Shown in pieces: positions 1 to 64,000 of a DNA stretch of 64,000 nt. A program made the position numbers and the translations under genes. The stretch covers positions 553,105-617,104 of the forward strand of contig CT978603.1 in the NCBI GenBank assembly GCA_000063525.1, given 5' to 3'. A model generated the notes under the pieces. That model was not told the DNA's origin. It was given only the letters and a program-made list of their open reading frames with translations, and searched no databases. Origin of the DNA: Synechococcus sp. RCC307. Lineage in GTDB: Bacteria > Cyanobacteriota > Cyanobacteriia > PCC-6307 > Cyanobiaceae. Within the stretch, counting starts at the first letter, position 1, and each line of letters begins with the position of its first letter.

Positions 1-3000
1 TTGGGCAAGGACGCCCCAGGCCATGGAGTTGCTGCCACTGGCGAGTGCTTTGACACCTGCCGCATAGGCATTGGCTGCAATGGCGCAGGCTTCATAGCCA
101 ATGGCAACACCGTCGACGGCAGCGGCATTGGCGCGGGTGCCAAGGGCGGTTGTGCGCAATCCGGATGCTGAGGAGAGAACACCAAGGGCAACACCATCGG
201 TTCCATTGGCTTGAGCTGAGGATCCAGCCGCCATGGAGTTGATGGCCGTGGCGGAAGCATTGAAACCAATGGCAACCGTGAGTTCGTTAGAGGCGATGGC
301 GCGGGTGCCAATAGCTGTTGAGGAAAGGCCTGATGATGTGCTTTCAACACCAAAAGCCAGGGAATTGGAATCACTAGCTTGCGCTTCTAATCCAACCGCA
401 AATGAGTTAGCTCCTGTGGCTTTGGCCATGGTGCCAATAGCGGTCGCATTTTCAGCACTGGCGATGCTTTCCACGCCAAAGGAATAGGCATCGAGATTAG
501 TGGCTTGTGATGAGGTGCCGAGGGCAATGGAATTGATACCGCTAGCGATGGTGTTGGTGCCGATGGCAAAAGCGGAGGCACGGCTCGCATTGGCTTGCAA
601 GCCTGTGGCGAAAGCATCTCGAGCTGTGGCACGGGTACCAGTGCCAAAGGAGATGGCGTTATTGCCTGTAGCAAGTGAGTTGTAACCGGCGGAGATGGAG
701 TCTGTGCCGCTGGCATTGGAGAAAGCAGCCAGTGCCATGGCCCCATTGGCGGTGGCTTTGGCTTGCGCGCCAGCTGCAAACGAGCGAGTTTGATTGGCCA
801 AACTGTTGAAGCCAATTGAGATGGCATATGCGCCGGTCGCTTCTGCCTCACCACCCATGGCAATGGTTTGAATCCCTGTTGCACGGCTGCTGGGCCCGAT
901 GGCAATAGCCCCGGTTTTGCTGGCTTGCGCTTGGGTGCCGGAGGCGATTGATGAGACACCAGATGCTTGTGAGTCTGTGCCGGTAGCCATGGCATTGATG
1001 GCACTGGCATTGGCTCTGGTTCCGTAGGCCAGGCTGTTGGTTTGCAGCGCTTTGGACTGAAAACCAAGCGCCATGGAGTTGTATCCGATCGCTTCTGCCT
1101 CAAGACCAGCTGCAAAGGCGTCGTCGTAGAAGGCGTTGCTTCTGGTGCCAATCGCCATGGTGTTGGAGCCGGTTGCTTTGGCATTGCTGCCAATGGCCAG
1201 GGCGTTGTCGTTGAGGGCTTGTGCAAGGCGCCAGCTGCAAATGTTTCAGTGCTCACTGCATTGGCGTAGCGGCCGATGGCAATAGCTCCATTGCTGTTGG
1301 CAAGGGCATTCACACCCAGGGCCATGGCGTAGTTGGCTGTTGCCGATGCGTTGGAGCCAAAGGCGAGAGCGCCATTCTGGCTAGCACGGGCAAAGGTGCC
1401 GATTGCGGCGGTGTTTAAGGCCGTGGCATTGGCAAGAACGCCAATGGCCATGGAATTCTCACCATTGGCGAAAGAACCAGCGGCAATGGCCACAGCATTG
1501 ATACCTTCTGCTCTGGCCTTAACACCAAAGGACTGGGCATTTTCTTGGCTGGCGATGGAGTCAACACCAATGGCGATGGAGTTATTGCCTGTGGCGCTAG
1601 CATCCGAGCTGATGGCGGTTGCGTTGGTGCCTGATGCGATGGAGCAGGTGCCAAAGGCAAGTGAATTACCGCCTTGTGCATTGGCAAAGACGCCCAAAGC
1701 AACAGAGTTGTCACCACTGGCATTGGCTTTCACCGCCAATGCTGATGAATTCACACCATTGGATGTGGAGAAATAGCCAATGGCCATGGAATTGGCACCA
1801 GTGGAGGAGGCATTAACGGCAATTGCTGTTGAGTTGGTTCCAATGGAAGAAGCATTGGTGCCGAGTGCTAGGGAACTTGTTTCTTTGGCAAAAGACTTAA
1901 CACCAATGGCTAAGGAAGACTCACCATTAGCATTGGCACTAGCTCCGATTGCACCAGCATTCACCCCGCAAGCGCGAGCGTTAGGGCCGATCACGATGGA
2001 ATTGGTTTGATCCGCCCAGGCGTTAGCACCGATTGCTGTTGCGTTAATCCCTGAGGCAAGTGAGTTGGCACCAAAGGCCATGGAGTTGGTGCCATTGGCA
2101 GTGGCATTCGTGCCAATCGCAGAGGAGTTGGTTGCCGATGAGCAAGCGCTATAGCCAATGGCGACGGAATCAATTCCTTTCGAGATGGCTGATGTGCCCA
2201 GAGCCATGGAGTTGTCCCCCAAGGCGCAGGCTTGAACACCGATGGCCATTGCATCGCTGCCTTGAGTGTTAGCCAAATAGCCAATAGCACCCGCACCAGT
2301 GCCATTGGCTATAGCGCCTGCCCCAAGAACAAAGGAGTTGGCGCAGGTTGCAGAGGTGTTGGCGCCGATTGCAATAGCGTTGGTTCCAGAAACACTGCTT
2401 TGGTAGCCAAGCGCAATACCAGTCTCACCAGATACGCTGGTATTGGCGCCAATGGCAATGGCTCCAAGTTTTGTAGAAGAAGCATCTCCGCCAAACGCAA
2501 TTGAGCCATATTGAGTGGCTTCAGCAGTACTGCCAATTGCAATGGAAGATTCACCAGAAGCTGTGGCACTGACCATTGCAAGAGCATCAACAGCCGTGGC
2601 TCGAGTTTGAGAACCAATCGCGATTGCACCATCTGCATCGTCTGAAGTCATAGCTGAATCACCAATGACAACTGTTGAGTTGGCTACTGAAACAACCCCA
2701 TTGCCAATTACGACTTGATTGACTCCTCCATCAGCTGTTGCTCCATTGCCGATGACAACGCCCCCCGCATTGCCTCCGATGTTGACTGAGTTGCCGATCG
2801 CAACTGAACCCACTGAGAACTCAGCCGTGGCGTCATTACCCATCAAAATATTTCCAGACATACCAGCGGCTGCAACGCCATTGCCAAGCATGATGCTGGC
2901 AGCAGTTCCAAGGTCTCCATCGCCAGAGCCGATAACAATGTTTCCTGCTGCGCCTAAACTTCCAATATCTTTTCCGATTACAACATTGTCGTAGGTGGCA

Positions 3001-4025
3001 ACAGAGGCAATGCCGCTACCAATCAAAACATTGGATTGGCTTGCATTTGATGTGACACCATTGCCAATCGCAATGGTGTCAGAGGCCGTAACTTGAACTC
3101 CCGTTCCAAGAGCAACGATCGCGTCACCATTGGCCGAAACGCCGTTGCCTATGGAAATTGTGCCAGCTCCACCTGCTTGAGCTCCATTGCCAATGGCAAC
3201 CGTTTGAGCTCCTGCAGCACCAGCACCTTGTCCAACGGCAACACCTTGGTCGCCATCAGCAGTGGCATTGGCTCCGAGAACTGTGATTGCTAAACCGTTA
3301 CCACCAACATTGGCGCCGATCGCAACTCCAGCAGTAGTTCCTGCCTCGGCCTCATTGCCAATGGCAATCGAGAGCGCTCCACCTGCCGCAGCTTCATTTC
3401 CAATGGCAATGGCTTGATCACCATCAGCGGTGATGTTGTTGCCCAAAACTGTTATCTGATCTCCGTCTCCACCTGCTGTCGTTCCGACGACAACGTTTTG
3501 TGCTCCTCCGGCTGCAGCTGCAATGCCGAGAGCTACAGCTTCAACTCCGTTTGCAGTAGAGCCAAGACCAGAGGCGAAAGAACCAGTATTTGCTTCAGAC
3601 CCGCAAGCAGTGGCAGAAAATGCACCTTCGCTGGTGAATGTGTATTCACCATCCATGGTGAATGAAGATAAGCCTTCACCCATGATTGTGTACTCACTTG
3701 CCCCTCCAATTTCAAATCCGCCTGCGCCATCAATCGTGACGTCTCCGATGCCTTCACAGTAGATACCTTCACATGCGGCTGTAAATGTTCCGCCTACCTC
3801 AACCGCAGCCCCACCGTTGCCTGTAATAACGAGAGGAGAACCCCCGCCTTCAACTGTAAATGGTGTAGCACCTGCACCTGAGAATATGAGCGGAGAACCA
3901 GCACCTGCAAAAATCAGATCTGATGCAGGATTAACAGTACAAAGACCTATCTGCGCTAGCGCAGGAGAGGATCCGATAAGAACGAAAGCCCCAGTGCCAA
4001 GAGCTAACTTGAGGGGGGCACGCAC
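1..4025 (-). CDS. YadA-like trimeric autotransporter adhesin, head region; frameshifted and 3'-partial
   Basis: Likely surface adhesin of the type Vc secretion family. The GTG start at 4025 gives a signal peptide (hydrophobic core, cleavage after ALA near residue 24). A Gly-rich unique domain with several Cys follows to about residue 150, then dozens of ~14-residue YadA head repeats of the form A-I-A-I-G-x-x-A-x-A-x-G-x-N (about 42 nt each). The frame is lost near 1224 and would stop at 387. From 1222 to base 1 the repeats continue without a stop in the next frame (about 407 codons), so one missing base explains the break. The stalk and beta-barrel anchor, if present, lie outside the window. 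N-x-S/T sequons are frequent. The gene sits before rpsD and is less GC-rich than its neighbours, suggesting acquisition. It could be a pseudogene or carry a sequencing error. Confidence 0.85.
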
Positions 4026-4100
4026 GACATTGGTCCAGATGCTGAAAAGTTACTGAGAAGAGATGGGCGAAAAATTAAGAATTTCTAAAAAGGTCGACTT

Positions 4101-4114
4101 AGACGCATGCGTCT
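4101..4114. promoter_or_regulatory. 14-bp perfect palindrome upstream of the first adhesin gene
   Basis: AGACGCATGCGTCT is self-complementary and lies 76 bp upstream of the adhesin GTG start, in the AT-rich gap 4026-4168. Its right half continues as ATGCGTCTTAATTT, which matches at 12 of 14 positions a stretch between the second adhesin gene and the AraC gene (16264-16277). A role as an operator is inferred; no regulator is shown to bind it. The rest of this gap holds no gene that I can see. Confidence 0.4.
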
Positions 4115-4168
4115 TAATTTGGCTACTATGTATTGCTTGTTGATCGGTTCTCGAGCACCGGTTATTGG

Positions 4169-4462
4169 CTAGATGCTCGACTCGATTTCCTTGACGAGCG
4201 TTTTGAGTCCAAGCTCGGCGAGTGCTAGCAGTTCTTTTTGTTGCCCAAGAATCTTCTGGTCGGCCAGGTAAATCAACACCAGTTGTTTGGTTTGATTGCT
4301 GAGTTCCTCGGTTTTGTATTCTGTTCCGCTAATCGTGACCGTTTCTGGCAGCGAACTCGCAGCTTGAGCCAAGAGATGGCTTGAATCAGAATTAACAGCG
4401 ATCCCAAAGGCTGAGTTTTGAGCTTTTTTCTTGGGATCTTTTGGGGATGAATCCTTTGGCAT
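4169..4462 (-). CDS. Small DUF6447-like protein
   Basis: Hypothetical protein of 97 residues from the ATG at 4462. The C-terminal half (V-T-I-S-G-T-E-Y followed by a helix with the pattern L-A-D-Q-K-I) resembles the cyanobacterial DUF6447 family: a short beta pair, then a helical hairpin. The N-terminus is Lys/Pro/Ser-rich and looks disordered. The frame is open back to a TTG at 4618, but that extension uses many AGA and ATA codons and is basic and low-complexity, so I prefer the internal ATG. No function is known. It lies just upstream of the first adhesin gene on the same strand, so co-transcription is possible. The family match is from memory. Confidence 0.5.
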   Translation of the reverse strand: MPKDSSPKDPKKKAQNSAFGIAVNSDSSHLLAQAASSLPETVTISGTEYKTEELSNQTKQLVLIYLADQKILGQQKELLALAELGLKTLVKEIESSI

Positions 4463-4556
4463 GGTTCTTTTGACTGTTGGCTTTAACTGGGCGGATAGTA
4501 GCTTGATTTTCTGGCTTTTCTGAGCTTGCTTTGATGGCTGTGATCTGATTATTGCG

Positions 4557-4721
4557 TCATGGAGGAATCTTTCTGTATCTGTGCGTTTTGATCTGGGTGC
4601 AGCCTTTGTTGGCGACAAGCGTCATTGTGTTTGACTCAACCAGTTCAGCGAATTGGCGTAAAGGCATCTGGATGTGGCGGAAGCCTTCGCGATTGCCCCT
4701 GGTATAGACAACAAATCGCAT
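4557..4721 (-). CDS. Possible 54-residue protein of unknown function
   Basis: An ATG-initiated frame encodes 54 residues starting MRFVVYTRGN and ending in a basic tail, with ordinary codon use. It lies directly upstream of the DUF6447-like gene on the same strand. I do not recognise it. It may be a real small gene or the degraded remnant of a longer one. Bases 4722-4860 beyond it hold no gene that I can see. Confidence 0.3.
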   Translation of the reverse strand: MRFVVYTRGNREGFRHIQMPLRQFAELVESNTMTLVANKGCTQIKTHRYRKIPP

Positions 4722-4861
4722 GCAGTAGTTAGTCCTTATTGCTGATGGTTTCCCTTCAATTCTTTTTGCTTGTTGGCCTCTGCCGCCTTTGCCTCCACGG
4801 CTTGTTGGACGTTGATGGCGTGCTCACCTGATTGAGGTTGAGCATGTGCCGTTTAACCAAC

Positions 4862-4890
4862 AAAAAAGCCCCGGCCATGGGCCAGGGCTT
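4862..4890 (-). terminator. Rho-independent terminator of rpsD
   Basis: On the minus strand AGCCCTGGCC, a short CAT loop and GGCCGGGGCT form a stem with one internal mismatch, followed at once by a run of six T. It starts 23 bases downstream of the rpsD stop codon. Confidence 0.85.
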
Positions 4891-4912
4891 GAAGAACGCA
4901 GTGGAGAGGCGA

Positions 4913-5521
4913 TCAGACCTTTCTGGAGTAGTACTCCACCACCAGCAGTTCGTTGATTTCGAGCGCGACCCATTCGCGCTCGCACTTGCCCACCACCTTG
5001 GCGGTCAGCTTGCTCTTCTCAAGCTCGAGGTGAGGGGGGATGTTGGCCAGCCCTGGGAATTCCAGGTTGGTTTCGGCCAGCTTCTTGCTGGGCTTCTTCT
5101 CGCGGATGGCGATCACATCACCGGCTTTGCACTGGTAGCTGGCGATGTCGACGACGCGGCCATTCACGGTCACGTGGCCATGGTTCACCAGCTGACGGGA
5201 ACCAGGGATGGTGGGTCCGAAGCCGAGACGGAAGCAAACGTTGTCGAGGCGGTTTTCCAGCAGCTTGAGAAGGTTGGTTCCCGTTGAGCCGCCTTGGGCA
5301 CGGGCCTTCTTGACGTAGCGAACGAGCTGCCGTTCAGACACGCCGTAGTTGAAGCGGAGCTTTTGCTTCTCTTCCAGGCGGATGGCGTATTCGGAGCGCT
5401 TGCGACGGGCTTGGCCGTGCTGACCGGGGGGATAAGACCGTTTGGCGGCCTTACGGGTGAGACCAGGAAGGTCTCCCAAGCGCCGCGTCACCCTCAATCT
5501 GGCACCGCGGTAGCGAGACAT
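4913..5521 (-). CDS. rpsD: 30S ribosomal protein S4
   Basis: Primary 16S rRNA-binding protein that nucleates assembly of the small ribosomal subunit. At 202 residues it has the usual S4 length. The N-terminal S4 domain (about 1-90, with the Y-P-P-G-Q-H-G motif) is followed by the S4 RNA-binding fold (about 91-155, with [10 protein letters not shown] and the loop V-N-G-R). The ATG at 5521 gives the standard M-S-R-Y-R-G-A-R start. It is transcribed alone, ends in a clear terminator and is divergent from yidD. Confidence 0.98.
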
Positions 5522-5570
5522 AAATCAGTGGAGCGTCAGGATGGATAGGAATTGATCAAGGCCTTTCTCG

Positions 5571-5852
5571 GTGTGCGAGTGCAAGCCTGAACAATCCAAC
5601 AATTTACCTGCCCAAGGGGAGCCTGCCGCTGTTGGCCCTTTGGCTGCAGTTCTGCTGTTGCTGCTGGCCATCTACCGCCGCTTGATTTCACCGCTCTTGG
5701 GTCCGCGCTGCCGCTATGTGCCCACCTGCAGCAGCTATGCCGTGGAGGCGGTCCAGCGCCATGGGGCCCTGCGCGGCAGCTGGCTCACCTTGAAGCGGTT
5801 GTTGCGCTGCCATCCCTTTGCCGAAGGCGGCTATGACCCGGTGCCGGAGTGA
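5571..5852 (+). CDS. yidD: Membrane protein insertion efficiency factor YidD
   Basis: Small membrane-associated protein that helps YidC/Sec insert inner-membrane proteins. The 93 residues contain an amphipathic/hydrophobic segment (about 22-34) and the family signature [15 protein letters not shown]-x-P-T-C-S-x-Y, then the C-terminal G-G-Y-D-P-V-P. The start is a GTG at 5571; the first ~20 residues are poorly conserved in the family, so the true start may be later. It overlaps the glutaredoxin-like gene by one base (TGATG), indicating an operon with it and murE. Its partner yidC is elsewhere in this window, at 24583-25719. Confidence 0.93.
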
Positions 5853-6136
5853 TGGCGATGGCTGATCTGAGCTGGCCAGCGCTGACATTGATCACCCGCC
5901 AAGGCTGCTGCTTGTGTGAGGGTCTGCAAGAGCGGCTTGAGGCGTTGGATCCCGCCCCACCGCTGCAGTGCGTGGATGTGGATGGCGATGCGCAGTTGCA
6001 GGCGCGGTTTGGTTTGGAGGTGCCTGTGCTGATGACCGCCTCTGGTGAGGTGTTGGCGCGGGTGCCGCCCCGCCTGAGTGGTGACCGACTCGCTGATTGG
6101 TTGCAGAGGAGCCTCAACAGCAGCAATTCCGCCTAA
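5852..6136 (+). CDS. Glutaredoxin-like protein (DUF836 family)
   Basis: Thioredoxin-fold protein of about 94 residues. The N-terminal strand is followed by C-C-L-C, the position of the glutaredoxin C-x-x-C active site, and the later V-P-V-L segment supplies the family cis-Pro. The fold suggests a thiol-disulfide redox role in the cytoplasm; the substrate is unknown. The ATG at 5852 overlaps the yidD stop and is preferred to the in-frame GTG three bases upstream. murE follows within 30 bases. Confidence 0.8.
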
Positions 6137-6165
6137 AACTCGATGGCCACCACCTCCTTCGCGGC

Positions 6166-7650
6166 ATGGCTTCTGAGGCATCGCGCTTGCATCTCCTGAT
6201 TCGGGATGCCGGTTTGAGCGTTCCCCAGCAGCTGCCCGATCCAGTGGTGACGGACTTCAGTTGCGACTCCCGTCGCATTCGCCCCGGCACCTTGTTCGTG
6301 GGCCTGCCCGGTGGGCGCGTCGATGGCGGCAGCTTCTGGCGCGCGGCGCTGCAGCAAGGGGCCACCGCGGCGGTGATCGGCCCTGATGCGGCCCAGCAAG
6401 AGCCCCCTGCTCCTGGCGATCCGGTGCTGGTGGTGGCCGATCCTGTGGCGGCGGCCGCTGGCCGCTTGGCAGCGGCATTTTGGAATCACCCCAGCGATCA
6501 GTTGTCTTTGATTGGGGTGACGGGCACCAACGGCAAAACCACCACCACCCATTTGATTGAGCACCTGGCGCTGGCCTGCGGCAGCCCCACCGCCTTGATG
6601 GGCACCTTGGCCAATCGCTGGCCGGGCCATAGCCGCAACGCGGTGCACACCACCCCATTTGCCGATCAATTGCAAGCTGATTTGGCGGCTGCCAAGGCGG
6701 CTGGTTGCTCCATGGCGGCGATGGAAGTGAGCTCCCATGCCCTGGATCAATCCCGGGTGGCGGGTTGCCGTTTTTCCGGTGCGGTGTTCACCAACCTCAG
6801 CCAAGACCACCTCGACTATCACCCCACGCTCGAGGACTACTTCGAGGCCAAGGCCCAGCTGTTTGCCGCTCCTTATCTCAAGGGTCAAGCGGTGGTGAAT
6901 AGCGATGACCTGCATGGCCGCCAGCTGGCGCAACGGCTGGGGGATCAGTGCTGGCGCAGTTCGCTGGAGGATTCCAGCGCTGAGCTGTTTATGGATGGCT
7001 TGCAGTTCAGCGCCACAGGGGTGAAAGGCGTGTTGCATGGGCCGTCTGGCGATGTCCCGTTCCAGTCGCCGTTAGTGGGCCGCTTCAATTTGATGAACTT
7101 GCTGCAGGCGGTGGGGGTACTGCTGCAGCACGGCTTGCCCTGTGATGGGCTGCTGCAGGCGCTCGAAAGCTTCAACGGGGTGCCAGGGCGCATGGAGCGG
7201 GTGCCGCACCGCAGTGATCAACCCGCTGTGCTGGTGGACTACGCCCACACCCCCGATGGTTTGGACAACGCCCTGCAGGCGGCGCGCCCGTTTGCTGAAG
7301 GCAAGCTCATCTGCGTGTTCGGTTGCGGCGGTGATCGCGACCGCAGCAAGCGGCCTCAAATGGGGGCGATTGCCGCTCAGCTCGCCGATGAGTTGGTGGT
7401 GACTTCCGATAACCCACGCACCGAAGACCCGCAGCAGATCCTTGATGACGTGGTTGCTGGAATTCCAGCCGAGAGTGCGTGCGTTGTTGTGGCCGATCGT
7501 GCTGCGGCGATTGCCCAAGCCATTGGCCAAGCCAAGGCTGGAGATCTGGTGCTGATCGCCGGTAAGGGCCATGAGGACTACCAGATCCTGGGCACCACCA
7601 AGGTGCATTTCGATGACCGTGAAGAAGCGGCCAAAGCCCTCCAGGGCTAA
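6166..7650 (+). CDS. murE: UDP-N-acetylmuramoyl-tripeptide synthetase MurE
   Basis: Cytoplasmic peptidoglycan ligase adding the third residue to UDP-MurNAc-L-Ala-D-Glu using ATP. Mur ligase domains appear in order: N-terminal UDP-binding domain, central ATPase with G-T-N-G-K-T-T (about residues 119-125), and C-terminal domain. The motif D-N-P-R near residue 414 is the recognised signature for meso-diaminopimelate. About 494 residues from the ATG at 6166, the usual length; an in-frame TTG at 6097 would overlap the upstream gene and add an atypical leader. It ends the yidD operon and is convergent with the next gene. Confidence 0.96.
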
Positions 7651-7662
7651 GGCAGCCGGCCC

Positions 7663-8817
7663 TTAGAGCTGGCCAATGGCTTCCAGCAGCTGATCGATTT
7701 CGGTCTCTGTGCTGAACACATGGGTGCAGGCCCTTAGGCAGAGCGGATCCTCCAGGCTGCGCAGCTGGAAGTGTTGATCCGCTAGGGCGCTCACGGCTGC
7801 TTGGGCTGGGGTGTGATCGATGGTGAAACTCACCAGCCCGCTGGCTGGTGGCGCCTCTTTCACCACGGTTTGCACCCCTGGGATCTGCTGCAACCCATTC
7901 CAGAGGCGCGCACTGCGCTCACAGATCAAGGCTTGTCGTTGCTGGGCGTTGCCCAGTTGCTCCAGCAGGTCCAAGGAGCTGCGCAGGCCGGCACCCAGTG
8001 GAATGCAGCTGGTCGCCACCTCAAAGCGGCGCCCGTCGTGGTGCCACTGGCTGCCGCTGCTGTTCTCATTGCGCAGGCTGCGCCAGCCGATCACGGTGGG
8101 CTGGCTTTGCTCGAGCACCCGCTCAGAGAGCGCCACACCGCCGAGACCCTCAGGGCCGCAGCACCACTTGTGGCCCGTGAAGGCATAGATGTCGGCCGCA
8201 GCAGGCACGCCGCCGAGCTCCAAGCTGCCCATCGATTGGGCCGCATCAACCAGCAGCCAGGGCTGGCGCGGGTGCTGCTTGAGGCGAGCGGCCACCGCTT
8301 CGATCGGCATCGCAAGCCCGCTGTTCCAGAGCAGGTGGGAGAGCACCACCAACCGTGTGCTCGGCTCCAGGGCTGCTTCCAGCGATTCGAGCAGGGCGGC
8401 ATCACTGCGGCAATCACGGGCAGAGAACCAGGAAATGGTGAGGCCTTGGCGCCGCGCCAGCTCTTGGCAAGCGGCCACCACGCCGGGATGTTCCGCATCG
8501 CTGAGCAGCAAGCTGTCGCCCGGTTCAAACGGCAATCCCCACAGCGGCAACACGCAGCCGCTGGTCACGTTTTCCGTGAGGCTGAGCCGGTGCGGTGGCA
8601 CGCCACAGAGCTGGGCCAAGCGTCGCCTGAGGGCTGAGGTTTCGGCTTCCACAAACGGCCACACATCGCGGCTAAAAGGCCCCAGCCGTTGCAGTTCCCT
8701 CCAGCAGGCCACCATCGCCTCCAGTGATGGCGTGGGCAGGGGGCCTTGGCCGCCGTAGTTGAAGTAGTGCTTATTGCCCAGGGCCGGCAGCAGTGATCTG
8801 AGCTCTTCAGCTGGCAT
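7663..8817 (-). CDS. Class V aminotransferase / cysteine desulfurase-like PLP enzyme
   Basis: PLP-dependent fold-type I enzyme of 384 residues. The internal-aldimine lysine lies in T-G-H-K-W-C-C-G-P-E-G (near residue 216), the usual H-K-W of NifS/CsdA relatives, and V-D-A-A-Q-S is the cofactor-binding Asp motif. Whether it is a true cysteine desulfurase is not clear: I do not see the flexible loop with a catalytic Cys in the expected context. The gene starts 74 bases from the divergent GAF-oxidoreductase gene, so they probably share a promoter region. Confidence 0.85.
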   Translation of the reverse strand: MPAEELRSLLPALGNKHYFNYGGQGPLPTPSLEAMVACWRELQRLGPFSRDVWPFVEAETSALRRRLAQLCGVPPHRLSLTENVTSGCVLPLWGLPFEPGDSLLLSDAEHPGVVAACQELARRQGLTISWFSARDCRSDAALLESLEAALEPSTRLVVLSHLLWNSGLAMPIEAVAARLKQHPRQPWLLVDAAQSMGSLELGGVPAAADIYAFTGHKWCCGPEGLGGVALSERVLEQSQPTVIGWRSLRNENSSGSQWHHDGRRFEVATSCIPLGAGLRSSLDLLEQLGNAQQRQALICERSARLWNGLQQIPGVQTVVKEAPPASGLVSFTIDHTPAQAAVSALADQHFQLRSLEDPLCLRACTHVFSTETEIDQLLEAIGQL

Positions 8818-8891
8818 GGCGGCGGCGGGCAGGCGTGTTGCGGTTCAAGCGGATGGGACGGGCCTTTGCAAGCTGATCCGCTTCCTGCACA

Positions 8892-11126
8892 ATGGCGCAA
8901 ATCATTTTTTTAATGGCCGGCCTTCAATCAGTCCTTCAAAAAGTGATTCAAAAGGCCCAGCGTGTTGTTCAACAATCTTCTGGTAAAAGTAATTCGAATA
9001 ATGCTCAAAGTCAGCGAGAATTGAATCGTCCGCATCAACAACGCGGAGCCAATCCAAAGCCGGCCAATGAACCCCAGCGCTTGGATGCGGTCACCGGGTT
9101 AAACCAAGCCAATTCAGAACATCAACCCGAATTGGTTGCGCTGCGTAACGCTGCCCGCTCGCTGTTGAAGATGCCAGTGGCGTTCATTGGCTTCATTGAA
9201 GACAACACCCAGCGCTTGCTTACGGTGACGGTGGCGCCGCAAGGCGAGCAGGCCTGTGATCCGCTGGATTTCAAGGAGATGCTCACCCCCAGGGAGTGCT
9301 CGATTTGTCAGTACACAATCATGGAATCGGATCATTTGGTGATTCCTGATCTCAAGGAGTTTCTTGAGCATGGCGATGGGGCGAGTTACCCGGCTGAATT
9401 TCTCGAGCAGGCCAAACAAGTGGGCGGCTATCCCATCCCCTGGCCCGATGGAGCGGGCGGCATCACGCTGAAGCCGGCGCATTTTTATGCCGGCGCCACG
9501 ATTCGCACCTCCAAAGGCATGCATGTCGGCACCTTTTGTGTGGTGGATGTGGTGCCGCGCCCAGATTTCGGTGTTCGCGAGATTGATGTTCTTGAAAATC
9601 TGGCGGCCCAAGCCGCGGATTATCTGGAAGAGCGCGCTCTGCTGCGCCGGCCGGCCAACTTTCAGCTGCTGCAGCAGCTCTCGAGTGGTGATGACGCCGC
9701 ATCTGAAACCGCGTCATGGGATGCGGTGGTGATCGGTGGAGGGCCCGCCGGACTGACGGCGGCCTGCCGCTTGTCATTTCAAGGGCTCAAGGTGGCGTTG
9801 GTGGAGCCCAAAGAGAGTTTTGGTTCGCCTACCGGCGTGAGCAGCAAGGTGCTGCGGGAAGTGGCGATGGACCACGGTGCTGGGACCTCATGGGATGACG
9901 TGTTGTCGATCCGGCAGCTAATTGCTCAAAACGATGCCAAGCGGGTGGCGTTGCAATTGCAGCGTTATGGCGTCACGCACTTCAAAGGCACTGGCGAAAT
10001 CAGCGGTTGCAACGGCGATGGCATCACCACGGTTGTCGTTCGTGATAGCACCACTGGTGTCAGTGAGCTGTTGGCCCGCAAGGTGGTGGTTTCCACCGGC
10101 TCTAAAGCCCGGCGTCTGGGGGGTATTCCCTTTGAGCAACCTGGCTTTTATGACTCCGATTCGATCGGCTCACTGCGCAGCAAACCCAGCAGCCTGTTTG
10201 TCCAAGGCACTGGAATCATTGCCTTGGAGTACGCCACGATCTTTGCCGAGATGGGCGTTCAGGTGAGCGTTGCAGCGCGTGGCAAGCGCGATGACCTCTT
10301 GCCGATGCTTGATGGCTCGATGCGTGATGCCTTGCTGAGTGATCTGGAAGCCAAAGGGGTTGAGATCCTTTACCAGGCCTGCGTTAAGGGGTGGCGCGCT
10401 GATGAGGTGGGCCCGCTCGTGGAACTGGAGCTGTCAAGCGGCATCAGTGAGCGCCGCTTCTCGGCGGTGCTCTCGGCGGTGGGGCGGGTACCCACAACAC
10501 AAGATCTCGGCATGGAGGTTTTGCTTGAGGCCGACGATGTCAGCAAACTCAAAAAGCTCCCGCTGCTGGAGAACCAGCAATTGGAGACCAATGCGGGATC
10601 GGTCTATGTGATTGGCGATGTCTCCGGTAGCGGGCTGGCGTGTAAAGCCGTGATGCAGGCCCAGGGCTTGGTGGATCACGTGCTGCCCTCGCTGGTGCTG
10701 AAGAGCAAACAGCCCGCCCAGAGCAATCCGAGCCATGCCAGCCCCTCGATCATCTGGGCGATCCCGGAGTTGGCGTTTGTGGGCAGCTCCCAAAGCGAAG
10801 CCATCAACACCTACAGCGAAGCCGAGGTGTTCTCGGTGTTGGCGCCTTTTGCTGACACCATTCGCGGCCGGCTGAAGGCTTTGCCGGCCTCCTATTTCCT
10901 CAAGCTGGTGTGCCTGCGCCAAGACGGCCGCATCTTGGGGGTGCATGTCTACGGGGAAGGCGCCTCTGAGCTCATCCACCTGGGGGCGTCATTGGTTGCC
11001 GATGGCAACACGGTCTTTGACCTGCAATACAAATCCTTTCCGGCCGTCACCTTGCATGAGGTGTACCGCAATGCCGCGATGCTGGCGATCGATACGCTCT
11101 CAGGCTTGGCGCAGAAAACCGGGTAG
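8892..11126 (+). CDS. GAF domain fused to SthA-like pyridine nucleotide flavoprotein oxidoreductase
   Basis: 744-residue fusion. Residues ~1-70 are a Gln/Asn-rich leader with atypical codon use. About 75-250 form a GAF sensor domain (R-E-C-S-I-C near the start, V-G-T-F-C-V-V-D near the end). From ~278 there is an FAD-binding G-G-G-P-A-G-L, an NAD(P)-binding G-T-G-I-I-A-L-E near 437, a second FAD motif V-I-G-D-V-S-G near 570 and a C-terminal dimerisation domain. The order matches soluble transhydrogenase/lipoamide dehydrogenase relatives, but the redox-disulfide site reads S-P-T-G-V-S-S-K-V-L, with no cysteine. It probably moves electrons between nicotinamide cofactors under GAF control; the ligand is unknown. 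The last 27 bases overlap the convergent helicase gene. Confidence 0.85.
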   Translation: MAQIIFLMAGLQSVLQKVIQKAQRVVQQSSGKSNSNNAQSQRELNRPHQQRGANPKPANEPQRLDAVTGLNQANSEHQPELVALRNAARSLLKMPVAFIGFIEDNTQRLLTVTVAPQGEQACDPLDFKEMLTPRECSICQYTIMESDHLVIPDLKEFLEHGDGASYPAEFLEQAKQVGGYPIPWPDGAGGITLKPAHFYAGATIRTSKGMHVGTFCVVDVVPRPDFGVREIDVLENLAAQAADYLEERALLRRPANFQLLQQLSSGDDAASETASWDAVVIGGGPAGLTAACRLSFQGLKVALVEPKESFGSPTGVSSKVLREVAMDHGAGTSWDDVLSIRQLIAQNDAKRVALQLQRYGVTHFKGTGEISGCNGDGITTVVVRDSTTGVSELLARKVVVSTGSKARRLGGIPFEQPGFYDSDSIGSLRSKPSSLFVQGTGIIALEYATIFAEMGVQVSVAARGKRDDLLPMLDGSMRDALLSDLEAKGVEILYQACVKGWRADEVGPLVELELSSGISERRFSAVLSAVGRVPTTQDLGMEVLLEADDVSKLKKLPLLENQQLETNAGSVYVIGDVSGSGLACKAVMQAQGLVDHVLPSLVLKSKQPAQSNPSHASPSIIWAIPELAFVGSSQSEAINTYSEAEVFSVLAPFADTIRGRLKALPASYFLKLVCLRQDGRILGVHVYGEGASELIHLGASLVADGNTVFDLQYKSFPAVTLHEVYRNAAMLAIDTLSGLAQKTG

Positions 11127-12398
11127 CTGCGGCGAGCGCACGCGGATCAACTGGCTTGCCCCATCGTCAACAGCCTCGAGCGGCAAGCTTGGTCCGCGCC
11201 AACTGCCGCCACTTGGCACTTCAACCAGCTGCTCCTGTTTGGGCTGTATCACGTAGGGCTCAGCCAGTGACCAGGTGCGGGCGTAGCCCATCAGCAGCGG
11301 ATCGGCGGGGGCATAGACGAACGAGGGATGGCGCGGTGTGGGTTCTTGCGCTGCTAGCTCAGGGGTCATTCGAACCGCGCGGGTGATGCCCTGCAAAAAA
11401 CGGCTTTTCGTCACCACCGTGGTGAGGTAGGCGATCACCCGCAGCCGCGGGGCATCAAAGCCCTCGGCGCACATGTCAATGCTGACGAGCCATTGGGCAG
11501 AGCCTTTTTGAAAATTGTTGAGGCGCTCAGCTGCGCCGCTCTCTTGCGAGTGCACCAGATCAACGCGGTGGCCGTCTTCTTCTAAGAGCGTGGTGATGGC
11601 CTGGGCATGGTCGATGTCGCGGGCGATCACCAGACCAGCGGCATTGGGGTGCTGCATGCGCACCTGCTTGAGTTTGCGCTGGGCCCGCAGCAGCAGCTGC
11701 TGGCTAATGCCGCTGTCATCGCCGAGTTCAATGGCGCGGCGCAGGTTGCGGGCTCGCCAGCTTTCGCGTGTTTCAGCCGATAACGGCGAGACATCGCGAT
11801 CGGGCATGCCTTCACGGCTGTGCTCCACCCAGCCATCTTGAAAGCGAAATTCCAGCGGGCGCACATCACCAGCTGCGATCAATTCGCGCGGCTCCACCGC
11901 CAGATCAGGCACGATCTGCTCAATCAGCTCGTTGCCTTGGCGTAAGCGGATGCGGCGTGCCGCGCAGAAGGCCAGGTTGTCCGCGCGAAATGGGGTGCCG
12001 GTGAGCCCCAGGCGCAGGCGGCAGTGCTGGGTGAGCTCCAGAAAGGTGCCTCCCCAAGCACTGTTGTCGGGCTCATCGGGGTCCATGCCCAGGTGATGGG
12101 CCTCATCGGCAATCGCCAAGGTGCCGGCAAGGCCCCATTGGCGCAGGTCTTCGCCTAGCTGCTCGAGCTGGCGGCCAGCGCCTTGGTAGGTGATCAGCAG
12201 CCCATCGGCTTGATCACTGCAGGGCCATTCCTCCAGCCGCAGGCCAAGCCGCTGCGCGGCGCTTTGCCATTGGCTCAAGATCGAGGTGCGGTGGCACAAC
12301 ACCACAAAGCGCTGCAGCCGTCCTTCCTGCTGCATGGCCTTAAAGGCCAAGAGAGCGCCGAGAGTTTTGCCGGCACCAGGACCCGCAAACACCAACAC
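11100..12398 (-). CDS. DEAD/DEAH-box (superfamily 2) helicase
   Basis: Cytoplasmic ATP-dependent nucleic-acid helicase, 432 residues from a GTG at 12398. Walker A G-P-G-A-G-K-T lies at about residues 6-12, D-E-A-H is in A-D-E-A-H-H-L-G, the T-G-T-P motif III follows, and motif VI is Q-G-I-T-R-A-V-R. This start is too close to Walker A: sensible helicase-like sequence (T-V-I-Q-P-R-Q-W-Q-Q-Q, resembling the segment before motif I) continues in frame up to a stop at 12525-12527, but no ATG, GTG or TTG lies there. The true start is either non-standard or lost by a frameshift near 12520. DNA or RNA target unknown. Confidence 0.8.
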   Translation of the reverse strand: MLVFAGPGAGKTLGALLAFKAMQQEGRLQRFVVLCHRTSILSQWQSAAQRLGLRLEEWPCSDQADGLLITYQGAGRQLEQLGEDLRQWGLAGTLAIADEAHHLGMDPDEPDNSAWGGTFLELTQHCRLRLGLTGTPFRADNLAFCAARRIRLRQGNELIEQIVPDLAVEPRELIAAGDVRPLEFRFQDGWVEHSREGMPDRDVSPLSAETRESWRARNLRRAIELGDDSGISQQLLLRAQRKLKQVRMQHPNAAGLVIARDIDHAQAITTLLEEDGHRVDLVHSQESGAAERLNNFQKGSAQWLVSIDMCAEGFDAPRLRVIAYLTTVVTKSRFLQGITRAVRMTPELAAQEPTPRHPSFVYAPADPLLMGYARTWSLAEPYVIQPKQEQLVEVPSGGSWRGPSLPLEAVDDGASQLIRVRSPQLPGFLRQA

Positions 12399-12582
12399 GT
12401 CTTGATCATGGGTTTGGCTGCGATCAAGCCGGCGCCTAAGCAGCTGGACCAGCTGCTGCTGCCATTGGCGCGGCTGGATGACGGTGTTGCCGAGCTGATA
12501 GGAGGGGATGGGGATCAGAAAAGCTCAGTCGGGTTGTCGTTGTAGCGAAGTGGTGGCGTGATGGCACTACCTAAGGAGCGAT

Positions 12583-12918
12583 CTACTGATCAGCGCAGCT
12601 GGCCATTTCAGGGGCCATCATCAAATTCACCAGCTCAGCGCCCTTGGGTCCCATCGGTCCGGAGAGGTTGGAAATTTGGGCTAGAGCAAAGCCGTTGTAG
12701 CGGCTGGTGTAGGCCTTGGCGAGACAGCTGCAGTAAGCCGGTTGATCCAAAACACCGGGAGTTTCGCCGCGCACGCAGCCCCTGTTGAAGCCATCAACAA
12801 ACTGCTCGGTGAGCTCTTGTTCAAGCTGCTCAGGGTCTTGCTCTTGGGCTTGCACAGCCAATGGCCCCGCAGCAGCAAAGCTGGCGGCAGCAGCGGTGAT
12901 GAGCAGATGGCGCAGCAC
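12583..12918 (-). CDS. Secreted small protein of unknown function
   Basis: 111 residues from a GTG at 12918. It begins with a clear Sec signal peptide (basic start, hydrophobic core, cleavage after V-Q-A near residue 24). The mature part is Gln/Glu-rich, then has four cysteines: one in N-R-G-C, two in Y-C-S-C and one near the C-terminus in S-C-A-D-Q. An exported protein stabilised by disulfides is likely. I do not recognise the family. It lies between the helicase and the second adhesin gene on the same strand. Confidence 0.7.
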   Translation of the reverse strand: MLRHLLITAAAASFAAAGPLAVQAQEQDPEQLEQELTEQFVDGFNRGCVRGETPGVLDQPAYCSCLAKAYTSRYNGFALAQISNLSGPMGPKGAELVNLMMAPEMASCADQ

Positions 12919-12990
12919 AGCACATCGAGCGTGAGGTAGCTGGATGTTAGGGGCAAAAACCTGCAGTGGAATCAGCGTGTGGTGGATGAA

Positions 12991-15900
12991 TTAGCCGCCG
13001 TTGGGCATCAGTTTTTTCATCTGTTTCATCATTCGTTCCATCAGCGATTGCTGTTGGCTCAGCTTGGTTTCAAGCTGCTTGATCTTGTCGTCTTGGCGTT
13101 GATTTTCGGCACTGGCTAGCTCTTTTTCAGCTTCCAGCTCTTCAATGCGTTCACGCAGTAGAGCAATCAATTGCTCGTTGGCTTCTGAGGAGCCAGCTGA
13201 TTGCTGTAGCTGCTCGAGTTGCTCGGTGAGCTTGGCTATTTTCTCAACGTAGAGGGTTTCGGAACCAATAGGACTGGTTTTCCAGAGGCCTCGCACTGGA
13301 TCAGCTTGAGGTGCGGGGTCTGCGGCTTGTTCAGGCTGTGGATCGCTCGGCTTGGGCTTGTTGAGCTTGCCGAGCGGGAAGGAGAAGCCAACTCGCCCGC
13401 CGACCGATGGTGTGGACCCAAATTCGTAGTCGACTGAGGGTGTGTAGGCGATGGCGCCGTTGACGTGCAACCTGTCAGCAACGCGGGCAGCGCAACCGCC
13501 AGCGACGGAATACTGCGAACCCCAGCCACCAGCGCCAAAGCCGCAGCGCACCGGTTCATCTTGTGCGAGTGAAACCTCAGGCAGGCTGGAGAGTGCAGCG
13601 CCCATGGCCCCAGCAGCTTCTACGGCATTGCCGAGGCTGCGTGCTGCAGATTCCAGCTTGGGTAGGCGCTTATTGACGGCGTTATCGAGATCACCGAGTG
13701 AGACCGAGGAGCGCTGCAGGGTGCCGTCTTCATTGGCGGCGACGATGGCGGTCCCGGCCCCAGCAAGGTTGGGCATGGTGACTTCGGTGGTGCTGGTGCC
13801 AATCACCGTGTGGTTATCGCGGGTGGTGACGGCTCCCGTGCCGACTGCAGTAGAGCTGGTGTGAGTTGCTCTAGCTCCAGCACCCAGTGCCGTCACATTG
13901 ACGCCACTGCTGTAAGAACTGGCGCCGATGGAGGTGGCACTGGTGCCATCAGCTACCGCGCCAGCACCAATCGCTGTGGCGTTGGTGTTGTAACCCAGAG
14001 CTTTGGAGCCAGGACCGATGGCAATCGCGCCTACGCCGTTAGCAACAGCACCGGCGCCGATGGCGTAGGAGTTCTGGCCATCGGCATCGGCAAAGCCACC
14101 AATGGCAATGGTGTTTTCTGCGCTCGCATTGGCTCCAAAGCCATAGGCCAACGAACCACGGCCTGCGGCGGTGGAGTTCATGCCAGCAGAGATCGAGCCT
14201 TCTCCTGATGCGTTCGCTTGGACGCCTAAAGAAGTAGAGCCACCGCCGGTGGCTTTCGAAAGTGTGCCTAGAGCTGTTGCGGCTGTTAAGTTCGCAGCGC
14301 CTGCTCCACTATTGGCCAAAGCTCCAGCACCCATGGCTGTAGTGCCAGCTCCGGTGGCATCGGCCTCCTGGCCGTAGCAGGTGGCACCAGCTCCGCCGCT
14401 AAGGCAATAGCTGTTAGGGAGATTCTGGGCAGCGAAAGTGGCAGCTCTGAGAACACCTGTCTGATTGGTGACGACCACAGCAACATCTGTGGTTGAGGCG
14501 GTTAATCCCGGGGTTTGATAGCTGGTGGTTCCAGTGCCAATCGTGATGCGGGACTCGAGGGTTGTGGTTGCGCCAGGGCCAATTGCAACCGCATTGGCGT
14601 GGGTAGCTTGCGCCCCAGCCCCAAGGGCTAAGGCGCTCTGCGCTGAGGCTTGGGCGGCTCGACCAAAGGCAGCGGATTTCACCCCACTCGCGGTGGCAAG
14701 AAAACCAACGGCGGTGGAGCCCAGATCGATTGTGCTAAGTGTTGTGGTTGCATTGGCATAGGCACCAATGGCTGTGGTTCCTATGCCTGTGGCATTGGCA
14801 CCAGGGCCGTAGCAAACAGCGTTGACACCATTGCCTTCGCATTTGAGGGCGTTGTAAGCATTGTCGGAGATATTGATGCCTATGCTGTAGTCGGTGGTGT
14901 AGTTGTTGGCTTCGTTAGAGCCACCTTGTTTTGTCACTATCACCTTGTCATCAGCCGCTGAAACGGTTGTTTGCAGACCGCTGACTGTGTAGCTGGTGGT
15001 GAGTCCACTTTCTTGCTCGCTAATAAAAACATTTTCGCCAGCTTGCAGTTCAACGCCCTTGGCGGAGATGGTGACCGCTCCACCGTAATAACCGTCATCG
15101 TTAGCGCCATTTATAGAACTGATTCGAATGTTTTCGCCTGGTTTGATTAATGCTCCCCTCCCAGAGATATCGATCTCAAAGCCAACATCTACGAAGGGCT
15201 TTTGTCTGAGTGTTCCATCGGTGTCAACTGTGACAAGATGGTATTTGTTATCGTTTGCGTAGCCGAGGTTGGCAATGGTGACTTCCGTTGCTGCCTTGCC
15301 GAGCATGAGTTGATCGGCGCGCGTTGTGGCCGCGCCGGTACCCACTGCCGTGGAGTTTTTGCCGCTGGCTACTGAACCAGCTCCGAGGGCTGTTGACCTC
15401 AGGCCTGAAGCACTGGCTTTAGTTCCGATAGCAACGGCATTTTTTTGAGAAGAAACCTCAGCACTTTGACCAATCGCAATGCTGTTAGCAGTGAGTGCGG
15501 AAGCCCCTCGACCAACTGCAATAGCATCTTGCGCTGCCGCATTTGCGCCAACACCTAATGCCAGTGAGTAATTCAAACTCGCTTTAGAACTCTTCCCGAT
15601 CGCATAAGAGTCCTCACCGCTTGACTGCGCATCTACACCTAATGCAATTGAGCGCCAGCCAGAAGACGAAGCACAGCTGCCGATAGCTATTGCATCTCCC
15701 TTGGCGTTGGCTTCATAACCCAATGCCTGGGAGTAATTGCCGTTGGCGGTGGCTCCAATCCCAATCGCAAATGCTCCCGTACCAGTTGATGTGGCTTTAC
15801 CGGAGCTATCACCAGCCATGGGTGGGTTGGCCTTCGCCAATTGAGGCTGGATCACCTCAGCCACCAGCAATCCCATGCTGCCGGGTTGGCCTAGGACGGC

Positions 15901-16029
15901 CCAGCTGGCGAAGAGCGTCTGCGCTGCTCGGCTCCAGCGACGGCTACGGCTACTGCGACGTGTCTGATTCCCGCGGCGAAACCCGGCTGCGCGGAGAACA
16001 GCGCTGATCAGCAGCAGGCGGGAATTCAC
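12991..16029 (-). CDS. YadA-type trimeric autotransporter adhesin with C-terminal coiled-coil extension
   Basis: 1012-residue surface adhesin, GTG start at 16029. The first ~67 residues form an unusually long, Arg-rich export signal ending near A-K-A. Blocks of ~14-residue YadA head repeats (about 80-240, 405-500 and 545-770) alternate with non-repeat segments that may be neck or stalk. A short neck helix precedes a four-strand anchor domain of about 60-70 residues (~820-885) ending G-F-S-F-P-L-G, which would trimerise into the outer-membrane barrel. Unusually the chain continues 130 residues: a Pro-rich linker, then a heptad coiled coil (~923-1010). Two cysteines fall inside the anchor. It is divergent from the AraC gene and next to glycosyltransferase/sulfotransferase genes, suggesting modification of this adhesin. 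Confidence 0.88.
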   Translation of the reverse strand: MNSRLLLISAVLRAAGFRRGNQTRRSSRSRRWSRAAQTLFASWAVLGQPGSMGLLVAEVIQPQLAKANPPMAGDSSGKATSTGTGAFAIGIGATANGNYSQALGYEANAKGDAIAIGSCASSSGWRSIALGVDAQSSGEDSYAIGKSSKASLNYSLALGVGANAAAQDAIAVGRGASALTANSIAIGQSAEVSSQKNAVAIGTKASASGLRSTALGAGSVASGKNSTAVGTGAATTRADQLMLGKAATEVTIANLGYANDNKYHLVTVDTDGTLRQKPFVDVGFEIDISGRGALIKPGENIRISSINGANDDGYYGGAVTISAKGVELQAGENVFISEQESGLTTSYTVSGLQTTVSAADDKVIVTKQGGSNEANNYTTDYSIGINISDNAYNALKCEGNGVNAVCYGPGANATGIGTTAIGAYANATTTLSTIDLGSTAVGFLATASGVKSAAFGRAAQASAQSALALGAGAQATHANAVAIGPGATTTLESRITIGTGTTSYQTPGLTASTTDVAVVVTNQTGVLRAATFAAQNLPNSYCLSGGAGATCYGQEADATGAGTTAMGAGALANSGAGAANLTAATALGTLSKATGGGSTSLGVQANASGEGSISAGMNSTAAGRGSLAYGFGANASAENTIAIGGFADADGQNSYAIGAGAVANGVGAIAIGPGSKALGYNTNATAIGAGAVADGTSATSIGASSYSSGVNVTALGAGARATHTSSTAVGTGAVTTRDNHTVIGTSTTEVTMPNLAGAGTAIVAANEDGTLQRSSVSLGDLDNAVNKRLPKLESAARSLGNAVEAAGAMGAALSSLPEVSLAQDEPVRCGFGAGGWGSQYSVAGGCAARVADRLHVNGAIAYTPSVDYEFGSTPSVGGRVGFSFPLGKLNKPKPSDPQPEQAADPAPQADPVRGLWKTSPIGSETLYVEKIAKLTEQLEQLQQSAGSSEANEQLIALLRERIEELEAEKELASAENQRQDDKIKQLETKLSQQQSLMERMMKQMKKLMPNGG

Positions 16030-16262
16030 TGGGGAGCAAGCTAGTCATTTCAATTTATGGACCGAAGTGAGAGCTTTCTGAGTAGATACTTTTTCATGCA
16101 CTATTGGGATCAGCTTGATATTTAGTTCCGATTCTCTTGGCTTTTCGTCAACACTATTTGCTTCATATTTTTGATTTTGTGCGGATTCAAGCGGCCTAAT
16201 TGCTGGTTGTTTGTATTACTTGTATTGCTTAAGCCGCGTGTTGCGACTGTGCGCGGCGCGGC

Positions 16263-16281
16263 AATGCGTCTCAATCTCATT
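16263..16281. promoter_or_regulatory. Candidate regulatory element between adhesin and AraC genes
   Basis: In the 287-base AT-rich divergent gap 16030-16316, AATGCGTCTCAATCTCATT lies 35 bases before the AraC GTG. Part of it (16264-16277) matches the element upstream of the first adhesin gene at 12 of 14 positions. Read on the other strand, AATGAGATTGAGACGCATT agrees with an idealised Fur box at about 15 of 19 positions by my count. Either AraC autoregulation or iron control is possible; neither is shown. The rest of the gap holds no gene that I can see. Confidence 0.35.
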
Positions 16282-16316
16282 ACCATCAGTCGTGCTCAGT
16301 ACTGAGAACCCTCTCT

Positions 16317-17267
16317 GTGTCGGTTCGACGCCTAAGCGGACTGGTTGATCATCGTTTTAGCAGCGCTTCTGAGCTGGAAGCGCTGCTGGCTTCGATTGGT
16401 TTTGAAGCACAAGTGCTGCAGCTAGAAGGCGGCGTTCTTCAGGGGCGTTTTCAGTTTCTTGCTGATCAACGGGTCGCGTTGTTGCGTCTGCAAAGCAGTC
16501 TTGGTATTTCAATCGGCTGTGCCCGCAAGGCCGAGATGATTTGTTGCGGCTTTGAGCTTGAGGGCAAGCCTGATGTGGTCTTGGCCCATGGTCAGCCCAT
16601 TGCTCCCCATGCTGTGGCTGGTGTGTCTCTCGCTTTGAGCTACAGCTTTTTCCAGTTCCGCTCAGGAGCTGATGTGGTGATTGCGCTGCTGCCGAAGCAG
16701 GACTTGATTGAGCAGCTCGAAATCTGCGGCGGTCAGCAATGCCTGCGTTGGATGCAATCGCACAATCAGTTGTTGCTTCATCAGCAGGCGCATCAGGCGC
16801 TCGTTGGACTGCTGCGGCACTGGTTGGCTGATCCTGGCGCGATTCCATCTGATCCCACCGCAGCCGTTGTCCGGCTACTGAATGACGACACAGTCCATGG
16901 CGCGGTTCCATTCCGGTGGGTGACGCGATTCCAGCTGGTGTTTGACCTGATTGCGCTGGGTGCCCGCGGCACCATTGACGGGCTGGATTTGGATCAACTG
17001 GCCGATCGCTTGAGCTGCTCACGGCGCAGCCTGATCCAGGGATGCAAAGAGCTGTTGGGAATGGGGCCCAAAGAGGTATTGCGGATTCAGCGGCTTGAGC
17101 AGGTCCATCAGGCTTTGCTGCGCCATGACCCCAAGTCGGCTGTTGCGCCGCAAACGGTGAATGCTGTTGCGGAGCGCTTCGGCTTTCAAAGCCGCGGTCA
17201 TTTTGCGGCGGCCTACAGGCGTCAGTTTGGGGAACTGCCAGCTGCCAGCTTCAGAAAGAGGGCCTAA
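16317..17267 (+). CDS. AraC-family transcriptional regulator
   Basis: DNA-binding regulator of 316 residues from a GTG at 16317. The N-terminal ~200 residues are a non-conserved ligand or effector region. The C-terminus (about 220-315) carries the double helix-turn-helix of AraC/XylS proteins: L-D-Q-L-A-D-R-L-S-C-S-R-R-S-L for the first, and A-V-A-E-R-F-G-F-Q-S-R-G-H-F then Y-R-R-Q-F-G for the second. It is divergent from the adhesin and 73 bases upstream of the sulfotransferase-GT41 gene, so both are plausible targets. Confidence 0.9.
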   Translation: MSVRRLSGLVDHRFSSASELEALLASIGFEAQVLQLEGGVLQGRFQFLADQRVALLRLQSSLGISIGCARKAEMICCGFELEGKPDVVLAHGQPIAPHAVAGVSLALSYSFFQFRSGADVVIALLPKQDLIEQLEICGGQQCLRWMQSHNQLLLHQQAHQALVGLLRHWLADPGAIPSDPTAAVVRLLNDDTVHGAVPFRWVTRFQLVFDLIALGARGTIDGLDLDQLADRLSCSRRSLIQGCKELLGMGPKEVLRIQRLEQVHQALLRHDPKSAVAPQTVNAVAERFGFQSRGHFAAAYRRQFGELPAASFRKRA

Positions 17268-17280
17268 GTGCCACAACTGC

Positions 17281-17307
17281 GTAGGCAGCCTTGATAAAAC
17301 CGCCTAC
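17281..17307. other. Inverted repeat between AraC and sulfotransferase-GT41 genes
   Basis: GTAGGC and GCCTAC form a 6-bp stem separated by 15 bases. No T-run follows, so it is not a convincing rho-independent terminator. It could be an attenuating hairpin or an operator for the downstream gene, which starts 33 bases later. Confidence 0.3.
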
Positions 17308-17340
17308 CTTGGCCGCACTTTCTAGGGTCAGACGCGCGTT

Positions 17341-20300
17341 ATGGCTGCATCCATCAGCGCGTCAACCTTGGTTGCTGTCAACGCGCGCTTGTGCATCGCG
17401 CCGTTGCCCAAGGTGGCTTCCACCCTGCTGAAGCGGGTGGCGGTGTTGGCCGATGGCCGTGAGCCGCTCAGCACAACTTCCCTTGGTGAAACCAGACCAG
17501 CGCTGGCGATTCACCGCGCCGAAGTTCACGGGCTGCCATGCCTGGCTGAACTCAGCCAAGAGCAGCAGGAGCATTGGCTCGGCGATGCCCATGCCCTGCG
17601 GCTGGTGGTCACGCGCCACCCGGCTGAACGTTTGCTGTCCTTTTGGCACGACAAGTTGCATCTCGCTGAGCCGGCTTACGCGCCGCTCAATGCTTCAGTT
17701 CAAGCGGCGCGTCAGCGCAGCGGGGCTGATCCTTGCCGTTTTGCTGATTTCCTCAGCTTTTTAGAAGAGCACTGGGAACTGCTCAAAAGCGATGGCCACC
17801 TGAGGCCCCAATGCGATTTGCTGGGTGATGCCCCTGGCTTTCAGCGACTCGACCGCGACGGGTTGGTCAAACAGCTGCCGCGGTTGCTCCAGCCTTTGGT
17901 GCCCGCGGCCACCTTGGGCCGAATCAAAGACGAGCTGGCTACTTATGACAAGCAGTACCGCCAGCGCTTAGGCAAGCGCTGGGAAGACGCCTACAGCAAA
18001 GACGGCTTGCAGTTGGTGGAAAGCCTCTATGGCGATGACCTCAAGCGCTACGGCTACTCCATGCCACGGCGGCGCAGTGACAAGGTGCGGCCCTTAGCGG
18101 CTGTTGACACCGACGCTCTGGTGGATCCGCTGCAGCAGCTGCGCGAGCGCCATCAGCAAATCGCTGGGCTGCAGCAACAGCTCGCCGAAGCCCAGCAGGC
18201 CTTGGCCAAGCCGCCGCTGCCGTCGATTGATCCGCCGCAAGGGCAGTGGCCTGATCACAACAGCCCAGAAGCGGGCCTGAGTCATCTCTATGACGCGCTC
18301 AATGAGCAGCGCTTTCAAGAGGTGATTGAGCAGGCCGCCAGCTTGCAGGGTCATCCCCATGCCGGCGAGATCGCCTATATCCAGGGCTTGGCCCATGGCG
18401 CCCTTGGTGAGCACCAAGCCGCCATTGATGCCTACGTGGCCGCACAGGCTGCTGGGTTTTTAACGCCCTATGTGCTCTTTAACGCGGGCAATTCCTGCCG
18501 CGGGCTTGGCAATACCGCTGAAGGATTGCGCCTGTATCAAGAAGCCATTGATCTGTTCCCAGCCTTTGCAGAAGCACGCCACAACCTGGCGATGGCGCTG
18601 CTGGAGAACCAGGACACCGCGGAAGCCGAGCGGCAGCTGCGGCTGTTATTGCGGGATCAGCCCAGCTACTACCAGGCTTCCTTTTGCTTGGCGAACCTGC
18701 TGCGCGATCTCAAGCGCGACCCAGAAGCGGTGGAAGCCTTCCGCCTCTGCCTGCATTACGCCCCGAACTACCCCGATGCTTGGAACAACCTCGGGCTGAC
18801 CTATGGCAACCTCAAGCAGATGGATGAGGCGATCGCCTCTTATCGCCACGCCCTCAGCATCAACGCCGACTTCAAGCCCTCACGCCAAAACCTGGCGCAG
18901 GCCCTGGTGCAGCTCAAGCACCATGACGAGGCTTATCAGGAGTTCGGCCTCTTCCGCCGGCTTGATCTTTCGCCCACGGAGCAGGTGGTGGGTTTGCAGG
19001 GGCAGATCAACTGCCTGATGGAGCTGGACCGTTACGAGGAAGGCCTTGCGCTAGCCGATGCGGAGCCCGATCGGCGCCTTCAGCTGATGGCGCGGCTGCA
19101 TGTGCTGCCGGTTCTCTATGACAGCAGTGAGCAGGTGAGTGCTACGCGCCAGCGCTGGCATGACGATGCCACTGAGCTGTATGGCTTGCTGGATGGCATC
19201 AGCCAAGATGATCCCCATTGGGAGCATCTCTATGGCCATGCCTGGTCGCTCACCAACTTCTATTTGGCTTATCAAATGGAAGACGATCGGCCGTTGCAGG
19301 AGCTTTATGCCGGCATCCTCGATCGCATCCTGCGGCCCAAGCTGGGCGCTTTCATGCAGCCGCTGCCCCAGCGGCATCCTGGTGACACCAGCCCCCTGCG
19401 CGTTGGCGTGATCTCACCGCATCTGGTCAATCACAACGGTTCGATCTGGGCTTTGGGTTGGCTGGAAGGCATCGCCAACAACTCTGGCTACGAGATCTTC
19501 AGCTACAACGTCGCCGATAACGAAGACTCCGGCACCCAGCGTTTTGCGGCCCTCGGCACCTACCGGCATTTGCCGCTTTGCGCTGAGGCTCCTGAGGCCA
19601 TGCTGCAGCAGATCCTCGATGACCGGCTTGATCTGCTGATCTACACCGATATCGGCATGCATCCGGCCAGCAAGATCACCTCGGTGCTGCAACTGGCGCC
19701 GGTGCAGGGTCAGGGCTGGGGCCATCCGATCACGAGCGGATCACGCACGATTCACTACTACCTCTCCGGTGAAGGCATGGAGCCTTCCGGCAATGAGGAG
19801 CACTACAGCGAAACGCTGTGGCGCTTGCCGCGCACCGGCTTGAACTACGACACCCCTGCGGCCATCCACGACGGCGAGCTGCTGTTTGACAAGTTCGATC
19901 TGCCGCGCGACCGGCCGATCCTCAATTCACTGCAGAGCACCTTCAAATACGTGCCGCGCAATGATTGGTCGTTCGCTGAGATTGCCAAGCGCAACCCGGA
20001 AGCCTTCATCGTTTTGGTGGGGCACATGGGCCATGGCGGCCTGTGCGAGCGGCTGGTTGAGCGCATGCGCCCCCACTTTGAGGAGCGTGGCTTGGAGCTG
20101 GAGAACCATCTGCGCGTGCTGCCGCGGCTCGACTACGGCGACTTCATGGGGCTGTTCTCCATCAGCCATCACACCATCGACACCATCGATTGGAATGGCG
20201 GCAATAGTTCGATGCAGTCTTTCTCGCTGGATTGCCCCGTGGTTACCTTGCCCACGGCATTCATGCGCGGCCGCCACACCGTGGCGATGCTTGAGGTGTT

Positions 20301-20535
20301 GGAGTTGCCGGAGCTGATCGCCCAAGACGGCAACGACTACGTGGCAATCTCCAGCCGTTTGCTCAGTGATGAGGCTTTCTATCAGGAGATGCGCGCCAAG
20401 ATCGCTGAGCGCAAAGAGCGGCTCTTCCACGACAAGTCAGTCGCTGAAGCGTTCCAGTTGGCGGTGGAAACCATCTGCCGGCAAGTCCCTGCGGTGGGTC
20501 AGCAACCGGCTGAGATTTTGCCGCTGGCGGCGTAG
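17341..20535 (+). CDS. Sulfotransferase-TPR-GT41 (SPINDLY/OGT/NGT-like) fusion protein
   Basis: 1064 residues combining two transfer activities. Residues 1-~240 resemble a Sulfotransfer_2 domain: PAPS 5'-phosphosulfate motif P-L-P-K-V-A-S-T-L-L-K-R near 21-33 and 3'-phosphate motif T-R-H-P-A-E-R-L-L-S-F-W near 90-101. After a Gln-rich coil (~255-290) come about six to eight TPR units (~300-570, with A-W-N-N-L-G-L-T-Y-G-N). From ~685 to 1050 lies a GT41 catalytic domain: R-V-G-V-I-S-P-H-L-V-N-H-N at the start and T-I-D-W-N-G-G-N-S-S near 947-956, matching the UDP-sugar-site pattern of OGT. GT41 enzymes add a sugar to Ser/Thr or Asn of proteins in the cytoplasm. It heads a cluster with the next two genes; the adhesin next door is the natural substrate candidate. 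No signal peptide or membrane segment is visible. Confidence 0.85.
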   Translation: MAASISASTLVAVNARLCIAPLPKVASTLLKRVAVLADGREPLSTTSLGETRPALAIHRAEVHGLPCLAELSQEQQEHWLGDAHALRLVVTRHPAERLLSFWHDKLHLAEPAYAPLNASVQAARQRSGADPCRFADFLSFLEEHWELLKSDGHLRPQCDLLGDAPGFQRLDRDGLVKQLPRLLQPLVPAATLGRIKDELATYDKQYRQRLGKRWEDAYSKDGLQLVESLYGDDLKRYGYSMPRRRSDKVRPLAAVDTDALVDPLQQLRERHQQIAGLQQQLAEAQQALAKPPLPSIDPPQGQWPDHNSPEAGLSHLYDALNEQRFQEVIEQAASLQGHPHAGEIAYIQGLAHGALGEHQAAIDAYVAAQAAGFLTPYVLFNAGNSCRGLGNTAEGLRLYQEAIDLFPAFAEARHNLAMALLENQDTAEAERQLRLLLRDQPSYYQASFCLANLLRDLKRDPEAVEAFRLCLHYAPNYPDAWNNLGLTYGNLKQMDEAIASYRHALSINADFKPSRQNLAQALVQLKHHDEAYQEFGLFRRLDLSPTEQVVGLQGQINCLMELDRYEEGLALADAEPDRRLQLMARLHVLPVLYDSSEQVSATRQRWHDDATELYGLLDGISQDDPHWEHLYGHAWSLTNFYLAYQMEDDRPLQELYAGILDRILRPKLGAFMQPLPQRHPGDTSPLRVGVISPHLVNHNGSIWALGWLEGIANNSGYEIFSYNVADNEDSGTQRFAALGTYRHLPLCAEAPEAMLQQILDDRLDLLIYTDIGMHPASKITSVLQLAPVQGQGWGHPITSGSRTIHYYLSGEGMEPSGNEEHYSETLWRLPRTGLNYDTPAAIHDGELLFDKFDLPRDRPILNSLQSTFKYVPRNDWSFAEIAKRNPEAFIVLVGHMGHGGLCERLVERMRPHFEERGLELENHLRVLPRLDYGDFMGLFSISHHTIDTIDWNGGNSSMQSFSLDCPVVTLPTAFMRGRHTVAMLEVLELPELIAQDGNDYVAISSRLLSDEAFYQEMRAKIAERKERLFHDKSVAEAFQLAVETICRQVPAVGQQPAEILPLAA

Positions 20536-20537
20536 TG

Positions 20538-21401
20538 ATGCAGCTGCAAGCTCACGACCTCTTGCCCGGTTGCCGGGTTGATGACCCCGCTTGCGACTGG
20601 GCCCAGATTCAGCTGCAGATGCGCGAGGGCGTTCAGCTCTCTCCTTTGTTGCCCCTTGGCGGTGATGCCGGCCTGGTGTGGGTTCCCAAAAACGGTTGCA
20701 GCACCCTGAAGCGGGTATGGCTGCAACTCCAAGGCGCCGATTGTCAGCGGCCTGGGTTTGATCCCCACAGCGCTGCACTGCCCTTCACCCATTGGTTGAA
20801 TCCAGACGAACTGCGCGCCGTTTCGCACTATCGCTTCCTCGTGGCGATTTGGCGCGATCCAATCGATCGCTTTGTTTCGGCTTGCCGTAGTCATTTGGTT
20901 GAGCTCACCACCGCTGCGATTTACGCCAAGTTGCGTTCATCCAGCCCTGATCAGAGTGGTTTCGAGAATGCCTTGCGCTTTCACGATGAATTGTTTGCAG
21001 GCCACGGCGTTCACTCTTTTGCCGATGACGCTGATCCGGTTGATGTGATGAACCAGACCGCCCTGCAACTTCCGGCTTGGATTGCCTGTCATATCGATTG
21101 GAGCCATCACACCATTCCCCAGGTCAGCTTTCTCGGTGGTGACCCGCGTTGCTATCGCACGATTTTGGGCATGGAGCAGATCGATGCATTGATGGCCCAT
21201 TGGTCCAAGGCATCGGGCTTGCCGCTCGATCTCACCCCGCAGCATGTCTCCAGAGAGCAGGCTTCCAACAATCCTTGGCGGCGTTTGCGGCGCGATCAAC
21301 TCAGCAGCGAAGCGCTTGCAGCCTTGGAGCGGTTTTATGCAGCGGACTGGGCCTTTTTGGAGTTGGCGCAGCAGCAGTTAGGGGCTTGGCAAGCGGCATG
21401 A
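20538..21401 (+). CDS. Sulfotransferase family protein
   Basis: Predicted PAPS-dependent sulfotransferase, 287 residues. The phosphosulfate loop is W-V-P-K-N-G-C-S-T-L-K-R (about 48-60) and the 3'-phosphate motif is I-W-R-D-P-I-D-R-F-V-S-A-C (about 103-115), both at the spacing of the Sulfotransfer_2 family used for carbohydrate sulfation. The ATG at 20538 lies two bases after the preceding stop; a GTG at 20535 is the alternative. Its stop overlaps the start of the DUF707 gene (ATGA). Operon position and the related domain in the upstream fusion suggest both act on one glycan. Confidence 0.85.
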   Translation: MQLQAHDLLPGCRVDDPACDWAQIQLQMREGVQLSPLLPLGGDAGLVWVPKNGCSTLKRVWLQLQGADCQRPGFDPHSAALPFTHWLNPDELRAVSHYRFLVAIWRDPIDRFVSACRSHLVELTTAAIYAKLRSSSPDQSGFENALRFHDELFAGHGVHSFADDADPVDVMNQTALQLPAWIACHIDWSHHTIPQVSFLGGDPRCYRTILGMEQIDALMAHWSKASGLPLDLTPQHVSREQASNNPWRRLRRDQLSSEALAALERFYAADWAFLELAQQQLGAWQAA

Positions 21402-22300
21402 CAGACGCTTTCCCCTCATTAATGCGGGGACGTTCCGAGCCAGAGCGGCAGCAGTGGGCCCGCTGGGTTTTGGGGAGCCACAGCGATCTGTTCCTTCCGG
21501 AGATGGCTGCCGCTGTGGACCAGCTCAACCGGCATGACCCCATTGAGCAGGGCCAGCCTGTGGTGAATCCAGGGGCAACACCAAATGATCTGGTGGTGAT
21601 TGCCACCCAGCGCGGCCGCCATTGCGTGGTGTTTGATCAGCCCCTTGCGTGCCCAGTCGTTTTGTTTGATTGGACCGGGGATGGCCTTGAGCCCGGCAGT
21701 AATCCCCACGGCTTTGATGTGATCAGCGTGGCGACCGAGTGCAAAGGCCATCTGATGGAAGAGTCCTGGAAGCGTCTTCCGCCGCCAGCAGGGGGCCACT
21801 ACATGGGTTTTATCGATGACGATGTTTTGATCAGTGCCAGCGCGATCAATCGGCTACTGGCCGTGGCACGGATCCACAACCTCAGTGCAGCGCAGCCTGC
21901 GGTCAGTTTTGGCAGCAGTCTCTGTCAGGAATATGGCTGGTTACGGCAACGGGCCTGCACGACGCTGCACCGGGTGCCGATTGTGGAAATCATGGCTCCA
22001 TTCATTCGCCGTGATCTGCTCGAACTGGCGATGCCTTTTTTAAAAGGAGTGCGCAGCGGCTACGGCCTCGATCGGTTTGCCCTGCCGCTCTGCGCTGTCC
22101 ATCTCAATGCCTGGCGCTTTGGCGCTGTTGATCTCACGCCACTGACCCATGTGCGGGTGTTTGGTTCGCTTGAGAAACGCTTCTCCAATGGTTTGCTCAG
22201 CAAGGAAGAGGAACATCTGATTCGGCAACGCCTCATGCAATCCATGGGCTTTGCCGTGGATCAAGCCCTGCATCAACAACTTGAGGCGGCTGTTGCTTGA
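21398..22300 (+). CDS. DUF707 family protein, putative glycosyltransferase
   Basis: 300 residues from the ATG at 21398, which overlaps the sulfotransferase stop. The frame is open further upstream but only in the shadow of that gene. The core Y-M-G-F-I-D-D-D-V-L gives a nucleotide-sugar-like acidic D-D-D motif. The following A-A-Q-P-A-V-S-F, I-V-E-I-M-A-P-F and S-G-Y-G-L-D-R segments match the pattern I know for DUF707, found mainly in plants and some bacteria and thought to be GT-A-like. No transmembrane segment. Function is unproven; context suggests glycan building on an adhesin or surface polymer. Confidence 0.7.
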   Translation: MTDAFPSLMRGRSEPERQQWARWVLGSHSDLFLPEMAAAVDQLNRHDPIEQGQPVVNPGATPNDLVVIATQRGRHCVVFDQPLACPVVLFDWTGDGLEPGSNPHGFDVISVATECKGHLMEESWKRLPPPAGGHYMGFIDDDVLISASAINRLLAVARIHNLSAAQPAVSFGSSLCQEYGWLRQRACTTLHRVPIVEIMAPFIRRDLLELAMPFLKGVRSGYGLDRFALPLCAVHLNAWRFGAVDLTPLTHVRVFGSLEKRFSNGLLSKEEEHLIRQRLMQSMGFAVDQALHQQLEAAVA

Positions 22301-22337
22301 TGTTCAGCCAGGAATCTGTTGTTCTGCTGAGGATTGT

Positions 22338-22511
22338 TTAGAGAACCTGCCCAACCATCACCGCAGCAACAGCGGAGAACACGGTGATGCCCAGAGCGGT
22401 GAGTGGGTTTTGGCCTTGGGCCACAGCCACGGTGGTGATCACCCCAGCGCCCAGGGCGGCAAAGGCCAGCTGCTGGGTGATTTCGTCGCGACGGCTGGGA
22501 GGTTGTTGCAC
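22338..22511 (-). CDS. Small membrane protein of 57 residues
   Basis: A GTG-initiated frame encodes a short polar N-terminus (Q-Q-P-P-S-R-R-D-E-I-T) and two hydrophobic segments separated by Q-G-Q-N-P-L, ending G-Q-V-L. The composition is typical of a two-helix membrane protein and codon use matches the genome, so I judge it real although it is short. It lies about 100 bases downstream of ycf46 on the same strand. No function is known. Confidence 0.65.
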   Translation of the reverse strand: MQQPPSRRDEITQQLAFAALGAGVITTVAVAQGQNPLTALGITVFSAVAAVMVGQVL

Positions 22512-22616
22512 GCGCTCTGTACGGGTCTGAGACGACCGTAGAGAGATGTTTCCAACTGGCCTTGACAGCCGGCGGGGTTTGTTACCTCGTGCGAGATAAC
22601 TTTACGTAGCGCAATC

Positions 22617-24083
22617 TCAGCGGGCCGGGCGGGCGCGGCCTTCGCTGGCCCATTGCTGAAGCACTTCCAGCTGCTCCCGCGCCGTGCGGCTTAAGGGCAC
22701 CAGATCAGCGGCGGCACTGATCAGATCGGCCTCACCAAATTCCCGGCTTTCGCTGAAGGCATTCAGCATTCCTTCGAGCACCACCTGCTCGAGTTCAGCC
22801 CCAGAGAAACCGCTGGTGCGATCCACCAAGGTGTCGAGCGGCAGCTGGTGCTGCGGCCGCCGTTTGCGCAGATGCAGCTCAAGAATCTCGCGGCGCTCGC
22901 TGCCATCGGGCAGATCGAGCACGAAGATCTCATCAAAGCGGCCCTTGCGCAGCAGCTCCGGCGGTAGCTGATCAATGGCGTTGGCCGTGGCCATCACAAA
23001 CACCGGGGTGTCTTTCTCTGCCATCCAGGTGAGCAGGGTGGCCAGCACCCGTTGGCCGGTGCCGCCATCGCTGCGGCCATCGAGGCTGAAGCCCTTATCG
23101 ATCTCATCGATCCAGAGGATGCAGGGGGCCATGGCTTCGGCGGTGCCGATCATGTCGCGGGTGCGGGCTTCACTGGCCCCCACCAATCCGGCAAACAATC
23201 GGCCGAGATCAAGCCGCAATAGCGGCATGCCCCAGCTGTGGGCAATCGCTTTGGCGGTCAGGGATTTACCGGTGCCTTGCGGGCCCACCAGCAGCACCCC
23301 GCGGGGGTGGGGCAGCCCATAGGCATGGGCTTCGGCGCTGAAGGCCAGCCGGCGCCGGTCCAGCCACGTTTTGAGTTGATTGAGTCCGCCAATCTCGCTG
23401 GGATCCGCAGCGGTGGGGCAGTACTCCAGCAGGTCGCTGCGGCCCAAGGCCAGGCGCTTTTCCTCGAGCACATCATCAAGATCAGCGGCGTCCAAGCAGC
23501 CATGCCGCGCCAAGGCGCGGGCAGCCAGTTGGCGGATGCGCTGCTCGCTCAGGCCCCGGCAGCTGCTCACCAGCAGCTCCAAGGCATCACCGCTCAATTG
23601 GCTGCCGGCGGCCTGGGCAATCCCTGCCAAGAGCTCCTGGATTTCGCTCTCGGAGGGCAGCGGCAGCGGCAGAACCGTAATGCTGCTTTCCAGTTCCCGG
23701 GGCAACTTGGCATCCGGCGCGGAGATCACCAGGGTGTGGGGTTTTTGGCGTAACTCGCTAGCCAGGTTGCGCAGGCGCCGGCAGATGGCTGGATCCTCCA
23801 CATAGCGATGAAAATCCAGCAGCAGCAAGATGGCTGGCTGCTCACCAGCCAGCAGATCGAGGCTGTCGAGCGCCATCAGTGGTTGGCGGGCGCCATGGCC
23901 TTGGTGATTCGGCAGCCCCTGCAGACCGCCCACGAAATCCCAGCGCAGCATCGTGCGTTGGCCCAGCCGCTGGCAGGCATTGCCCAGCAGCCGGATCAGC
24001 CGCTCTTCCTCCTGCTGATGGATCCAGAGGATGGGCGTGCGGCTGCGGATCAAGAGATCCAGTTGCTCTCCCCAGCGGCTCAT
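22617..24083 (-). CDS. ycf46: AAA+ ATPase, Ycf46 family
   Basis: 488-residue AAA+ protein of the Ycf46 family, conserved in cyanobacteria and some algal plastids. The N-terminal half is a degenerate AAA-like region. The C-terminal half carries Walker A G-P-Q-G-T-G-K-S (near 267), Walker B I-L-W-I-D-E-I-D (near 322) and an arginine-finger region R-K-G-R-F-D-E. Reported in cyanobacteria in connection with photosynthesis and inorganic carbon use; the exact substrate is unknown. The ATG overlaps the yceD stop, so the two are translationally coupled. Confidence 0.93.
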   Translation of the reverse strand: MSRWGEQLDLLIRSRTPILWIHQQEEERLIRLLGNACQRLGQRTMLRWDFVGGLQGLPNHQGHGARQPLMALDSLDLLAGEQPAILLLLDFHRYVEDPAICRRLRNLASELRQKPHTLVISAPDAKLPRELESSITVLPLPLPSESEIQELLAGIAQAAGSQLSGDALELLVSSCRGLSEQRIRQLAARALARHGCLDAADLDDVLEEKRLALGRSDLLEYCPTAADPSEIGGLNQLKTWLDRRRLAFSAEAHAYGLPHPRGVLLVGPQGTGKSLTAKAIAHSWGMPLLRLDLGRLFAGLVGASEARTRDMIGTAEAMAPCILWIDEIDKGFSLDGRSDGGTGQRVLATLLTWMAEKDTPVFVMATANAIDQLPPELLRKGRFDEIFVLDLPDGSERREILELHLRKRRPQHQLPLDTLVDRTSGFSGAELEQVVLEGMLNAFSESREFGEADLISAAADLVPLSRTAREQLEVLQQWASEGRARPAR

Positions 24084-24583
24084 GGCTGCTCCTCGCCTTT
24101 GAGCTGCTGCAGCTGGGCCCAGCGGGGATCTACCACATCAGTGCTGGTCGCCGGGCTGCTCTCCTGCTCTGGCAATAGCCCGGGGCAGTCGGGGCTGCAC
24201 AGCCGCTTGAGCGGCAACTGCAGATTCAGTTGTTCAAAGAGCCAGTGCTCCGGATCAAAGCGGCCATGGGGATCGAGGGTTTCCAGCGCTGCCTCAGCCC
24301 CATCGAGCTCCTCAAGCTCGGCATCGGGCCCTCCGCTTTGCAGCGCAATCGATTCGCTCACCCGCGCCTCTAGCGGTTGCGGGTAGCTCTTGAGGCAGCG
24401 ATCGCAGATCAGCTCCACGGTGGCTGTGGCCTCCGCTTCCAGCCAGAGGTCATCACCCCGGTGCAAGGCCTTGAGCCAGCCTTTGACGGGCCCGATGCTG
24501 TCCAGCTCGCTCAGCTGTTGCTCCACGTTCCAGTGTTTGCCATCGCCGAGCTGCTTGAGCTCCTGCAGGGCCACTGGACGCAT
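24080..24583 (-). CDS. DUF177 / YceD family protein
   Basis: 167-residue YceD/DUF177 protein. The core holds C-D-R-C (in L-I-C-D-R-C-L-K-S-Y) and the C-terminus a second cysteine site near S-P-D-C-P-G; the family is linked to 23S rRNA metabolism and ribosome assembly. Its start abuts the yidC stop and its end overlaps ycf46, placing it inside the rpmH-rnpA-yidC run. The acidic insert around residues 85-105 is common in cyanobacterial members. Confidence 0.8.
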   Translation of the reverse strand: MRPVALQELKQLGDGKHWNVEQQLSELDSIGPVKGWLKALHRGDDLWLEAEATATVELICDRCLKSYPQPLEARVSESIALQSGGPDAELEELDGAEAALETLDPHGRFDPEHWLFEQLNLQLPLKRLCSPDCPGLLPEQESSPATSTDVVDPRWAQLQQLKGEEQP

Positions 24584-25719
24584 CAGCGCTTGCCCTTGGG
24601 CTCAAATGGCAGGCGCTCAGCGGACACGGCCGTGGCACTGGCGGCCACTGTTTGATTGGCCAGTTGCTGTTCGAGGATCGTCTGCAGGTTGTCCGGCAGG
24701 GGCTCGCGGATCAGCAGGAAGGTTTGCAGCGCCTGGAAGATGTTGGCCACCACCATGTAGAGCAGAACCCCGGCGGGTAGCGGGAAGAACAAGAACATGC
24801 CGGTGATCATCACGGGCGTGATCCGGTTGGCTGTGGCCTGCTGCGGGTTGGCGGGCATGCCCCAGCCCGAGAGGATCTGGGAGAGGAACAAGCTCAAGCC
24901 AAAGCCAGCCACCAAGGTGGCGATATCCCAGTTGATAACGCCATCGGCCATGAAGCCCACTTGGCCCAGGGCCTTGATGAACAGGAAGCCGCTGCGGGCA
25001 GCCAGGCCCGGGATTTTGAGTTCAACGGTGGCATCACCAGGGCTGAGGGCTTGGATCGTGCCGTCAGAGGAAACGCTGACCACGTCATCACCCTTGGTGA
25101 GCTTCCACTGCGGTGTCAGATCAAAGCTGGGGTGGATGCGCTCTTCGATCGCATCAATGGTTTCGCCTGTTTTCGAGGCCAGCTGCACCTGGGCGCTTTC
25201 GCCCACACCCAGCTTGTTGCCGCCGGGCAACGATGCGATCACAGGCACGTGATCGTTCTCAGTGAAAAAGATCGAGTGGCTGGCGCTGTTGAAGGGCTTG
25301 GTTTCCACCGCAGCGATCTGATCAGCCGGCAGCACCTTGACGTTGATGTTGTACGGCACATCAGCGAACGGTGATCCCCGCAGGGTGGCAAACAGGGCAA
25401 ACAGGATGGGCATCTGCACCAGCAGGGGCAAACAACCCGCCAGGGGGCTGCCGAACTCCTTCATCAACTTGCCCATCTCCTCCTGCTGCTTGGAGGGGTT
25501 GTTGGCGAACTTGCTGCGGATTTCAGCTTGGCGTTGCTGCATCACCGGCTGGGCAATGCGCATGCGGCGGGCATTGCGGATCGAGCCGGCGCTGAGTGGG
25601 AACAGGGCCAGACGGATCACCACCGTCAGCGCAATGATTGCCAGGCCGTAGCTGGGCACCAATCCATAGAAGAAATCCAGGATGGGCAGCAGGACGTTGT
25701 CTGAGATGTATCCGATCAC
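24583..25719 (-). CDS. yidC: Membrane protein insertase YidC/Oxa1
   Basis: Inserts proteins into the plasma and probably thylakoid membranes, alone or with SecYEG. 378 residues. TM1 (about 7-32) is followed by the cytoplasmic hairpin region rich in R and Q, then TM2 with [13 protein letters not shown] (about 93-110). A ~110-residue soluble insert with a Bacterial Ig-like stretch precedes TM3-TM5 (from about 245). The conserved membrane Arg lies in [10 protein letters not shown]. Upstream genes on the same strand are PH-domain, rnpA and rpmH, the usual order. Confidence 0.95.
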
Positions 25720-25758
25720 GGCAGGAACCTGGATGACGGTGAGTGTGACTGATGACGG

Positions 25759-26187
25759 TTAGCTGGCGCTGCTGGCTGTGAAGCCAGAGGGAGCATCGGC
25801 CGGCTTCCCTTTGCTGGCGATGCGCTCCTCGATGTAGGTCTGCATCTCACGGAAACGGGGCACAGCGCGCATTTCCAACCGGGCACCGTCCTTGAGGACC
25901 AGCACCATGTCGCCGTAGGCGCCAAAGCCGCGGGCCACCGAGCGCACCTCTTTGATCTGGGTGTAGGTCACCTGGCTGCGGTCACGGCCCAGCCAGCCAC
26001 CGGTGACGGACACCCGGCGACTGGTCACCTTGAAGCGCAGCCACAGGGCGCGGACGACCGCACCAATGGCAAAGGGCAGACCAATCAAGGTGACGCCAAA
26101 GATCAGGTTGATGATCAGATCACCGCGCGCAGGCCCGCCTTCGTAGTGAATCTCCTCTTTGATGGCAGGTGGGGTGACAACACTCAT
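25759..26187 (-). CDS. PH-domain (bPH2/YdbS-like) membrane protein
   Basis: About 142 residues from the ATG at 26187, which overlaps the rnpA stop. One hydrophobic hairpin or segment (about residues 24-47, L-I-I-N-L-I-F-G-V-T-L-I-G-L-P-F) precedes a beta-rich domain with T-S-R-R-V-S-V-T-G-G-W-L-G, the bacterial PH signature. The C-terminus is a helix followed by a disordered tail. The conserved position between rnpA and yidC in cyanobacteria suggests a link to membrane protein biogenesis; function unproven. Confidence 0.8.
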   Translation of the reverse strand: MSVVTPPAIKEEIHYEGGPARGDLIINLIFGVTLIGLPFAIGAVVRALWLRFKVTSRRVSVTGGWLGRDRSQVTYTQIKEVRSVARGFGAYGDMVLVLKDGARLEMRAVPRFREMQTYIEERIASKGKPADAPSGFTASSAS

Positions 26188-26567
26188 GAATCCGTTAGCC
26201 CGGCACGCTGGATCAGTGTGGACCATTCTTCCAGGAGATTGTCGTCACTGAGCTCCACAGCCCCTGGTCGCAGATTCAGCAGCAGCCAGGTGGGCGGCAG
26301 ATCCGAGCGGAATGTTTGACGCAAAAACGCTTCGTGCAGCAGGCGCCGCAGGCGATTGCGTTTGACCGCTCGCTTGCTCACCTTGCTGCTGATCACCACG
26401 CCAAAACGCAGCTCGCCCTCAAGGGTCTCGGGCGGTTCTCGCAGCAAGTTGGTGGCTGCATCAGCAACCCGAAGCTGCAGCAAGCCTTGTTGAAAGCGTT
26501 GCCCGCGTTGGTAGATGTAATCAAAAACACCACGGCCGCGCAGGCGATGCCGTTGCGGTAAGACCAA
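26184..26567 (-). CDS. rnpA: Ribonuclease P protein component
   Basis: Protein subunit of RNase P, which matures the 5' ends of tRNAs together with the rnpB RNA (not in this window). 127 residues. The family motif is V-K-R-N-R-L-R-R-L-L-H-E-A-F (about 69-82), preceded by the F-G-V-V-I-S-S-K-V beta strand. It follows rpmH as in nearly all bacteria and overlaps the PH-domain gene by four bases. Confidence 0.95.
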   Translation of the reverse strand: MVLPQRHRLRGRGVFDYIYQRGQRFQQGLLQLRVADAATNLLREPPETLEGELRFGVVISSKVSKRAVKRNRLRRLLHEAFLRQTFRSDLPPTWLLLNLRPGAVELSDDNLLEEWSTLIQRAGLTDS

Positions 26568-26587
26568 GGTTCAGCTCAGTCGCCGGA

Positions 26588-26725
26588 TCAAACGGCCAAA
26601 CGGGCCCGTCCGCGCTTGCGGCGGGTGCGGATCACACGGCGGCCGGTGTGGCTGCGCATGCGCACGCGGAAACCAGAGACGCGCTTGCGTTTGCGGCTGG
26701 TCCCTCCGAGGGTGCGCTTGGTCAT
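26588..26725 (-). CDS. rpmH: 50S ribosomal protein L34
   Basis: 45 residues beginning [11 protein letters not shown] and strongly basic throughout, the standard L34 sequence ([10 protein letters not shown], then G-R-R-V-I-R-x-R-R). It is a structural protein of the large subunit. It heads the rpmH-rnpA-PH-yidC-yceD-ycf46 run; the AT-rich stretch 26726-26770 probably holds its promoter. Confidence 0.97.
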
Positions 26726-26770
26726 CGAACTGTTCTCAACACTGGGCCGATCTCAAATTTTATCAGCTGA

Positions 26771-27352
26771 TCAACGGGCTCCCCCGGGCTGGATTTCGAT
26801 CACCCAGCTGCCCAGGTAGCCGGCGATATCCACCTTCCCCGGGGCTTGAGCAAGCGCGTTGAACTGATACATGCCGCCATTGGAGGGGTTCGCCACGCGG
26901 AAGACCACGCCGATGGTGCGATCGGGAGGAATGGGGGTTTCGGGCACGATCTGAATGGTTTTGCCGTCGTTCACGAGGCTGATCGCCGCAGGAATCGTTT
27001 CTTCGCAGATGGTGCGCTTCATGGCACCCTCGCCTCCCTGGCAGTAAGAGAGCTGGATGTTTTTGGTTTTCAGCTTCGAATCGAAGTAGCTGGGCACCAT
27101 CACATCCAGCTTCATGATCGCCTTGTCGCGATCGTTCTTGCCCAGGATCAAGAAGTAATTGGAGCGGCGGTTCGGCTTGGTTTCCGACACCCAATAAAAG
27201 AGGTTCTTGAAGCCTTCACGGTTGCCCCAGCGCTGCTGCAGGATCGAAAAAGCGCCCGATGAGCTTTGGGCCAGAGCTTGGGGCAGCTGCAGCCCGCCAG
27301 CGACGATTGCTGCGCTGGCGCAGGCTGTGATCACTCCGTGAGAAAAACGCAT
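26771..27352 (-). CDS. DUF2808 domain secreted protein (copy A)
   Basis: 193 residues with a Sec signal peptide (cleavage after A-L-A near residue 28). The mature chain carries DUF2808, a cyanobacterial extracytoplasmic domain, with V-P-S-Y-F-D and G-V-V-F-R-V near the middle and G-S-W-V-I-E-I-Q at the end. Predicted all-beta and envelope-associated; function unknown. The next gene (27440-28021) is a clear paralogue with the same segments, so this is a tandem duplication. Confidence 0.85.
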   Translation of the reverse strand: MRFSHGVITACASAAIVAGGLQLPQALAQSSSGAFSILQQRWGNREGFKNLFYWVSETKPNRRSNYFLILGKNDRDKAIMKLDVMVPSYFDSKLKTKNIQLSYCQGGEGAMKRTICEETIPAAISLVNDGKTIQIVPETPIPPDRTIGVVFRVANPSNGGMYQFNALAQAPGKVDIAGYLGSWVIEIQPGGAR

Positions 27353-27439
27353 CCTTGTTGCTTCCGTTGAGTTGGATTCTTGTGGGCTCGATCAGAGACC
27401 CAGCACTTCGATAGAGCGGCTTATCGGTTCACCGGGCGG

Positions 27440-28021
27440 TTAGCCGTCGATGCCGTCGGTGATCTCAATTACCCAGCTGCCCAAATAACCAGCCATGGGC
27501 ACATCGCCAGGGGCTTGAGCCAGGGCATTGAACTGATACATGCCGCTGCCGGGGTTGTAGACGGGGAAGACCACGCCGATGGCCTTGTTGGGAGGAACGG
27601 GGCTGTCCGGGAAGATCTCCAGGGTTTTGCCGTCGTTGGCTAGCTCCACGGTGGCCGGGATCGTTTCCTTGCAGCGGGTGCGCGAAAGAGCACTACCCAC
27701 CGAGCAATACTTCAAGGCCACTTCCTTGGGATTGATGGTGGTGTCGAAGTAGGAGGGCACGGTCACATCGAGCTTGATGATCGCGGCCTTGCGGTCTTTG
27801 CCTTTGAGGATCAGCGTGTAGTCCGACCAGGTGTCGCGTTCCTGGTTGGAAATGACGTAATAGAGCTTTTTGAAGTCCTTGGTGTTGTTCCAGCGAAAGG
27901 AGAAACCAGGGGTGCCCACTGAGCTCTGGGCCTTCACCTCGCTCAAGCCGCTCAGGGCAATTCCGCCTGCCAGGGCAGCGGCTCCCCCCAGGCCAAGCAC
28001 GGTGCGCAGTCGCAGAGCCAT
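27440..28021 (-). CDS. DUF2808 domain secreted protein (copy B)
   Basis: About 193 residues from the ATG at 28021; the frame extends to 28081 but the added residues precede the signal peptide. A signal sequence (about 1-31) ends V-K-A. The DUF2808 core shows V-P-S-Y-F-D-T, G-V-V-F-P-V and G-S-W-V-I-E-I, matching copy A closely. Two copies may allow different expression or partners. Confidence 0.85.
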   Translation of the reverse strand: MALRLRTVLGLGGAAALAGGIALSGLSEVKAQSSVGTPGFSFRWNNTKDFKKLYYVISNQERDTWSDYTLILKGKDRKAAIIKLDVTVPSYFDTTINPKEVALKYCSVGSALSRTRCKETIPATVELANDGKTLEIFPDSPVPPNKAIGVVFPVYNPGSGMYQFNALAQAPGDVPMAGYLGSWVIEITDGIDG

Positions 28022-28099
28022 GAGATGCCCAACATCAGTGGGTTGATTCTCATGAGGCTCTGCACCTTCTCCCGTTGTCATGGGCCGGCGGATCAGCTG

Positions 28100-28483
28100 T
28101 CAGTTGTGACTGGATCGGTCCGGGCGCAGCCGTTGGGTGTCGCGCAAATAAGGGTGATGCAGCGTTTGCTCGGCTGGCATTTGCGCCTGCACAAGCACCC
28201 GAATGCAGCGGGGTAGGTCGCCTTGCACGCGCATCTGCTGGCAATCCAGCAGGGCAACGCCATCCCATCCCGGCCGTCGCCGCGCCAGTGAGGCCGGAAA
28301 CATGGCATCGAGATCTGCGGTCACCGAAAACGTGGCGCTCAGCACCTGATCGCCCTGCAGCCCGTTGTTGCTAATCAGTGCATCGAGCAATTCGTCCACC
28401 GCTTCGGTCATGGCTGCGGCGGTGTTGGCGCTGGCGGTGGTGGCGCCCCGCAGCGCCCGCATTTTTAAGCTGGTGTTGCTCAT
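28100..28483 (-). CDS. aroH: Chorismate mutase, AroH type
   Basis: Converts chorismate to prephenate, the branch to Phe and Tyr. About 127 residues from the ATG at 28483, overlapping the sppA stop. The AroH fold shows L-R-G-A-T-T (Arg equivalent to Arg7 of the B. subtilis enzyme) and P-R-C-I-R-V-L-V (Arg90 equivalent). The loop that in B. subtilis reads C-M-Q-E-M reads D-C-Q-Q-M here, so the Cys75 and Glu78 equivalents appear changed. Family assignment is secure; catalytic quality is less so. Confidence 0.88.
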   Translation of the reverse strand: MSNTSLKMRALRGATTASANTAAAMTEAVDELLDALISNNGLQGDQVLSATFSVTADLDAMFPASLARRRPGWDGVALLDCQQMRVQGDLPRCIRVLVQAQMPAEQTLHHPYLRDTQRLRPDRSSHN

Positions 28484-29265
28484 GGCCGGAATAGCCACAG
28501 GGGTTGGCCGCCCCAGGCCAGCTGTAGTTGCAGCTCTTGGCGCAGCTTTTGCACCAAGCCGGCCCGCTCTTTGCCCAGTTCCACAGGCTGGCTCTTCTCT
28601 TCATCGAGTCCAGCGAGCCGTGCCGCTTCGCGCCGCGCTGTGTCCTCATCGCCGAGCAGGTCCACCATGCCCAGTTCCAGGGCTTGAGCGCCGCTAAACA
28701 CGCGGCCATCAGCAAAGGTGCGCACCGTCTCCTCGCTGAGCTTGCGGCCTTGGGCCACGGCCGCCACGAATTGGCTGTAGCTGCTGTCGATCAAGGCCTG
28801 CAGGATCGAGCGCTCCCCCTCGCTGAGGGGTTTATCGGGCGACAGGATGTCTTTGTAGAGCCCGCTTTTGACGGTTTCAAAGCGGATGCCAACGCGCTCC
28901 AGCAGCTTTTCGAGGTTGTTGCCCCGCAGGATCACGCCGATGGAGCCAGTGATCGTGCCGGCGTTGGCCACGATCCGGTCGGCGGCGCAGCCCACATAGA
29001 CCCCGCCTGAGGCGGAAATATTCCCGTAACTGGCCACCACCTGGCAGCCGCTCTCGCGCAGCCGCAGCAGGGCCTGATGGATTTCCTGGCTATCGCCCAC
29101 CGTGCCGCCGGGGCTGTCGATGCGCAGCAACAACACCGGGAACTTGCGTTCCTCCACCTGGCGGAGCGCTTTGACCACCCGCTTGCGGGCGGCTCCAGCG
29201 ATCGGGCCAGTGAGGCTGATGCGGGCGATGCGTTTACGGCGTTGGCGGCGCAGGGGCCAAACCAT
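28480..29265 (-). CDS. sppA: Signal peptide peptidase SppA, short form
   Basis: Serine/lysine-dyad protease (S49 family) that degrades cleaved signal peptides in the membrane. 261 residues, the short single-domain form. The nucleophile Ser is in N-I-S-A-S-G-G-V-Y (about residue 85) and the general-base Lys is probably in V-K-S-G-L-Y-K-D (about 131). No strong N-terminal TM helix is visible, only a basic start. The stop overlaps aroH. Confidence 0.92.
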   Translation of the reverse strand: MVWPLRRQRRKRIARISLTGPIAGAARKRVVKALRQVEERKFPVLLLRIDSPGGTVGDSQEIHQALLRLRESGCQVVASYGNISASGGVYVGCAADRIVANAGTITGSIGVILRGNNLEKLLERVGIRFETVKSGLYKDILSPDKPLSEGERSILQALIDSSYSQFVAAVAQGRKLSEETVRTFADGRVFSGAQALELGMVDLLGDEDTARREAARLAGLDEEKSQPVELGKERAGLVQKLRQELQLQLAWGGQPLWLFRP

Positions 29266-29292
29266 GGGGCGTGGTGTTGGTCAGCGGATCCT

Positions 29293-30267
29293 ATGCAGGG
29301 CGAGGTGCCTAGGCTCAACGCCGACTTGCTGGCCCCGTTGACCCTGCGCCTCACCTGGCTGGCCATGCTGCTGCCCTTTGCCCTGTGGGGAACGGCGATG
29401 GCAGCGATGAAACCGCTGCTTCAGGAGATCTCGCCCCTAACCCTGGCCTGGTTGCGGATTCTCCCGGCGGCTGTGGTGTTGTTGCTCGCTGCCCCTCTGC
29501 TGCAGCGCCCCTGGCAGGTGGATCGCCGCGATTGGCTGTGGCTGCTGCTGTTTGCCCTGGTCGATGGCGCCCTGTTCCATGGCCTGCTGGCTGAGGGGCT
29601 CGAGCGCACTGGCGCCGGTTTGGGTTCGGTGTTGATTGATTCGCAGCCGCTGCTGGTGGCGCTGCTGGCCCGCTCGCTGCTGGGGGAAGCCATCAACCCA
29701 ATTGGTTGGTTTGGCCTGCTGCTGGGCTTGTCGGGAATTCTGTGTTTGGGCTTGCCAGCTGGTGCCTTGCAGCATTGGTGGCTCGATGGCCCCGCCCTCG
29801 ATGGCTCGCTGTTGCCTGGAGCTGGTGAACTCTTGATGCTGGCCGCAGCTGCGGCCATGGCTGGCGGCACCTTGCTGTCACGCTGGGCTTGTCGCCACAG
29901 CGATCCGGTTGCCATCACCGGCTGGCATCTGTTGTTGGGGGGCGTTCCTTTGTTGCTGCTCAGCCTGCAGGGCCCCTTGGCCGTGGCTGGTCAGCACTGG
30001 CCGCACTTGAGCGCAGCGCAATGGGGCTGGATGGCTTATGCCAGCTTGTTTGGAACAGCCCTGGCCTATGGCCTGTTCTTTTGGTTTGCCAGCCGCGGTG
30101 ATCTCACCGGCTTCACCTCCCTCACCTTTTTGACCCCCGTGTTTGCCCTCGCCAGTGGCCTGGTGTTGTTGGGTGAGCAACTCGAGCCCTTGCAGTGGCT
30201 TGGGGTGGTGCTGGCGCTGGCCTCGGTGATCTTGATTAATCGCCGCGCAGAGCTGTGGCAGGCCTAA
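29293..30267 (+). CDS. DMT-superfamily (EamA) permease
   Basis: 324-residue membrane protein with about ten hydrophobic segments in two EamA halves. The first half ends in G-L-L-L-G-L-S-G-I-L-C-L-G and the second in V-V-L-A-L-A-S-V-I-L-I-N-R. These are exporters or permeases of small molecules; the substrate cannot be told. The ATG at 29293 is preferred because the longer open frame lies antisense to sppA. Its stop overlaps the downstream glycosyltransferase start. Confidence 0.85.
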   Translation: MQGEVPRLNADLLAPLTLRLTWLAMLLPFALWGTAMAAMKPLLQEISPLTLAWLRILPAAVVLLLAAPLLQRPWQVDRRDWLWLLLFALVDGALFHGLLAEGLERTGAGLGSVLIDSQPLLVALLARSLLGEAINPIGWFGLLLGLSGILCLGLPAGALQHWWLDGPALDGSLLPGAGELLMLAAAAAMAGGTLLSRWACRHSDPVAITGWHLLLGGVPLLLLSLQGPLAVAGQHWPHLSAAQWGWMAYASLFGTALAYGLFFWFASRGDLTGFTSLTFLTPVFALASGLVLLGEQLEPLQWLGVVLALASVILINRRAELWQA

Positions 30268-31325
30268 AGCTGCTGGTGGTCAGCACCCCCATGGGCCCGT
30301 TGGGACAGGGCTTGGGTGGTGGTGTGGAGCTCACCTTGGAAGCGGTGCTGGAGAGCTTGCATCGCCGCGGCCATGCCCTGTCGCTGGTGGCTGCTGAGGG
30401 CAGCCAGCTGCCCAGCACCCCCTTGCAGAACTGCTGGCTGGAACCCGGCGTGCCGCAACCTAGTTGGCAGCACCAGCAGCGCAGCGCGCCAGTGCAAATT
30501 CCAGCGGATGGCTTGCTGCCGCGCTTTTGGCAGCGGGCCATGGCCGAGCAGCAGCCCTTCGATGTGGTGCTCAACCTCGGCTACGACTGGCTGCCGCTCT
30601 GGCTCACGCCCCAGTTCCAAACACCCCTCTGCCATTTGGTCAGCATGGGCAGCGTAGGGGAGGCCATGGATGGGGTCATCGCTGCCATTGCCAAAGATTT
30701 CCCCTCCCAGCTGGCCTTCCACACCGCCAGCCAGGCGGCTGATTTCCAGCTTTCTAGCCCCCCAACGCTGTTGGCCAACGGCTTTGACTTCAGCCGCTAC
30801 AGCTTCAATCCCGATCCCCAGCCCTGCCTGGGTTGGGTGGGGCGCATTGCCCCAGAAAAAGGCCTCGAAGATGCGGCCCAAGTGGCCGCCGCGAAGCAAT
30901 GGCCGTTGCGGGTTTGGGGGCTCAAGGAAGACGCCGCCTATGCAGCGGCCGTGGAGGCCTCTGTGCCGGCCGGCACCATTGAATGGCGTGGGTTTTTACC
31001 CACCGAGCAGTTGCAGCGGGAGCTGGGCCAGTGCGCCGTGATGCTCAACACACCCAAGTGGAATGAAGCCTTCGGCAACGTGGTGGTGGAGGCCATGGCT
31101 TGCGGGGTGCCCGTGGTGGCCTACCGGCGCGGAGGGCCTGGGGAGCTGATCGAAGACGGACTCACGGGCTATGGGGTGCCGCCGGATCAGCCCGAGGCGT
31201 TAGTGCAGCAGCTTCCCGCTGCCTTGGCGCTCGATCGTTTGGCCTGCCGCGCTCAGGCGGAGCGCCGCTTTGGATTGGACGCCTTTGGCGCGCGCTTGGA
31301 AGCCTGGTTGCAGCAGCCTGGCTAG
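30255..31325 (+). CDS. Family 4 glycosyltransferase, UDP-glucose:tetrahydrobiopterin glucosyltransferase-like
   Basis: 356-residue GT-B enzyme with a GTG start overlapping the permease gene. The N-terminal S-T-P-M-G-P-L-G-x-G-L-G-G-G-V-E-L-T-L matches, as I remember it, the cyanobacterial BGluT that glucosylates tetrahydrobiopterin. The C-terminal half has G-W-V-G-R-I-A-P-E-K-G-L-E-D and the E-A-F-G-N-V-V-V-E-A-M-A-C-G-V-P-V-V retaining GT4 donor site. Cytoplasmic. GT4 is certain; the pterin acceptor is a family inference. Confidence 0.82.
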   Translation: MAGLKLLVVSTPMGPLGQGLGGGVELTLEAVLESLHRRGHALSLVAAEGSQLPSTPLQNCWLEPGVPQPSWQHQQRSAPVQIPADGLLPRFWQRAMAEQQPFDVVLNLGYDWLPLWLTPQFQTPLCHLVSMGSVGEAMDGVIAAIAKDFPSQLAFHTASQAADFQLSSPPTLLANGFDFSRYSFNPDPQPCLGWVGRIAPEKGLEDAAQVAAAKQWPLRVWGLKEDAAYAAAVEASVPAGTIEWRGFLPTEQLQRELGQCAVMLNTPKWNEAFGNVVVEAMACGVPVVAYRRGGPGELIEDGLTGYGVPPDQPEALVQQLPAALALDRLACRAQAERRFGLDAFGARLEAWLQQPG

Positions 31326-31349
31326 CGTTGAAAGGGTTTGTGCTGGACC

Positions 31350-33302
31350 ATGGATCCCCGCTCCGGCGTGATCCTGATCTGCGGTCTCGGCGGGCTGGGG
31401 CAAGCCTGCCTGCGCACCCTGATCGGCTTTGAGGCTGAGATCCACTGCATCGATCAACGCCAGCCTCGCTGGGTGGATGCGCTGCTGGCTGATCAGTACG
31501 GCGCCAACCTGCTCATCGGCGACATGCGCAGCCCGCAAGTGCTGCGGATGGGGCGCGCAGCAGACGCCCGCGCGGTGCTGCTGCTCAGCCATGACAGCGC
31601 CATCAACCTGGAGGCGGCCTTGCAGGTGCGGCTGCTCAATCCCAAGGCTCAGCTGGTGGTGCGCACCAACAGCCGCCGCAACCTGGAGCGCCAGCTGCAG
31701 CAGCGGCTACCGGGGTTGGCAACGGTGGACCCAAGCCTGCTGACTGCCGGCGTCTTTGCCAATGCCCTGCGCACCGATGGCACCGAGGCAGCGTTCGCAC
31801 TTGGCGATGAGCTGTTTCGTGTCCGTAGCCGCACCGTGCAGCACGACAGCGCCCGCGACCTGTTTGATCTGCTGGGCCGCCGCGAGCGCCTGGTGCAGTG
31901 GGTGCCGGCCGAGGGCAGCCCCGGAGGCGCCCCGGCCAGCCAGTGGTGGGACCTCGATGATCGCCCCCGCAGCGGTGATCGGCTGCTCTGCCTTGAGCTG
32001 GCCAGCACCCTGGAGACCCGCCCGCCCCGGCGCCACCGGTTGCGCGCGGCGATGGCTCCATGGCTGCACCGCCTCGACAACCTCAGGGAGATGGTTCAAC
32101 GCAGCGTGCGCCGCCGCGATCCCCTGCTGCTGTGGGGGTGTGGGTTGCTGCTGCTGGCCCTGATCGCTGGCAGCAGCGCTTTTGGCTCCGGTTCAGCCAT
32201 GGGGGGGCTGCTGCTGACCTTGGCCCTGCTGAAGGGTGAGTTTCTGGATTCGGTTGGCTTCTTGGTCGAGGACAACCCCATGGCAACGGACAACCTGGCG
32301 TTGGCCTACCTCAGCCTGCTGTATGCCGTGGTGGGCACCTTCCTGACGGCCTGGCTGGTGGCCGTGATCCTCGATCGCCTGTTGGCCCAGCGCCTCGGCC
32401 GGCGTCAGCCCCGCCCGCTGCCTGCGGGCAGCCAATACGTGCTGTTGCTGGAAGGGGGGCGGCTGGCGGAACGGCTGGCGAGCTTGCTGCAGCTGCAGAA
32501 ATTCAAGGTGGTTCGCGTCGAACCCGATGGCACCGGCATGGCCTACACGCAACTGGATCAGGCCCAGCGGGCCCTGCGGCGCAGCAGTTGCCAGGCGGTG
32601 GGAGTGCTTGGAGCTGATCTGGTGGACAACCTCGACACGGCCTTGGAGCTGCAGGAGCGCTGGCCCGGCGTTCGCTTGGCCGTGCAGGCCCAGTCGCTGG
32701 CGGATGGGGCCAAGCTCAGCGGCTTGTTCAGCGACATGCAGGTAATCAACCCGCTGCAGGTGGCGGCTGATGCGGTGGTGGCCACTGCCTTTGGCGAGCG
32801 GGTGCGCGGGGTGTTGCGGCTGGCGGAGGACAACCTGCTGCTCACCGATTACCGCATCGAGCCTGGCGACACCCTGGTGGGTTTGAGTCTGGCTGCCGTC
32901 TCGGGCGGATACGGCTTGATCCCGTTGCAGGTGACGCCGCTGGGGCAGCGCAAGCCCATCGTGTTGCCCAATCTCGAGCGGGTGCTGCAGCCCGGCGATG
33001 CCTTGGTGGTGATGGCCGATCTCCAGGCCCTGCTGGCTGTGGAGAACGGAACGCTCGCCCCGCCGCGCTGGCAGCTGGAGGTGCGGGGCTGCCGCCGCAA
33101 TTGCAATGGCTTTGAAGCCCAGGTGCTGCTGGCGCGCTATCTGGCCCAAGCCCCTGGTGAGGTTGGCCGCTACCTCGAGACCGCCGCAGGCCCCCAGCGC
33201 ACCAAGCCCATCTATCAAGCCCCTGGCCGGCTTCTGCAGCAGGGCCTCACCCGCCTTGGGGTTGAGTGCTCCCTAGTGGCTGCTGCCCAGACCCCTGCAT
33301 AG
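31350..33302 (+). CDS. Membrane protein with two RCK/TrkA-N domains, ion-channel-like
   Basis: About 650 residues. An N-terminal Rossmann domain (1-140, I-L-I-C-G-L-G-G-L-G) is followed by a linker, a membrane region with two to three helices (about 245-340), and a second RCK domain (about 350-480). TrkA-C-like beta segments follow to ~570. The order resembles two-RCK potassium channels and CASTOR/POLLUX proteins, but no T-V-G-Y-G filter is visible between the helices. The ATG at 31350 is preferred to the TTG at 31338. Ion regulation is likely; selectivity unknown. Confidence 0.7.
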   Translation: MDPRSGVILICGLGGLGQACLRTLIGFEAEIHCIDQRQPRWVDALLADQYGANLLIGDMRSPQVLRMGRAADARAVLLLSHDSAINLEAALQVRLLNPKAQLVVRTNSRRNLERQLQQRLPGLATVDPSLLTAGVFANALRTDGTEAAFALGDELFRVRSRTVQHDSARDLFDLLGRRERLVQWVPAEGSPGGAPASQWWDLDDRPRSGDRLLCLELASTLETRPPRRHRLRAAMAPWLHRLDNLREMVQRSVRRRDPLLLWGCGLLLLALIAGSSAFGSGSAMGGLLLTLALLKGEFLDSVGFLVEDNPMATDNLALAYLSLLYAVVGTFLTAWLVAVILDRLLAQRLGRRQPRPLPAGSQYVLLLEGGRLAERLASLLQLQKFKVVRVEPDGTGMAYTQLDQAQRALRRSSCQAVGVLGADLVDNLDTALELQERWPGVRLAVQAQSLADGAKLSGLFSDMQVINPLQVAADAVVATAFGERVRGVLRLAEDNLLLTDYRIEPGDTLVGLSLAAVSGGYGLIPLQVTPLGQRKPIVLPNLERVLQPGDALVVMADLQALLAVENGTLAPPRWQLEVRGCRRNCNGFEAQVLLARYLAQAPGEVGRYLETAAGPQRTKPIYQAPGRLLQQGLTRLGVECSLVAAAQTPA

Positions 33303-33329
33303 GCTGGCCTGCATTTCTAACCCCAGCCT

Positions 33330-35075
33330 TTGGCTTTGATTCGTCGGCAGCGACTGTGGCTGGTGCTGGCTGTGCTGGCGATGGGGGCGCTGCTGTTTGT
33401 TTGGCGTCTTGGCGCGGTGGGCCAGTGGGATGAAACCCCGGCCATCTTTGCCGCCTCGGGCCGGGCCATGGCGGAAACCGGCGATTGGCTCACCCCCCGG
33501 GTGAATGGCCATCCGCGCTTTGACAAACCCGTTCTGATTTATTGGCTGATCGGCGGTTTCACGGCCCTGCTGCCAGCTGGATGGGATCCCCTGGGTAGTT
33601 GGGCCTCCACGTTGCCGTCGGCCCTGGCGATGATCGCCTTGATGCTGGGCTTGGCGCTCACGGTGCTGCCCCGCTCAGGCCCATGGGTGGCGCTGGAGGC
33701 GGCCCTGGCCTTTGGCCTTTCGCCCTTGGTGTTGGTCTGGGGCCGGGTCTCCGTGAGTGATCCCTTGCTCGTCGCTTGCGTTGGGCTGGGAATGCTGGGG
33801 CTTTGGCACACCTATGCCCAACCCCGGGCCCCATTCCCTTGGTGGCCCTGGCTGGTGTTGGGCTTGGGCGTTCTCACCAAAGGGCCCGTGGCCTTGGTGA
33901 TTGCCGTGCCCAGCCTGCTGTTGTTTGGGTTTTGGCAACGCGATCTCGGCGGGCTTTGCCGCGCCGTTCGCCTGGTCCCTGGTGTTGCTTTGGCCGTGCT
34001 GGTGGCCCTGCCCTGGTATGTGCTGGAGCTGCTGGTGGAAGGTCAGCCGTTTTGGGACAGCTTTTTCGGCTACCACAACCTGCAGCGCTACACGGCAGTG
34101 GTGAACAACCACGCCGGACCCTGGTGGTTTTACGCCCCGGTGATGGTGATCGCGAGTCTGCCGTTTACGCCCCTGCTGCTGCTGGGCGTCGGTAGCCAGC
34201 TTCAGGGCTGCTGGTGGAGGCGGCCGTTGAAACCGGATCAGAGCTTGCCGCGCTTTGCCCTGGCCTGGCTGCTGTTTGTGGTGCTGTTTTTCTCGATTTC
34301 AGCCACCAAACTGCCCAGCTACATGCTCCCCGCCCTGCCGGCAGCGGCCCTGTTGATTGCCCTGGCTGATGCCCCTGGCCGCTGGCTCACCTGGGCCCGT
34401 TGGGCGTCGGTGCTGATGGCCGCGGTGATGGCGGCAGCGTTTTGGATCGCGGCGCCGCTGGCGGTTCAGATCGATTCACCGGAGATTCCTGGCCTTGGTC
34501 CGGCCCTGGAGGCCTCGGGGGTGCTTGTGATCAGTGGCGGGGTGTTTGCCCTGGCTGCGATGGCTGGTGCTGTGCTGCTGTGGCGCCGAGGCGGCCGCTG
34601 GCCCGGCAGTTGGCTCCTGGCGTTGCAACTTCCCTTGGTGGCTTGGCAGGTGCTGGCCCTGGTTCCCACCGGTGAATTGGTTGATCAGCGGCGTCAGCAG
34701 CCCGTGCGTCAGTTGGCTGAGCAGGTGCGCCTGCAGCAGCGGCCGGGCGAACAGCTCGCCATGGTGGGCGTTAACAAGCCTTCGCTGCACTACTACAGCC
34801 GCAAGGTGGTGCTTTATGCGGGCCGCCCCCCCAGTGGCCTGTTGGATTTAGCCGAGCAGTTGCCGCCCCAGGCCCCCGGCACAGTGCTGGTGGTGATCGA
34901 TGCCACCACCGCTGAGCTGCCCCATTGGAAAGACATGCCCCATGAGCAACTCGGCGCTGCTGGGATCTACCGGCTCTGGCGCGTCCCCTTGGATGCGTTG
35001 CAGCAGCGTGGCCAGGCCTTAGCGGCCTCCGGTGTGGAATCCACCTGGCGCCTGCCCAACCTCGAGCGATACTGA
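33330..35075 (+). CDS. Family 39-like (ArnT/PMT) membrane glycosyltransferase
   Basis: 581 residues, mostly hydrophobic, with about eleven membrane segments and a C-terminal periplasmic-type domain. The first loop has W-D-E-T and later P-R-V-N-G-H-P-R-F-D-K-P, matching the acidic catalytic region of ArnT/GT39 enzymes that move a sugar from polyprenyl phosphate to lipid or protein. TTG start at 33330. The manC gene follows immediately and may supply GDP-mannose for the pathway. Acceptor unknown. Confidence 0.82.
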   Translation: MALIRRQRLWLVLAVLAMGALLFVWRLGAVGQWDETPAIFAASGRAMAETGDWLTPRVNGHPRFDKPVLIYWLIGGFTALLPAGWDPLGSWASTLPSALAMIALMLGLALTVLPRSGPWVALEAALAFGLSPLVLVWGRVSVSDPLLVACVGLGMLGLWHTYAQPRAPFPWWPWLVLGLGVLTKGPVALVIAVPSLLLFGFWQRDLGGLCRAVRLVPGVALAVLVALPWYVLELLVEGQPFWDSFFGYHNLQRYTAVVNNHAGPWWFYAPVMVIASLPFTPLLLLGVGSQLQGCWWRRPLKPDQSLPRFALAWLLFVVLFFSISATKLPSYMLPALPAAALLIALADAPGRWLTWARWASVLMAAVMAAAFWIAAPLAVQIDSPEIPGLGPALEASGVLVISGGVFALAAMAGAVLLWRRGGRWPGSWLLALQLPLVAWQVLALVPTGELVDQRRQQPVRQLAEQVRLQQRPGEQLAMVGVNKPSLHYYSRKVVLYAGRPPSGLLDLAEQLPPQAPGTVLVVIDATTAELPHWKDMPHEQLGAAGIYRLWRVPLDALQQRGQALAASGVESTWRLPNLERY

Positions 35076-35097
35076 GCGCCCCCGTTCGGCTAGGTCC

Positions 35098-36549
35098 ATG
35101 CCCAAGACCTCTGCATTGCTGCCGGTGATCCTTTGTGGTGGCACGGGCACCCGCCTGTGGCCCCTATCGCGGGCGAGTTACCCCAAGCAGTATTGGGCCC
35201 TGGCCCATAACGCCGAAGACACGCTGCTGCAGCTCACCCAACGGCGCCTCGAAGGCTTGCCGGGTCTGGGCTCACCGATCTTGATCTGCAACGAAGACCA
35301 CCGCTTCATCGTGGCCGAGCAGATGCGCCAGCTCGGGGTGGAGCCGGAGTCGATCTTGCTGGAGCCCATGGGCCGCAACACCGCTCCGGCGGTGTGTGTG
35401 GCGGCGTTGCGGGCTACCGCTCGCGGTGAAGACCCCTTGCTGCTGGTGCTGGCGGCTGATCACGTCATCCGTGAGCCCGAGAAGTTCCGCGCCACGGTGG
35501 AAGCCGGGATTCCGGCGGCGGAAGCGGGCCGGCTGGTGACCTTTGGCATCGTGCCCACGGCCCCGGAAACGGGCTACGGCTACATCGAATCGGCTGAGGC
35601 CCTCAATGCCTCCTCGCCGGTGCCGATTGCCCGCTTTGTGGAGAAGCCTGATCGCGCCACCGCCGAGCAGTTTTTGGCCAGTGGCCGTTTCACTTGGAAC
35701 AGCGGCATGTTCCTGTTCCGCGCCAGCGCCATGCTCGCCGAACTCGAGCGCCTGGCCCCTGAATTGGTGAGCTGCTGCCGCTCGGCCCTGGAGCACGACA
35801 CCCCCGACTTGCAGTTCTTGCGGCTTGATCGTGAGGCCTTTGCCCAATGCCCTTCGGTGGCTCTCGATGTGGCTGTGATGGAGCGCACGCCGCTGGGTTC
35901 GGTGTTGCCGCTTGATGCCGGTTGGAGTGATGTGGGCAGCTGGAGTGCCCTATGGGAAACCGCTGATCAAGACGAGAACGGCAACGTCTTGCGCGGTCGC
36001 GTGATCTCGGAAGGCAGCCGCAACTGTTATCTGCGCAGTGAGCACCGCCTGGTGGTGGGCCTGGGCGTTGAAAACCTGGTGGTGGTGGAAACCGATGACG
36101 CCGTGTTGATCGCTGAGCGCAGCCAGGCGCAAAACGTCAAAGCGATCGTTCAGCAGCTCGAAGCCGACGGCAGCTCAGAAGGCAAAGCCCACCGGCGCAT
36201 CTACCGGCCTTGGGGCCACTACACCTCCATCGTTGAGGGCAGCCGCTGGCAGGTGAAGCGCATTTCGGTGAAGCCTGGCGCCAGCCTGTCGCTGCAGATG
36301 CACCACCACCGCGCCGAGCATTGGGTGGTGGTGCGCGGCACGGCCCTGGTGGAGAAGAATGGAGTGGAGGAGCTGATTGGTGAAAACCAGAGCACCTACA
36401 TCCCCTTAGGGGCGCAGCATCGCCTCAGCAACCCGGGCAAGATCCCGGTGGAGATGATCGAGATCCAAAGCGGCGCCTACCTTGGTGAAGACGACATCGT
36501 CCGCCTCGAAGATGTCTACGGCCGCTCGACGGCCGTAAGCCGTGCCTGA
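35098..36549 (+). CDS. manC: Mannose-1-phosphate guanylyltransferase / mannose-6-phosphate isomerase
   Basis: Makes GDP-mannose from mannose-1-phosphate and GTP; the C-terminal cupin is the isomerase of bifunctional forms. About 483 residues from the ATG at 35098. The N-terminus has V-I-L-C-G-G-T-G-T-R-L-W-P-L-S-R, then F-V-E-K-P. The C-terminal cupin (about 365-483) has R-P-W-G-H-Y and V-K-P-G-A-S-L-S-L-Q-M-H-H-H-R-A-E-H-W. The open frame upstream overlaps the preceding GT gene and was not used. The stop overlaps the SLC13 start. Confidence 0.94.
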   Translation: MPKTSALLPVILCGGTGTRLWPLSRASYPKQYWALAHNAEDTLLQLTQRRLEGLPGLGSPILICNEDHRFIVAEQMRQLGVEPESILLEPMGRNTAPAVCVAALRATARGEDPLLLVLAADHVIREPEKFRATVEAGIPAAEAGRLVTFGIVPTAPETGYGYIESAEALNASSPVPIARFVEKPDRATAEQFLASGRFTWNSGMFLFRASAMLAELERLAPELVSCCRSALEHDTPDLQFLRLDREAFAQCPSVALDVAVMERTPLGSVLPLDAGWSDVGSWSALWETADQDENGNVLRGRVISEGSRNCYLRSEHRLVVGLGVENLVVVETDDAVLIAERSQAQNVKAIVQQLEADGSSEGKAHRRIYRPWGHYTSIVEGSRWQVKRISVKPGASLSLQMHHHRAEHWVVVRGTALVEKNGVEELIGENQSTYIPLGAQHRLSNPGKIPVEMIEIQSGAYLGEDDIVRLEDVYGRSTAVSRA

Positions 36550-38374
36550 AGCCGCTGGATTTCTTGCTGCTGCCAGCACGCCGCACGGGTTAATCACCCT
36601 GCTGGTGTTTGCCGTTTCGCTGGTTCTGTTCATCAGCGGTTGGTTGGCGCCTGAGCTCACGGGCCTCTTGGCTGTGGCGCTGCTGGTCAGCTTTGGCGTG
36701 CTGGACCCGCAGCAGGCGGTCAAGGGGTTTGGCAGCCCGGCCCTCATCACCTTGATGGGTTTGTTTGCCCTTTCGGCGGGCCTGTTCCGCAGCGGCGGGG
36801 TGGATCGCTTGCGGGCGATTCTCGGCTCGGAATCCGTGCGCACGCCGCGGCGCATGATCCTGCTGCTGGTGGCGGTGGTCTCGCCGCTGTCGGGCTTCAT
36901 TCCCAATACACCGATAGTGGCCACCCTGCTGCCGGTGCTTGAGAACTGGTGCCATCGCCGCGGAATTTCCCCCTCGAAGGTGATGCTGCCGATGTCGTTT
37001 GCCGTGGTGATCGGCGGCACCATCACCCTGCTGGGCACCTCCACCAACCTGCTGGCCAGTGATGTCAGCCGGCAGTTGGGTTATGGCGGCATTGATCTGT
37101 TTGATTTCACCCCCATCGGCCTGCCCATTTGGCTGCTGGGTGCCCTCTACATGGTGGTGGTGGGTGATCGCTTCCTGCCCGATCGCGGCCAAGACGATGA
37201 CCTGATGGCGGCGATGGCCAAGCAGGGCTATTTCACCGAAGTGTTGATCCCGCGGGGCTCGGAGCTGGTGGGCCAGTCACTCCACAACAGCCGCCTGCAG
37301 CGCCGCTTTGATGTTGATGTGCTGGAGCTGCACCGCGGCAGTCAGAGCTTTGGTGCGCCCCTGGCTGACTTGGAATTGCAAGCTGGCGATCGCATGCTCT
37401 TGCGCTGCCGCAAAGAGGATCTATTGCGCTTGCAGCAGGAGCACACCATTGCGCTTGCTCCTATTTCACCAGTTGCTTTGTCCGCTTCTGAGAAAGCCCA
37501 ACAAATGCCCTCTGTCGGAAGAAAAAGACTGGTTGAAGTCTTACTGCCTGCGGGTTCAAATATCGCTGGGAGCAGTGTTCGTGAGCTGCGCTTCCGGCAG
37601 CGTTACAACGCCACGCTCTTAGCTGTAAGACGTGGGCAGGAAGTGATTAAAGATTTGCTTGGAAAAGTTGTTCTCCAGGCTGGTGATGTTCTCCTGATAC
37701 AGGCGCCGACAGACACAATCCGTGGTCTGCAGAACAGTAATGACCTGGTGCTGCTCGATGAACTTGAGAAAGATCTGCCTACCACCAGCCGCAAAGGCAT
37801 CGCCATCGGCATCTGCATCGCTGTGATCCTGCTGCCGATGCTGCAGGTTTTGGATCTGATGGCGTCGGTGCTGTTTGGCGTCGTGCTGATGGTGGCCACC
37901 GGTTGCCTCAGGCCGGGTGAGTTGCAACGGGCGATTCGCTGGGACGTGATCCTGCTGCTGGGTTCGATCGTCTGCTTCAGCGTGGCGATGCAAAGCACCG
38001 GTTTGGCCAGGGGGTTGGCGGTTGACCTGCTGCAGTCACTGCAGGGTTGGCCCAACTACTTGGTGCTGATGGTGGTGTTCCTGTTGGCCCAGCTGTTCAC
38101 CGAGACCCTCACCAATGGCGCCACCGTGGTGTTGCTCATCCCAATTGCCACCGAGTTGGCCAAAGGCTTGGCCCTGCCGCCGATGGCTTTCATCTACGCC
38201 ATCTTGTTTGCGGCCAGCCTCAGCTTCCTGACGCCGATTGGCTACCAGTGCAACTTGATGGTGATGGGGCCTGGTCGCTATCGCTTCTTTGACATGACCC
38301 GCTACGGGGCACCGCTCACCATTGGCCTCACGCTGTTAACCCCCTGGCTGATCTGCCGCCACTTCGGCCTCTAG
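36542..38374 (+). CDS. SLC13 (Na+/sulfate or dicarboxylate symporter-like) permease with two RCK_C domains
   Basis: 610-residue transporter: N-terminal membrane half (about 15-215), two TrkA/RCK_C domains (about 220-310 and 320-400), then the second membrane half (to 610). S-G-F-I-P-N-T-P-I and the G-T-S-T-N-L-L loop are the SLC13 sodium and substrate motif region. Cyanobacterial members move sulfate or other anions; the specificity cannot be read. GTG start at 36542. The middle part has atypical composition (see findings). Confidence 0.88.
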   Translation: MPEAAGFLAAASTPHGLITLLVFAVSLVLFISGWLAPELTGLLAVALLVSFGVLDPQQAVKGFGSPALITLMGLFALSAGLFRSGGVDRLRAILGSESVRTPRRMILLLVAVVSPLSGFIPNTPIVATLLPVLENWCHRRGISPSKVMLPMSFAVVIGGTITLLGTSTNLLASDVSRQLGYGGIDLFDFTPIGLPIWLLGALYMVVVGDRFLPDRGQDDDLMAAMAKQGYFTEVLIPRGSELVGQSLHNSRLQRRFDVDVLELHRGSQSFGAPLADLELQAGDRMLLRCRKEDLLRLQQEHTIALAPISPVALSASEKAQQMPSVGRKRLVEVLLPAGSNIAGSSVRELRFRQRYNATLLAVRRGQEVIKDLLGKVVLQAGDVLLIQAPTDTIRGLQNSNDLVLLDELEKDLPTTSRKGIAIGICIAVILLPMLQVLDLMASVLFGVVLMVATGCLRPGELQRAIRWDVILLLGSIVCFSVAMQSTGLARGLAVDLLQSLQGWPNYLVLMVVFLLAQLFTETLTNGATVVLLIPIATELAKGLALPPMAFIYAILFAASLSFLTPIGYQCNLMVMGPGRYRFFDMTRYGAPLTIGLTLLTPWLICRHFGL

Positions 38375-38850
38375 CTGCTCTGTTGGTGCAGGCAGAGGGC
38401 GCAGCAGCCCCAGCGCTCAATTTCGCCACTGGGGCTGGGGGCGCCGCAGCGGGGGCAGTCGGTGGAGCTTCCGGTGATGCGGCAGGGGTGCTCGCTCCAG
38501 CTGCGGGCCAATTCCGCGCTGAACGGTTCGCTCGCTTTGGAGACGTCGTGCTGCTGAAACTGCAGCTGGTTGACCGCGTAGCCGCGGCTACGCAACACCG
38601 CCAACAGCTGATGGCGGCTATAGCGCAGGGCTTGCAGCCATTGGGGTTGGGAGGCTCCCACCAGTAAGGTGTTACCCCGCAGGGCTAAGGGCCGGCAATG
38701 GGGCGCTAACTGGGCTCCAGCAATCTCCGGCCAGGCCTGCCAGAGGGCTGCCAGGCTGCCTTCGCTTTGCCATTGGCGTTCCAGCTGGCCGAGGCATTGC
38801 CCCAGGGGCTGTGCCGGAGCACGGGGTGTGGGCCTCTGGATGGGACTCAT
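38371..38850 (-). CDS. DciA-like DUF721 protein with C-terminal zinc ribbon
   Basis: 159 residues. The N-terminal ~85 residues show the DUF721/DciA fold (W-P-E-I-A-G-A-Q-L-A-P-H, L-A-L-R-G-N-T-L-L-V). DciA loads the replicative helicase in most bacteria. The C-terminus adds C-P-R-C-G and C-C-A-L-C, a likely zinc ribbon. Convergent with the SLC13 gene (4-base overlap); divergent from vipp1 46 bases away. Confidence 0.75.
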   Translation of the reverse strand: MSPIQRPTPRAPAQPLGQCLGQLERQWQSEGSLAALWQAWPEIAGAQLAPHCRPLALRGNTLLVGASQPQWLQALRYSRHQLLAVLRSRGYAVNQLQFQQHDVSKASEPFSAELARSWSEHPCRITGSSTDCPRCGAPSPSGEIERWGCCALCLHQQSS

Positions 38851-38895
38851 CGGCTCAAGCTAGCTAGGGTCAGCCCGCTGCTTTGTGCTGGCTCC

Positions 38896-39663
38896 ATGGG
38901 CTTTTTTGATCGTGTCGGGCGTCTGTTTCGCGCCAACTTGAACGATCTGGTCAGCCGGGCGGAAGATCCCGTCAAGATCCTGGAGCAGTCCGTTGCCGAC
39001 ATGCAGTCGGACCTGATCAAGCTGCGCCAGGCCGTGGCCACTGCAATCGCCAGCCAAAAACGCATCCAAAACCAGGCCGAGCAGGCCGAAAACCAGGCGC
39101 AGACCTGGTACCAGCGGGCGGAGTTGGCACTCAAAAAAGGTGAGGAGGATCTGGCCAAAGAAGCCCTCAGTCGCCGCAAGACCTATCAGGAGACTGCCAC
39201 CGCTCTCAATGGCCAGCTCAATGCCCAGGGCGGTCAGGTGGAGGCCCTGAAAAAGAACCTCTTGGCCCTCGAGAGCAAGATCGCCGAGGCCCGCACCAAA
39301 AAAGACATGCTCAAGGCCCGGGCCCAAGCCGCCCAGGCCCAGGCCCAGTTGCAAGGAGCCGTGGGTGGGCTGAACACCAATGGCTCGATGGCTGCCTTTG
39401 AGCGCATGGAGGAGAAAGTCCAAGCGCTGGAGGCCCAGGGCCAGGCTGCCGCCGAGATTGCCGGCGCTGATCTTGATAGTCGGTTCCAGGCCCTGGAATC
39501 CGGCGATGACGTGGATGCCGACTTTGAGGCCCTCAAGGCCAGCGTCAATCCCACACCGTTGGCCCTGCCCGATGAGAAGGCCAAGCCCCAACTGCAGCCT
39601 GCCCAGCAGGCCCAGGTCGATGAGGAGCTCGAGTCGCTGAAGCGCTCGATCGATCAGCTCTAA
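38896..39663 (+). CDS. vipp1: Vipp1 / PspA-family (IM30) membrane-remodelling protein
   Basis: ESCRT-III-like protein needed for thylakoid maintenance. 255 residues from the ATG at 38896, starting M-G-F-F-D-R-V, the amphipathic H0 helix. Long coiled-coil helices follow (about 25-150), with D-P-V-K-I-L-E-Q near 26. The C-terminal H7-type helix (E-E-L-E-S-L-K-R-S-I-D-Q-L) distinguishes Vipp1 from PspA. The frame is open upstream only as an overlap with the divergent DciA-like gene. Confidence 0.92.
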   Translation: MGFFDRVGRLFRANLNDLVSRAEDPVKILEQSVADMQSDLIKLRQAVATAIASQKRIQNQAEQAENQAQTWYQRAELALKKGEEDLAKEALSRRKTYQETATALNGQLNAQGGQVEALKKNLLALESKIAEARTKKDMLKARAQAAQAQAQLQGAVGGLNTNGSMAAFERMEEKVQALEAQGQAAAEIAGADLDSRFQALESGDDVDADFEALKASVNPTPLALPDEKAKPQLQPAQQAQVDEELESLKRSIDQL

Positions 39664-39698
39664 CGCCCGGCCAGCTGCCTAGGATCAGTCCTGTTTGA

Positions 39699-40031
39699 GT
39701 GCCGCCTCCAGTGACTGTCCACAGCCTCAGTGATGCCAACTTCCAGGCCGAGGTGATGGAGTATTCCGGACTGGTATTGGTGGATGTGTGGGCCACCTGG
39801 TGCGGCCCCTGCCGCCTGATGGCGCCGTTGATGGATTGGGCCGCCAGCACCTATGGCGATGGCCTCAAGGTGGGCAAGTTGGAGGCTGACCCCAATCCCA
39901 CCAGCCGCGATGCTCTGCAAGTGCAGGGGTTGCCGGCCTTGGTGCTGTTCCGCAATGGCCAGGAATTGGCGCGCCATGAGGGCGCCATGGCGCAGCCCCA
40001 GTTGAAGGCCTTCTTGGATGCCCATCTCTGA
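39699..40031 (+). CDS. Thioredoxin
   Basis: Dithiol-disulfide oxidoreductase of 110 residues. The active site W-C-G-P-C is at about 34-38, with the V-D-V-W-A-T strand before it and the cis-Pro in G-L-P-A-L-V-L-F. GTG start at 39699; a second in-frame GTG at 39711 is possible. It overlaps the next gene by 14 bases. This is one of the short divergent cyanobacterial thioredoxins rather than trxA; the class is uncertain. Confidence 0.9.
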   Translation: MPPPVTVHSLSDANFQAEVMEYSGLVLVDVWATWCGPCRLMAPLMDWAASTYGDGLKVGKLEADPNPTSRDALQVQGLPALVLFRNGQELARHEGAMAQPQLKAFLDAHL

Positions 40032-41208
40032 GCGTCTCGGGCAACTGGGCTCCGGCGTTTTTGGCCGGGTTGACGGTGAAAAACGCAGTTACCGCCTCTC
40101 GCAGCAACAGCCGCAGCGTCCGCTGATTGATCTGTCGCTGGGGAGCTCTGATCTCAAGCCTCCCGTTCGGCTCTTGCAGGTGATGGCCGAAGCGATCGCT
40201 GAGCCCCCCAGCAGCCGCTATTGCTTGCAGGCTGCCACCGCTCCGTTTCGCCAGGCCGCGGCCGCCTGGCTCGAGGGGCGCTTCGGTGTGGCCGTGGATC
40301 CGGAGAAGGAAATTCTGCTGTTGGTGGGTTCCCAGGAGGGCACCGCCCATCTGCCGTTGGCGGTGCTCAATCCCGGCGATCCGGCCTTGGTGCTGGATCC
40401 CAGCTACCCCAGCCATGCCGGTGGGGTGGCCCTGGCTTCCGGTGAGTTGGTGCGTTTGCCGCTGTTGGCTGATCAGGGCTGGCGTCCAGCCTTTGAGCAG
40501 CTCAGCGATGAGCAGCGGCGGCAGTTGCGTTTGTTGGTGCTGGGCTATCCCCATAACCCCACGGCCACCACGGGTTCGCAGGAGTGGCTCGAGCAGGCCA
40601 TGGCCATCGCCAAACGCAGTGATGCGGTGCTGGCCCACGACAACCCCTATGTCGATTTGGCTCTGGAAGGGGAGGCTCCAGCGTTGCTGCGCTGTGATGG
40701 CTGGCGTGAGCGGGGCATTGAGTTTTTCTCCTTCTCCAAAGGCTGGGGCCTGGCTGGATTTCGCCTGGCGTTTGCTGTGGGCGCTCCGGCCTTGATCGAG
40801 GCCTTGGCCCGGGTCAAAGGGGTGGTGGATTTCAACCAGTCGCTGGCCTTGCAGGCTGGAGCCATTGCGGCACTGCAGGAGTTCCCGGATTGGCCGCGGC
40901 AATTGTGCGATCGCTACCGCCAGCGCCGCGACCACATGGCCGAATTGCTCACGGCCGCTGGTTGGACGGTGCCCAACAGCTCGATGGCGCTTTACCAGTG
41001 GCTTCCCATCCCAGAACCCCTGCATGATCTCGGCAGTGAAGCGGCGGCCCAGTGGCTGCTGCGCAGCAGTGGTGTGGCGCTCACGCCAGGGGTGGGCTTT
41101 GGCCCCAGCGGGGAAGGCTGGCTGCGGCTGGCGCTGGTCGCCGATGAACCGGTGTTGGAGCAGGCCAGTGCACGCCTGCGGTTGGCCCTGGAGCAACGCA
41201 CAATCTGA
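40018..41208 (+). CDS. Class I/II aminotransferase, LL-diaminopimelate aminotransferase-like
   Basis: PLP enzyme of 396 residues. The cofactor lysine is in F-S-F-S-K-G-W-G-L-A-G-F-R (about residue 242), with G-Y-P-H-N-P-T-A and H-D-N-P-Y for phosphate and pyridine binding. Sequence style matches the LL-DAP/aspartate aminotransferase group, but substrate choice is not certain from sequence. ATG start inside the thioredoxin gene. Likely cytoplasmic amino-acid biosynthesis. Confidence 0.88.
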   Translation: MPISERLGQLGSGVFGRVDGEKRSYRLSQQQPQRPLIDLSLGSSDLKPPVRLLQVMAEAIAEPPSSRYCLQAATAPFRQAAAAWLEGRFGVAVDPEKEILLLVGSQEGTAHLPLAVLNPGDPALVLDPSYPSHAGGVALASGELVRLPLLADQGWRPAFEQLSDEQRRQLRLLVLGYPHNPTATTGSQEWLEQAMAIAKRSDAVLAHDNPYVDLALEGEAPALLRCDGWRERGIEFFSFSKGWGLAGFRLAFAVGAPALIEALARVKGVVDFNQSLALQAGAIAALQEFPDWPRQLCDRYRQRRDHMAELLTAAGWTVPNSSMALYQWLPIPEPLHDLGSEAAAQWLLRSSGVALTPGVGFGPSGEGWLRLALVADEPVLEQASARLRLALEQRTI

Positions 41209-41276
41209 AAATTTTCCCACGATGAGAAAACTTTGATACCCGTGCGACGCATGGTGGAAGCACTTGCATCCCCGCC

Positions 41277-41522
41277 ATGAATCTCTGGAGCCCTTGGTTA
41301 GATCCTGCTGGTGACAGCCTTCGCGGTGTTGCCCCTGAGCGTTATGCCTTGGCTGCCGGCCCCGATGGCCAATACCTGCGTTTGGCCGCTGATGACACCA
41401 TCGAGACGGTCCAGACTTTGGAGCACGCCTTCCAGTTCCACACCCACGAAAAGGCCGTGGATACCGCTCGCTCAGTTGCTGCTGTGCTGCGCCGTCCTGT
41501 GGATGTGATCAAGCTGCTTTGA
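41277..41522 (+). CDS. Conserved small protein of unknown function
   Basis: 81 residues with an ATG at 41277. The chain reads as alternating short strands and a C-terminal helix (F-H-T-H-E-K-A-V-D-T-A). No signal peptide or TM segment. The stop and the BirA start share bases (TGATG), so the two are translationally coupled. I do not recognise a named family. Confidence 0.75.
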   Translation: MNLWSPWLDPAGDSLRGVAPERYALAAGPDGQYLRLAADDTIETVQTLEHAFQFHTHEKAVDTARSVAAVLRRPVDVIKLL

Positions 41523-42106
41523 TGCAGCCAGTCCCGTTGTTGCTGCCCTGGCGTCTGCACTATGTGCCGCTGTGCGCCAGCACCGAACGGGACTTGAGCC
41601 GCTGCTTGCAGCAAGGGACTGAACCGCCGCTGGCGGTGGTGGCCCGCCGGCAGCGCTATGGGGTTGGTCAGCACGGCCGCCAGTGGCAATCCCCGGCAGG
41701 CGGGCTTTGGCTGAGTGCAGCGATCCCATGGCAGCGGCCGCTTTCCCCTGCAGCTGCTGAGCAGTTGCCCCGGCGCATGGCCGCCGCCCTCGCCGCTGAA
41801 TTGGCGCCATGGACGGCAGAGGCCAGTCCCCCGCTAACGATCAAGTCCCCCAATGATCTGATGGTGGGTCAGCGCAAATTGGCCGGCGTCTTGAGCTCGG
41901 TGACTTGGCGCGGGGGGCAGCCTCGCTTGCTGCGCTTTGGCATTGGCCTCAATGGCCGTCATCCCATTGCTCCTCCAGGCATCACGCTCGAGCAATGGCT
42001 CAACGGGCGTTGTCCCCGCTTTGATCAATTGCTGCTGATTGGCCTGGGCGCTATCGAACGGCTGGCCCGCGAGGCTGGCAACTGGGACACTGAGCCCTGC
42101 TTGTGA
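41522..42106 (+). CDS. birA: Biotin--[acetyl-CoA-carboxylase] ligase, short BirA type
   Basis: Attaches biotin to the carboxyl carrier protein of acetyl-CoA carboxylase. About 194 residues, without the N-terminal DNA-binding domain of E. coli BirA. The ATP/biotin loop is G-V-G-Q-H-G-R-Q-W and the second site is K-S-P-N-D-L-M-V-G-Q-R-K-L-A-G (K-W-P-N-D in the usual family). Shorter than most, with a minimal C-terminal domain. ATG at 41522 overlapping the previous stop. Confidence 0.85.
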   Translation: MQPVPLLLPWRLHYVPLCASTERDLSRCLQQGTEPPLAVVARRQRYGVGQHGRQWQSPAGGLWLSAAIPWQRPLSPAAAEQLPRRMAAALAAELAPWTAEASPPLTIKSPNDLMVGQRKLAGVLSSVTWRGGQPRLLRFGIGLNGRHPIAPPGITLEQWLNGRCPRFDQLLLIGLGAIERLAREAGNWDTEPCL

Positions 42107-42112
42107 GCTGTT

Positions 42113-42910
42113 GTGCTGGTCCTGCTCCCCTTGCTGGCACAGCTGCCAACTCCCTCGCTGCAGCAGTTGGAGCAGCAGCAGGTGATCACGCCGGCTGAGC
42201 GCCGGCGCCTGGAGAGTGGTTCCCTGCGAGCGGCGCCAACCCCTGCGGTGCAGCGCCTCTGCCAGCAAGAAGGTGGTGCGGTGAGCCGGCAGGAATGCAC
42301 CGCAGCGGTGGCGCCCAATCCGCTGCAGGTGCCTGTTTCAGCCTTGCTGGGGGGATTGGATGGGTCCTTCTCGCTGCAACAGGTGCTGCGGGTCACCCCG
42401 CGGCCAGCGCCGCTGGGGGGCAATGGCAACCAGGCCCTGCTGTTCCCCTTGATTGGATCGGCCTTCACCAGCAGTGGTTTTGGCTGGCGTCAGCACCCGG
42501 TGCTGGGCGGGTTGATGCTGCATGCCGGCCGTGATCTAGCGGCTCCCCAGGGCACCCCCGTGGTGGCGGCCCTGGGCGGCACGGTGCGTTCAGCCGGTTT
42601 GGCTGGCGGGTATGGCGTGGCCATCGAGCTGGACCACCAAGAGCCCCAGCGGCAGCGCACCCTTTATGGCCATCTCTCGGAGCTCTACGTGGAGCCTGGC
42701 GATGCCGTTCAACAGGGGGAGGTGATTGGCCGAGTGGGCAGCACGGGCTTGAGCACCGGCCCCCATTTGCATTTCGAGTTGCGCCGCCCGCAAGCCGGCG
42801 GCTGGGTGGCCGTTGATCCTGGCCGCCTGCTGCCCGATGGCATGGAGGTTGATCCAGCCAGTGCCGTCGCGGCCCTGCTCAATCAGATGCTGCGCGGATT
42901 GGAGCGCTGA
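42113..42910 (+). CDS. M23 family peptidase (peptidoglycan hydrolase)
   Basis: 265-residue LytM-type zinc peptidase. A short hydrophobic N-terminal segment is the likely signal or anchor. The N-terminal half is variable. The catalytic domain has H-A-G-R-D (Zn ligands, about 136-140), Y-G-H-L-S-E-L and H-L-H-F-E (about 217-221), and the G-S-T-G-L-S-T-G-P core. GTG start at 42113. Acts in the periplasm in cell-wall remodelling; whether active cannot be seen but all core motifs are present. Confidence 0.92.
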   Translation: MLVLLPLLAQLPTPSLQQLEQQQVITPAERRRLESGSLRAAPTPAVQRLCQQEGGAVSRQECTAAVAPNPLQVPVSALLGGLDGSFSLQQVLRVTPRPAPLGGNGNQALLFPLIGSAFTSSGFGWRQHPVLGGLMLHAGRDLAAPQGTPVVAALGGTVRSAGLAGGYGVAIELDHQEPQRQRTLYGHLSELYVEPGDAVQQGEVIGRVGSTGLSTGPHLHFELRRPQAGGWVAVDPGRLLPDGMEVDPASAVAALLNQMLRGLER

Positions 42911-42913
42911 GGC

Positions 42914-43591
42914 TCAGTTGGCGATGCGTCCGTCGCGGAACAGCACCCGCTGTTTGGCCCGCTCGGCCACATCGTGCTCGTGGGTCACCAGCACCACGGT
43001 CATGCCATCGCCGTTGAGCTGATCAAAGATCTCCAACACATCGGCGGTGGTTTCCGAATCCAGGGCCCCGGTGGGTTCATCGGCGAGCAGCAGGGCGGGG
43101 CGGTTGATGATTGCTCGGGCAATGGCCACCCGTTGCTGCTGGCCGCCGCTGAGTTGGTTGGGCTTGTTGCGCAGCCGCTGGCCCAGGCCCACCCGTTGCA
43201 ACGCTTCCACGGCCCGCTGCTGCCGTTCTTCGGCGGGCACATTGGCGTAGACCATTGGCAGTTCAACGTTTTCCTGGGCCGAGAGATGGCCGAGCAGGTG
43301 GAACTGCTGAAAGACAAAGCCCAGGCAGCGGTTGCGCAGGATCGCCAAGGCGTCATCACTGAGGCCATCCACCTGTTGGCCCTGCAGCAGGTAGCTGCCG
43401 CTGCTGGGGCGATCGAGGCAACCCAGGATGTTCATCGCCGTGCTTTTGCCTGAGCCGCTCGCGCCCATCACGGCGATGTAATCGCCGGCTTCAACGGTGA
43501 GGTTGAGGTCGTTGACCGCCCTCACCTCCGTATCGCCGCTGCCATAGACCTTGTGGATGTGGCGCAGCTCGGCCACCGGGTTGCTGCCCAT
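42914..43591 (-). CDS. MacB/LolD-type ABC transporter ATP-binding protein
   Basis: 225-residue ATPase with Walker A G-A-S-G-S-G-K-S (about 43-50), signature L-S-G-G-Q-Q-Q-R and Walker B L-L-L-A-D-E-P. The motif and length are those of the MacB/LolD/FtsE type, which work with separate permeases in export or lipoprotein trafficking. No permease gene is adjacent: ndhB is on one side and M23 on the other. Cyanobacterial DevA homologues belong to the same clade. Confidence 0.9.
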
Positions 43592-43592
43592 C

Positions 43593-45119
43593 TCAGCCGG
43601 TGGGCAAATGGCCGCCGTTGCTGATCACCTGTTGCAGCAACGGTGTGCCTTCTACGGCCGCATTGGCCCAGGTGAACAGGGGATTGGAGAGCACACCGCC
43701 AATGGCGGTCACCGCCACGCAGAACACCAGGGCGGCCCGAAGCGGTTGCAGGCCGGGCAGGTTCCAGGTGGGCGCTGGGTAGTCCTTGATGACGTCAGAA
43801 GCCTCTTGAGGCTCTTTGACCACCATCATTTTGATAACGGAGATGTAGTAGTAGATCGACACCACTGAGGTCACCAGGCCCACCACCACCAGCAGGTATT
43901 GGCCATCGGCCCAACCGGCAAAGAAGAGATAGATCTTGCTGAAAAATCCGAGCATCGGTGGGATGCCGCCCAGCGAGAGCAGGCAAAGGCTGAGCCCCAG
44001 GGTGATCAATGGGTCTTTCTGATAGAGGCCGGCGTAGTCGGAAATGCGGTCGCTGCCGGTTCGCAGCGAGAACAGGATCACGCAGGCGAAGGCCCCCAAA
44101 TTCATGAACAGGTAGGCCGCCATGTAGAGCACCATCGCGGCGAAGCCTTCTTCGGTGCCGCAGACCAAGCCGATCATCACGAAGCCCGCCTGGCCGATGG
44201 AGCTGTAGGCCAGCATCCGCTTCATGGATGTCTGCGCCAGGGCCACAACGTTGCCCAGGGTCATGCTGAGCACGGCCAGCACAGTGAACAGCAGTTGCCA
44301 CTGGGTCTGGAAGCTTTCAAAGCAGCCCACCAACAGGCGCAGAGCCAAGGCGAAACCAGCGGCCTTGGAGCCCACCGAGAGAAAGGCCACCACCGGTGTG
44401 GGGGAACCCTCATAGACGTCGGGGGTCCACTGGTGGAAGGGCACGGCGGAGATTTTGAAGGCCACCGTGGCCAGCACAAACACCAGAGCCAGAGCACTCA
44501 ACGGTGTGACACCAGCTCCCTGCAGGGAGATGGTGATGGCATCGAGGTTGGTGGAGCCGCCACTGACGCCGTAGAGCAGCGAGGTGCCATACAAAAAGAC
44601 GGCTGCAGCGGCTGAACCCACCAGCAGATATTTCAGGGCGGCTTCTGAGCTGCGGGCATCGCGCTTCATGTAGCCCGACAGCAAATAGCTGGACACCGAC
44701 AGGGTTTCCAGGGCCACAAAGATGGAGACCAGATCCGTGGCGCCGCAGAGCAACATCGCCCCCACCGTGGCGGCCATCAAGATTGCGGCGTACTCGCCCA
44801 CCGGCGTTCCGGCGCGCTCCACGTAGCGCCAACTAATCAGCAGCGAGAGCAGGGTTGAAGTGGCCACCACAGCGCGGAAGGCCACGCCGAGGTTGTCGGT
44901 AATAAAAGAGGAGAAAAAGGCATCGGCCGTGGGCTCGCTCCACTGCAAAGCCAGCAGCACCAAGCTGGTGCCCAAGCCGACGTAACAAAAAGGGGGCACC
45001 AGGCGCGCCGCTGTTCTCTCACCCGCCAGATCGGCCAAAAGGCAGGCCAACAAAGCGATCAAGATGGCAGCTTCAGGCGCAATGGCCCCGGCATTGAGGG
45101 ACTGGGCCAGGCTCTCCAT
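43593..45119 (-). CDS. ndhB: NAD(P)H-quinone oxidoreductase subunit 2
   Basis: Antiporter-like membrane subunit of the cyanobacterial NDH-1 complex used in respiration, cyclic electron flow and CO2 uptake. 508 residues with about fourteen hydrophobic segments. The proton-channel motif region has [16 protein letters not shown], the standard NdhB/NuoN signature with Lys and His. The divergent topA gene starts 107 bases away. Confidence 0.96.
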
Positions 45120-45155
45120 CTGCGCGCAGCACTGTTTCGTACTAAGCCGGATGGT

Positions 45156-45176
45156 AGCCCTCTCCCCTTGAGGGCT
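45156..45176. other. Inverted repeat in the ndhB-topA divergent gap
   Basis: AGCCCTC and GAGGGCT form a 7-bp stem with a 7-base loop in the 107-base gap between the two divergent genes. It may be an operator or a leader hairpin for ndhB or topA. No T-run follows on either strand, so it is not a good terminator. Confidence 0.3.
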
Positions 45177-45226
45177 CGGATCTACCCTTCGGATTCGGAC
45201 TCCCCTGCGTTCGGCTGCTGCCGCCT

Positions 45227-47920
45227 GTGCCCAACACCCTCGTCATCGTCGAGAGCCCCACGAAGGCCCGAACCATCCGCGGCTTCTTGCCACGCACCTT
45301 CCGCGTGGAGGCGTCGATGGGCCATGTGCGCGACCTTCCCAACAACGCCAGTGAGATCCCGGCGAGCCACAAGGCTGAGAAATGGGCCAAGACCGGCGTT
45401 AACACCGAAAAAGATTTCGAACCGCTCTATGTGGTTCCCAAAGACAAGAAAAAGATCGTCAAAGAGCTCAAGGACGCCCTCAAAGTGGCCGATGAGTTGC
45501 TGCTCGCGACTGACGAAGACCGCGAAGGGGAATCGATCAGCTGGCACCTGCTGCAGCTTCTGAACCCCAAGGTGCCGGTCAAGCGCATGGTGTTTCACGA
45601 GATCACCGAAGAGGCGATCAAGCGCGCCTTGGGCCAAACCCGCGAGCTCAACATGGAGCTGGTGCATGCCCAAGAAACCCGGCGCATCCTCGATCGGCTG
45701 GTGGGCTACACGGTCTCACCGCTGCTCTGGAAGAAGGTGGCCTGGGGGCTCTCGGCCGGCCGCGTGCAATCGGTGGCAGTACGGCTGCTGGTGCAGCGCG
45801 AGCGGGCCCGGCGTGCCTTCCGCAGCGGCAGCTACTGGGATCTCAAGGCCCAGTTGAAGCATGAGGGCATCAGTTTTGAAGCCAAGCTCAGCCATCTCGC
45901 TGGTGAGCGCATTGCCACCGGTGGCGATTTCGATGAGAGCACCGGTGCCATCAAGGCCGGTACCAAGGTCAAGCTGCTCAGCGAAGCCGATGCCCAAGGG
46001 CTGCTGAAGGCCATCGATGGCAAAACCTGGTCGGTGGCTGAAGTTGAGGAAAAACCCACCACCCGCCGGCCGGCACCGCCCTTCACCACCAGCACCCTGC
46101 AGCAGGAGGCCAACCGCAAACTGCGCCTTTCCGCTCGCGAAGCAATGCGCACGGCCCAGGGCCTCTATGAGCGCGGCTACATCACCTACATGCGCACCGA
46201 CTCGGTGCACCTCAGCGAGCAGGCGATCACGGCGGCCCGCAGCTGCGTGTCCGATAAGTACGGAGCCGATCACCTCAGCCCTCAACCCCGGCAATACACC
46301 ACCAAAAGCCGCAACGCCCAAGAGGCTCACGAGGCCATCCGGCCCGCAGGTTCCAGCTTCCGCACGCCGGCCGAATCCGGTCTCAAGGGCCTCGATCTCT
46401 CCCTCTACGAGCTGATCTGGAAGCGCACTGTCGCCAGCCAGATGGCCGATGCCCGCCTGACCATGGTCAGCGCCCAGATCGAGGTGGAGAACGCCCGTTT
46501 CCGCGCCAGTGGCAAGCGCATCGATTTCGCTGGTTTCTTCCGCGCCTATGTGGAGGGCAGCGATGACCCCGATGCGGCCCTGGAAGGTCAAGAGGTGCTG
46601 CTGCCCACGCTGCGCAGCGGCGATCACCCCAGCTGCCAAAGCTGCGAACCCCACGGCCACCAGACCCAGCCCCCCGCCCGTTTCAGCGAAGCGGCCCTGG
46701 TGAAAATGCTGGAGAAAGAGGGCATTGGTCGTCCCTCCACCTACGCCTCGATCATTGGCACCATCTGCGATCGCGGCTACGCCACCCTGCAGAACAACTC
46801 GTTGACCCCCAGCTTCACGGCTTTTGCCGTGACGGCTCTGCTGGAGGAGCACTTCCCGGATTTGGTTGATCCCAGCTTCACGGCGCGGATGGAGAACACC
46901 CTCGATGAGATTTCCAACGGCTCAGCGGAGTGGCTTCCCTACCTCGATCACTTCTTCCGCGGTGACAAGGGCCTGGAGCAACAGGTGGCCAAGCGCGAGG
47001 GGGATATCGATCCGGTGGCTTCCCGCACGATCGAACTCGATGGCTTGCCCTGTGTGGTGCGAATCGGCCGTTTTGGTGCCTATCTCGAGGCCAAGCGCCC
47101 TGGCGAAGACGGCGAAGAGGAGCTGATCAAGGCCACCCTGCCCCAGGACCTGACGCCCGCTGATCTCGACAGTGATCAGGCGGAATTGCTGCTCAAGCAG
47201 AAGGCTGATGGCCCCGAAAGCTTGGGTGAAGATCCCGCCACCGGTGAGGGGATATATCTGCTGTTTGGCCAGTACGGCCCCTACGTGCAGCGCGGCCAGG
47301 CCAGCGAGGAGACCCCCAAGCCCAAGCGGGCCTCGTTGCCGCGGGGCACCAAGCCCGAAGACGTGACCTTGGAGATGGCCAGTGGCTTGCTGCAGCTGCC
47401 CCGGCTGCTCGGTGAGCACCCTGAAGGCGGCAAGGTGCAAGCAGGCCTGGGTCGTTTCGGTTCCTATGTCGTTCACGACAAGGGCAAGGGCGAGAAGGAT
47501 TACCGCTCCCTCAAGGCCGATGACGATGTGCTCGAGGTGGGCTTTGAGCGCGCCATGGAGCTGCTGTCGATGCCCAAGCGGGGCCGCGGCGGCCGCACCG
47601 CCCTGAAGTCGCTGGGCACGCCCGATGGCAGCGATGAAGCAATCCAGCTGTTTGATGGCCCCTATGGCCTGTATGTGAAGCAGGGCAAGGTGAACGCCTC
47701 GTTGCCGGAGGGCACCACCGCCGAGACGATCACCCTCGAGCAGGCCATCGAATTGTTGGAGGCCAAGGCCGCCACCAAAAAATCAAGCCGCAAGAGCACA
47801 GCCAAGAAAAAGCCCGCGGCCAAGAAACCAGCGGCCAAAAAACCTGCAGCACCGCGCACCACCAAGACGGGCCGGCTGCGGGCTAGCGCTGTGCGGGTGA
47901 TCAAGGCTGCCGACAGTTGA
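45227..47920 (+). CDS. topA: DNA topoisomerase I
   Basis: Type IA topoisomerase relaxing negative supercoils, 897 residues. The N-terminal Toprim domain has V-I-V-E-S-P-T-K-A and D-E-D-R-E-G. The active-site Tyr is in Y-I-T-Y-M-R-T-D-S. The C-terminal part has several G-x-F/Y-G-x-Y repeats in place of the E. coli zinc fingers, then a Lys/Ala-rich tail (about 845-897) typical of high-GC bacteria, probably for DNA binding. GTG start at 45227. The stop overlaps the lipoprotein start. Confidence 0.96.
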
Positions 47921-48336
47921 TGGCTCGGCCCCTGCTTGTTGGGCTGCTGCCACTGCTGCTGGTGGGATGCAGCAGCACGCCCCTGGGCCAGCAGTTGGGG
48001 GCCAGCTTTGATGCGCCGCCTCCAGCTGAACCCACGCCAGCGGCCAAGTTGGAACCAGCCATCAAGCCCGTTCCGCCGCAACAGCCCAAGGCGAAAGAGC
48101 CCCAAGCCGACCCTGAACCGGCCACTGAAGCCACACCAGTTCCAGAGCCAGAGCCCAAGGCTGAGCCTGAGCAGACCGCTGAGCCCCGCGATCCCCAGCC
48201 CTATCGCGTCATCCTGCGGCTGCCATCGGCGGATCCTTCAGCACCTGCTGAAGCGGTGACCAAAGCCTTGCGGGCCGCTGGCTTGCCCTTTGAAGTGGAG
48301 ACCATCGAGCGGCTTCAGCCCGCCAAACAGCCATGA
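47920..48336 (+). CDS. Predicted lipoprotein of unknown function
   Basis: About 138 residues. The signal peptide ends in a lipobox L-L-V-G-C (cysteine near residue 17), predicting lipid attachment. A Pro/Glu/Ala-rich spacer (about 40-90) leads to a compact C-terminal alpha/beta part (R-V-I-L-R-L-P-S) with no known family. ATG at 47920 overlaps the topA stop. The stop overlaps the DUF2232 start (ATGA), so the three genes are one unit. Confidence 0.7.
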   Translation: MARPLLVGLLPLLLVGCSSTPLGQQLGASFDAPPPAEPTPAAKLEPAIKPVPPQQPKAKEPQADPEPATEATPVPEPEPKAEPEQTAEPRDPQPYRVILRLPSADPSAPAEAVTKALRAAGLPFEVETIERLQPAKQP

Positions 48337-48956
48337 GCCCGCGCCAGATGACCGAGACGGCCTACATGGCCGCCAGCACCGGTCTGCTGTGGGTGGCGAT
48401 CTACTACTTGCCCATCGGTGATGCCCTGTTTCGCCTGGCGATCCCCTTGCCGCTGGTGCTGTTGCAGTTGCGCCATGGCGGCCGCACGGCCTTGGAGGGT
48501 GTGGCGGTCACGGTGCTGCTGCTCACCGTCTTGATGGGGCCGGTGCGCGGGCCGTTGATGCTGTTCCCCTATGGCCTGCTCTCGCTCTGGCTGGGCTGGT
48601 GTTGGCGCCGCCAATGCAGCTGGTGGTTTTCCATGGCCGTGGGCGTGCTGATTGGGGCGGCGGGTTTTTTGGTGCGGGTGGCGCTGGTGTCGCTGCTGCT
48701 CGGGGAAAACCTTTGGGTGGTGATCACAGCCGCTGCCTCGGGCTTGCTCAATGGCCTGGCCGATCGCCTGCAGCTGCCGGTGGCGCCCACCCTCGATCAG
48801 GTGCAGGTGGCGGCGTTGCTGCTCGTGGTGGCGCAAAACATCGTGTATTTGCTGGCCCTGCATGCCGTGGCCTGGTGGGTGTTGCCGCGCTTGCGTCAGG
48901 CGATCCCGGACCCGCCTCGGCTGCTGCGTCCCCTGCTGGCCCTTGACCCTTCCTGA
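48333..48956 (+). CDS. DUF2232 membrane protein
   Basis: 207 residues, about six hydrophobic segments. The sequence style matches DUF2232 proteins (YybS-like), seen in cyanobacteria and Firmicutes, with no proven function. The order topA - lipoprotein - DUF2232 - CobT-like is tight; starts overlap stops. The C-terminus has a conserved Pro-rich turn (I-P-D-P-P). Confidence 0.8.
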   Translation: MSPRQMTETAYMAASTGLLWVAIYYLPIGDALFRLAIPLPLVLLQLRHGGRTALEGVAVTVLLLTVLMGPVRGPLMLFPYGLLSLWLGWCWRRQCSWWFSMAVGVLIGAAGFLVRVALVSLLLGENLWVVITAAASGLLNGLADRLQLPVAPTLDQVQVAALLLVVAQNIVYLLALHAVAWWVLPRLRQAIPDPPRLLRPLLALDPS

Positions 48957-50067
48957 TCTCTGGCGAGCTCGGGCTCAAGCAGCGCTGCAAAGCAACCAGA
49001 GCCAGCTGTTGCTGGTGCTTGCTGGCACGCAAACCGCAGCTGTGCCTGGGATTTCAGCGGCTGGTGCCACACCCGATAGCCGCCGATTCACCGCTGCTGC
49101 CGATGCCGAATTGCTGTGGGGCGGCCCCGATGGCCCCAGGCCCCATGCCTTGCCGCCCCTGCCAGCTGGCGTCAGCCCGGCGTTGATCAGTTGGGTGGCG
49201 CAGCAGCAGCTGCGCTTGCCGCTGGTGGTGGCTGATGCCGGAGCCTTCGTGGCCCCAGCGGTGCCCCATGTGCAGTTGGGGCTGCCGCCAGCGGCTTGCC
49301 TCAGTAGCGGGGCTGCCATGGCTCCAGCGGTGGTGGAGCGGTTGTTGCAGCGCGGCCGCCAGTTGGGCCTTGGCTTTCGCCAGCGCTTCCCTGAGGGATT
49401 ACTCGTGCTCGCTGAGTGCGTGCCAGGCGGCACCAGCACCGCTGAAGCCCTGTTGCGCGGCTTGGGTGTCGATGCCGCTGGGTTGGTGAGCGGCAGCTTG
49501 CGGCAGCCGCCCCACAGCCTGCGTGGCGCCTTGGTGCAGCAGGGGCTCGATGCGATGACAGCCCGCGGCATCAGCTCTGAGGAGCCATTGGAGGTGGTGG
49601 CTGCGGTGGGTGATCCCTTTCAAGCCATGGCCTTGGGGGTGTTGCAGGGCCTGTTGCTGCCGGCTGAGGGCCCAGGGCCCCAGGCTCTGCTCGCCGGCGG
49701 CAGCCAGATGCTGGCGCTGGCGGGGCTGTGGATGGCCAGCCTCAGCGAAGCCGAGCGGGCGGCCTGCCACCAGCAGCTGGCTGTGGTCACCACCTCCTGG
49801 GTGATGCAGGAACCAGGGAGCAACCTCGAGCTGCTGGCCCAGCGTTTGGCTGCGGTGTGGGGCGTGCAGCCGCCTCTGTTCAGCAGCGCGTTGCGCTTCG
49901 ATGGCTGCCAGCAGCAGGCGCTGCTCGATTACGAATGTGGCTACGTCAAAGAGGGAGTGGGCGCTGGCGGGCTGGCCTGGTTGACGCAGTTGGCGGGCCT
50001 GGACCCGCAGGCCCTCGCTGCCGCCTGTGATCAGGCCTGCGGGCAGCTGCTTAAGGTCGAGCCATGA
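48943..50067 (+). CDS. TIGR00303 family protein, CobT-like phosphoribosyltransferase
   Basis: About 374 residues. Resembles nicotinate-nucleotide:dimethylbenzimidazole phosphoribosyltransferase (CobT), involved in lower-ligand attachment in cobalamin. Motifs: V-P-G-G-T-S-T-A-E-A-L-L, Gly-rich loops such as L-L-A-G-G-S-Q-M, and a C-terminal E-C-G-Y-V-K-E-G-V-G-A-G-G. The best start is a TTG at 48943 (an unusual but in-family start, W-R-A-R follows); the open frame further upstream lies in the shadow of DUF2232. Cyanobacteria usually make pseudocobalamin, so the precise base is unknown. Confidence 0.75.
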   Translation: MTLPDLWRARAQAALQSNQSQLLLVLAGTQTAAVPGISAAGATPDSRRFTAAADAELLWGGPDGPRPHALPPLPAGVSPALISWVAQQQLRLPLVVADAGAFVAPAVPHVQLGLPPAACLSSGAAMAPAVVERLLQRGRQLGLGFRQRFPEGLLVLAECVPGGTSTAEALLRGLGVDAAGLVSGSLRQPPHSLRGALVQQGLDAMTARGISSEEPLEVVAAVGDPFQAMALGVLQGLLLPAEGPGPQALLAGGSQMLALAGLWMASLSEAERAACHQQLAVVTTSWVMQEPGSNLELLAQRLAAVWGVQPPLFSSALRFDGCQQQALLDYECGYVKEGVGAGGLAWLTQLAGLDPQALAAACDQACGQLLKVEP

Positions 50068-50966
50068 GACAGCGGCTGACCCGGCGCCATTGGATGCTGT
50101 TGGCGGGCAGTGGCTTGCTGGCAGCCTGCTCCGGCACGAGCCAGAAGCTGGTGGTGCAACAGGGCCTAGTGCCTTCCGCATGGCTGCGGCGTTTGCCGCG
50201 CAGTTGGCGGGCGGAATCCCTCGATTGGCGCCAGAGCTTGCCGGCTTGGCCCAGCGGCAGCCGTTGCCTGGCCCTTACCGATGGCTGGGCGATGGCCAAC
50301 CAGCCGCTGGCTGCGCAGGCTTGGCCGCAAGAGGCCCTTGATGGGCTGTTGCCTTTGGCCCAACCCCTGCTGCCCTTTGGCCTGCCCGTGGGGTTTGGCC
50401 CTTGGCTGTTGGTGCTGCGCAACCGCCGCGATCTGCTTGCCGGCGGCGGGGCGGAGCGGGGCTGGTCATTGCTGCTGGATCCCAGCCTGCGTCAGCAAGT
50501 GGTGTTGCCCGCCAGCGCGCGCGTGGTGGAAGAGATTGCCAGGCGCATTGGTGATCCGGCTGAGAGCCTGGCCCGTTTGCGTCAGCAGGCCCTGGGCTTT
50601 GGTGATCACGATGCGCTCACCCTGCTGCTGCATGGCGATGCTCAAGCGGCCGTCTTGCCAAGCCGCGCGGTGATTCCCCAGCTCAGCCGCGACACCCGCT
50701 TGCAGGCGCTGCTGCCAGAGAGTGGTGCTCCGCTGTGGTGGGCTCTGCTGCAACAAACGGCCCAGGGGGAGGCACCGCCGGTGGAGTGGCTGCTGAACCC
50801 GCGCCGTTCACCGCTGCTGGATCAATTGCTGCGCGCTGGATTCACGCCGCCGCTGGACAGGCCAAGGCTGCAGGCCGCCTTGGCCCGCCAACCCCACGCC
50901 GAGCTGCTGCTGCCACCCGCTGAGGTGTTGCAGCGCTGCACCAGCCTGTTGCCCTTAGCCCCATAG
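50064..50966 (+). CDS. Solute-binding-like lipoprotein
   Basis: 300 residues with an Arg-rich N-terminus and a lipobox L-L-A-A-C (cysteine near residue 22). The N-terminal R-R-H-W is not a full twin-arginine motif, so Sec/Lsp export is more likely. The rest looks like a type 2 periplasmic-binding fold (PotD-like: D-G-W-A-M-A-N, G-F-G-P-W-L-L-V-L). No transporter genes are adjacent. ATG at 50064 overlaps the previous stop. Confidence 0.65.
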   Translation: MRQRLTRRHWMLLAGSGLLAACSGTSQKLVVQQGLVPSAWLRRLPRSWRAESLDWRQSLPAWPSGSRCLALTDGWAMANQPLAAQAWPQEALDGLLPLAQPLLPFGLPVGFGPWLLVLRNRRDLLAGGGAERGWSLLLDPSLRQQVVLPASARVVEEIARRIGDPAESLARLRQQALGFGDHDALTLLLHGDAQAAVLPSRAVIPQLSRDTRLQALLPESGAPLWWALLQQTAQGEAPPVEWLLNPRRSPLLDQLLRAGFTPPLDRPRLQAALARQPHAELLLPPAEVLQRCTSLLPLAP

Positions 50967-52085
50967 CCGGCGCCGCGGGGGTGAGGCCAGGCGCTGGTGG
51001 GTGTCAGCCAGCAGCTCGGGGATGGCCAGGTGATGGGGGCAGCGGGGCAGGCAGTCGCCGCATTCGAGGCAGGCCTCGGCATTGATCTCTTCAAACCAAT
51101 GGCCGGCTTGGCCGATCAAGCCATAGCGCTCCTTGGCGAAGCTCTCCATGCCATGGCCCACAGCCAGGTTGCGGAGTCGCAGCAGTTCGGGAATGGGCAC
51201 CTGTTGCGGGCAGGGAAGGCACGCCTGGCATTGGCCGCATGCCTCCGGGCCCAAGCGCTGCTGCCGCTGTTGGTGGAGCCGCTCGAGGGCTGCTTGCTCC
51301 AGCTCCGATAGCGGGCCGCCGGTGAGGCCAGCCCAGTGCAGCTCAGAGGGCTCGGCCGCCCCCAGGGTGAGGGTGCTGATGCCGCGCGCCAGCAGAAAGC
51401 GGTAGGCCAATGGCAGCGGGTCGAGAGGGGAGCAGGCCTGGCGCAGCAGCTCTGGAGGATCAAACAGCCGGCCGCCTTTATCGGCAGGCGAAATCGCCAT
51501 CACCCCCAGGCCCTTGGCCAGGGCCTCCTCGGCTAGGGGCAGCCGCCCTGGATCAAACAGATGCAGGTGCAAGCTGGCAAAGCTGAACCGGCCCGAGCGG
51601 ATCGCTGCCGCGATCAGGGCATGGCTGCCGTGGGAGCTGAAACCCACCTGATCCACAAGCCCTTCGTCTAAGGCCCAGCTGAGCAGCTCTTGGCCCGGGC
51701 CCTGCAACGCCCAATCAAGGTGCTGCGGGCGGTTGATGCCATGCACCGCCAGGTTGTCGAGCCGGTTTAGCCCCAGCTGCTCGAGGCTCCGCCGCAGCTC
51801 GTCTTGGGCGCTTACCAGGCTTTGGCCTGGCAGCACTTTGCTGGTGATCACCAGCTGCTCAGGGCGAAGCCCCAACCGGCGGATCGCTTGGCCCACATAG
51901 CGCTGGCTGGGGCCATAGGCCGGCGCGGTCTCGAGGTGATTGATCCCAGCAGCGATGGCTGCCTCCACCACGGCCTGCAGTTGGCCGGGGGATTGCAGGG
52001 CGCGCATGGTGCCCAAGGTGAACAGCGACACCGGCTTCCCCGATCCAAAGGGGCGCCGCTGCGGCTCAATCGAGCCCGTCGTCAT
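50955..52085 (-). CDS. Aldo/keto reductase with C-terminal 4Fe-4S ferredoxin region
   Basis: 376 residues. The AKR TIM barrel (about 12-270) is followed by cysteine clusters C-G-Q-C-Q-A-C-L-P-C and C-L-E-C-G-D-C-L-P-R-C-P, the latter a typical 4Fe-4S site. Such AKR-ferredoxin fusions are widespread in cyanobacteria and plastid-related lineages; the substrate is unknown. ATG at 52085, overlapping the bifunctional nuclease gene by 20 bases. Convergent with the lipoprotein gene. Confidence 0.88.
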   Translation of the reverse strand: MTTGSIEPQRRPFGSGKPVSLFTLGTMRALQSPGQLQAVVEAAIAAGINHLETAPAYGPSQRYVGQAIRRLGLRPEQLVITSKVLPGQSLVSAQDELRRSLEQLGLNRLDNLAVHGINRPQHLDWALQGPGQELLSWALDEGLVDQVGFSSHGSHALIAAAIRSGRFSFASLHLHLFDPGRLPLAEEALAKGLGVMAISPADKGGRLFDPPELLRQACSPLDPLPLAYRFLLARGISTLTLGAAEPSELHWAGLTGGPLSELEQAALERLHQQRQQRLGPEACGQCQACLPCPQQVPIPELLRLRNLAVGHGMESFAKERYGLIGQAGHWFEEINAEACLECGDCLPRCPHHLAIPELLADTHQRLASPPRRRLWG

Positions 52086-52602
52086 CGAGAGGCGGCTCAG
52101 GATCGGGCTGGGCGAGCCCTTGCTGGCGGATCAGCTCCGCTGGGCTCAGACCTTCGACAAAACGATGGAAATCCTCCACCTCCTCGGCATCGGCTTCGGC
52201 ATCTACTGGGATGGAGGCATCGCCCACCACCTCTTCCAACATCCAGAGGCTGCTGCCGGTGCGCAGGGCCAAGGCAATCGCATCACTGGGGCGGCAATCG
52301 ATGGCGTGCTCTTCGCCGTCCTCATCGTTGAGCTTCAACACCGCCAAAAAGGTGCTGTCCTCAATGGCATGGATCACCACCTTGTTGAGCTCGAGGCCGC
52401 CAAGGGCCAGCAGGGTGGCCATCAAATCGTGGCTGAGGGGCCGCGGTGGCTCCTTGATGTGCAGCCCCGCCAGGATGTTCTGCGCTTGGGCTTGATCAAT
52501 CCAGATCGGCACCTGACGCCGGCCCGAGGGATCGCGCAACAACACGATCGGGCTGCGACTGGCGGCATCGAGGGCGATGCCTGCAACGCTCATCTCCACC
52601 AT
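52066..52602 (-). CDS. Bifunctional nuclease family protein (DUF151)
   Basis: 178 residues. The DUF151 core shows L-P-I/V-W-I-D-type strand (Q-V-P-I-W-I-D), then I-D-C-R-P-S-D-A-I-A-L-A-L-R. Plant homologues have RNase/DNase activity; bacterial function is not settled. A C-terminal acidic tail (P-D-P-E-P-P-L-D-D-D) is disordered. Divergent from ribE with 58 bases between starts. Confidence 0.9.
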   Translation of the reverse strand: MVEMSVAGIALDAASRSPIVLLRDPSGRRQVPIWIDQAQAQNILAGLHIKEPPRPLSHDLMATLLALGGLELNKVVIHAIEDSTFLAVLKLNDEDGEEHAIDCRPSDAIALALRTGSSLWMLEEVVGDASIPVDAEADAEEVEDFHRFVEGLSPAELIRQQGLAQPDPEPPLDDDGLD

Positions 52603-52660
52603 CTGGTGGTGCTGGCTGCTGCGACGATTATGGCCAGATCAGCCACGTGGTTACTGCTCA

Positions 52661-53308
52661 GTGTTCACCGGATTGGTCCAGGCCGTTGGCCGGCTGCAGT
52701 CGCTGCCGGATGCGGTGCGCGTTAGCTGGTCGCCGCAGCATTGGATGGCCGAGGGCTTGGCTGTGGGCGACAGCGTCGCCGTTGATGGGGTTTGCCTCAC
52801 GGCGCGAAAGCTGTTGGAGCACGGCTTTGAAGCTGATGTCAGCCCCGAGACCTTGTCCCGCACCACCTTGGGGGAGCGGGCCCGCAGCGGCGCAGCCGTC
52901 AATCTTGAGCCGGCCTTGCGCTTGGCCGATCGCCTCGGCGGCCATCTCGTTAGTGGCCATATCGATGGCTTGGGGCGGGTCGAGGCGATCAGCCGCCAGG
53001 GTCACTCCTGGGATTTGCAGCTGGCTTGGGACGACCCCCGCTTGGGCCGCTACATCTGCGAGAAGGGCAGCGTGGCCGTCAATGGCATCAGCCTCACGGT
53101 GGCGTCGTGCCATCCAGACGGCGTCAGCTTCAGCTTGGCCGTGATCCCCCACACCTGGGAGCAAACGACACTGCAGGAGCTGCGCTGCGGTGATGCCGTC
53201 AATCTGGAAGCCGATTTGCTCGCTAAATACGTGGAACGTCTCCTGCCTGGGTCGGCTTCAGCTGATCTGACGTCCCAGTGGATGGCCGAGAATGGTTGGA
53301 ATGTCTAG
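52661..53308 (+). CDS. ribE: Riboflavin synthase alpha subunit
   Basis: Forms riboflavin from two molecules of 6,7-dimethyl-8-ribityllumazine. About 215 residues with two lumazine-binding barrels. The GTG at 52661 gives the classic (M)-F-T-G-L-V-Q start; the longer frame is the shadow of a divergent gene. The first domain has the motif S-V-A-V-D-G-V-C-L-T and the second has G-S-V-A-V-N-G-I-S-L-T-V. Single gene; HdeD follows. Confidence 0.95.
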   Translation: MFTGLVQAVGRLQSLPDAVRVSWSPQHWMAEGLAVGDSVAVDGVCLTARKLLEHGFEADVSPETLSRTTLGERARSGAAVNLEPALRLADRLGGHLVSGHIDGLGRVEAISRQGHSWDLQLAWDDPRLGRYICEKGSVAVNGISLTVASCHPDGVSFSLAVIPHTWEQTTLQELRCGDAVNLEADLLAKYVERLLPGSASADLTSQWMAENGWNV

Positions 53309-53332
53309 CTTTTGGGGGCGTCCCTCGCTCCC

Positions 53333-53905
53333 ATGTTCAAATCATTCACGATCGCGGAGGGCATCCTGCTGATCGTTCTCGGCGTTCTGGCTTTGATCGC
53401 TCCCATCAAAGCCTCCTTCATCGTCACCGCCGTTCTGGGTGTTGTCTTCCTGGTGGGAGGCATCATCGGCTGGATTAACAACCTCAGCCGCAGCCGCGGC
53501 ATGAAGGGCTGGTTGGTGTTTTGGCGTCTGGTTGTCTCCACCCTGTTCCTGGTGGCTGGCTGGACCATCCTTGATCAGTTCTCAACCGGAGCCATTGATG
53601 CGGCCGCTCAGGTGGCCACCCTCAGCCTGGCTGTGGGCATCGTCTTTTTGGTGGAAGGCATCGTCGCCATCATTGCCTCACTGGGTCACCAGGAGGTGGA
53701 AGGCTGGCGCTGGGGTTTGGCCAACGGAATCATCACCTTGATCCTGGGCTTGATCATCCTGTCGATGAAGGCCTTTGGTCTGCTCTCGGTGCTCGGGATC
53801 CTGGTGGGGATCAGCTTCATCTTCTCGGGGATTGATCTGATCGCCTTCGCCAGCAGCTTCCACGGGCCTGACGACAACGATGGCCCTCAGGCATCCGCTG
53901 CCTGA
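53333..53905 (+). CDS. HdeD/DUF308-type membrane protein
   Basis: 190 residues with about six hydrophobic segments in three hairpins of the DUF308/HdeD family. HdeD in E. coli is part of the acid resistance island, but function in cyanobacteria is unproven. ATG at 53333 gives M-F-K-S-F-T-I-A-E-G; a TTG at 53312 is less likely. The end overlaps the convergent cyAbrB gene by 19 bases. Confidence 0.85.
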   Translation: MFKSFTIAEGILLIVLGVLALIAPIKASFIVTAVLGVVFLVGGIIGWINNLSRSRGMKGWLVFWRLVVSTLFLVAGWTILDQFSTGAIDAAAQVATLSLAVGIVFLVEGIVAIIASLGHQEVEGWRWGLANGIITLILGLIILSMKAFGLLSVLGILVGISFIFSGIDLIAFASSFHGPDDNDGPQASAA

Positions 53906-54300
53906 TTGCTCGGCTCATCCTCTAGTGCTGCGTCATCCACGACGAGATCGTCGGGGAGGCGCAGCCAAATGGTGCCGGTTTCCTCGTGCAGCTCGATCGT
54001 GCACTCTTGGCCCGGCACCAATCCCAATTTGCGGGTGTACACATTGCCCACCAAGAGGTTGCCGTTGCCGTGCACCTTGGTGCGGTATTCCGCTTGGCGG
54101 CCGCGGCTGCCGCTGCTCTCTTTGCCAGGAAACACAAAGCCTTTGGCTTCCACCAAGGCCCGCAGAAATGCTTTTTTCAGCACCCGGCCACTGTTGCCGG
54201 TGTAGCCGCAGGCGCGGGCAATTTGATCGGGCGCGCGATCACTCAGCTCACCGGCTCGCTTCAGCAGGGCATCACCCACCAGTGGCTGCGTGCTCTCCAT
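53887..54300 (-). CDS. cyAbrB-type transcriptional regulator
   Basis: 137-residue AbrB-like DNA-binding protein from the ATG at 54300; the frame upstream to 54396 is noncoding-like. An N-terminal helical part (about 1-60) with A-R-A-C-G-Y is followed by the C-terminal swapped-hairpin AbrB domain (Y-R-T-K-V-H-G-N-G-N-L-L-V-G, then L-V-P-G-Q-E). In cyanobacteria these regulate carbon/nitrogen genes. It is 36 bases downstream of ctaE on the same strand. Confidence 0.9.
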   Translation of the reverse strand: MESTQPLVGDALLKRAGELSDRAPDQIARACGYTGNSGRVLKKAFLRALVEAKGFVFPGKESSGSRGRQAEYRTKVHGNGNLLVGNVYTRKLGLVPGQECTIELHEETGTIWLRLPDDLVVDDAALEDEPSNQAADA

Positions 54301-54338
54301 GATCGGCTGCGAGATCGTTTGATTCTGCCGCTTGCTGC

Positions 54339-54962
54339 TTAAAGCAGATAGAGCAGGCCAAACAACACCACCCAGATCACATCCACGAAGTGCCAATAGA
54401 GCTCAGCAGCCGCGAGGCCGAAGTGGTCTGAGGGGGTGAAGCGACCGGGTTCTCGGGCCTGGAACCAAACAATCAGGATCATCAGGGCCCCCAGGGTCAC
54501 GTGCAGGCCGTGAAAACCAGTCAGCGCATAGAAGGTGCTGGCATAGAGGTTGTCGGTGAGGCCAAAGGGGAGCTCGAAATACTCCACCATTTGCCCGCCA
54601 AGGAAGCTCAGCCCCATCACGGCCGTCAGCAAGAGCCAGCCGCGGCAGGCGCCCATGGCACCGCGCATCAGCTCCTTGCTGGCCCGGTGAAAGGTGAAGC
54701 TGCTGGCGATCAAAATCGCCGTGTTGATCACTGGGAGAACCAGCTCGAGTTCATAGATCGCCCCTGGCGGCAGGGGGTTCACGGCGCGGTAGGTGAGATA
54801 GGCGGCAAAGAAGCCAGCGAAGGTCATGCCATCGGCCACCAAAAAGGTGGCCAGCCCAAACATGCGCAGATCGGGATGCTCGCCATGGCCATGGCCATGG
54901 CCGTGGTTCTCGTTGTCGTCCTGCTGCTGCAGATCGGTGTCAATGGGGGTGGTGGTGGTCAT
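54339..54962 (-). CDS. ctaE: Cytochrome c oxidase subunit III
   Basis: 207 residues, seven or fewer TM helices in the short five-helix form. Motifs E-Y-F-E-L-P-F and T-G-F-H-G-L-H-V-T-L-G, and W-H-F-V-D-V-I-W at the end, are standard for subunit III. The N-terminus has an unusual H-G-H-G-H-G-H-G-E-H stretch (about 19-28). ATG overlaps the ctaD stop. Confidence 0.95.
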   Translation of the reverse strand: MTTTTPIDTDLQQQDDNENHGHGHGHGEHPDLRMFGLATFLVADGMTFAGFFAAYLTYRAVNPLPPGAIYELELVLPVINTAILIASSFTFHRASKELMRGAMGACRGWLLLTAVMGLSFLGGQMVEYFELPFGLTDNLYASTFYALTGFHGLHVTLGALMILIVWFQAREPGRFTPSDHFGLAAAELYWHFVDVIWVVLFGLLYLL

Positions 54963-56629
54963 GGCTGCTGTCTCCAGAGATCTTGGCCTCGGGCTTGGTT
55001 CACATCGATGCGCCCCTCAGTGCTGCCGTAGCCATAGGGCTCTTTCACCAGCGGTGCGGCGCCAATCCAGTTCTCCACCGGAGGAGGGGAACTGGTCAGC
55101 CATTCCGGTGTGAGGGCGCGCCAGGGGTTGGGCCCAGCGGCTGGACCCTGCAGCAGGCTCATCACCACATTGATCAGGAAGGGCAGGGTGCTAATCGCCA
55201 TCAGCAGGGCGCCCACGCTGCTGAGCTGATTGATCAAGGTGAATTGCGGGTCGTATTCCGCCACCCGGCGCGGCATGCCGTTGAGGCCGAGCCAGTGCTG
55301 AGGGGCAAAGCAGAGGTTGAAGCCAATGAAGGTGAGCGCCAGGTGCAGCCGCCCCAGGTGTTCATTGAGCATGCGGCCACTGAATTTGGGGAACCAGTGA
55401 TAGATCGAGGCGAAGATCACGAACACCGTGCCGCCATAGACGATGTAGTGGAAGTGGGCCACAACGAAGTAGGTGTCGTGCACATGCACGTCGAAGGGCA
55501 CCTGGGCGAGGGCCACACCGGTGATGCCCCCGAAGACAAATTGCAAGATGAAAGCGCAGGAAAACAACATGGCGCTATTGAGCGCTAGTCGCCCTTGCCA
55601 GAGGGTGGCAATCCAATTGAAGAACTTGATCCCCGTTGGAACGGCAATGAACGCCGTGGCAATGGTGAAGAACAACCGCATCCAGGGCGGGGTGCCACTG
55701 GTGAACATGTGATGGGCCCAAACCACCAGGCCCAAGATCACAATCGCCATGATCGAATACACCATCGTCACGTAGCCGAACAGCGGCTTGCGTGCATGCA
55801 CTGGCAGGATTTCGCTCACCAGTCCAAAGGCTGGCAGCACCATGATGTACACCGCAGGGTGCGAATAGAACCAAAACAGGTGTTGATAGACCACGGCATT
55901 GCCGCCGGCAGCTGGGTTGAAAAAGCCTGTGTGGGCAACGATGTCGAGGCTGAGGAGAATCAACGTTCCGGCTAACACCGGCGTGGCCAGCACCACCAAG
56001 ATGCTGGTGCCGAGCATGGCCCAGCAGTACATCGGCAGCATCATCAGCTTCAAGCCCGGTTGGCGGAACTTGAGGATCGTGGCGATGAAATTGATGCCGC
56101 CAAAGATCGAACTTCCCCCCAGCAGCAGCACGCTCACAATCCAAAGGATTTGCCCCATTGCTGGGGTTGTGAGGCTTAAGGGCGGGTAGGCCGTCCAGCC
56201 CGACTGCGCGGCGCCACCGATGAAATAGCTGCTGATTAACAGCAGGCCAGAAGGCGGGATCATCCAGAAGGCCACCGCATTGAGGCGCGGGAAAGCCATG
56301 TCCCGAGCACCCACATAGAAGGGGATCAGGTAGTTTCCAAAGCCCCCATTCACCACTGGCACGATCCAGAGAAAGATCATCACCGTGCCGTGCAGGGTCA
56401 GCACCTGGTTGTAGGTGTCACGGCTAACGAAGTCGGAGATCGGTGTGGCGAGTTCGGTGCGGATGACACCAGCCAGTGCACCACCGACGAAATAGAAGAG
56501 AAATCCGCAAACGATGTACTGAAGCCCGATCACCTTGTGATCGAGGCTGAAGCTGAAGTAGCGCAGCCAGCCCGTTGGTTGCAGCCGCAACGGTTGGGGA
56601 CTGGGGCTCGGGGGTGAAGCGATGGTCAT
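54959..56629 (-). CDS. ctaD: Cytochrome c oxidase subunit I
   Basis: Catalytic heme a/a3-CuB subunit of the respiratory terminal oxidase. 556 residues, twelve TM helices. H-G-T-V-M is a heme a ligand; S-H-P-A-V-Y has the CuB His and cross-linked Tyr; H-H-M-F gives the other CuB ligands; H-F-H-Y holds the remaining heme ligands. The Y-S-H-P-A-V-Y form lacks the Glu of A1 oxidases, so this is an A2-type enzyme. Overlaps ctaC and ctaE by four bases each. Confidence 0.97.
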   Translation of the reverse strand: MTIASPPSPSPQPLRLQPTGWLRYFSFSLDHKVIGLQYIVCGFLFYFVGGALAGVIRTELATPISDFVSRDTYNQVLTLHGTVMIFLWIVPVVNGGFGNYLIPFYVGARDMAFPRLNAVAFWMIPPSGLLLISSYFIGGAAQSGWTAYPPLSLTTPAMGQILWIVSVLLLGGSSIFGGINFIATILKFRQPGLKLMMLPMYCWAMLGTSILVVLATPVLAGTLILLSLDIVAHTGFFNPAAGGNAVVYQHLFWFYSHPAVYIMVLPAFGLVSEILPVHARKPLFGYVTMVYSIMAIVILGLVVWAHHMFTSGTPPWMRLFFTIATAFIAVPTGIKFFNWIATLWQGRLALNSAMLFSCAFILQFVFGGITGVALAQVPFDVHVHDTYFVVAHFHYIVYGGTVFVIFASIYHWFPKFSGRMLNEHLGRLHLALTFIGFNLCFAPQHWLGLNGMPRRVAEYDPQFTLINQLSSVGALLMAISTLPFLINVVMSLLQGPAAGPNPWRALTPEWLTSSPPPVENWIGAAPLVKEPYGYGSTEGRIDVNQARGQDLWRQQP

Positions 56630-57456
56630 GACAGGGTGGCGGGGGTGTTGGTTTCCACCCAGGTGGCGAAGCTTTCGGGCTCATCGACCACCACGTGGGA
56701 GCGCATGCCGCCGTGGTACGGACCACAGAGCTCAGCGCAAACGATGGGGTAATCGCCGATTCGGTTGGCGGTGAAGGTCAACACGGTGGGTTGGCCCGGG
56801 ATGACGTCCTGCTTGATGCGGAATTCCGGCACCCAGAAGGCATGGATCACATCGTTGGCTTTCAGCCGCAGCTCCACGGCTTGGCCTGTGGGCACATGCA
56901 GCTCACCGCTGGTGATGTTCTGCTCGGGGTAGTGGAAGACAAAGGCGAACTGCAGAGCGGTGACCTCCACGGGCAACACGGTTTCGTTGCCGCTGGCTGG
57001 GGCAATGCCGCCCCAAATGCGCTCCTCGTCGCCCGGTTGGCTTTGGCGCACCGAGGCCAACTCAGCGACGTGGTGATCCATGCCGTGAGCGTTGAGGTCG
57101 GTCATGCCGCCCATACGGTCGTAAATGTCGTAGCTGTAAATGCCTAAAAACAACACAACAACGGCAGGAATGGCCGTCCAAAACAACTCAAGCGAAAGAT
57201 TTCCTTCCACTGGAGGGCCATCTTGTTGATCACCGTCACGCCGGCGAAAGCGAATCAGGCTGTAAACAACAACCCCGGTCATGCCCACTAACAACATCGT
57301 GCCGATAGCCAACAACACCCGAAACAGTTCGTCGTAAACGGGTGCATTGGTGCTGGCACTGACGGGAAGCCAATTGACATCGTTGGCAACCCATTGCCCC
57401 AGTAGAACCAAGGCCATGCCAGCAATCAGGGTGAGGATTGCCGATGGAATGCGCAT
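56626..57456 (-). CDS. ctaC: Cytochrome c oxidase subunit II
   Basis: 276 residues. An N-terminal signal/anchor and a second TM helix (about 46-68) lead to the CuA cupredoxin domain. CuA ligands are visible in V-C-A-E-L-C-G-P-Y-H-G-G-M and the upstream His in V-I-H-A-F-W. Accepts electrons from cytochrome c or plastocyanin-like carriers. It is the first gene of ctaCDE, divergent from ctaA; the 199-base gap carries an inverted repeat. Confidence 0.96.
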   Translation of the reverse strand: MRIPSAILTLIAGMALVLLGQWVANDVNWLPVSASTNAPVYDELFRVLLAIGTMLLVGMTGVVVYSLIRFRRRDGDQQDGPPVEGNLSLELFWTAIPAVVVLFLGIYSYDIYDRMGGMTDLNAHGMDHHVAELASVRQSQPGDEERIWGGIAPASGNETVLPVEVTALQFAFVFHYPEQNITSGELHVPTGQAVELRLKANDVIHAFWVPEFRIKQDVIPGQPTVLTFTANRIGDYPIVCAELCGPYHGGMRSHVVVDEPESFATWVETNTPATLS

Positions 57457-57474
57457 GGCGCACTCTCTAAAAAA

Positions 57475-57492
57475 CTCATATCAACCTATGAG
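57475..57492. promoter_or_regulatory. Inverted repeat in the ctaC-ctaA divergent promoter
   Basis: CTCATA and TATGAG are separated by six bases, 18 bases upstream of the ctaC start, in an AT-rich divergent gap (57457-57655). A regulator site is plausible for coordinating the oxidase and heme A genes, but none is identified. The gap holds no gene that I can see. Confidence 0.35.
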
Positions 57493-57655
57493 ATAAATCT
57501 GGGCTCTCAAGAGGAACAAAACGGAAGATTTCACGAGTTGATCTTGAAAACCTGACGCGTTGAACAACAACACAAGCTCTTAATTATTCGCGGTGCTTCT
57601 TTAAAGATGTGATCGCTACGTTTCTGATATTCCTCTCACTAAGAGAATCCCCGGC

Positions 57656-58558
57656 ATGGGCCTTGGCGTCCTGTCAATTCCGAACAGCCGTTCACCGTTC
57701 ACGGCCCTGTCGCTTTCCCGGCAGTTGGTGGTGGCGCTGATCGCCTTGGTGGCGATCGGTGGTGCAACGCGGGTGATGGAGGCTGGTCTGGCTTGCCCGG
57801 ATTGGCCCCTTTGCTACGGCAGCTTGTTGCCGGCCAAGCAGATGAGCCTCCAGGTGTTTCTGGAGTGGTTCCATCGCCTCGATGCCTTCTTTGTGGGCAT
57901 TGGTCTGATCGTCTTGCTGGCCATGGCACTGATCGATCGCGATCAGCTGCCGCGATGGCTCCCTTGGGTGAGTGGTTTGGCGCTGCTGTTGGTGGCGCTG
58001 CAGGGAGCCCTCGGCGCCCTGACGGTGACCCAGCTGCTGCGTTTTGACATCGTCAGCGCCCATCTGGCCACTGCCCTTTTGTTAGTGGCCTTGCTCAGCG
58101 GCACTGCTCAGATGTTGCAGCCGCTTGCGGTGGCTCCTCGGCCCCCGCTGGCTCAACCGCTCTGCGCCGCCGCCGGAGTTGTGCTCTACGGCCAATGCAT
58201 TGCTGGCGCCCTCATGGCCACCCAGTGGGCTTCAGGGCGTTGCCTGCGCTTGGCCGAAGGCTGCGCTTGGCTCTCGGCCCACCGCAGCTTGGCCACCCCC
58301 GCAGCGGCCTTGGCCCTGCTCAGCGTGCTGTTGGTTTTGGCCCTGCCCAGCCCGAAACCCGCCCGGCGCCTGTTGACGTTGGCCGGGGTTTTGGTGGCAG
58401 CTCAGGTGCTCTTGGGTGTTCTCACCCTGCGCCTGTCGCTGTCTGAGCCCCTGGTCACCGTTGGCCACCAATTGGTGGCGGCGTTGTTGATCGCCACCTT
58501 CTCGGCGGCTGCCGTCGCCCTACGGCCTGCTCCATCACCTGCTTTGCGTCATGGCTGA
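57656..58558 (+). CDS. ctaA: Heme A synthase (CtaA/COX15)
   Basis: Oxidises the C-8 methyl of heme O to make heme A for the oxidase. 300 residues, eight TM helices. The Cys pair C-P-D-W-P-L-C, the heme His in E-W-F-H-R-L-D, and the second-half W-A-S-G-R-C and V-G-H-Q-L-V-A motifs are visible. It overlaps ctaB by eight bases; the two are the pathway in order. ATG start at 57656. Confidence 0.93.
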
Positions 58559-59540
58559 AGTGCCCATTGCTGTCCCTGTCTCGATCCGCGACGAGGTCGT
58601 TCCCAGTCGCAAGCGGGTCAAGTTGCCGCCTTGGCTGGAGATTGCCAAGCCACGCCTGATCCCGCTGCTGCTGGCCACCACCCTCGGTGGCATGGCGCTC
58701 AGTGAGAGCTGGCCCCTGCCCTTGCCGCGGCTGGCCTGCACCTTGGGCGGTGGCGCCCTCGCTGCCGCTGCCGCTGGCGTTCTCAATTGCCTCTGGGAAG
58801 AGCAGCTTGATGGCCAAATGCAGCGCACCAGTGGCCGCGCCCTGCCGTCGGGCCGGCTCAGTGGCAGCCAGGCGTTTCTGATTGCCGTCGCCTTGGCTTG
58901 CGGCGCCTCGCTGCTGCTTGTGGCCGGGGTGAACTGCCTGGCTGCTGGCCTGTCCCTGCTGGGCTTGTGCAGCTATGTGCTGCTCTACACGATTGTTCTC
59001 AAGCCCCGCACCACGCGCAACATCGTCATTGGTGGGGTGGCTGGTGCGATTCCTCCGTTGGTGGGAGCGGCAGCTGCCACCGGCCATGTGGGGCTCGGGG
59101 GCTGGTGGTTGTTTGGCCTGGTGATGCTGTGGACGCCGGCTCATTTTTGGGCTCTCGCCTTGTTGCTCACCGACGACTACCGCTCGGTTGGCATTCCGAT
59201 GTTGCCCGTCGTCAAAGGCCCTGAGGTGACCGGCCGCGCCATCAACCGCTACGCCTACGCCACCGTTGCCGCCAGCCTGCTCGGGGTGCTGACCCTGCCC
59301 AGTGGCGGATTGTTCTATGGACTGATGGTGTTGCCCTTCAACGGCCGCCTGCTGCAGATGGCCCAGCGCCTGGGTGAACTGCCCGATGACAAGCAGCGGG
59401 CCAAGGGGCTGTTCCGTTGGTCGATCCTTTATCTGTTTGGCATCTGCCTGTTGCTGCTGCTGGCCCGCACGACGATGGCGGCTGATTTCAGCAACCAGCT
59501 GATCAGCCTGCTCACACTGCCGCCTGCATCTGCTTTTTAA
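58551..59540 (+). CDS. ctaB: Protoheme IX farnesyltransferase
   Basis: Makes heme O by adding a farnesyl group to heme B. 329 residues with about nine TM helices. The N-terminal K-P-R-L-I-P segment, [12 protein letters not shown]-x-R-T (N-x-x-x-D-x-x-x-D-like prenyl motif) and the Y[16 protein letters not shown] are standard. The start overlaps ctaA. ABC-2 genes follow. Confidence 0.95.
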
Positions 59541-59552
59541 GCTGGGCAGACG

Positions 59553-60578
59553 TTGACAGCCGCCGTGATTCAGCTCGATCAGCTCAGCAAGCGCTATGGG
59601 GCCCTGCAGGCCCTCGATGGGGTGAGCTTGAACGTGCCTGCCGGCTGCCTCTATGGCTTGCTCGGCCCCAACGGCGCGGGCAAGACCACCTGCTTGCGGA
59701 TTCTCTGCACCCTGCTGGCTCCTGATGCCGGCTCGGTGCAGATCGCTGGAATCGATGCCTTGGCCGATCCCCGCGCGGCCCGCGAGCAATTGGGTTATGT
59801 GGCCCAAGAGGTGGCGATCGACAAGATCCTCAGTGGCCGCGAGCTCTTGCAGTTGCAGGCCAGCCTCTATCACCTCGATGCCGCCACCAGTCGACGCCGC
59901 ATTGCAGAGCTCACCGAGCTACTCGGCATGGGCGAGTGGCTGGATCGCCGCTGCGGCACCTATTCCGGTGGCATGCGCCGCCGTCTGGATTTAGCCAGTG
60001 GGCTGCTGCACAGCCCTGCGGTGTTGGTGCTGGATGAGCCCACGGTGGGTCTGGATATTGAGAGCCGCGCTGCGCTGTGGCAAGTGCTGCAACAACTGCG
60101 CGATGACGGCACCACGATCTTGCTCAGCAGCCACTACCTCGAAGAGGTGGATGCCTTGGCGGATCGTTTGGCGATCCTCGATGGCGGCCGTGTGATCGCC
60201 GAGGGCTCGCCCGAGTCGCTCAAGCGTGATCTCGGCGGTGACCGCGTCACCTTGCGTGTGCGGGAATTTGCCACGCCCCAAGAGGCGCAGCAGGCCCAGA
60301 GCGTTTTGCAGCAACTCGATGGTGTGCGCCAGGTGGTGATCAACCGCGCCCAGGGCCATGCCATCAATCTTGTGGTGGAGGGCGAGGGTGCCGCGCTGCT
60401 GGACCGTTTGCGCCAGCAGCTGGAAGAGGCCTCAGTGCCGGTGTTCTCGTTGGCGCAAAGTCGCCCCAGCCTCGATGACGTCTACCTTCAAGCCACCGGC
60501 CGCACCTTGATGGATGCGGAGCTGGCTTCGGTGTCGAGCCGCGACCCCAAGGCCGAGAAAAAGCAAGCCATGCGTTGA
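59553..60578 (+). CDS. ABC-2 type exporter ATP-binding protein
   Basis: 341 residues. Walker A G-P-N-G-A-G-K-T-T, signature Y-S-G-G-M-R-R-R-L-D, and Walker B L-V-L-D-E-P-T-V-G. The C-terminal ~100 residues are the DrrA/CcmA-like regulatory extension. TTG start at 59553. It pairs with the next gene, a permease, and together they export an unknown substrate. The ctaAB-ABC order recurs in picocyanobacteria as I recall. Confidence 0.93.
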   Translation: MTAAVIQLDQLSKRYGALQALDGVSLNVPAGCLYGLLGPNGAGKTTCLRILCTLLAPDAGSVQIAGIDALADPRAAREQLGYVAQEVAIDKILSGRELLQLQASLYHLDAATSRRRIAELTELLGMGEWLDRRCGTYSGGMRRRLDLASGLLHSPAVLVLDEPTVGLDIESRAALWQVLQQLRDDGTTILLSSHYLEEVDALADRLAILDGGRVIAEGSPESLKRDLGGDRVTLRVREFATPQEAQQAQSVLQQLDGVRQVVINRAQGHAINLVVEGEGAALLDRLRQQLEEASVPVFSLAQSRPSLDDVYLQATGRTLMDAELASVSSRDPKAEKKQAMR

Positions 60579-60605
60579 GCTGGCCCTGTCCCCCTGTTTG
60601 CTGTC

Positions 60606-61424
60606 ATGACCGTCGCCCCAGCCGCTCAGCTCAGCCAGGAGACCCTGGCACTCACCAAGAGGCTGTTTGTCCAGCTGCAGCGCCGCCCCTCCACCTTGGT
60701 GGCGGGTGTGCTGCAGCCGTTGATTTGGTTGGTGCTCTTTGGTGCCCTGTTCGCCAATGCTCCCGATGGCTTGATTCCAGGGGGCGTGAGCTATGGCCGC
60801 TTCTTGGGGGCTGGGGTGATCGTCTTCACCGCCTTCAGTGCTGCCCTCAATGCCGGGCTGCCGGTGATGTTTGACCGCGAATTTGGCTTTCTCAATCGCC
60901 TGTTGGTGGCGCCCTTGCGCTCGCGCTACTCGATCGTGCTCGCCTCGGTGCTCTACATCACCAGCCTTTCACTGGTGCAGAGCCTGGCGATCATGGCGGC
61001 CGCCTGGGGCTTGGGCTATGGCTGGCCCGGTGGCGCTGGGTTGCTGGTGGTGTTGCTCACCTTGCTGCTGCTTGTCGCTGCGGTCACCGCCCTCAGCCTG
61101 GGTTTGGCCTTTGCCCTGCCAGGCCATATCGAGTTGATCGCTGTGATCTTTGTGGCCAACCTGCCGCTGCTGTTTGCCAGCACAGCGCTGGCGCCCATCA
61201 GCTTCATGCCGTCCTGGTTGGGCTGGCTTGCAGCCTTAAATCCCCTTACCTTCGCGATTGAACCGATACGCGCGGCGTATTTGGGGCAATTCAGCCTCAA
61301 TGCGGTGGTGCTGGAGGCTCCCTATGGCTCCCTTACGGCAGCCCAGTGTCTCTCGGCTCTGCTGATCCTGTCGGCGGCTCTGTTCGTGTCCATCCGGCCT
61401 TTGTTGGACCGGAAGCTGAGCTGA
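60606..61424 (+). CDS. ABC-2 type exporter permease
   Basis: 272 residues with six TM segments and the ABC-2 permease motif near the C-terminus (L-N-P-L-T-F-A-I-E-P-I-R). ATG start at 60606, 27 bases after the ATPase gene. Substrate unknown. Confidence 0.92.
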   Translation: MTVAPAAQLSQETLALTKRLFVQLQRRPSTLVAGVLQPLIWLVLFGALFANAPDGLIPGGVSYGRFLGAGVIVFTAFSAALNAGLPVMFDREFGFLNRLLVAPLRSRYSIVLASVLYITSLSLVQSLAIMAAAWGLGYGWPGGAGLLVVLLTLLLLVAAVTALSLGLAFALPGHIELIAVIFVANLPLLFASTALAPISFMPSWLGWLAALNPLTFAIEPIRAAYLGQFSLNAVVLEAPYGSLTAAQCLSALLILSAALFVSIRPLLDRKLS

Positions 61425-61428
61425 TCTT

Positions 61429-61839
61429 GTGCCTGCTGTCTTTGTTTCGCCCCGCCTGCGTGAGCGTCAACTCCGGGAAGCTCTGCAAGAAGCCCTCCAA
61501 CAGCAGGACGCTCAAGCGCTGCGCCAGCTGAGTGATCGCCTGGTCCATCGCCATGGCCCCGTTCAACTGCAGCGTTGGATTCAGGCCCTCGCCAGCGATC
61601 CGCAGCAACTGTTCTGGCGCCAGGCCTTGGCCCAGCCATCCAAGCCCGTGCCGCAGCCCAGCATTGCGCTGGAAGAGCCCCCTGTGGTTGAGGAGCACCC
61701 CATCGCTGAAGAAAGTGCTCCGCCAGTTGAAGAGACGCTGGAACAGCCTCCAGTGCCGGCTCCGGCGCCGATCAAAACGGCATTGCAGGGATGGTTGCCC
61801 CAGTGGGATGGCCCCCAAATCGACCGCCTCGCCTCGTGA
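61429..61839 (+). CDS. Hypothetical protein with Pro/Glu-rich tail
   Basis: 136 residues from a GTG at 61429, four bases after the permease stop. The N-terminal ~70 residues are helical (R-Q-L-R-E-A-L-Q-E-A-L-Q-Q-Q-D) and the rest is Pro/Glu-rich and probably disordered, ending in a short aromatic segment. No family recognised. It overlaps the nanE-like gene by four bases, so the coding unit is real. Confidence 0.65.
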   Translation: MPAVFVSPRLRERQLREALQEALQQQDAQALRQLSDRLVHRHGPVQLQRWIQALASDPQQLFWRQALAQPSKPVPQPSIALEEPPVVEEHPIAEESAPPVEETLEQPPVPAPAPIKTALQGWLPQWDGPQIDRLAS

Positions 61840-62540
61840 ACCAGGGCGCTGCGCTGGCCCTGCCCAAGGGCCTGATCGTGTCGGTGCAGGCCCCGGCAGG
61901 ATCGCCGATGCGGGATCCCGATGTGATTGCCGCTATGGCGGAAGCCAGCCTGCGCAATGGCGCGGTGGGGGTTCGCCTTGAGAGCCCAGAGCACATCGGT
62001 GCAGTGCGCCAGCGCTGCCCCAAGGCCCTGATCATTGGCCTGTGGAAGCGCACGTTTCCGGGTAGTTCCGTCTACATCACCCCGGGTTGGCAGGAGGTCT
62101 CTGCGGTCTGGTCGGCCGGGGCCGATGTGGTGGCGATCGATGCCACCGAGCGGCCGCGCCCCGACGGTGAGCCTTTGGCCTCACTGGTGGAGCGCGTCCA
62201 GCGTGAACTGGGGGCGCCTTTGATGGCGGATGTCGACAGCCTCGCCAATGGCCTTGAGGCGGCTCGTTTGGGGTGCCAATGGGTGGGCACCACCTTGTTC
62301 GGTTACACCGAGGCCACCGCTGCGGCTCAGCCGCCGGCCTGGGATCTTTTGGGCCCCTTACGCCAGCAACTCCCTGCCGGTGTTGGCTTGATCTGCGAAG
62401 GCGGCATTGCTTCAGCTGAAGCGGCGGCACAAGCGCTGCGTTTGGGCGCTGATGCTGTGGTGGTAGGAACAGCGATCACCGGTGTTGATCTGCAGGTGCA
62501 GCGCTACACCCGCGAACTCCAAAAACCAGTCACCAACTAA
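61836..62540 (+). CDS. N-acetylmannosamine-6-phosphate 2-epimerase-like (NanE)
   Basis: About 234 residues from the GTG at 61836 that overlaps the preceding stop. The TIM-barrel NanE fold: a likely catalytic Lys in L-W-K-R, D-V-V-A-I-D-A-T-E-R-P-R, the acidic D-V-D-S, and G-G-I-A-S and A-V-V-V-G-T-A-I-T as phosphate sites. NanE converts ManNAc-6-P to GlcNAc-6-P; with no sialic acid pathway nearby the exact role in this organism is unclear. Confidence 0.87.
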   Translation: MNQGAALALPKGLIVSVQAPAGSPMRDPDVIAAMAEASLRNGAVGVRLESPEHIGAVRQRCPKALIIGLWKRTFPGSSVYITPGWQEVSAVWSAGADVVAIDATERPRPDGEPLASLVERVQRELGAPLMADVDSLANGLEAARLGCQWVGTTLFGYTEATAAAQPPAWDLLGPLRQQLPAGVGLICEGGIASAEAAAQALRLGADAVVVGTAITGVDLQVQRYTRELQKPVTN

Positions 62541-62609
62541 AAAAAGGGGCGGTTAAGGTTTCCTTCCGTATTCACCTGCTCGCTGGGGTTGGGTGCTTTG
62601 GGGGTCCTG

Positions 62610-62789
62610 ATGGCGTACGCGCTTCTTCCGGTGTTGTTGGCCAGCTTGGCCGGGTTACCAATGTCCGGCCTTGATATGGGCAAGCTGCAACAGCTGAACC
62701 AAGAACTGGGGCGCTTGTGCAGCAGCACTCCACCCCAGGAGGCACAGCGCGTTTGTCAAATCCATGCCCGCCTTGTGAATGGCGCTTAA
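62610..62789 (+). CDS. Small protein with N-terminal hydrophobic segment
   Basis: About 59 residues from the ATG at 62610; a TTG at 62589 would add seven. A hydrophobic stretch (about 1-20, M-A-Y-A-L-L-P-V-L-L-A-S-L-A-G-L-P) suggests a signal or anchor. The rest has two Cys (L-C-S-S, V-C-Q-I) that may form a disulfide. No family recognised. Confidence 0.55.
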   Translation: MAYALLPVLLASLAGLPMSGLDMGKLQQLNQELGRLCSSTPPQEAQRVCQIHARLVNGA

Positions 62790-62846
62790 GCAGGCCTGCA
62801 GAGGACTGTTCGAGTCCTTAGGGTTAAGGAGATCCCGGCCCTCTCG

Positions 62847-64000
<1,154 letters not shown>

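Follow-up and report, generated by a model that had tools for sequence, protein, structure and literature searches.

Two groups of described flavoenzymes stand closest to the protein analysed here. According to the accessible part of one report (PMC9460512), soluble transhydrogenases (STHs) are set apart by a CxxxxT motif at the redox site and a C-terminal YxxxxE motif, an STH with SxxxxT is known from Streptomyces avermitilis, and changing the Cys or the Thr of SthA lowers coupling. The second group has the flavoprotein-disulfide-reductase (FDR) fold without an intact redox disulfide, and what follows on it is taken from the accessible part of PMC6296175. Yeast Irc15p lacks both redox cysteines and is reduced by NADH and by NADPH; its acceptors are ferricyanide, DCPIP, MTT and menadione, whereas lipoic acid, glutathione and cystine are not reduced, and NAD(P)H induces structural changes and lowers its thermal stability. 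LpdA (Rv3303c) of M. tuberculosis lacks one cysteine and the His-Glu pair, and it reduces quinones.

The gene that we compare with these systems lies in a 64,000-nucleotide stretch (the window) of the genome of Synechococcus sp. RCC307, which is a single contig of 2,224,914 bases. It occupies positions 8892..11126 on the plus strand, as do all of the gene's features below, and runs from an ATG start through 744 codons to a stop. Intact orthologues were found in Synechococcus sp. TMED19 (L021, 73% identity to the window protein), in an uncultured Synechococcus (L022, 74%), and in the metagenome-assembled genome (MAG) of an uncultured proteobacterium (L023, 56%). An earlier note on this DNA had described the product as a GAF domain joined to a lipoamide-dehydrogenase-like flavoprotein without redox cysteines, and both the domain matches and an alignment with 13 relatives bear this out.

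The flavoprotein half and its active site

The C-terminal part of the protein matches two Pfam families above their cut-offs, Pyr_redox_2 at aa 277-590 (E 1.9e-33) and Pyr_redox_dim at aa 618-728 (E 1e-14). By Pfam and by fold comparison it has the FAD/NAD(P)/dimerisation architecture of FDRs of the lipoamide dehydrogenase type, and aa 274-744 form a complete FDR fold that includes the FAD motifs, a dinucleotide motif of NADP type and a dimer domain. The two FAD motifs and one NAD(P) motif counted in the earlier note were located at aa 282-287 (GGGPAG), 575-576 (GD) and 439-444 (GTGIIA). GGGPAG belongs to the first FAD-binding motif (aa 277-305, GGGPAG...VALVE; 9720..9806), which is seen in Pfam and in the alignments. 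The second dinucleotide motif (aa 436-466; 10197..10289) reads GTGIIALEY in the window protein and, after the second strand, AARGKR; GTG[IV]IA and AARGxR are common to all four intact fusions in the alignment. Among the 13 aligned relatives, 12 have GxGxxG, and the one with GxGxxA is a glutathione-reductase-like protein of the window's own genome. In this superfamily GxGxxA together with basic residues indicates NADPH. We therefore read the second motif as NADP-type. From the motifs we infer that the fusion uses FAD and NADPH.

The nearest kin of this half are STHs and lipoamide dehydrogenases, at 23-32% identity. Among NCBIfam families the Si-specific transhydrogenase (NF003585) scores best (E 1.9e-63), its 214.7 bits lying below the curated cut-off of 465. 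The best PDB match by sequence, the soluble transhydrogenase 9n4y, is also the best match by fold (Z 37.1 over aa 274-736, 28% identity), tied with lipoamide dehydrogenases at Z 36.9 and below. The fold lists show flavoprotein matches only and are not informative on the GAF domain. A tree of 17 rows, in which 7 of the 14 inner branches are open, places the fusion neither among the STHs nor among the lipoamide dehydrogenases and does not resolve the FDR subgroup of its origin. A first structure model, built from 4 sequences (mean pLDDT 42.1), was dropped. The second, from 15 sequences (mean pLDDT 68.6), is good enough to use for the flavoprotein, but neither for the redox loop nor for the GAF domain's N-terminal half: it is confident for most of aa 274-744, with pLDDT below 50 at aa 311-316 (the redox loop), 545-563, 604-615 and 658-662 and across the first half of the GAF domain.

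The earlier note read the redox site as S-P-T-G-V-S-S. That string is present at aa 312-318, but it does not represent a CxxxxC motif whose cysteines were exchanged, as the segment around it (aa 310-325, FGSPTGVSSKVLREVA; 9819..9866) is four residues shorter than in all 13 aligned relatives. This shortening rules out a simple Cys-to-Ser loss. All four intact fusions read FG[SA]PT----G[VI]xSKVLREVA in the alignment, with no Cys in the segment; 12 of the 13 relatives have CxxxxC or CxxxxT there and one (L043) has SxxxxT. Relative to SthA, about 14 further residues are missing behind the helix of the redox segment. The C-terminal site (aa 716-723, FPAVTLHE; 11037..11060) is changed as well: the His-Glu or Tyr-Glu of the relatives has become Ala-Glu, with Ala718 in place of the His of FDRs or the Tyr of STHs, Glu723 kept, and His722 directly before it. 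AxxxxE is found in all four intact fusions, which thus share both the shortened redox segment and the altered C-terminal pair. Neither CxxxxT nor YxxxxE, the two marks of the STHs, occurs in any of the four, and the redox disulfide CxxxxC and the C-terminal His-Glu pair of FDRs are likewise absent from the fusion.

Three STH-like flavoproteins with a CVHTGT site (L035, L036 and L037) come from the same class as the proteobacterial MAG (G296). Two of them (L035 and L036) have FxxxxE at the C-terminal site, so the Tyr varies outside the fusions too. Three cysteines of the flavoprotein half, Cys292, Cys584 and Cys674, are invariant in the four intact fusions; Cys584 lies in GLACKA (10641..10643), where several lipoamide dehydrogenases have LAHKA. 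As a separate observation, Pseudomonas phage Y11 (L044) carries at 35453-37017 a complete, unannotated lipoamide-dehydrogenase-like gene with CxxxxC, in a record marked UNVERIFIED that possibly contains bacterial contamination.

Compared with SthA/UdhA (9n4y), then, the fusion has the same fold, and neither protein has a complete redox disulfide or the FDR His (for SthA, from the accessible part of PMC9460512). The fusion differs in lacking CxxxxT and YxxxxE, in its four-residue deletion at the redox site, in a two-residue insert with AARGxR in the NAD(P) domain, and in its fused GAF domain, which is absent from the aligned SthA rows. The two absent motifs and the family score below the cut-off rule out a plain SthA orthologue. 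With lipoamide dehydrogenase the fusion shares the domain order and the FAD motifs as well as the fold; since it has neither CxxxxC nor the His-Glu pair, dithiol-disulfide exchange is not expected of it, unlike lipoamide dehydrogenase. It is like Irc15p and LpdA in having an FDR fold without the disulfide (LpdA, 1xdi, scores Z 35.2 in the fold comparison), and it differs from them in its GAF domain, none being mentioned for either protein in the accessible part of PMC6296175.

The GAF half and the N terminus

The GAF domain covers aa ~49-256 (9036..9659) and was identified by Pfam, tblastn, alignment and profile searches. Its Pfam matches lie below the curated cut-offs, with GAF_2 at aa 86-246 (E 1.1e-3, 19.6 bits against 28.6) and GAF at aa 136-242 (E 4.3e-3, 18 bits against 22.4). 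When aa 50-258 were compared with plasmids by tblastn, 1058 records matched, and 997 of these covered 80% of the query or more. Heading the list is a Deinococcus diguanylate cyclase (E 3e-16, 31.8% identity, 94% of the query), and among the matches listed the annotated rows are diguanylate cyclases, EAL/phosphodiesterase proteins and a histidine kinase. When only the four fusion GAFs go into a profile, the diguanylate cyclase 4zmu is the sole PDB sequence recovered at E <= 0.1; it reaches E 1.4e-4 over the whole chain, no single stretch passing by itself. The single-sequence GAF query finds 4zmu at E 2.3e-5, with the next match at chance level (1.2). A mixed GAF profile reaches E 3.2e-31 for 4zmu, a value that is partly circular because canonical GAFs were included in that profile. 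From the tblastn and 4zmu matches, we conclude that the domain is homologous to accepted GAF domains over their length.

The fusion GAF and the GAFs of diguanylate cyclases and histidine kinases (4zmu; L025, L026 and L045) have in common an NE/EExxRL start region, S-[IF]-C-x-Y-T-x-M, Y-x-G and G-x-x-x-G-x-x-C-V-x-D, and ESICQYTIME or a near-identical string is found in two Bacteroidota histidine kinases (L025 and L026). By its matches, the fusion GAF is of the sensor type that diguanylate cyclases and histidine kinases carry. Compared with three canonical relatives it has three inserts, about 10, 11 and 13 residues long; the alignment puts the second at aa 157-167 (9360..9392) and the third at aa 182-194 (IPWPDGAGGITLK; 9435..9473), both absent from those three, and the IPWP of the 13-residue insert is invariant in the four intact fusions. 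The output differs too, being a flavoenzyme in the fusion and a kinase or GGDEF domain in the canonical kin.

The GAF domain is also the most constrained part of the fusion. For L021 and L022, the closest pair, dN/dS is 0.097 overall; by region it is 0.026 (GAF domain), 0.112 (flavoprotein) and 0.245 (aa 1-48). Values for the intact fusions range from 0.10 to 0.16, and they are under purifying selection. Its family and its conservation together suggest that the GAF domain may regulate the flavoprotein. The tuning of a transhydrogenase or diaphorase activity by it, as the earlier note proposed, is plausible.

Ahead of the GAF domain, aa 1-48 are poorly conserved (27% between the window protein and L021). 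They include a basic amphipathic helix at aa 10-28 (8919..8975), itself poorly conserved, with a hydrophobic moment of 0.66, the highest of the protein; the structure model has a helix at aa 2-30 with low confidence. In the cyanobacterial copies the moment of this helix is 0.60-0.66, ranking highest in the window protein and in the piece from the broken copy L024 described below and fifth in L021 and L022. The best N-terminal stretch of L023 has a moment of 0.60 and a mean hydrophobicity of -0.74. Contact of the helix with a membrane or a partner is possible, and membrane contact would suit a quinone reductase, which we offer only as a suggestion.

Distribution, neighbourhood and a broken copy

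The fusion is present in three of the six genomes of the window's genus. Across the family, 3 of 300 genomes match at 1e-60, all of them of that genus, and across the class 1 of 291, the window's own, matches at E <= 1e-30; in both searches three candidates per genome were scored among the rows listed. The GAF domain alone finds 1 of 386 genomes in the window's phylum, again its own. In the class of the proteobacterial genome G296, 4 of 52 genomes match at 1e-40; G296 is the only one whose match extends beyond the flavoprotein half, and the other three carry the CVHTGT site. A GAF profile finds 1 of 377 genomes in the phylum of G296 (G296 itself). Among 198 genomes of the class to which a Dyadobacter genome belongs it finds 0, an uninformative result in a set without a positive control. 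The fusion query matches 1982 plasmid records and 53 phages, none covering 80% of it, and no relative of the fusion or of its GAF was found among viral contigs. A scan of genome contigs by exact 8-residue patterns, which reaches near relatives only, returned 33 stretches with 6 relatives; both halves are present in 4 of these. The literature searched held no report of GAF combined with a pyridine nucleotide-disulfide oxidoreductase, Pyr_redox_2, a dihydrolipoamide dehydrogenase, or a transhydrogenase or other flavoprotein, and nothing on cyclic-nucleotide-binding thioredoxin reductases or filamentous transhydrogenase. The rarity claimed in the earlier note thus holds, no common architecture with a known function having been met within the reach of the search, and its interpretation taken whole is partly supported. 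By sequence comparison, the fusion is built of known domains, but it has an unusual active site and an architecture not found elsewhere within that reach.

In the window the fusion is flanked by an aminotransferase gene and, on the other strand, a helicase-like gene, whose convergent ORF is overlapped by the fusion's 3' end over 27 bases (11100-11126). In L021 (3736-4691) and L022 (3725-4680) the aminotransferase is separated from the fusion by an OsmC-like gene (Pfam OsmC, E 4e-10 in L021) and an ORF of 169 aa. Neither lies at this place in the window (7663-8891), where the aminotransferase and the fusion are 74 bases apart. We rejected OsmC as a partner, as it is not beside the window fusion and an OsmC-like ORF is present at a site without the fusion. 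That site is in G292 (90% complete), with the order helicase, OsmC-like ORF, aminotransferase, murE end. G293 and G294 gave no match, but these genomes are 82% and 74% complete, and the contig of G293 breaks off within the aminotransferase gene, so that a copy may have been missed. Further along the window, on the minus strand at 12991-16029, a gene encodes a 1012-aa YadA-like protein (YadA head repeats E 9.8e-45, YadA anchor E 6.5e-11), by its domains a trimeric-autotransporter-type adhesin in a marine cyanobacterium.

The GC content of L023 is 64.6% for the contig and 64.9% for the fusion gene; the corresponding values for the window are 61.7% and 58.0%. A 1124-aa neighbour of the L023 fusion has relatives with 46-59% identity in 2 of 12 other genomes of its class (G340 and G349) and none in four Synechococcus genomes, so that 3 of 17 genomes matched overall, its own included. 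The simplest reading is that the fusion gene was transferred between cyanobacterial and proteobacterial lineages, with L023 as one contig of one MAG on the proteobacterial side.

A further copy, in the single-cell genome of Synechococcus AG-673-B04 (L024, G297), is broken: it has one TAG inside, its match is split over two frames, and of the two cysteines in CSICQYTI the first is missing. On its contig there are also two genes resembling integrases (PHROG E 4.2e-13 and 4.6e-35), one gene with the domains PriCT_2 and AAA_25, and a fragment like a terminase large subunit (E 1.2e-8); for two further ORFs of this contig no PHROG match was obtained. The integrase-like genes and the terminase fragment flank the broken fusion (L080, 11007-11480, and L081, 6452-13049, on contig C10 of G297), and the murE-aminotransferase locus of AG-673-B04 is on another contig with no fusion beside it. 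The mobile genes look like a phage-satellite-like island. This suggests how the fusion gene may move, and it is not proof of carriage between phyla.

Candidate functions and their meaning

Since the redox cysteine pair is missing, the fusion probably passes electrons from NADPH to another acceptor under sensor control. The explanation that we prefer, and hold with about even confidence, is of a dimeric FAD enzyme that has given up disulfide chemistry and has become a GAF-regulated, NADPH-dependent enzyme like diaphorases or quinone reductases, spread horizontally. NADPH would reduce the FAD by hydride transfer, and the reduced flavin, lacking both the cysteine pair and the usual acid-base His nearby, would pass electrons directly to an acceptor that is not a disulfide. 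A quinone or another acceptor of the diaphorase type is the most likely one, and NAD+ comes second. The N-terminal GAF domain would bind a small ligand or sense redox state and thereby change the activity or the assembly of the dimer. Having moved horizontally, the gene would be found in one lineage of Synechococcus as a single gene. We weight quinone or diaphorase chemistry above nucleotide exchange because both marks of the STHs are gone, and the cysteine-lacking Irc15p and LpdA, as far as the accessible part of PMC6296175 describes them, point at least as much to diaphorase or quinone-reductase chemistry. Several points go against it: the best family score is that of a transhydrogenase, the model has low confidence at the redox loop and in the first half of the GAF domain, Cys584 could be a new redox residue, and the tree does not settle the FDR subgroup of origin.

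The transhydrogenase score belongs to a rival that we consider possible but doubtful, in which a GAF-regulated soluble transhydrogenase has its flavin reduced by NADPH and its hydride taken by NAD+, relieving an NADPH surplus in the photosynthetic cell. The Si-specific transhydrogenase match and 9n4y, best in the PDB by both sequence and fold, speak for it, and the STH with SxxxxT means that the Cys is not essential (accessible part of PMC9460512). Membership is weakened, however, because both signature sites are absent, and the 215 bits fall short of 465, with lipoamide dehydrogenases level by fold. Rather improbable, in our judgement, is a redox sensor in place of a metabolic enzyme, with the flavoprotein reading the NADPH/NADP+ ratio and signalling, together with the GAF domain, to a partner by a change of conformation or binding. 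It would fit a GAF domain that is the most constrained part of the protein and has signalling proteins as its kin, as well as the response of Irc15p to NAD(P)H (accessible part of PMC6296175). Yet the fusion has its GAF domain at the N terminus, the usual place of an input domain, and no partner gene was recognised among its adjoining genes in the window, the aminotransferase and the helicase-like gene.

An enzyme that is still redox-active through thiols, using another cysteine such as Cys584 in place of the lost pair, is highly unlikely; the three invariant cysteines, one of them replacing the His of LAHKA, invite the idea, but no second conserved cysteine lies beside Cys584 in the sequence. 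Least credible of all is a decaying or misassembled gene without function. L024 is such a broken copy, but the window copy and three from separate assemblies share the joint and an open frame, and their dN/dS is that of constrained genes (see above).

The preferred reading, an NADPH-oxidizing flavoenzyme under GAF control, can be extended to a bolder one that is tentative and, taken whole, unlikely: a ligand-gated NADPH oxidoreductase with the GAF domain as a direct allosteric switch and a deleted redox segment, moving between marine bacteria on phage-satellite-like islands and draining or reporting an NADPH surplus. Horizontal spread can be traced in this case, given the rarity of the fusion, a relative that has the site but no fusion, and a broken copy next to integrase genes. 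If the preferred reading is right, a sensory domain common in second-messenger signalling would directly control NADPH oxidation within one polypeptide, in a photosynthetic cell for which NADPH surplus is a central problem, and the fusion would be a natural test of an FDR scaffold whose redox segment has been deleted rather than mutated.

Follow-up and report, generated by a model that had tools for sequence, protein, structure and literature searches.

A single polypeptide of the marine cyanobacterium Synechococcus sp. RCC307 (genome of 2.22 Mbp, 60.8% GC; PMC2441476) joins an N-terminal sulfotransferase domain to a TPR array and a C-terminal GT41 glycosyltransferase domain, and cofactor motifs are intact in both domains. 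Its gene lies in the 64,000-nucleotide stretch of DNA analyzed here (the window), where it heads an operon-like run of genes and is linked to the gene of a YadA-like trimeric autotransporter adhesin (TAA). We lean towards the view that the protein is a cytoplasmic tailoring enzyme with two activities that serves the neighboring adhesin, with two further operon products, named ST2 and GTx, acting on the same glycan. The substrate, the order of the reactions, the sugar, the acceptor residue and the sulfation target are what we infer, and we offer this function as a well-supported hypothesis: a sulfotransferase-bearing variant of cytoplasmic adhesin glycosylation by GT41 enzymes.

Domain architecture and active-site residues

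The fusion gene forms one uninterrupted frame on the forward strand, from an ATG at 17341 to a stop at 20533–20535, and encodes 1064 residues. A Pfam search matched Sulfotransfer_2, TPR and Glyco_transf_41 profiles in that order along the chain, which confirms the single-polypeptide architecture proposed in a sequence-only reading of this DNA. The gene and its parts are listed below in window coordinates.

17341..20535, + strand: fusion gene, sulfotransferase–linker–TPR–GT41; single open frame, with full-length orthologues in 10 other genomes
17383..18060, + strand: Sulfotransfer_2 domain, residues 15–240; PF03567, E 2.9e-16, profile positions 9–252 of 252
17407..17436, + strand: 5'-PSB PAPS motif PKVASTLLKR, residues 23–32; P-K-x-x-S-T-L-L-K-R in 11/11 fusion orthologues
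17611..17646, + strand: 3'-PB PAPS motif TRHPAERLLSFW, residues 91–102; T-R-H-P-(A/G)-E-R-L-L-S-F-W in 11/11
18070..18330, + strand: linker, residues 244–330, from the alignment; contains a Gln-rich, coiled-coil-like stretch, the coiled coil judged by eye only
18466..18945, + strand: TPR array, residues ~376–535; Pfam TPR families, aligns with the TPRs of human OGT
19390..20430, + strand: GT41 catalytic domain, residues ~684–1030; PF13844, PDB matches to TtOGT, hOGT, SPY and XcOGT, and motif tables

The sulfotransferase profile is matched over the whole domain and scores 60.8 bits against a curated cut-off of 22, with an E-value of 2.9e-16 when the N-terminal 280 residues are searched and 1.1e-14 with the full chain. 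Both PAPS motifs are near-invariant, since PKxxSTLLKR and TRHPxERLLSFWHDKLHL are kept across the 11 fusion orthologues, and PAPS-dependent sulfate transfer by the N-terminal half is predicted from these intact cofactor motifs. The sequence-only reading had placed a PAPS motif in the first 33 residues and a GT41 motif near residue 950; both are where it put them, the latter being DWNGGNSS at residues 950–957, and its sulfotransferase assignment is borne out by the profile score and the motifs in all 11 proteins. A PDB sequence search with the sulfotransferase half returned no match, and the sulfotransferase fold is predicted from the profile match because an AlphaFold model of this half, built from two sequences, reached a pLDDT of 42 and was too poor for a fold search. 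The domain shares with PF03567 members of the chondroitin 4-sulfotransferase and HNK-1 sulfotransferase type the whole-profile match and both PAPS motifs, but differs from them in being fused N-terminally to TPR-GT41. Known Sulfotransfer_2 members are mostly stand-alone proteins. When 386 genomes of the phylum were searched with a profile of the fused domain, strong matches were found only in frames of about 1070 residues or more, and in Cyanobiaceae only, while all other matches were weak. By these sequence criteria, the sulfotransferase domain of the fusion forms a type of its own.

The TPR families, with a best E-value of 2e-19, are followed by a two-part Glyco_transf_41 match (E 9e-17); neither profile covers a segment of about 140 residues that separates the TPR array from the GT41 domain. 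The best PDB matches of the GT41 half are the Thermobaculum terrenum OGT (5djs), human OGT, Arabidopsis SPY (SPINDLY) and Xanthomonas XcOGT. The HMW1C-type N-glycosyltransferases (NGTs) match much more weakly than these OGT-type structures, and the NGT equivalog model gives 30.4 bits, far below its cut-off of 1000. On profile, TPR and structure matches, the GT41 half is classed as OGT-type. DWNGGNSS is conserved in this half, and His698 and Lys869, the equivalents of human OGT His498 and Lys842, are invariant in the fusion proteins. As in OGT- and SPINDLY-type enzymes, a TPR array is followed by GT41 with these two residues; the fusion differs from them by its added sulfotransferase, by the uncovered stretch between TPR and GT41, and by a glutamine, Gln959 in all members, at the position aligned with human OGT Asp925. 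This site also carries residues other than Asp in other cyanobacterial GT41 relatives. Because of the substitution, the donor sugar cannot be assumed to be UDP-GlcNAc, and the GT41 half may use a different donor.

Conservation and origin of the fusion

Among 400 genomes of the same bacterial family (Cyanobiaceae), the full-length fusion was found in 10 other genomes, each a different species, with 63–75% identity to the window protein. Counting the window genome, the 11 full-length proteins span six genera and are conserved along the whole chain, with GT41 among the most conserved parts (84–94% identity in six pairs tested). In four near pairs, dN/dS was 0.06–0.21 for the sulfotransferase domain and 0.05–0.20 for GT41, which demonstrates purifying selection on both domains in these pairs; two more distant pairs are near synonymous-site saturation, which makes their ratios less informative. 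A chance or mis-joined open reading frame, or an assembly join, is ruled out, because the same full-length architecture recurs in ten other species, with purifying selection on the domains in the near pairs.

We also considered a phage origin of the fusion. No relative was found in phage records by tblastn, nor in viral contigs, where short patterns of limited sensitivity were used. A scan of contigs beyond Cyanobiaceae gave TPR or GT41 similarity only and no full-length relative, and a literature search found no papers on a sulfotransferase-TPR-GT41 architecture.

Two relatives within the family that lack the sulfotransferase bear on how the fusion arose. The protein in genome G033 (locus L077) has 762 residues and starts at the equivalent of residue ~293 of the window protein, and the one in G270 (L076) has extra TPRs where the fusion has its sulfotransferase. 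The DNA beside both contains no remnant of a sulfotransferase domain. We suggest from these comparisons that a sulfotransferase was joined, at the linker, to a pre-existing TPR-GT41 protein, with loss of the domain as the alternative. At L076 (9531–19901), three large TPR proteins follow one another; the first two are GT41 relatives, and the first is 68% identical to residues 465–1048 of the window protein.

The linked adhesin and the rest of the cassette

The genes around the fusion in the window are as follows.

12583..12918, − strand: small protein, 111 residues, with a signal-peptide-like N-terminus; directly after the TAA gene, no Pfam family
12991..16029, − strand: YadA-like TAA, 1012 residues, proposed substrate; YadA_head E 1e-44, YadA_anchor E 6.5e-11
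16317..17267, + strand: AraC-type regulator; PF12833, E 4e-17, 73 bp before the fusion gene
20535..21401, + strand: second Sulfotransfer_2 protein (ST2), 288 residues; PF03567, E 4e-7, motifs WVPKNGCSTLKR and WRDPIDRFVSA
21398..22300, + strand: GTx, 300 residues, FIDDDV motif; ATGA overlap with the ST2 stop, in 10/11 cassettes at 61–78% identity

The window TAA has head repeats, a membrane anchor and an extended N-terminus, and its gene lies divergently upstream of the fusion gene, an arrangement seen in 10 of the 11 fusion genomes (in G238 the contig ends within the TAA gene). The gap between the two frames is 66–430 bp in eight genomes and 2.1 kb in G034; in the window genome it is about 1.3 kb and holds the AraC gene, which was not found in the other ten cassettes and possibly controls the cassette in the window genome. 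In the eleventh fusion genome, G196, the small companion gene keeps its place upstream of the fusion but the TAA gene itself lies about 10 kb downstream. The DNA that separates this TAA gene from the fusion encodes a classical autotransporter beta-domain protein of 1129 residues (L072, 13190–16579, + strand).

The association extends to gene content. YadA anchors are present in 50 of the 400 genomes, namely in every one of the 11 that carry the fusion and in 39 of the 389 that lack it (Fisher one-sided P = 4e-11, a value that ignores shared ancestry). The sulfotransferase-less relative in G033 also adjoins a YadA-like gene, and the one in G270 has no TAA beside it. Furthermore, TAAs occur in genomes that lack the fusion, with no GT41 relative nearby in the loci read, so that the modification genes look like an accessory of the TAA and not the reverse. 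The wider flanks of the cassette vary, with a GH116 enzyme and a UDP-galactopyranose mutase in some genomes, an isoamylase in others and a methyltransferase in others; the window has genes recognized by eye as encoding an AAA ATPase and a YidC-like protein. These differing chromosomal settings indicate that the cassette is a conserved unit and that its linkage to the TAA does not simply reflect inherited gene order.

Downstream, the start codon of ST2 overlaps the fusion stop at the junction TAGTGATG. ST2 is present in 7 of the 11 cassettes. GTx contains an invariant DDD motif, and its sole Pfam signal is a sub-threshold match to DUF707; as a guess from sequence, it could be a GT-A glycosyltransferase.

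Adhesins beside the fusion are often very large, up to about 4800 residues; those of roughly 4600–4800 residues at L091 (2549–16960, G276) and near 917944 on contig C1 of G294 are unusually large for TAAs. The composition of fusion-linked adhesins shows no clear enrichment of Ser, Thr or N-x-S/T over that of TAAs lacking a fusion, and no clear sign of extra acceptor sites, whether Ser/Thr or Asn sequons. Small cysteine-containing proteins of about 110 residues, with an N-terminus resembling a signal peptide, follow TAAs in many genomes with or without the fusion (L071, L072, L075, L078, L083–L085 and L089–L091), and a role as TAA assembly partner is possible for them.

Proposed function and alternatives

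In the mechanism that we propose, the TPRs would engage the adhesin chain while it is still unfolded, ahead of export by Sec, and the C-terminal OGT-type GT41 domain would add a sugar to its side chains, with Ser/Thr a more likely acceptor than Asn. The N-terminal PAPS-dependent sulfotransferase would then sulfate the adhesin glycan, ST2 and GTx would extend or further modify it, and the product would be a sulfated glycoprotein fiber on the cell surface. The TAA is proposed as the substrate because of its tight genomic linkage and because of a precedent. Two TAAs, Knh of Kingella kingae and EmaA of Aggregatibacter aphrophilus, are substrates of HMW1C-like GT41 enzymes, and adhesion is impaired when this glycosylation is lost (PMC9592894, PMC8498110). 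The sequence-only reading had suggested an enzyme that adds first a sugar and then a sulfate, or one that steers sulfation towards a protein held by its TPRs; our data are compatible with that suggestion, which we favor, and the enzyme may well be bifunctional.

Other explanations of the same locus were weighed. The enzyme might act in the synthesis of a sulfated surface polysaccharide or lipopolysaccharide and neighbor the TAA through a shared, variable cell-surface island. Genome islands of marine Synechococcus are indeed rich in glycosyltransferases, possibly for avoidance of grazers and phages, and giant ORFs often share the atypical composition of these islands (PMC2441476); sulfated exopolysaccharides are made by cyanobacteria (PMC8205485), and two genomes have genes for UDP-galactopyranose mutase and the GH116 enzyme close to the cassette. 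Against this, the TAA remains the divergent neighbor in 10 of 11 cassettes despite different wider flanks, no recurring polysaccharide export or polymerase genes were seen in the cassettes, and characterized TPR-GT41 enzymes have protein substrates; we regard such a role as unlikely. Somewhat less probable still is that the adhesin is modified but the two halves have different acceptors, with the sulfotransferase using Tyr or Ser/Thr of the protein, or a different chain, as its acceptor while the TPRs serve for delivery only. Such an arrangement would agree with the position of the TPR scaffold between the two domains and with the presence in the operon of ST2, which would be available for the glycan, but a sulfotransferase joined to a glycosyltransferase points to one common glycan, and Sulfotransfer_2 (PF03567) comprises chiefly carbohydrate sulfotransferases.

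A further reading, in which a catalytically weak or inactive GT41 half provides docking and TPR-guided sulfation is the main activity of the protein, could draw on the replacement of Asp925 by Gln959. We consider it very improbable, given that GT41 is among the most conserved domains with low dN/dS, that the His498 and Lys842 equivalents are invariant, and that the Asp925 site tolerates other residues in cyanobacterial relatives.

We give a little less than an even chance to the reading that one polypeptide carries out both glycosylation and sulfation of its cognate TAA in the cytoplasm and that marine picocyanobacteria consequently display sulfated glycoprotein fibers; no bacterial adhesin known to us is made in this manner. 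If true, it would add sulfation to cytoplasmic adhesin-glycosylation systems and provide a testable function for the islands of marine Synechococcus and for its giant surface proteins, to which a part in avoiding grazers and phages is ascribed (PMC2441476). A natural sulfotransferase-glycosyltransferase fusion could also serve as a compact tool for producing sulfated glycoproteins.

Among known systems, the HMW1C-like NGTs share with the fusion protein a GT41 domain, a cytoplasmic location and a cognate TAA substrate (the latter inferred here from linkage), but they transfer hexoses onto Asn, lack a sulfotransferase and resemble the fusion only weakly (30 bits against 1000). The same principle of an N-terminal tailoring domain fused to TPR-GT41 is found within the family in a protein that carries an FkbM methyltransferase instead of a sulfotransferase. 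This FkbM methyltransferase-TPR-GT41 protein is likewise one chain, of 1301 residues (L093, 3717–7622, − strand, in G194).
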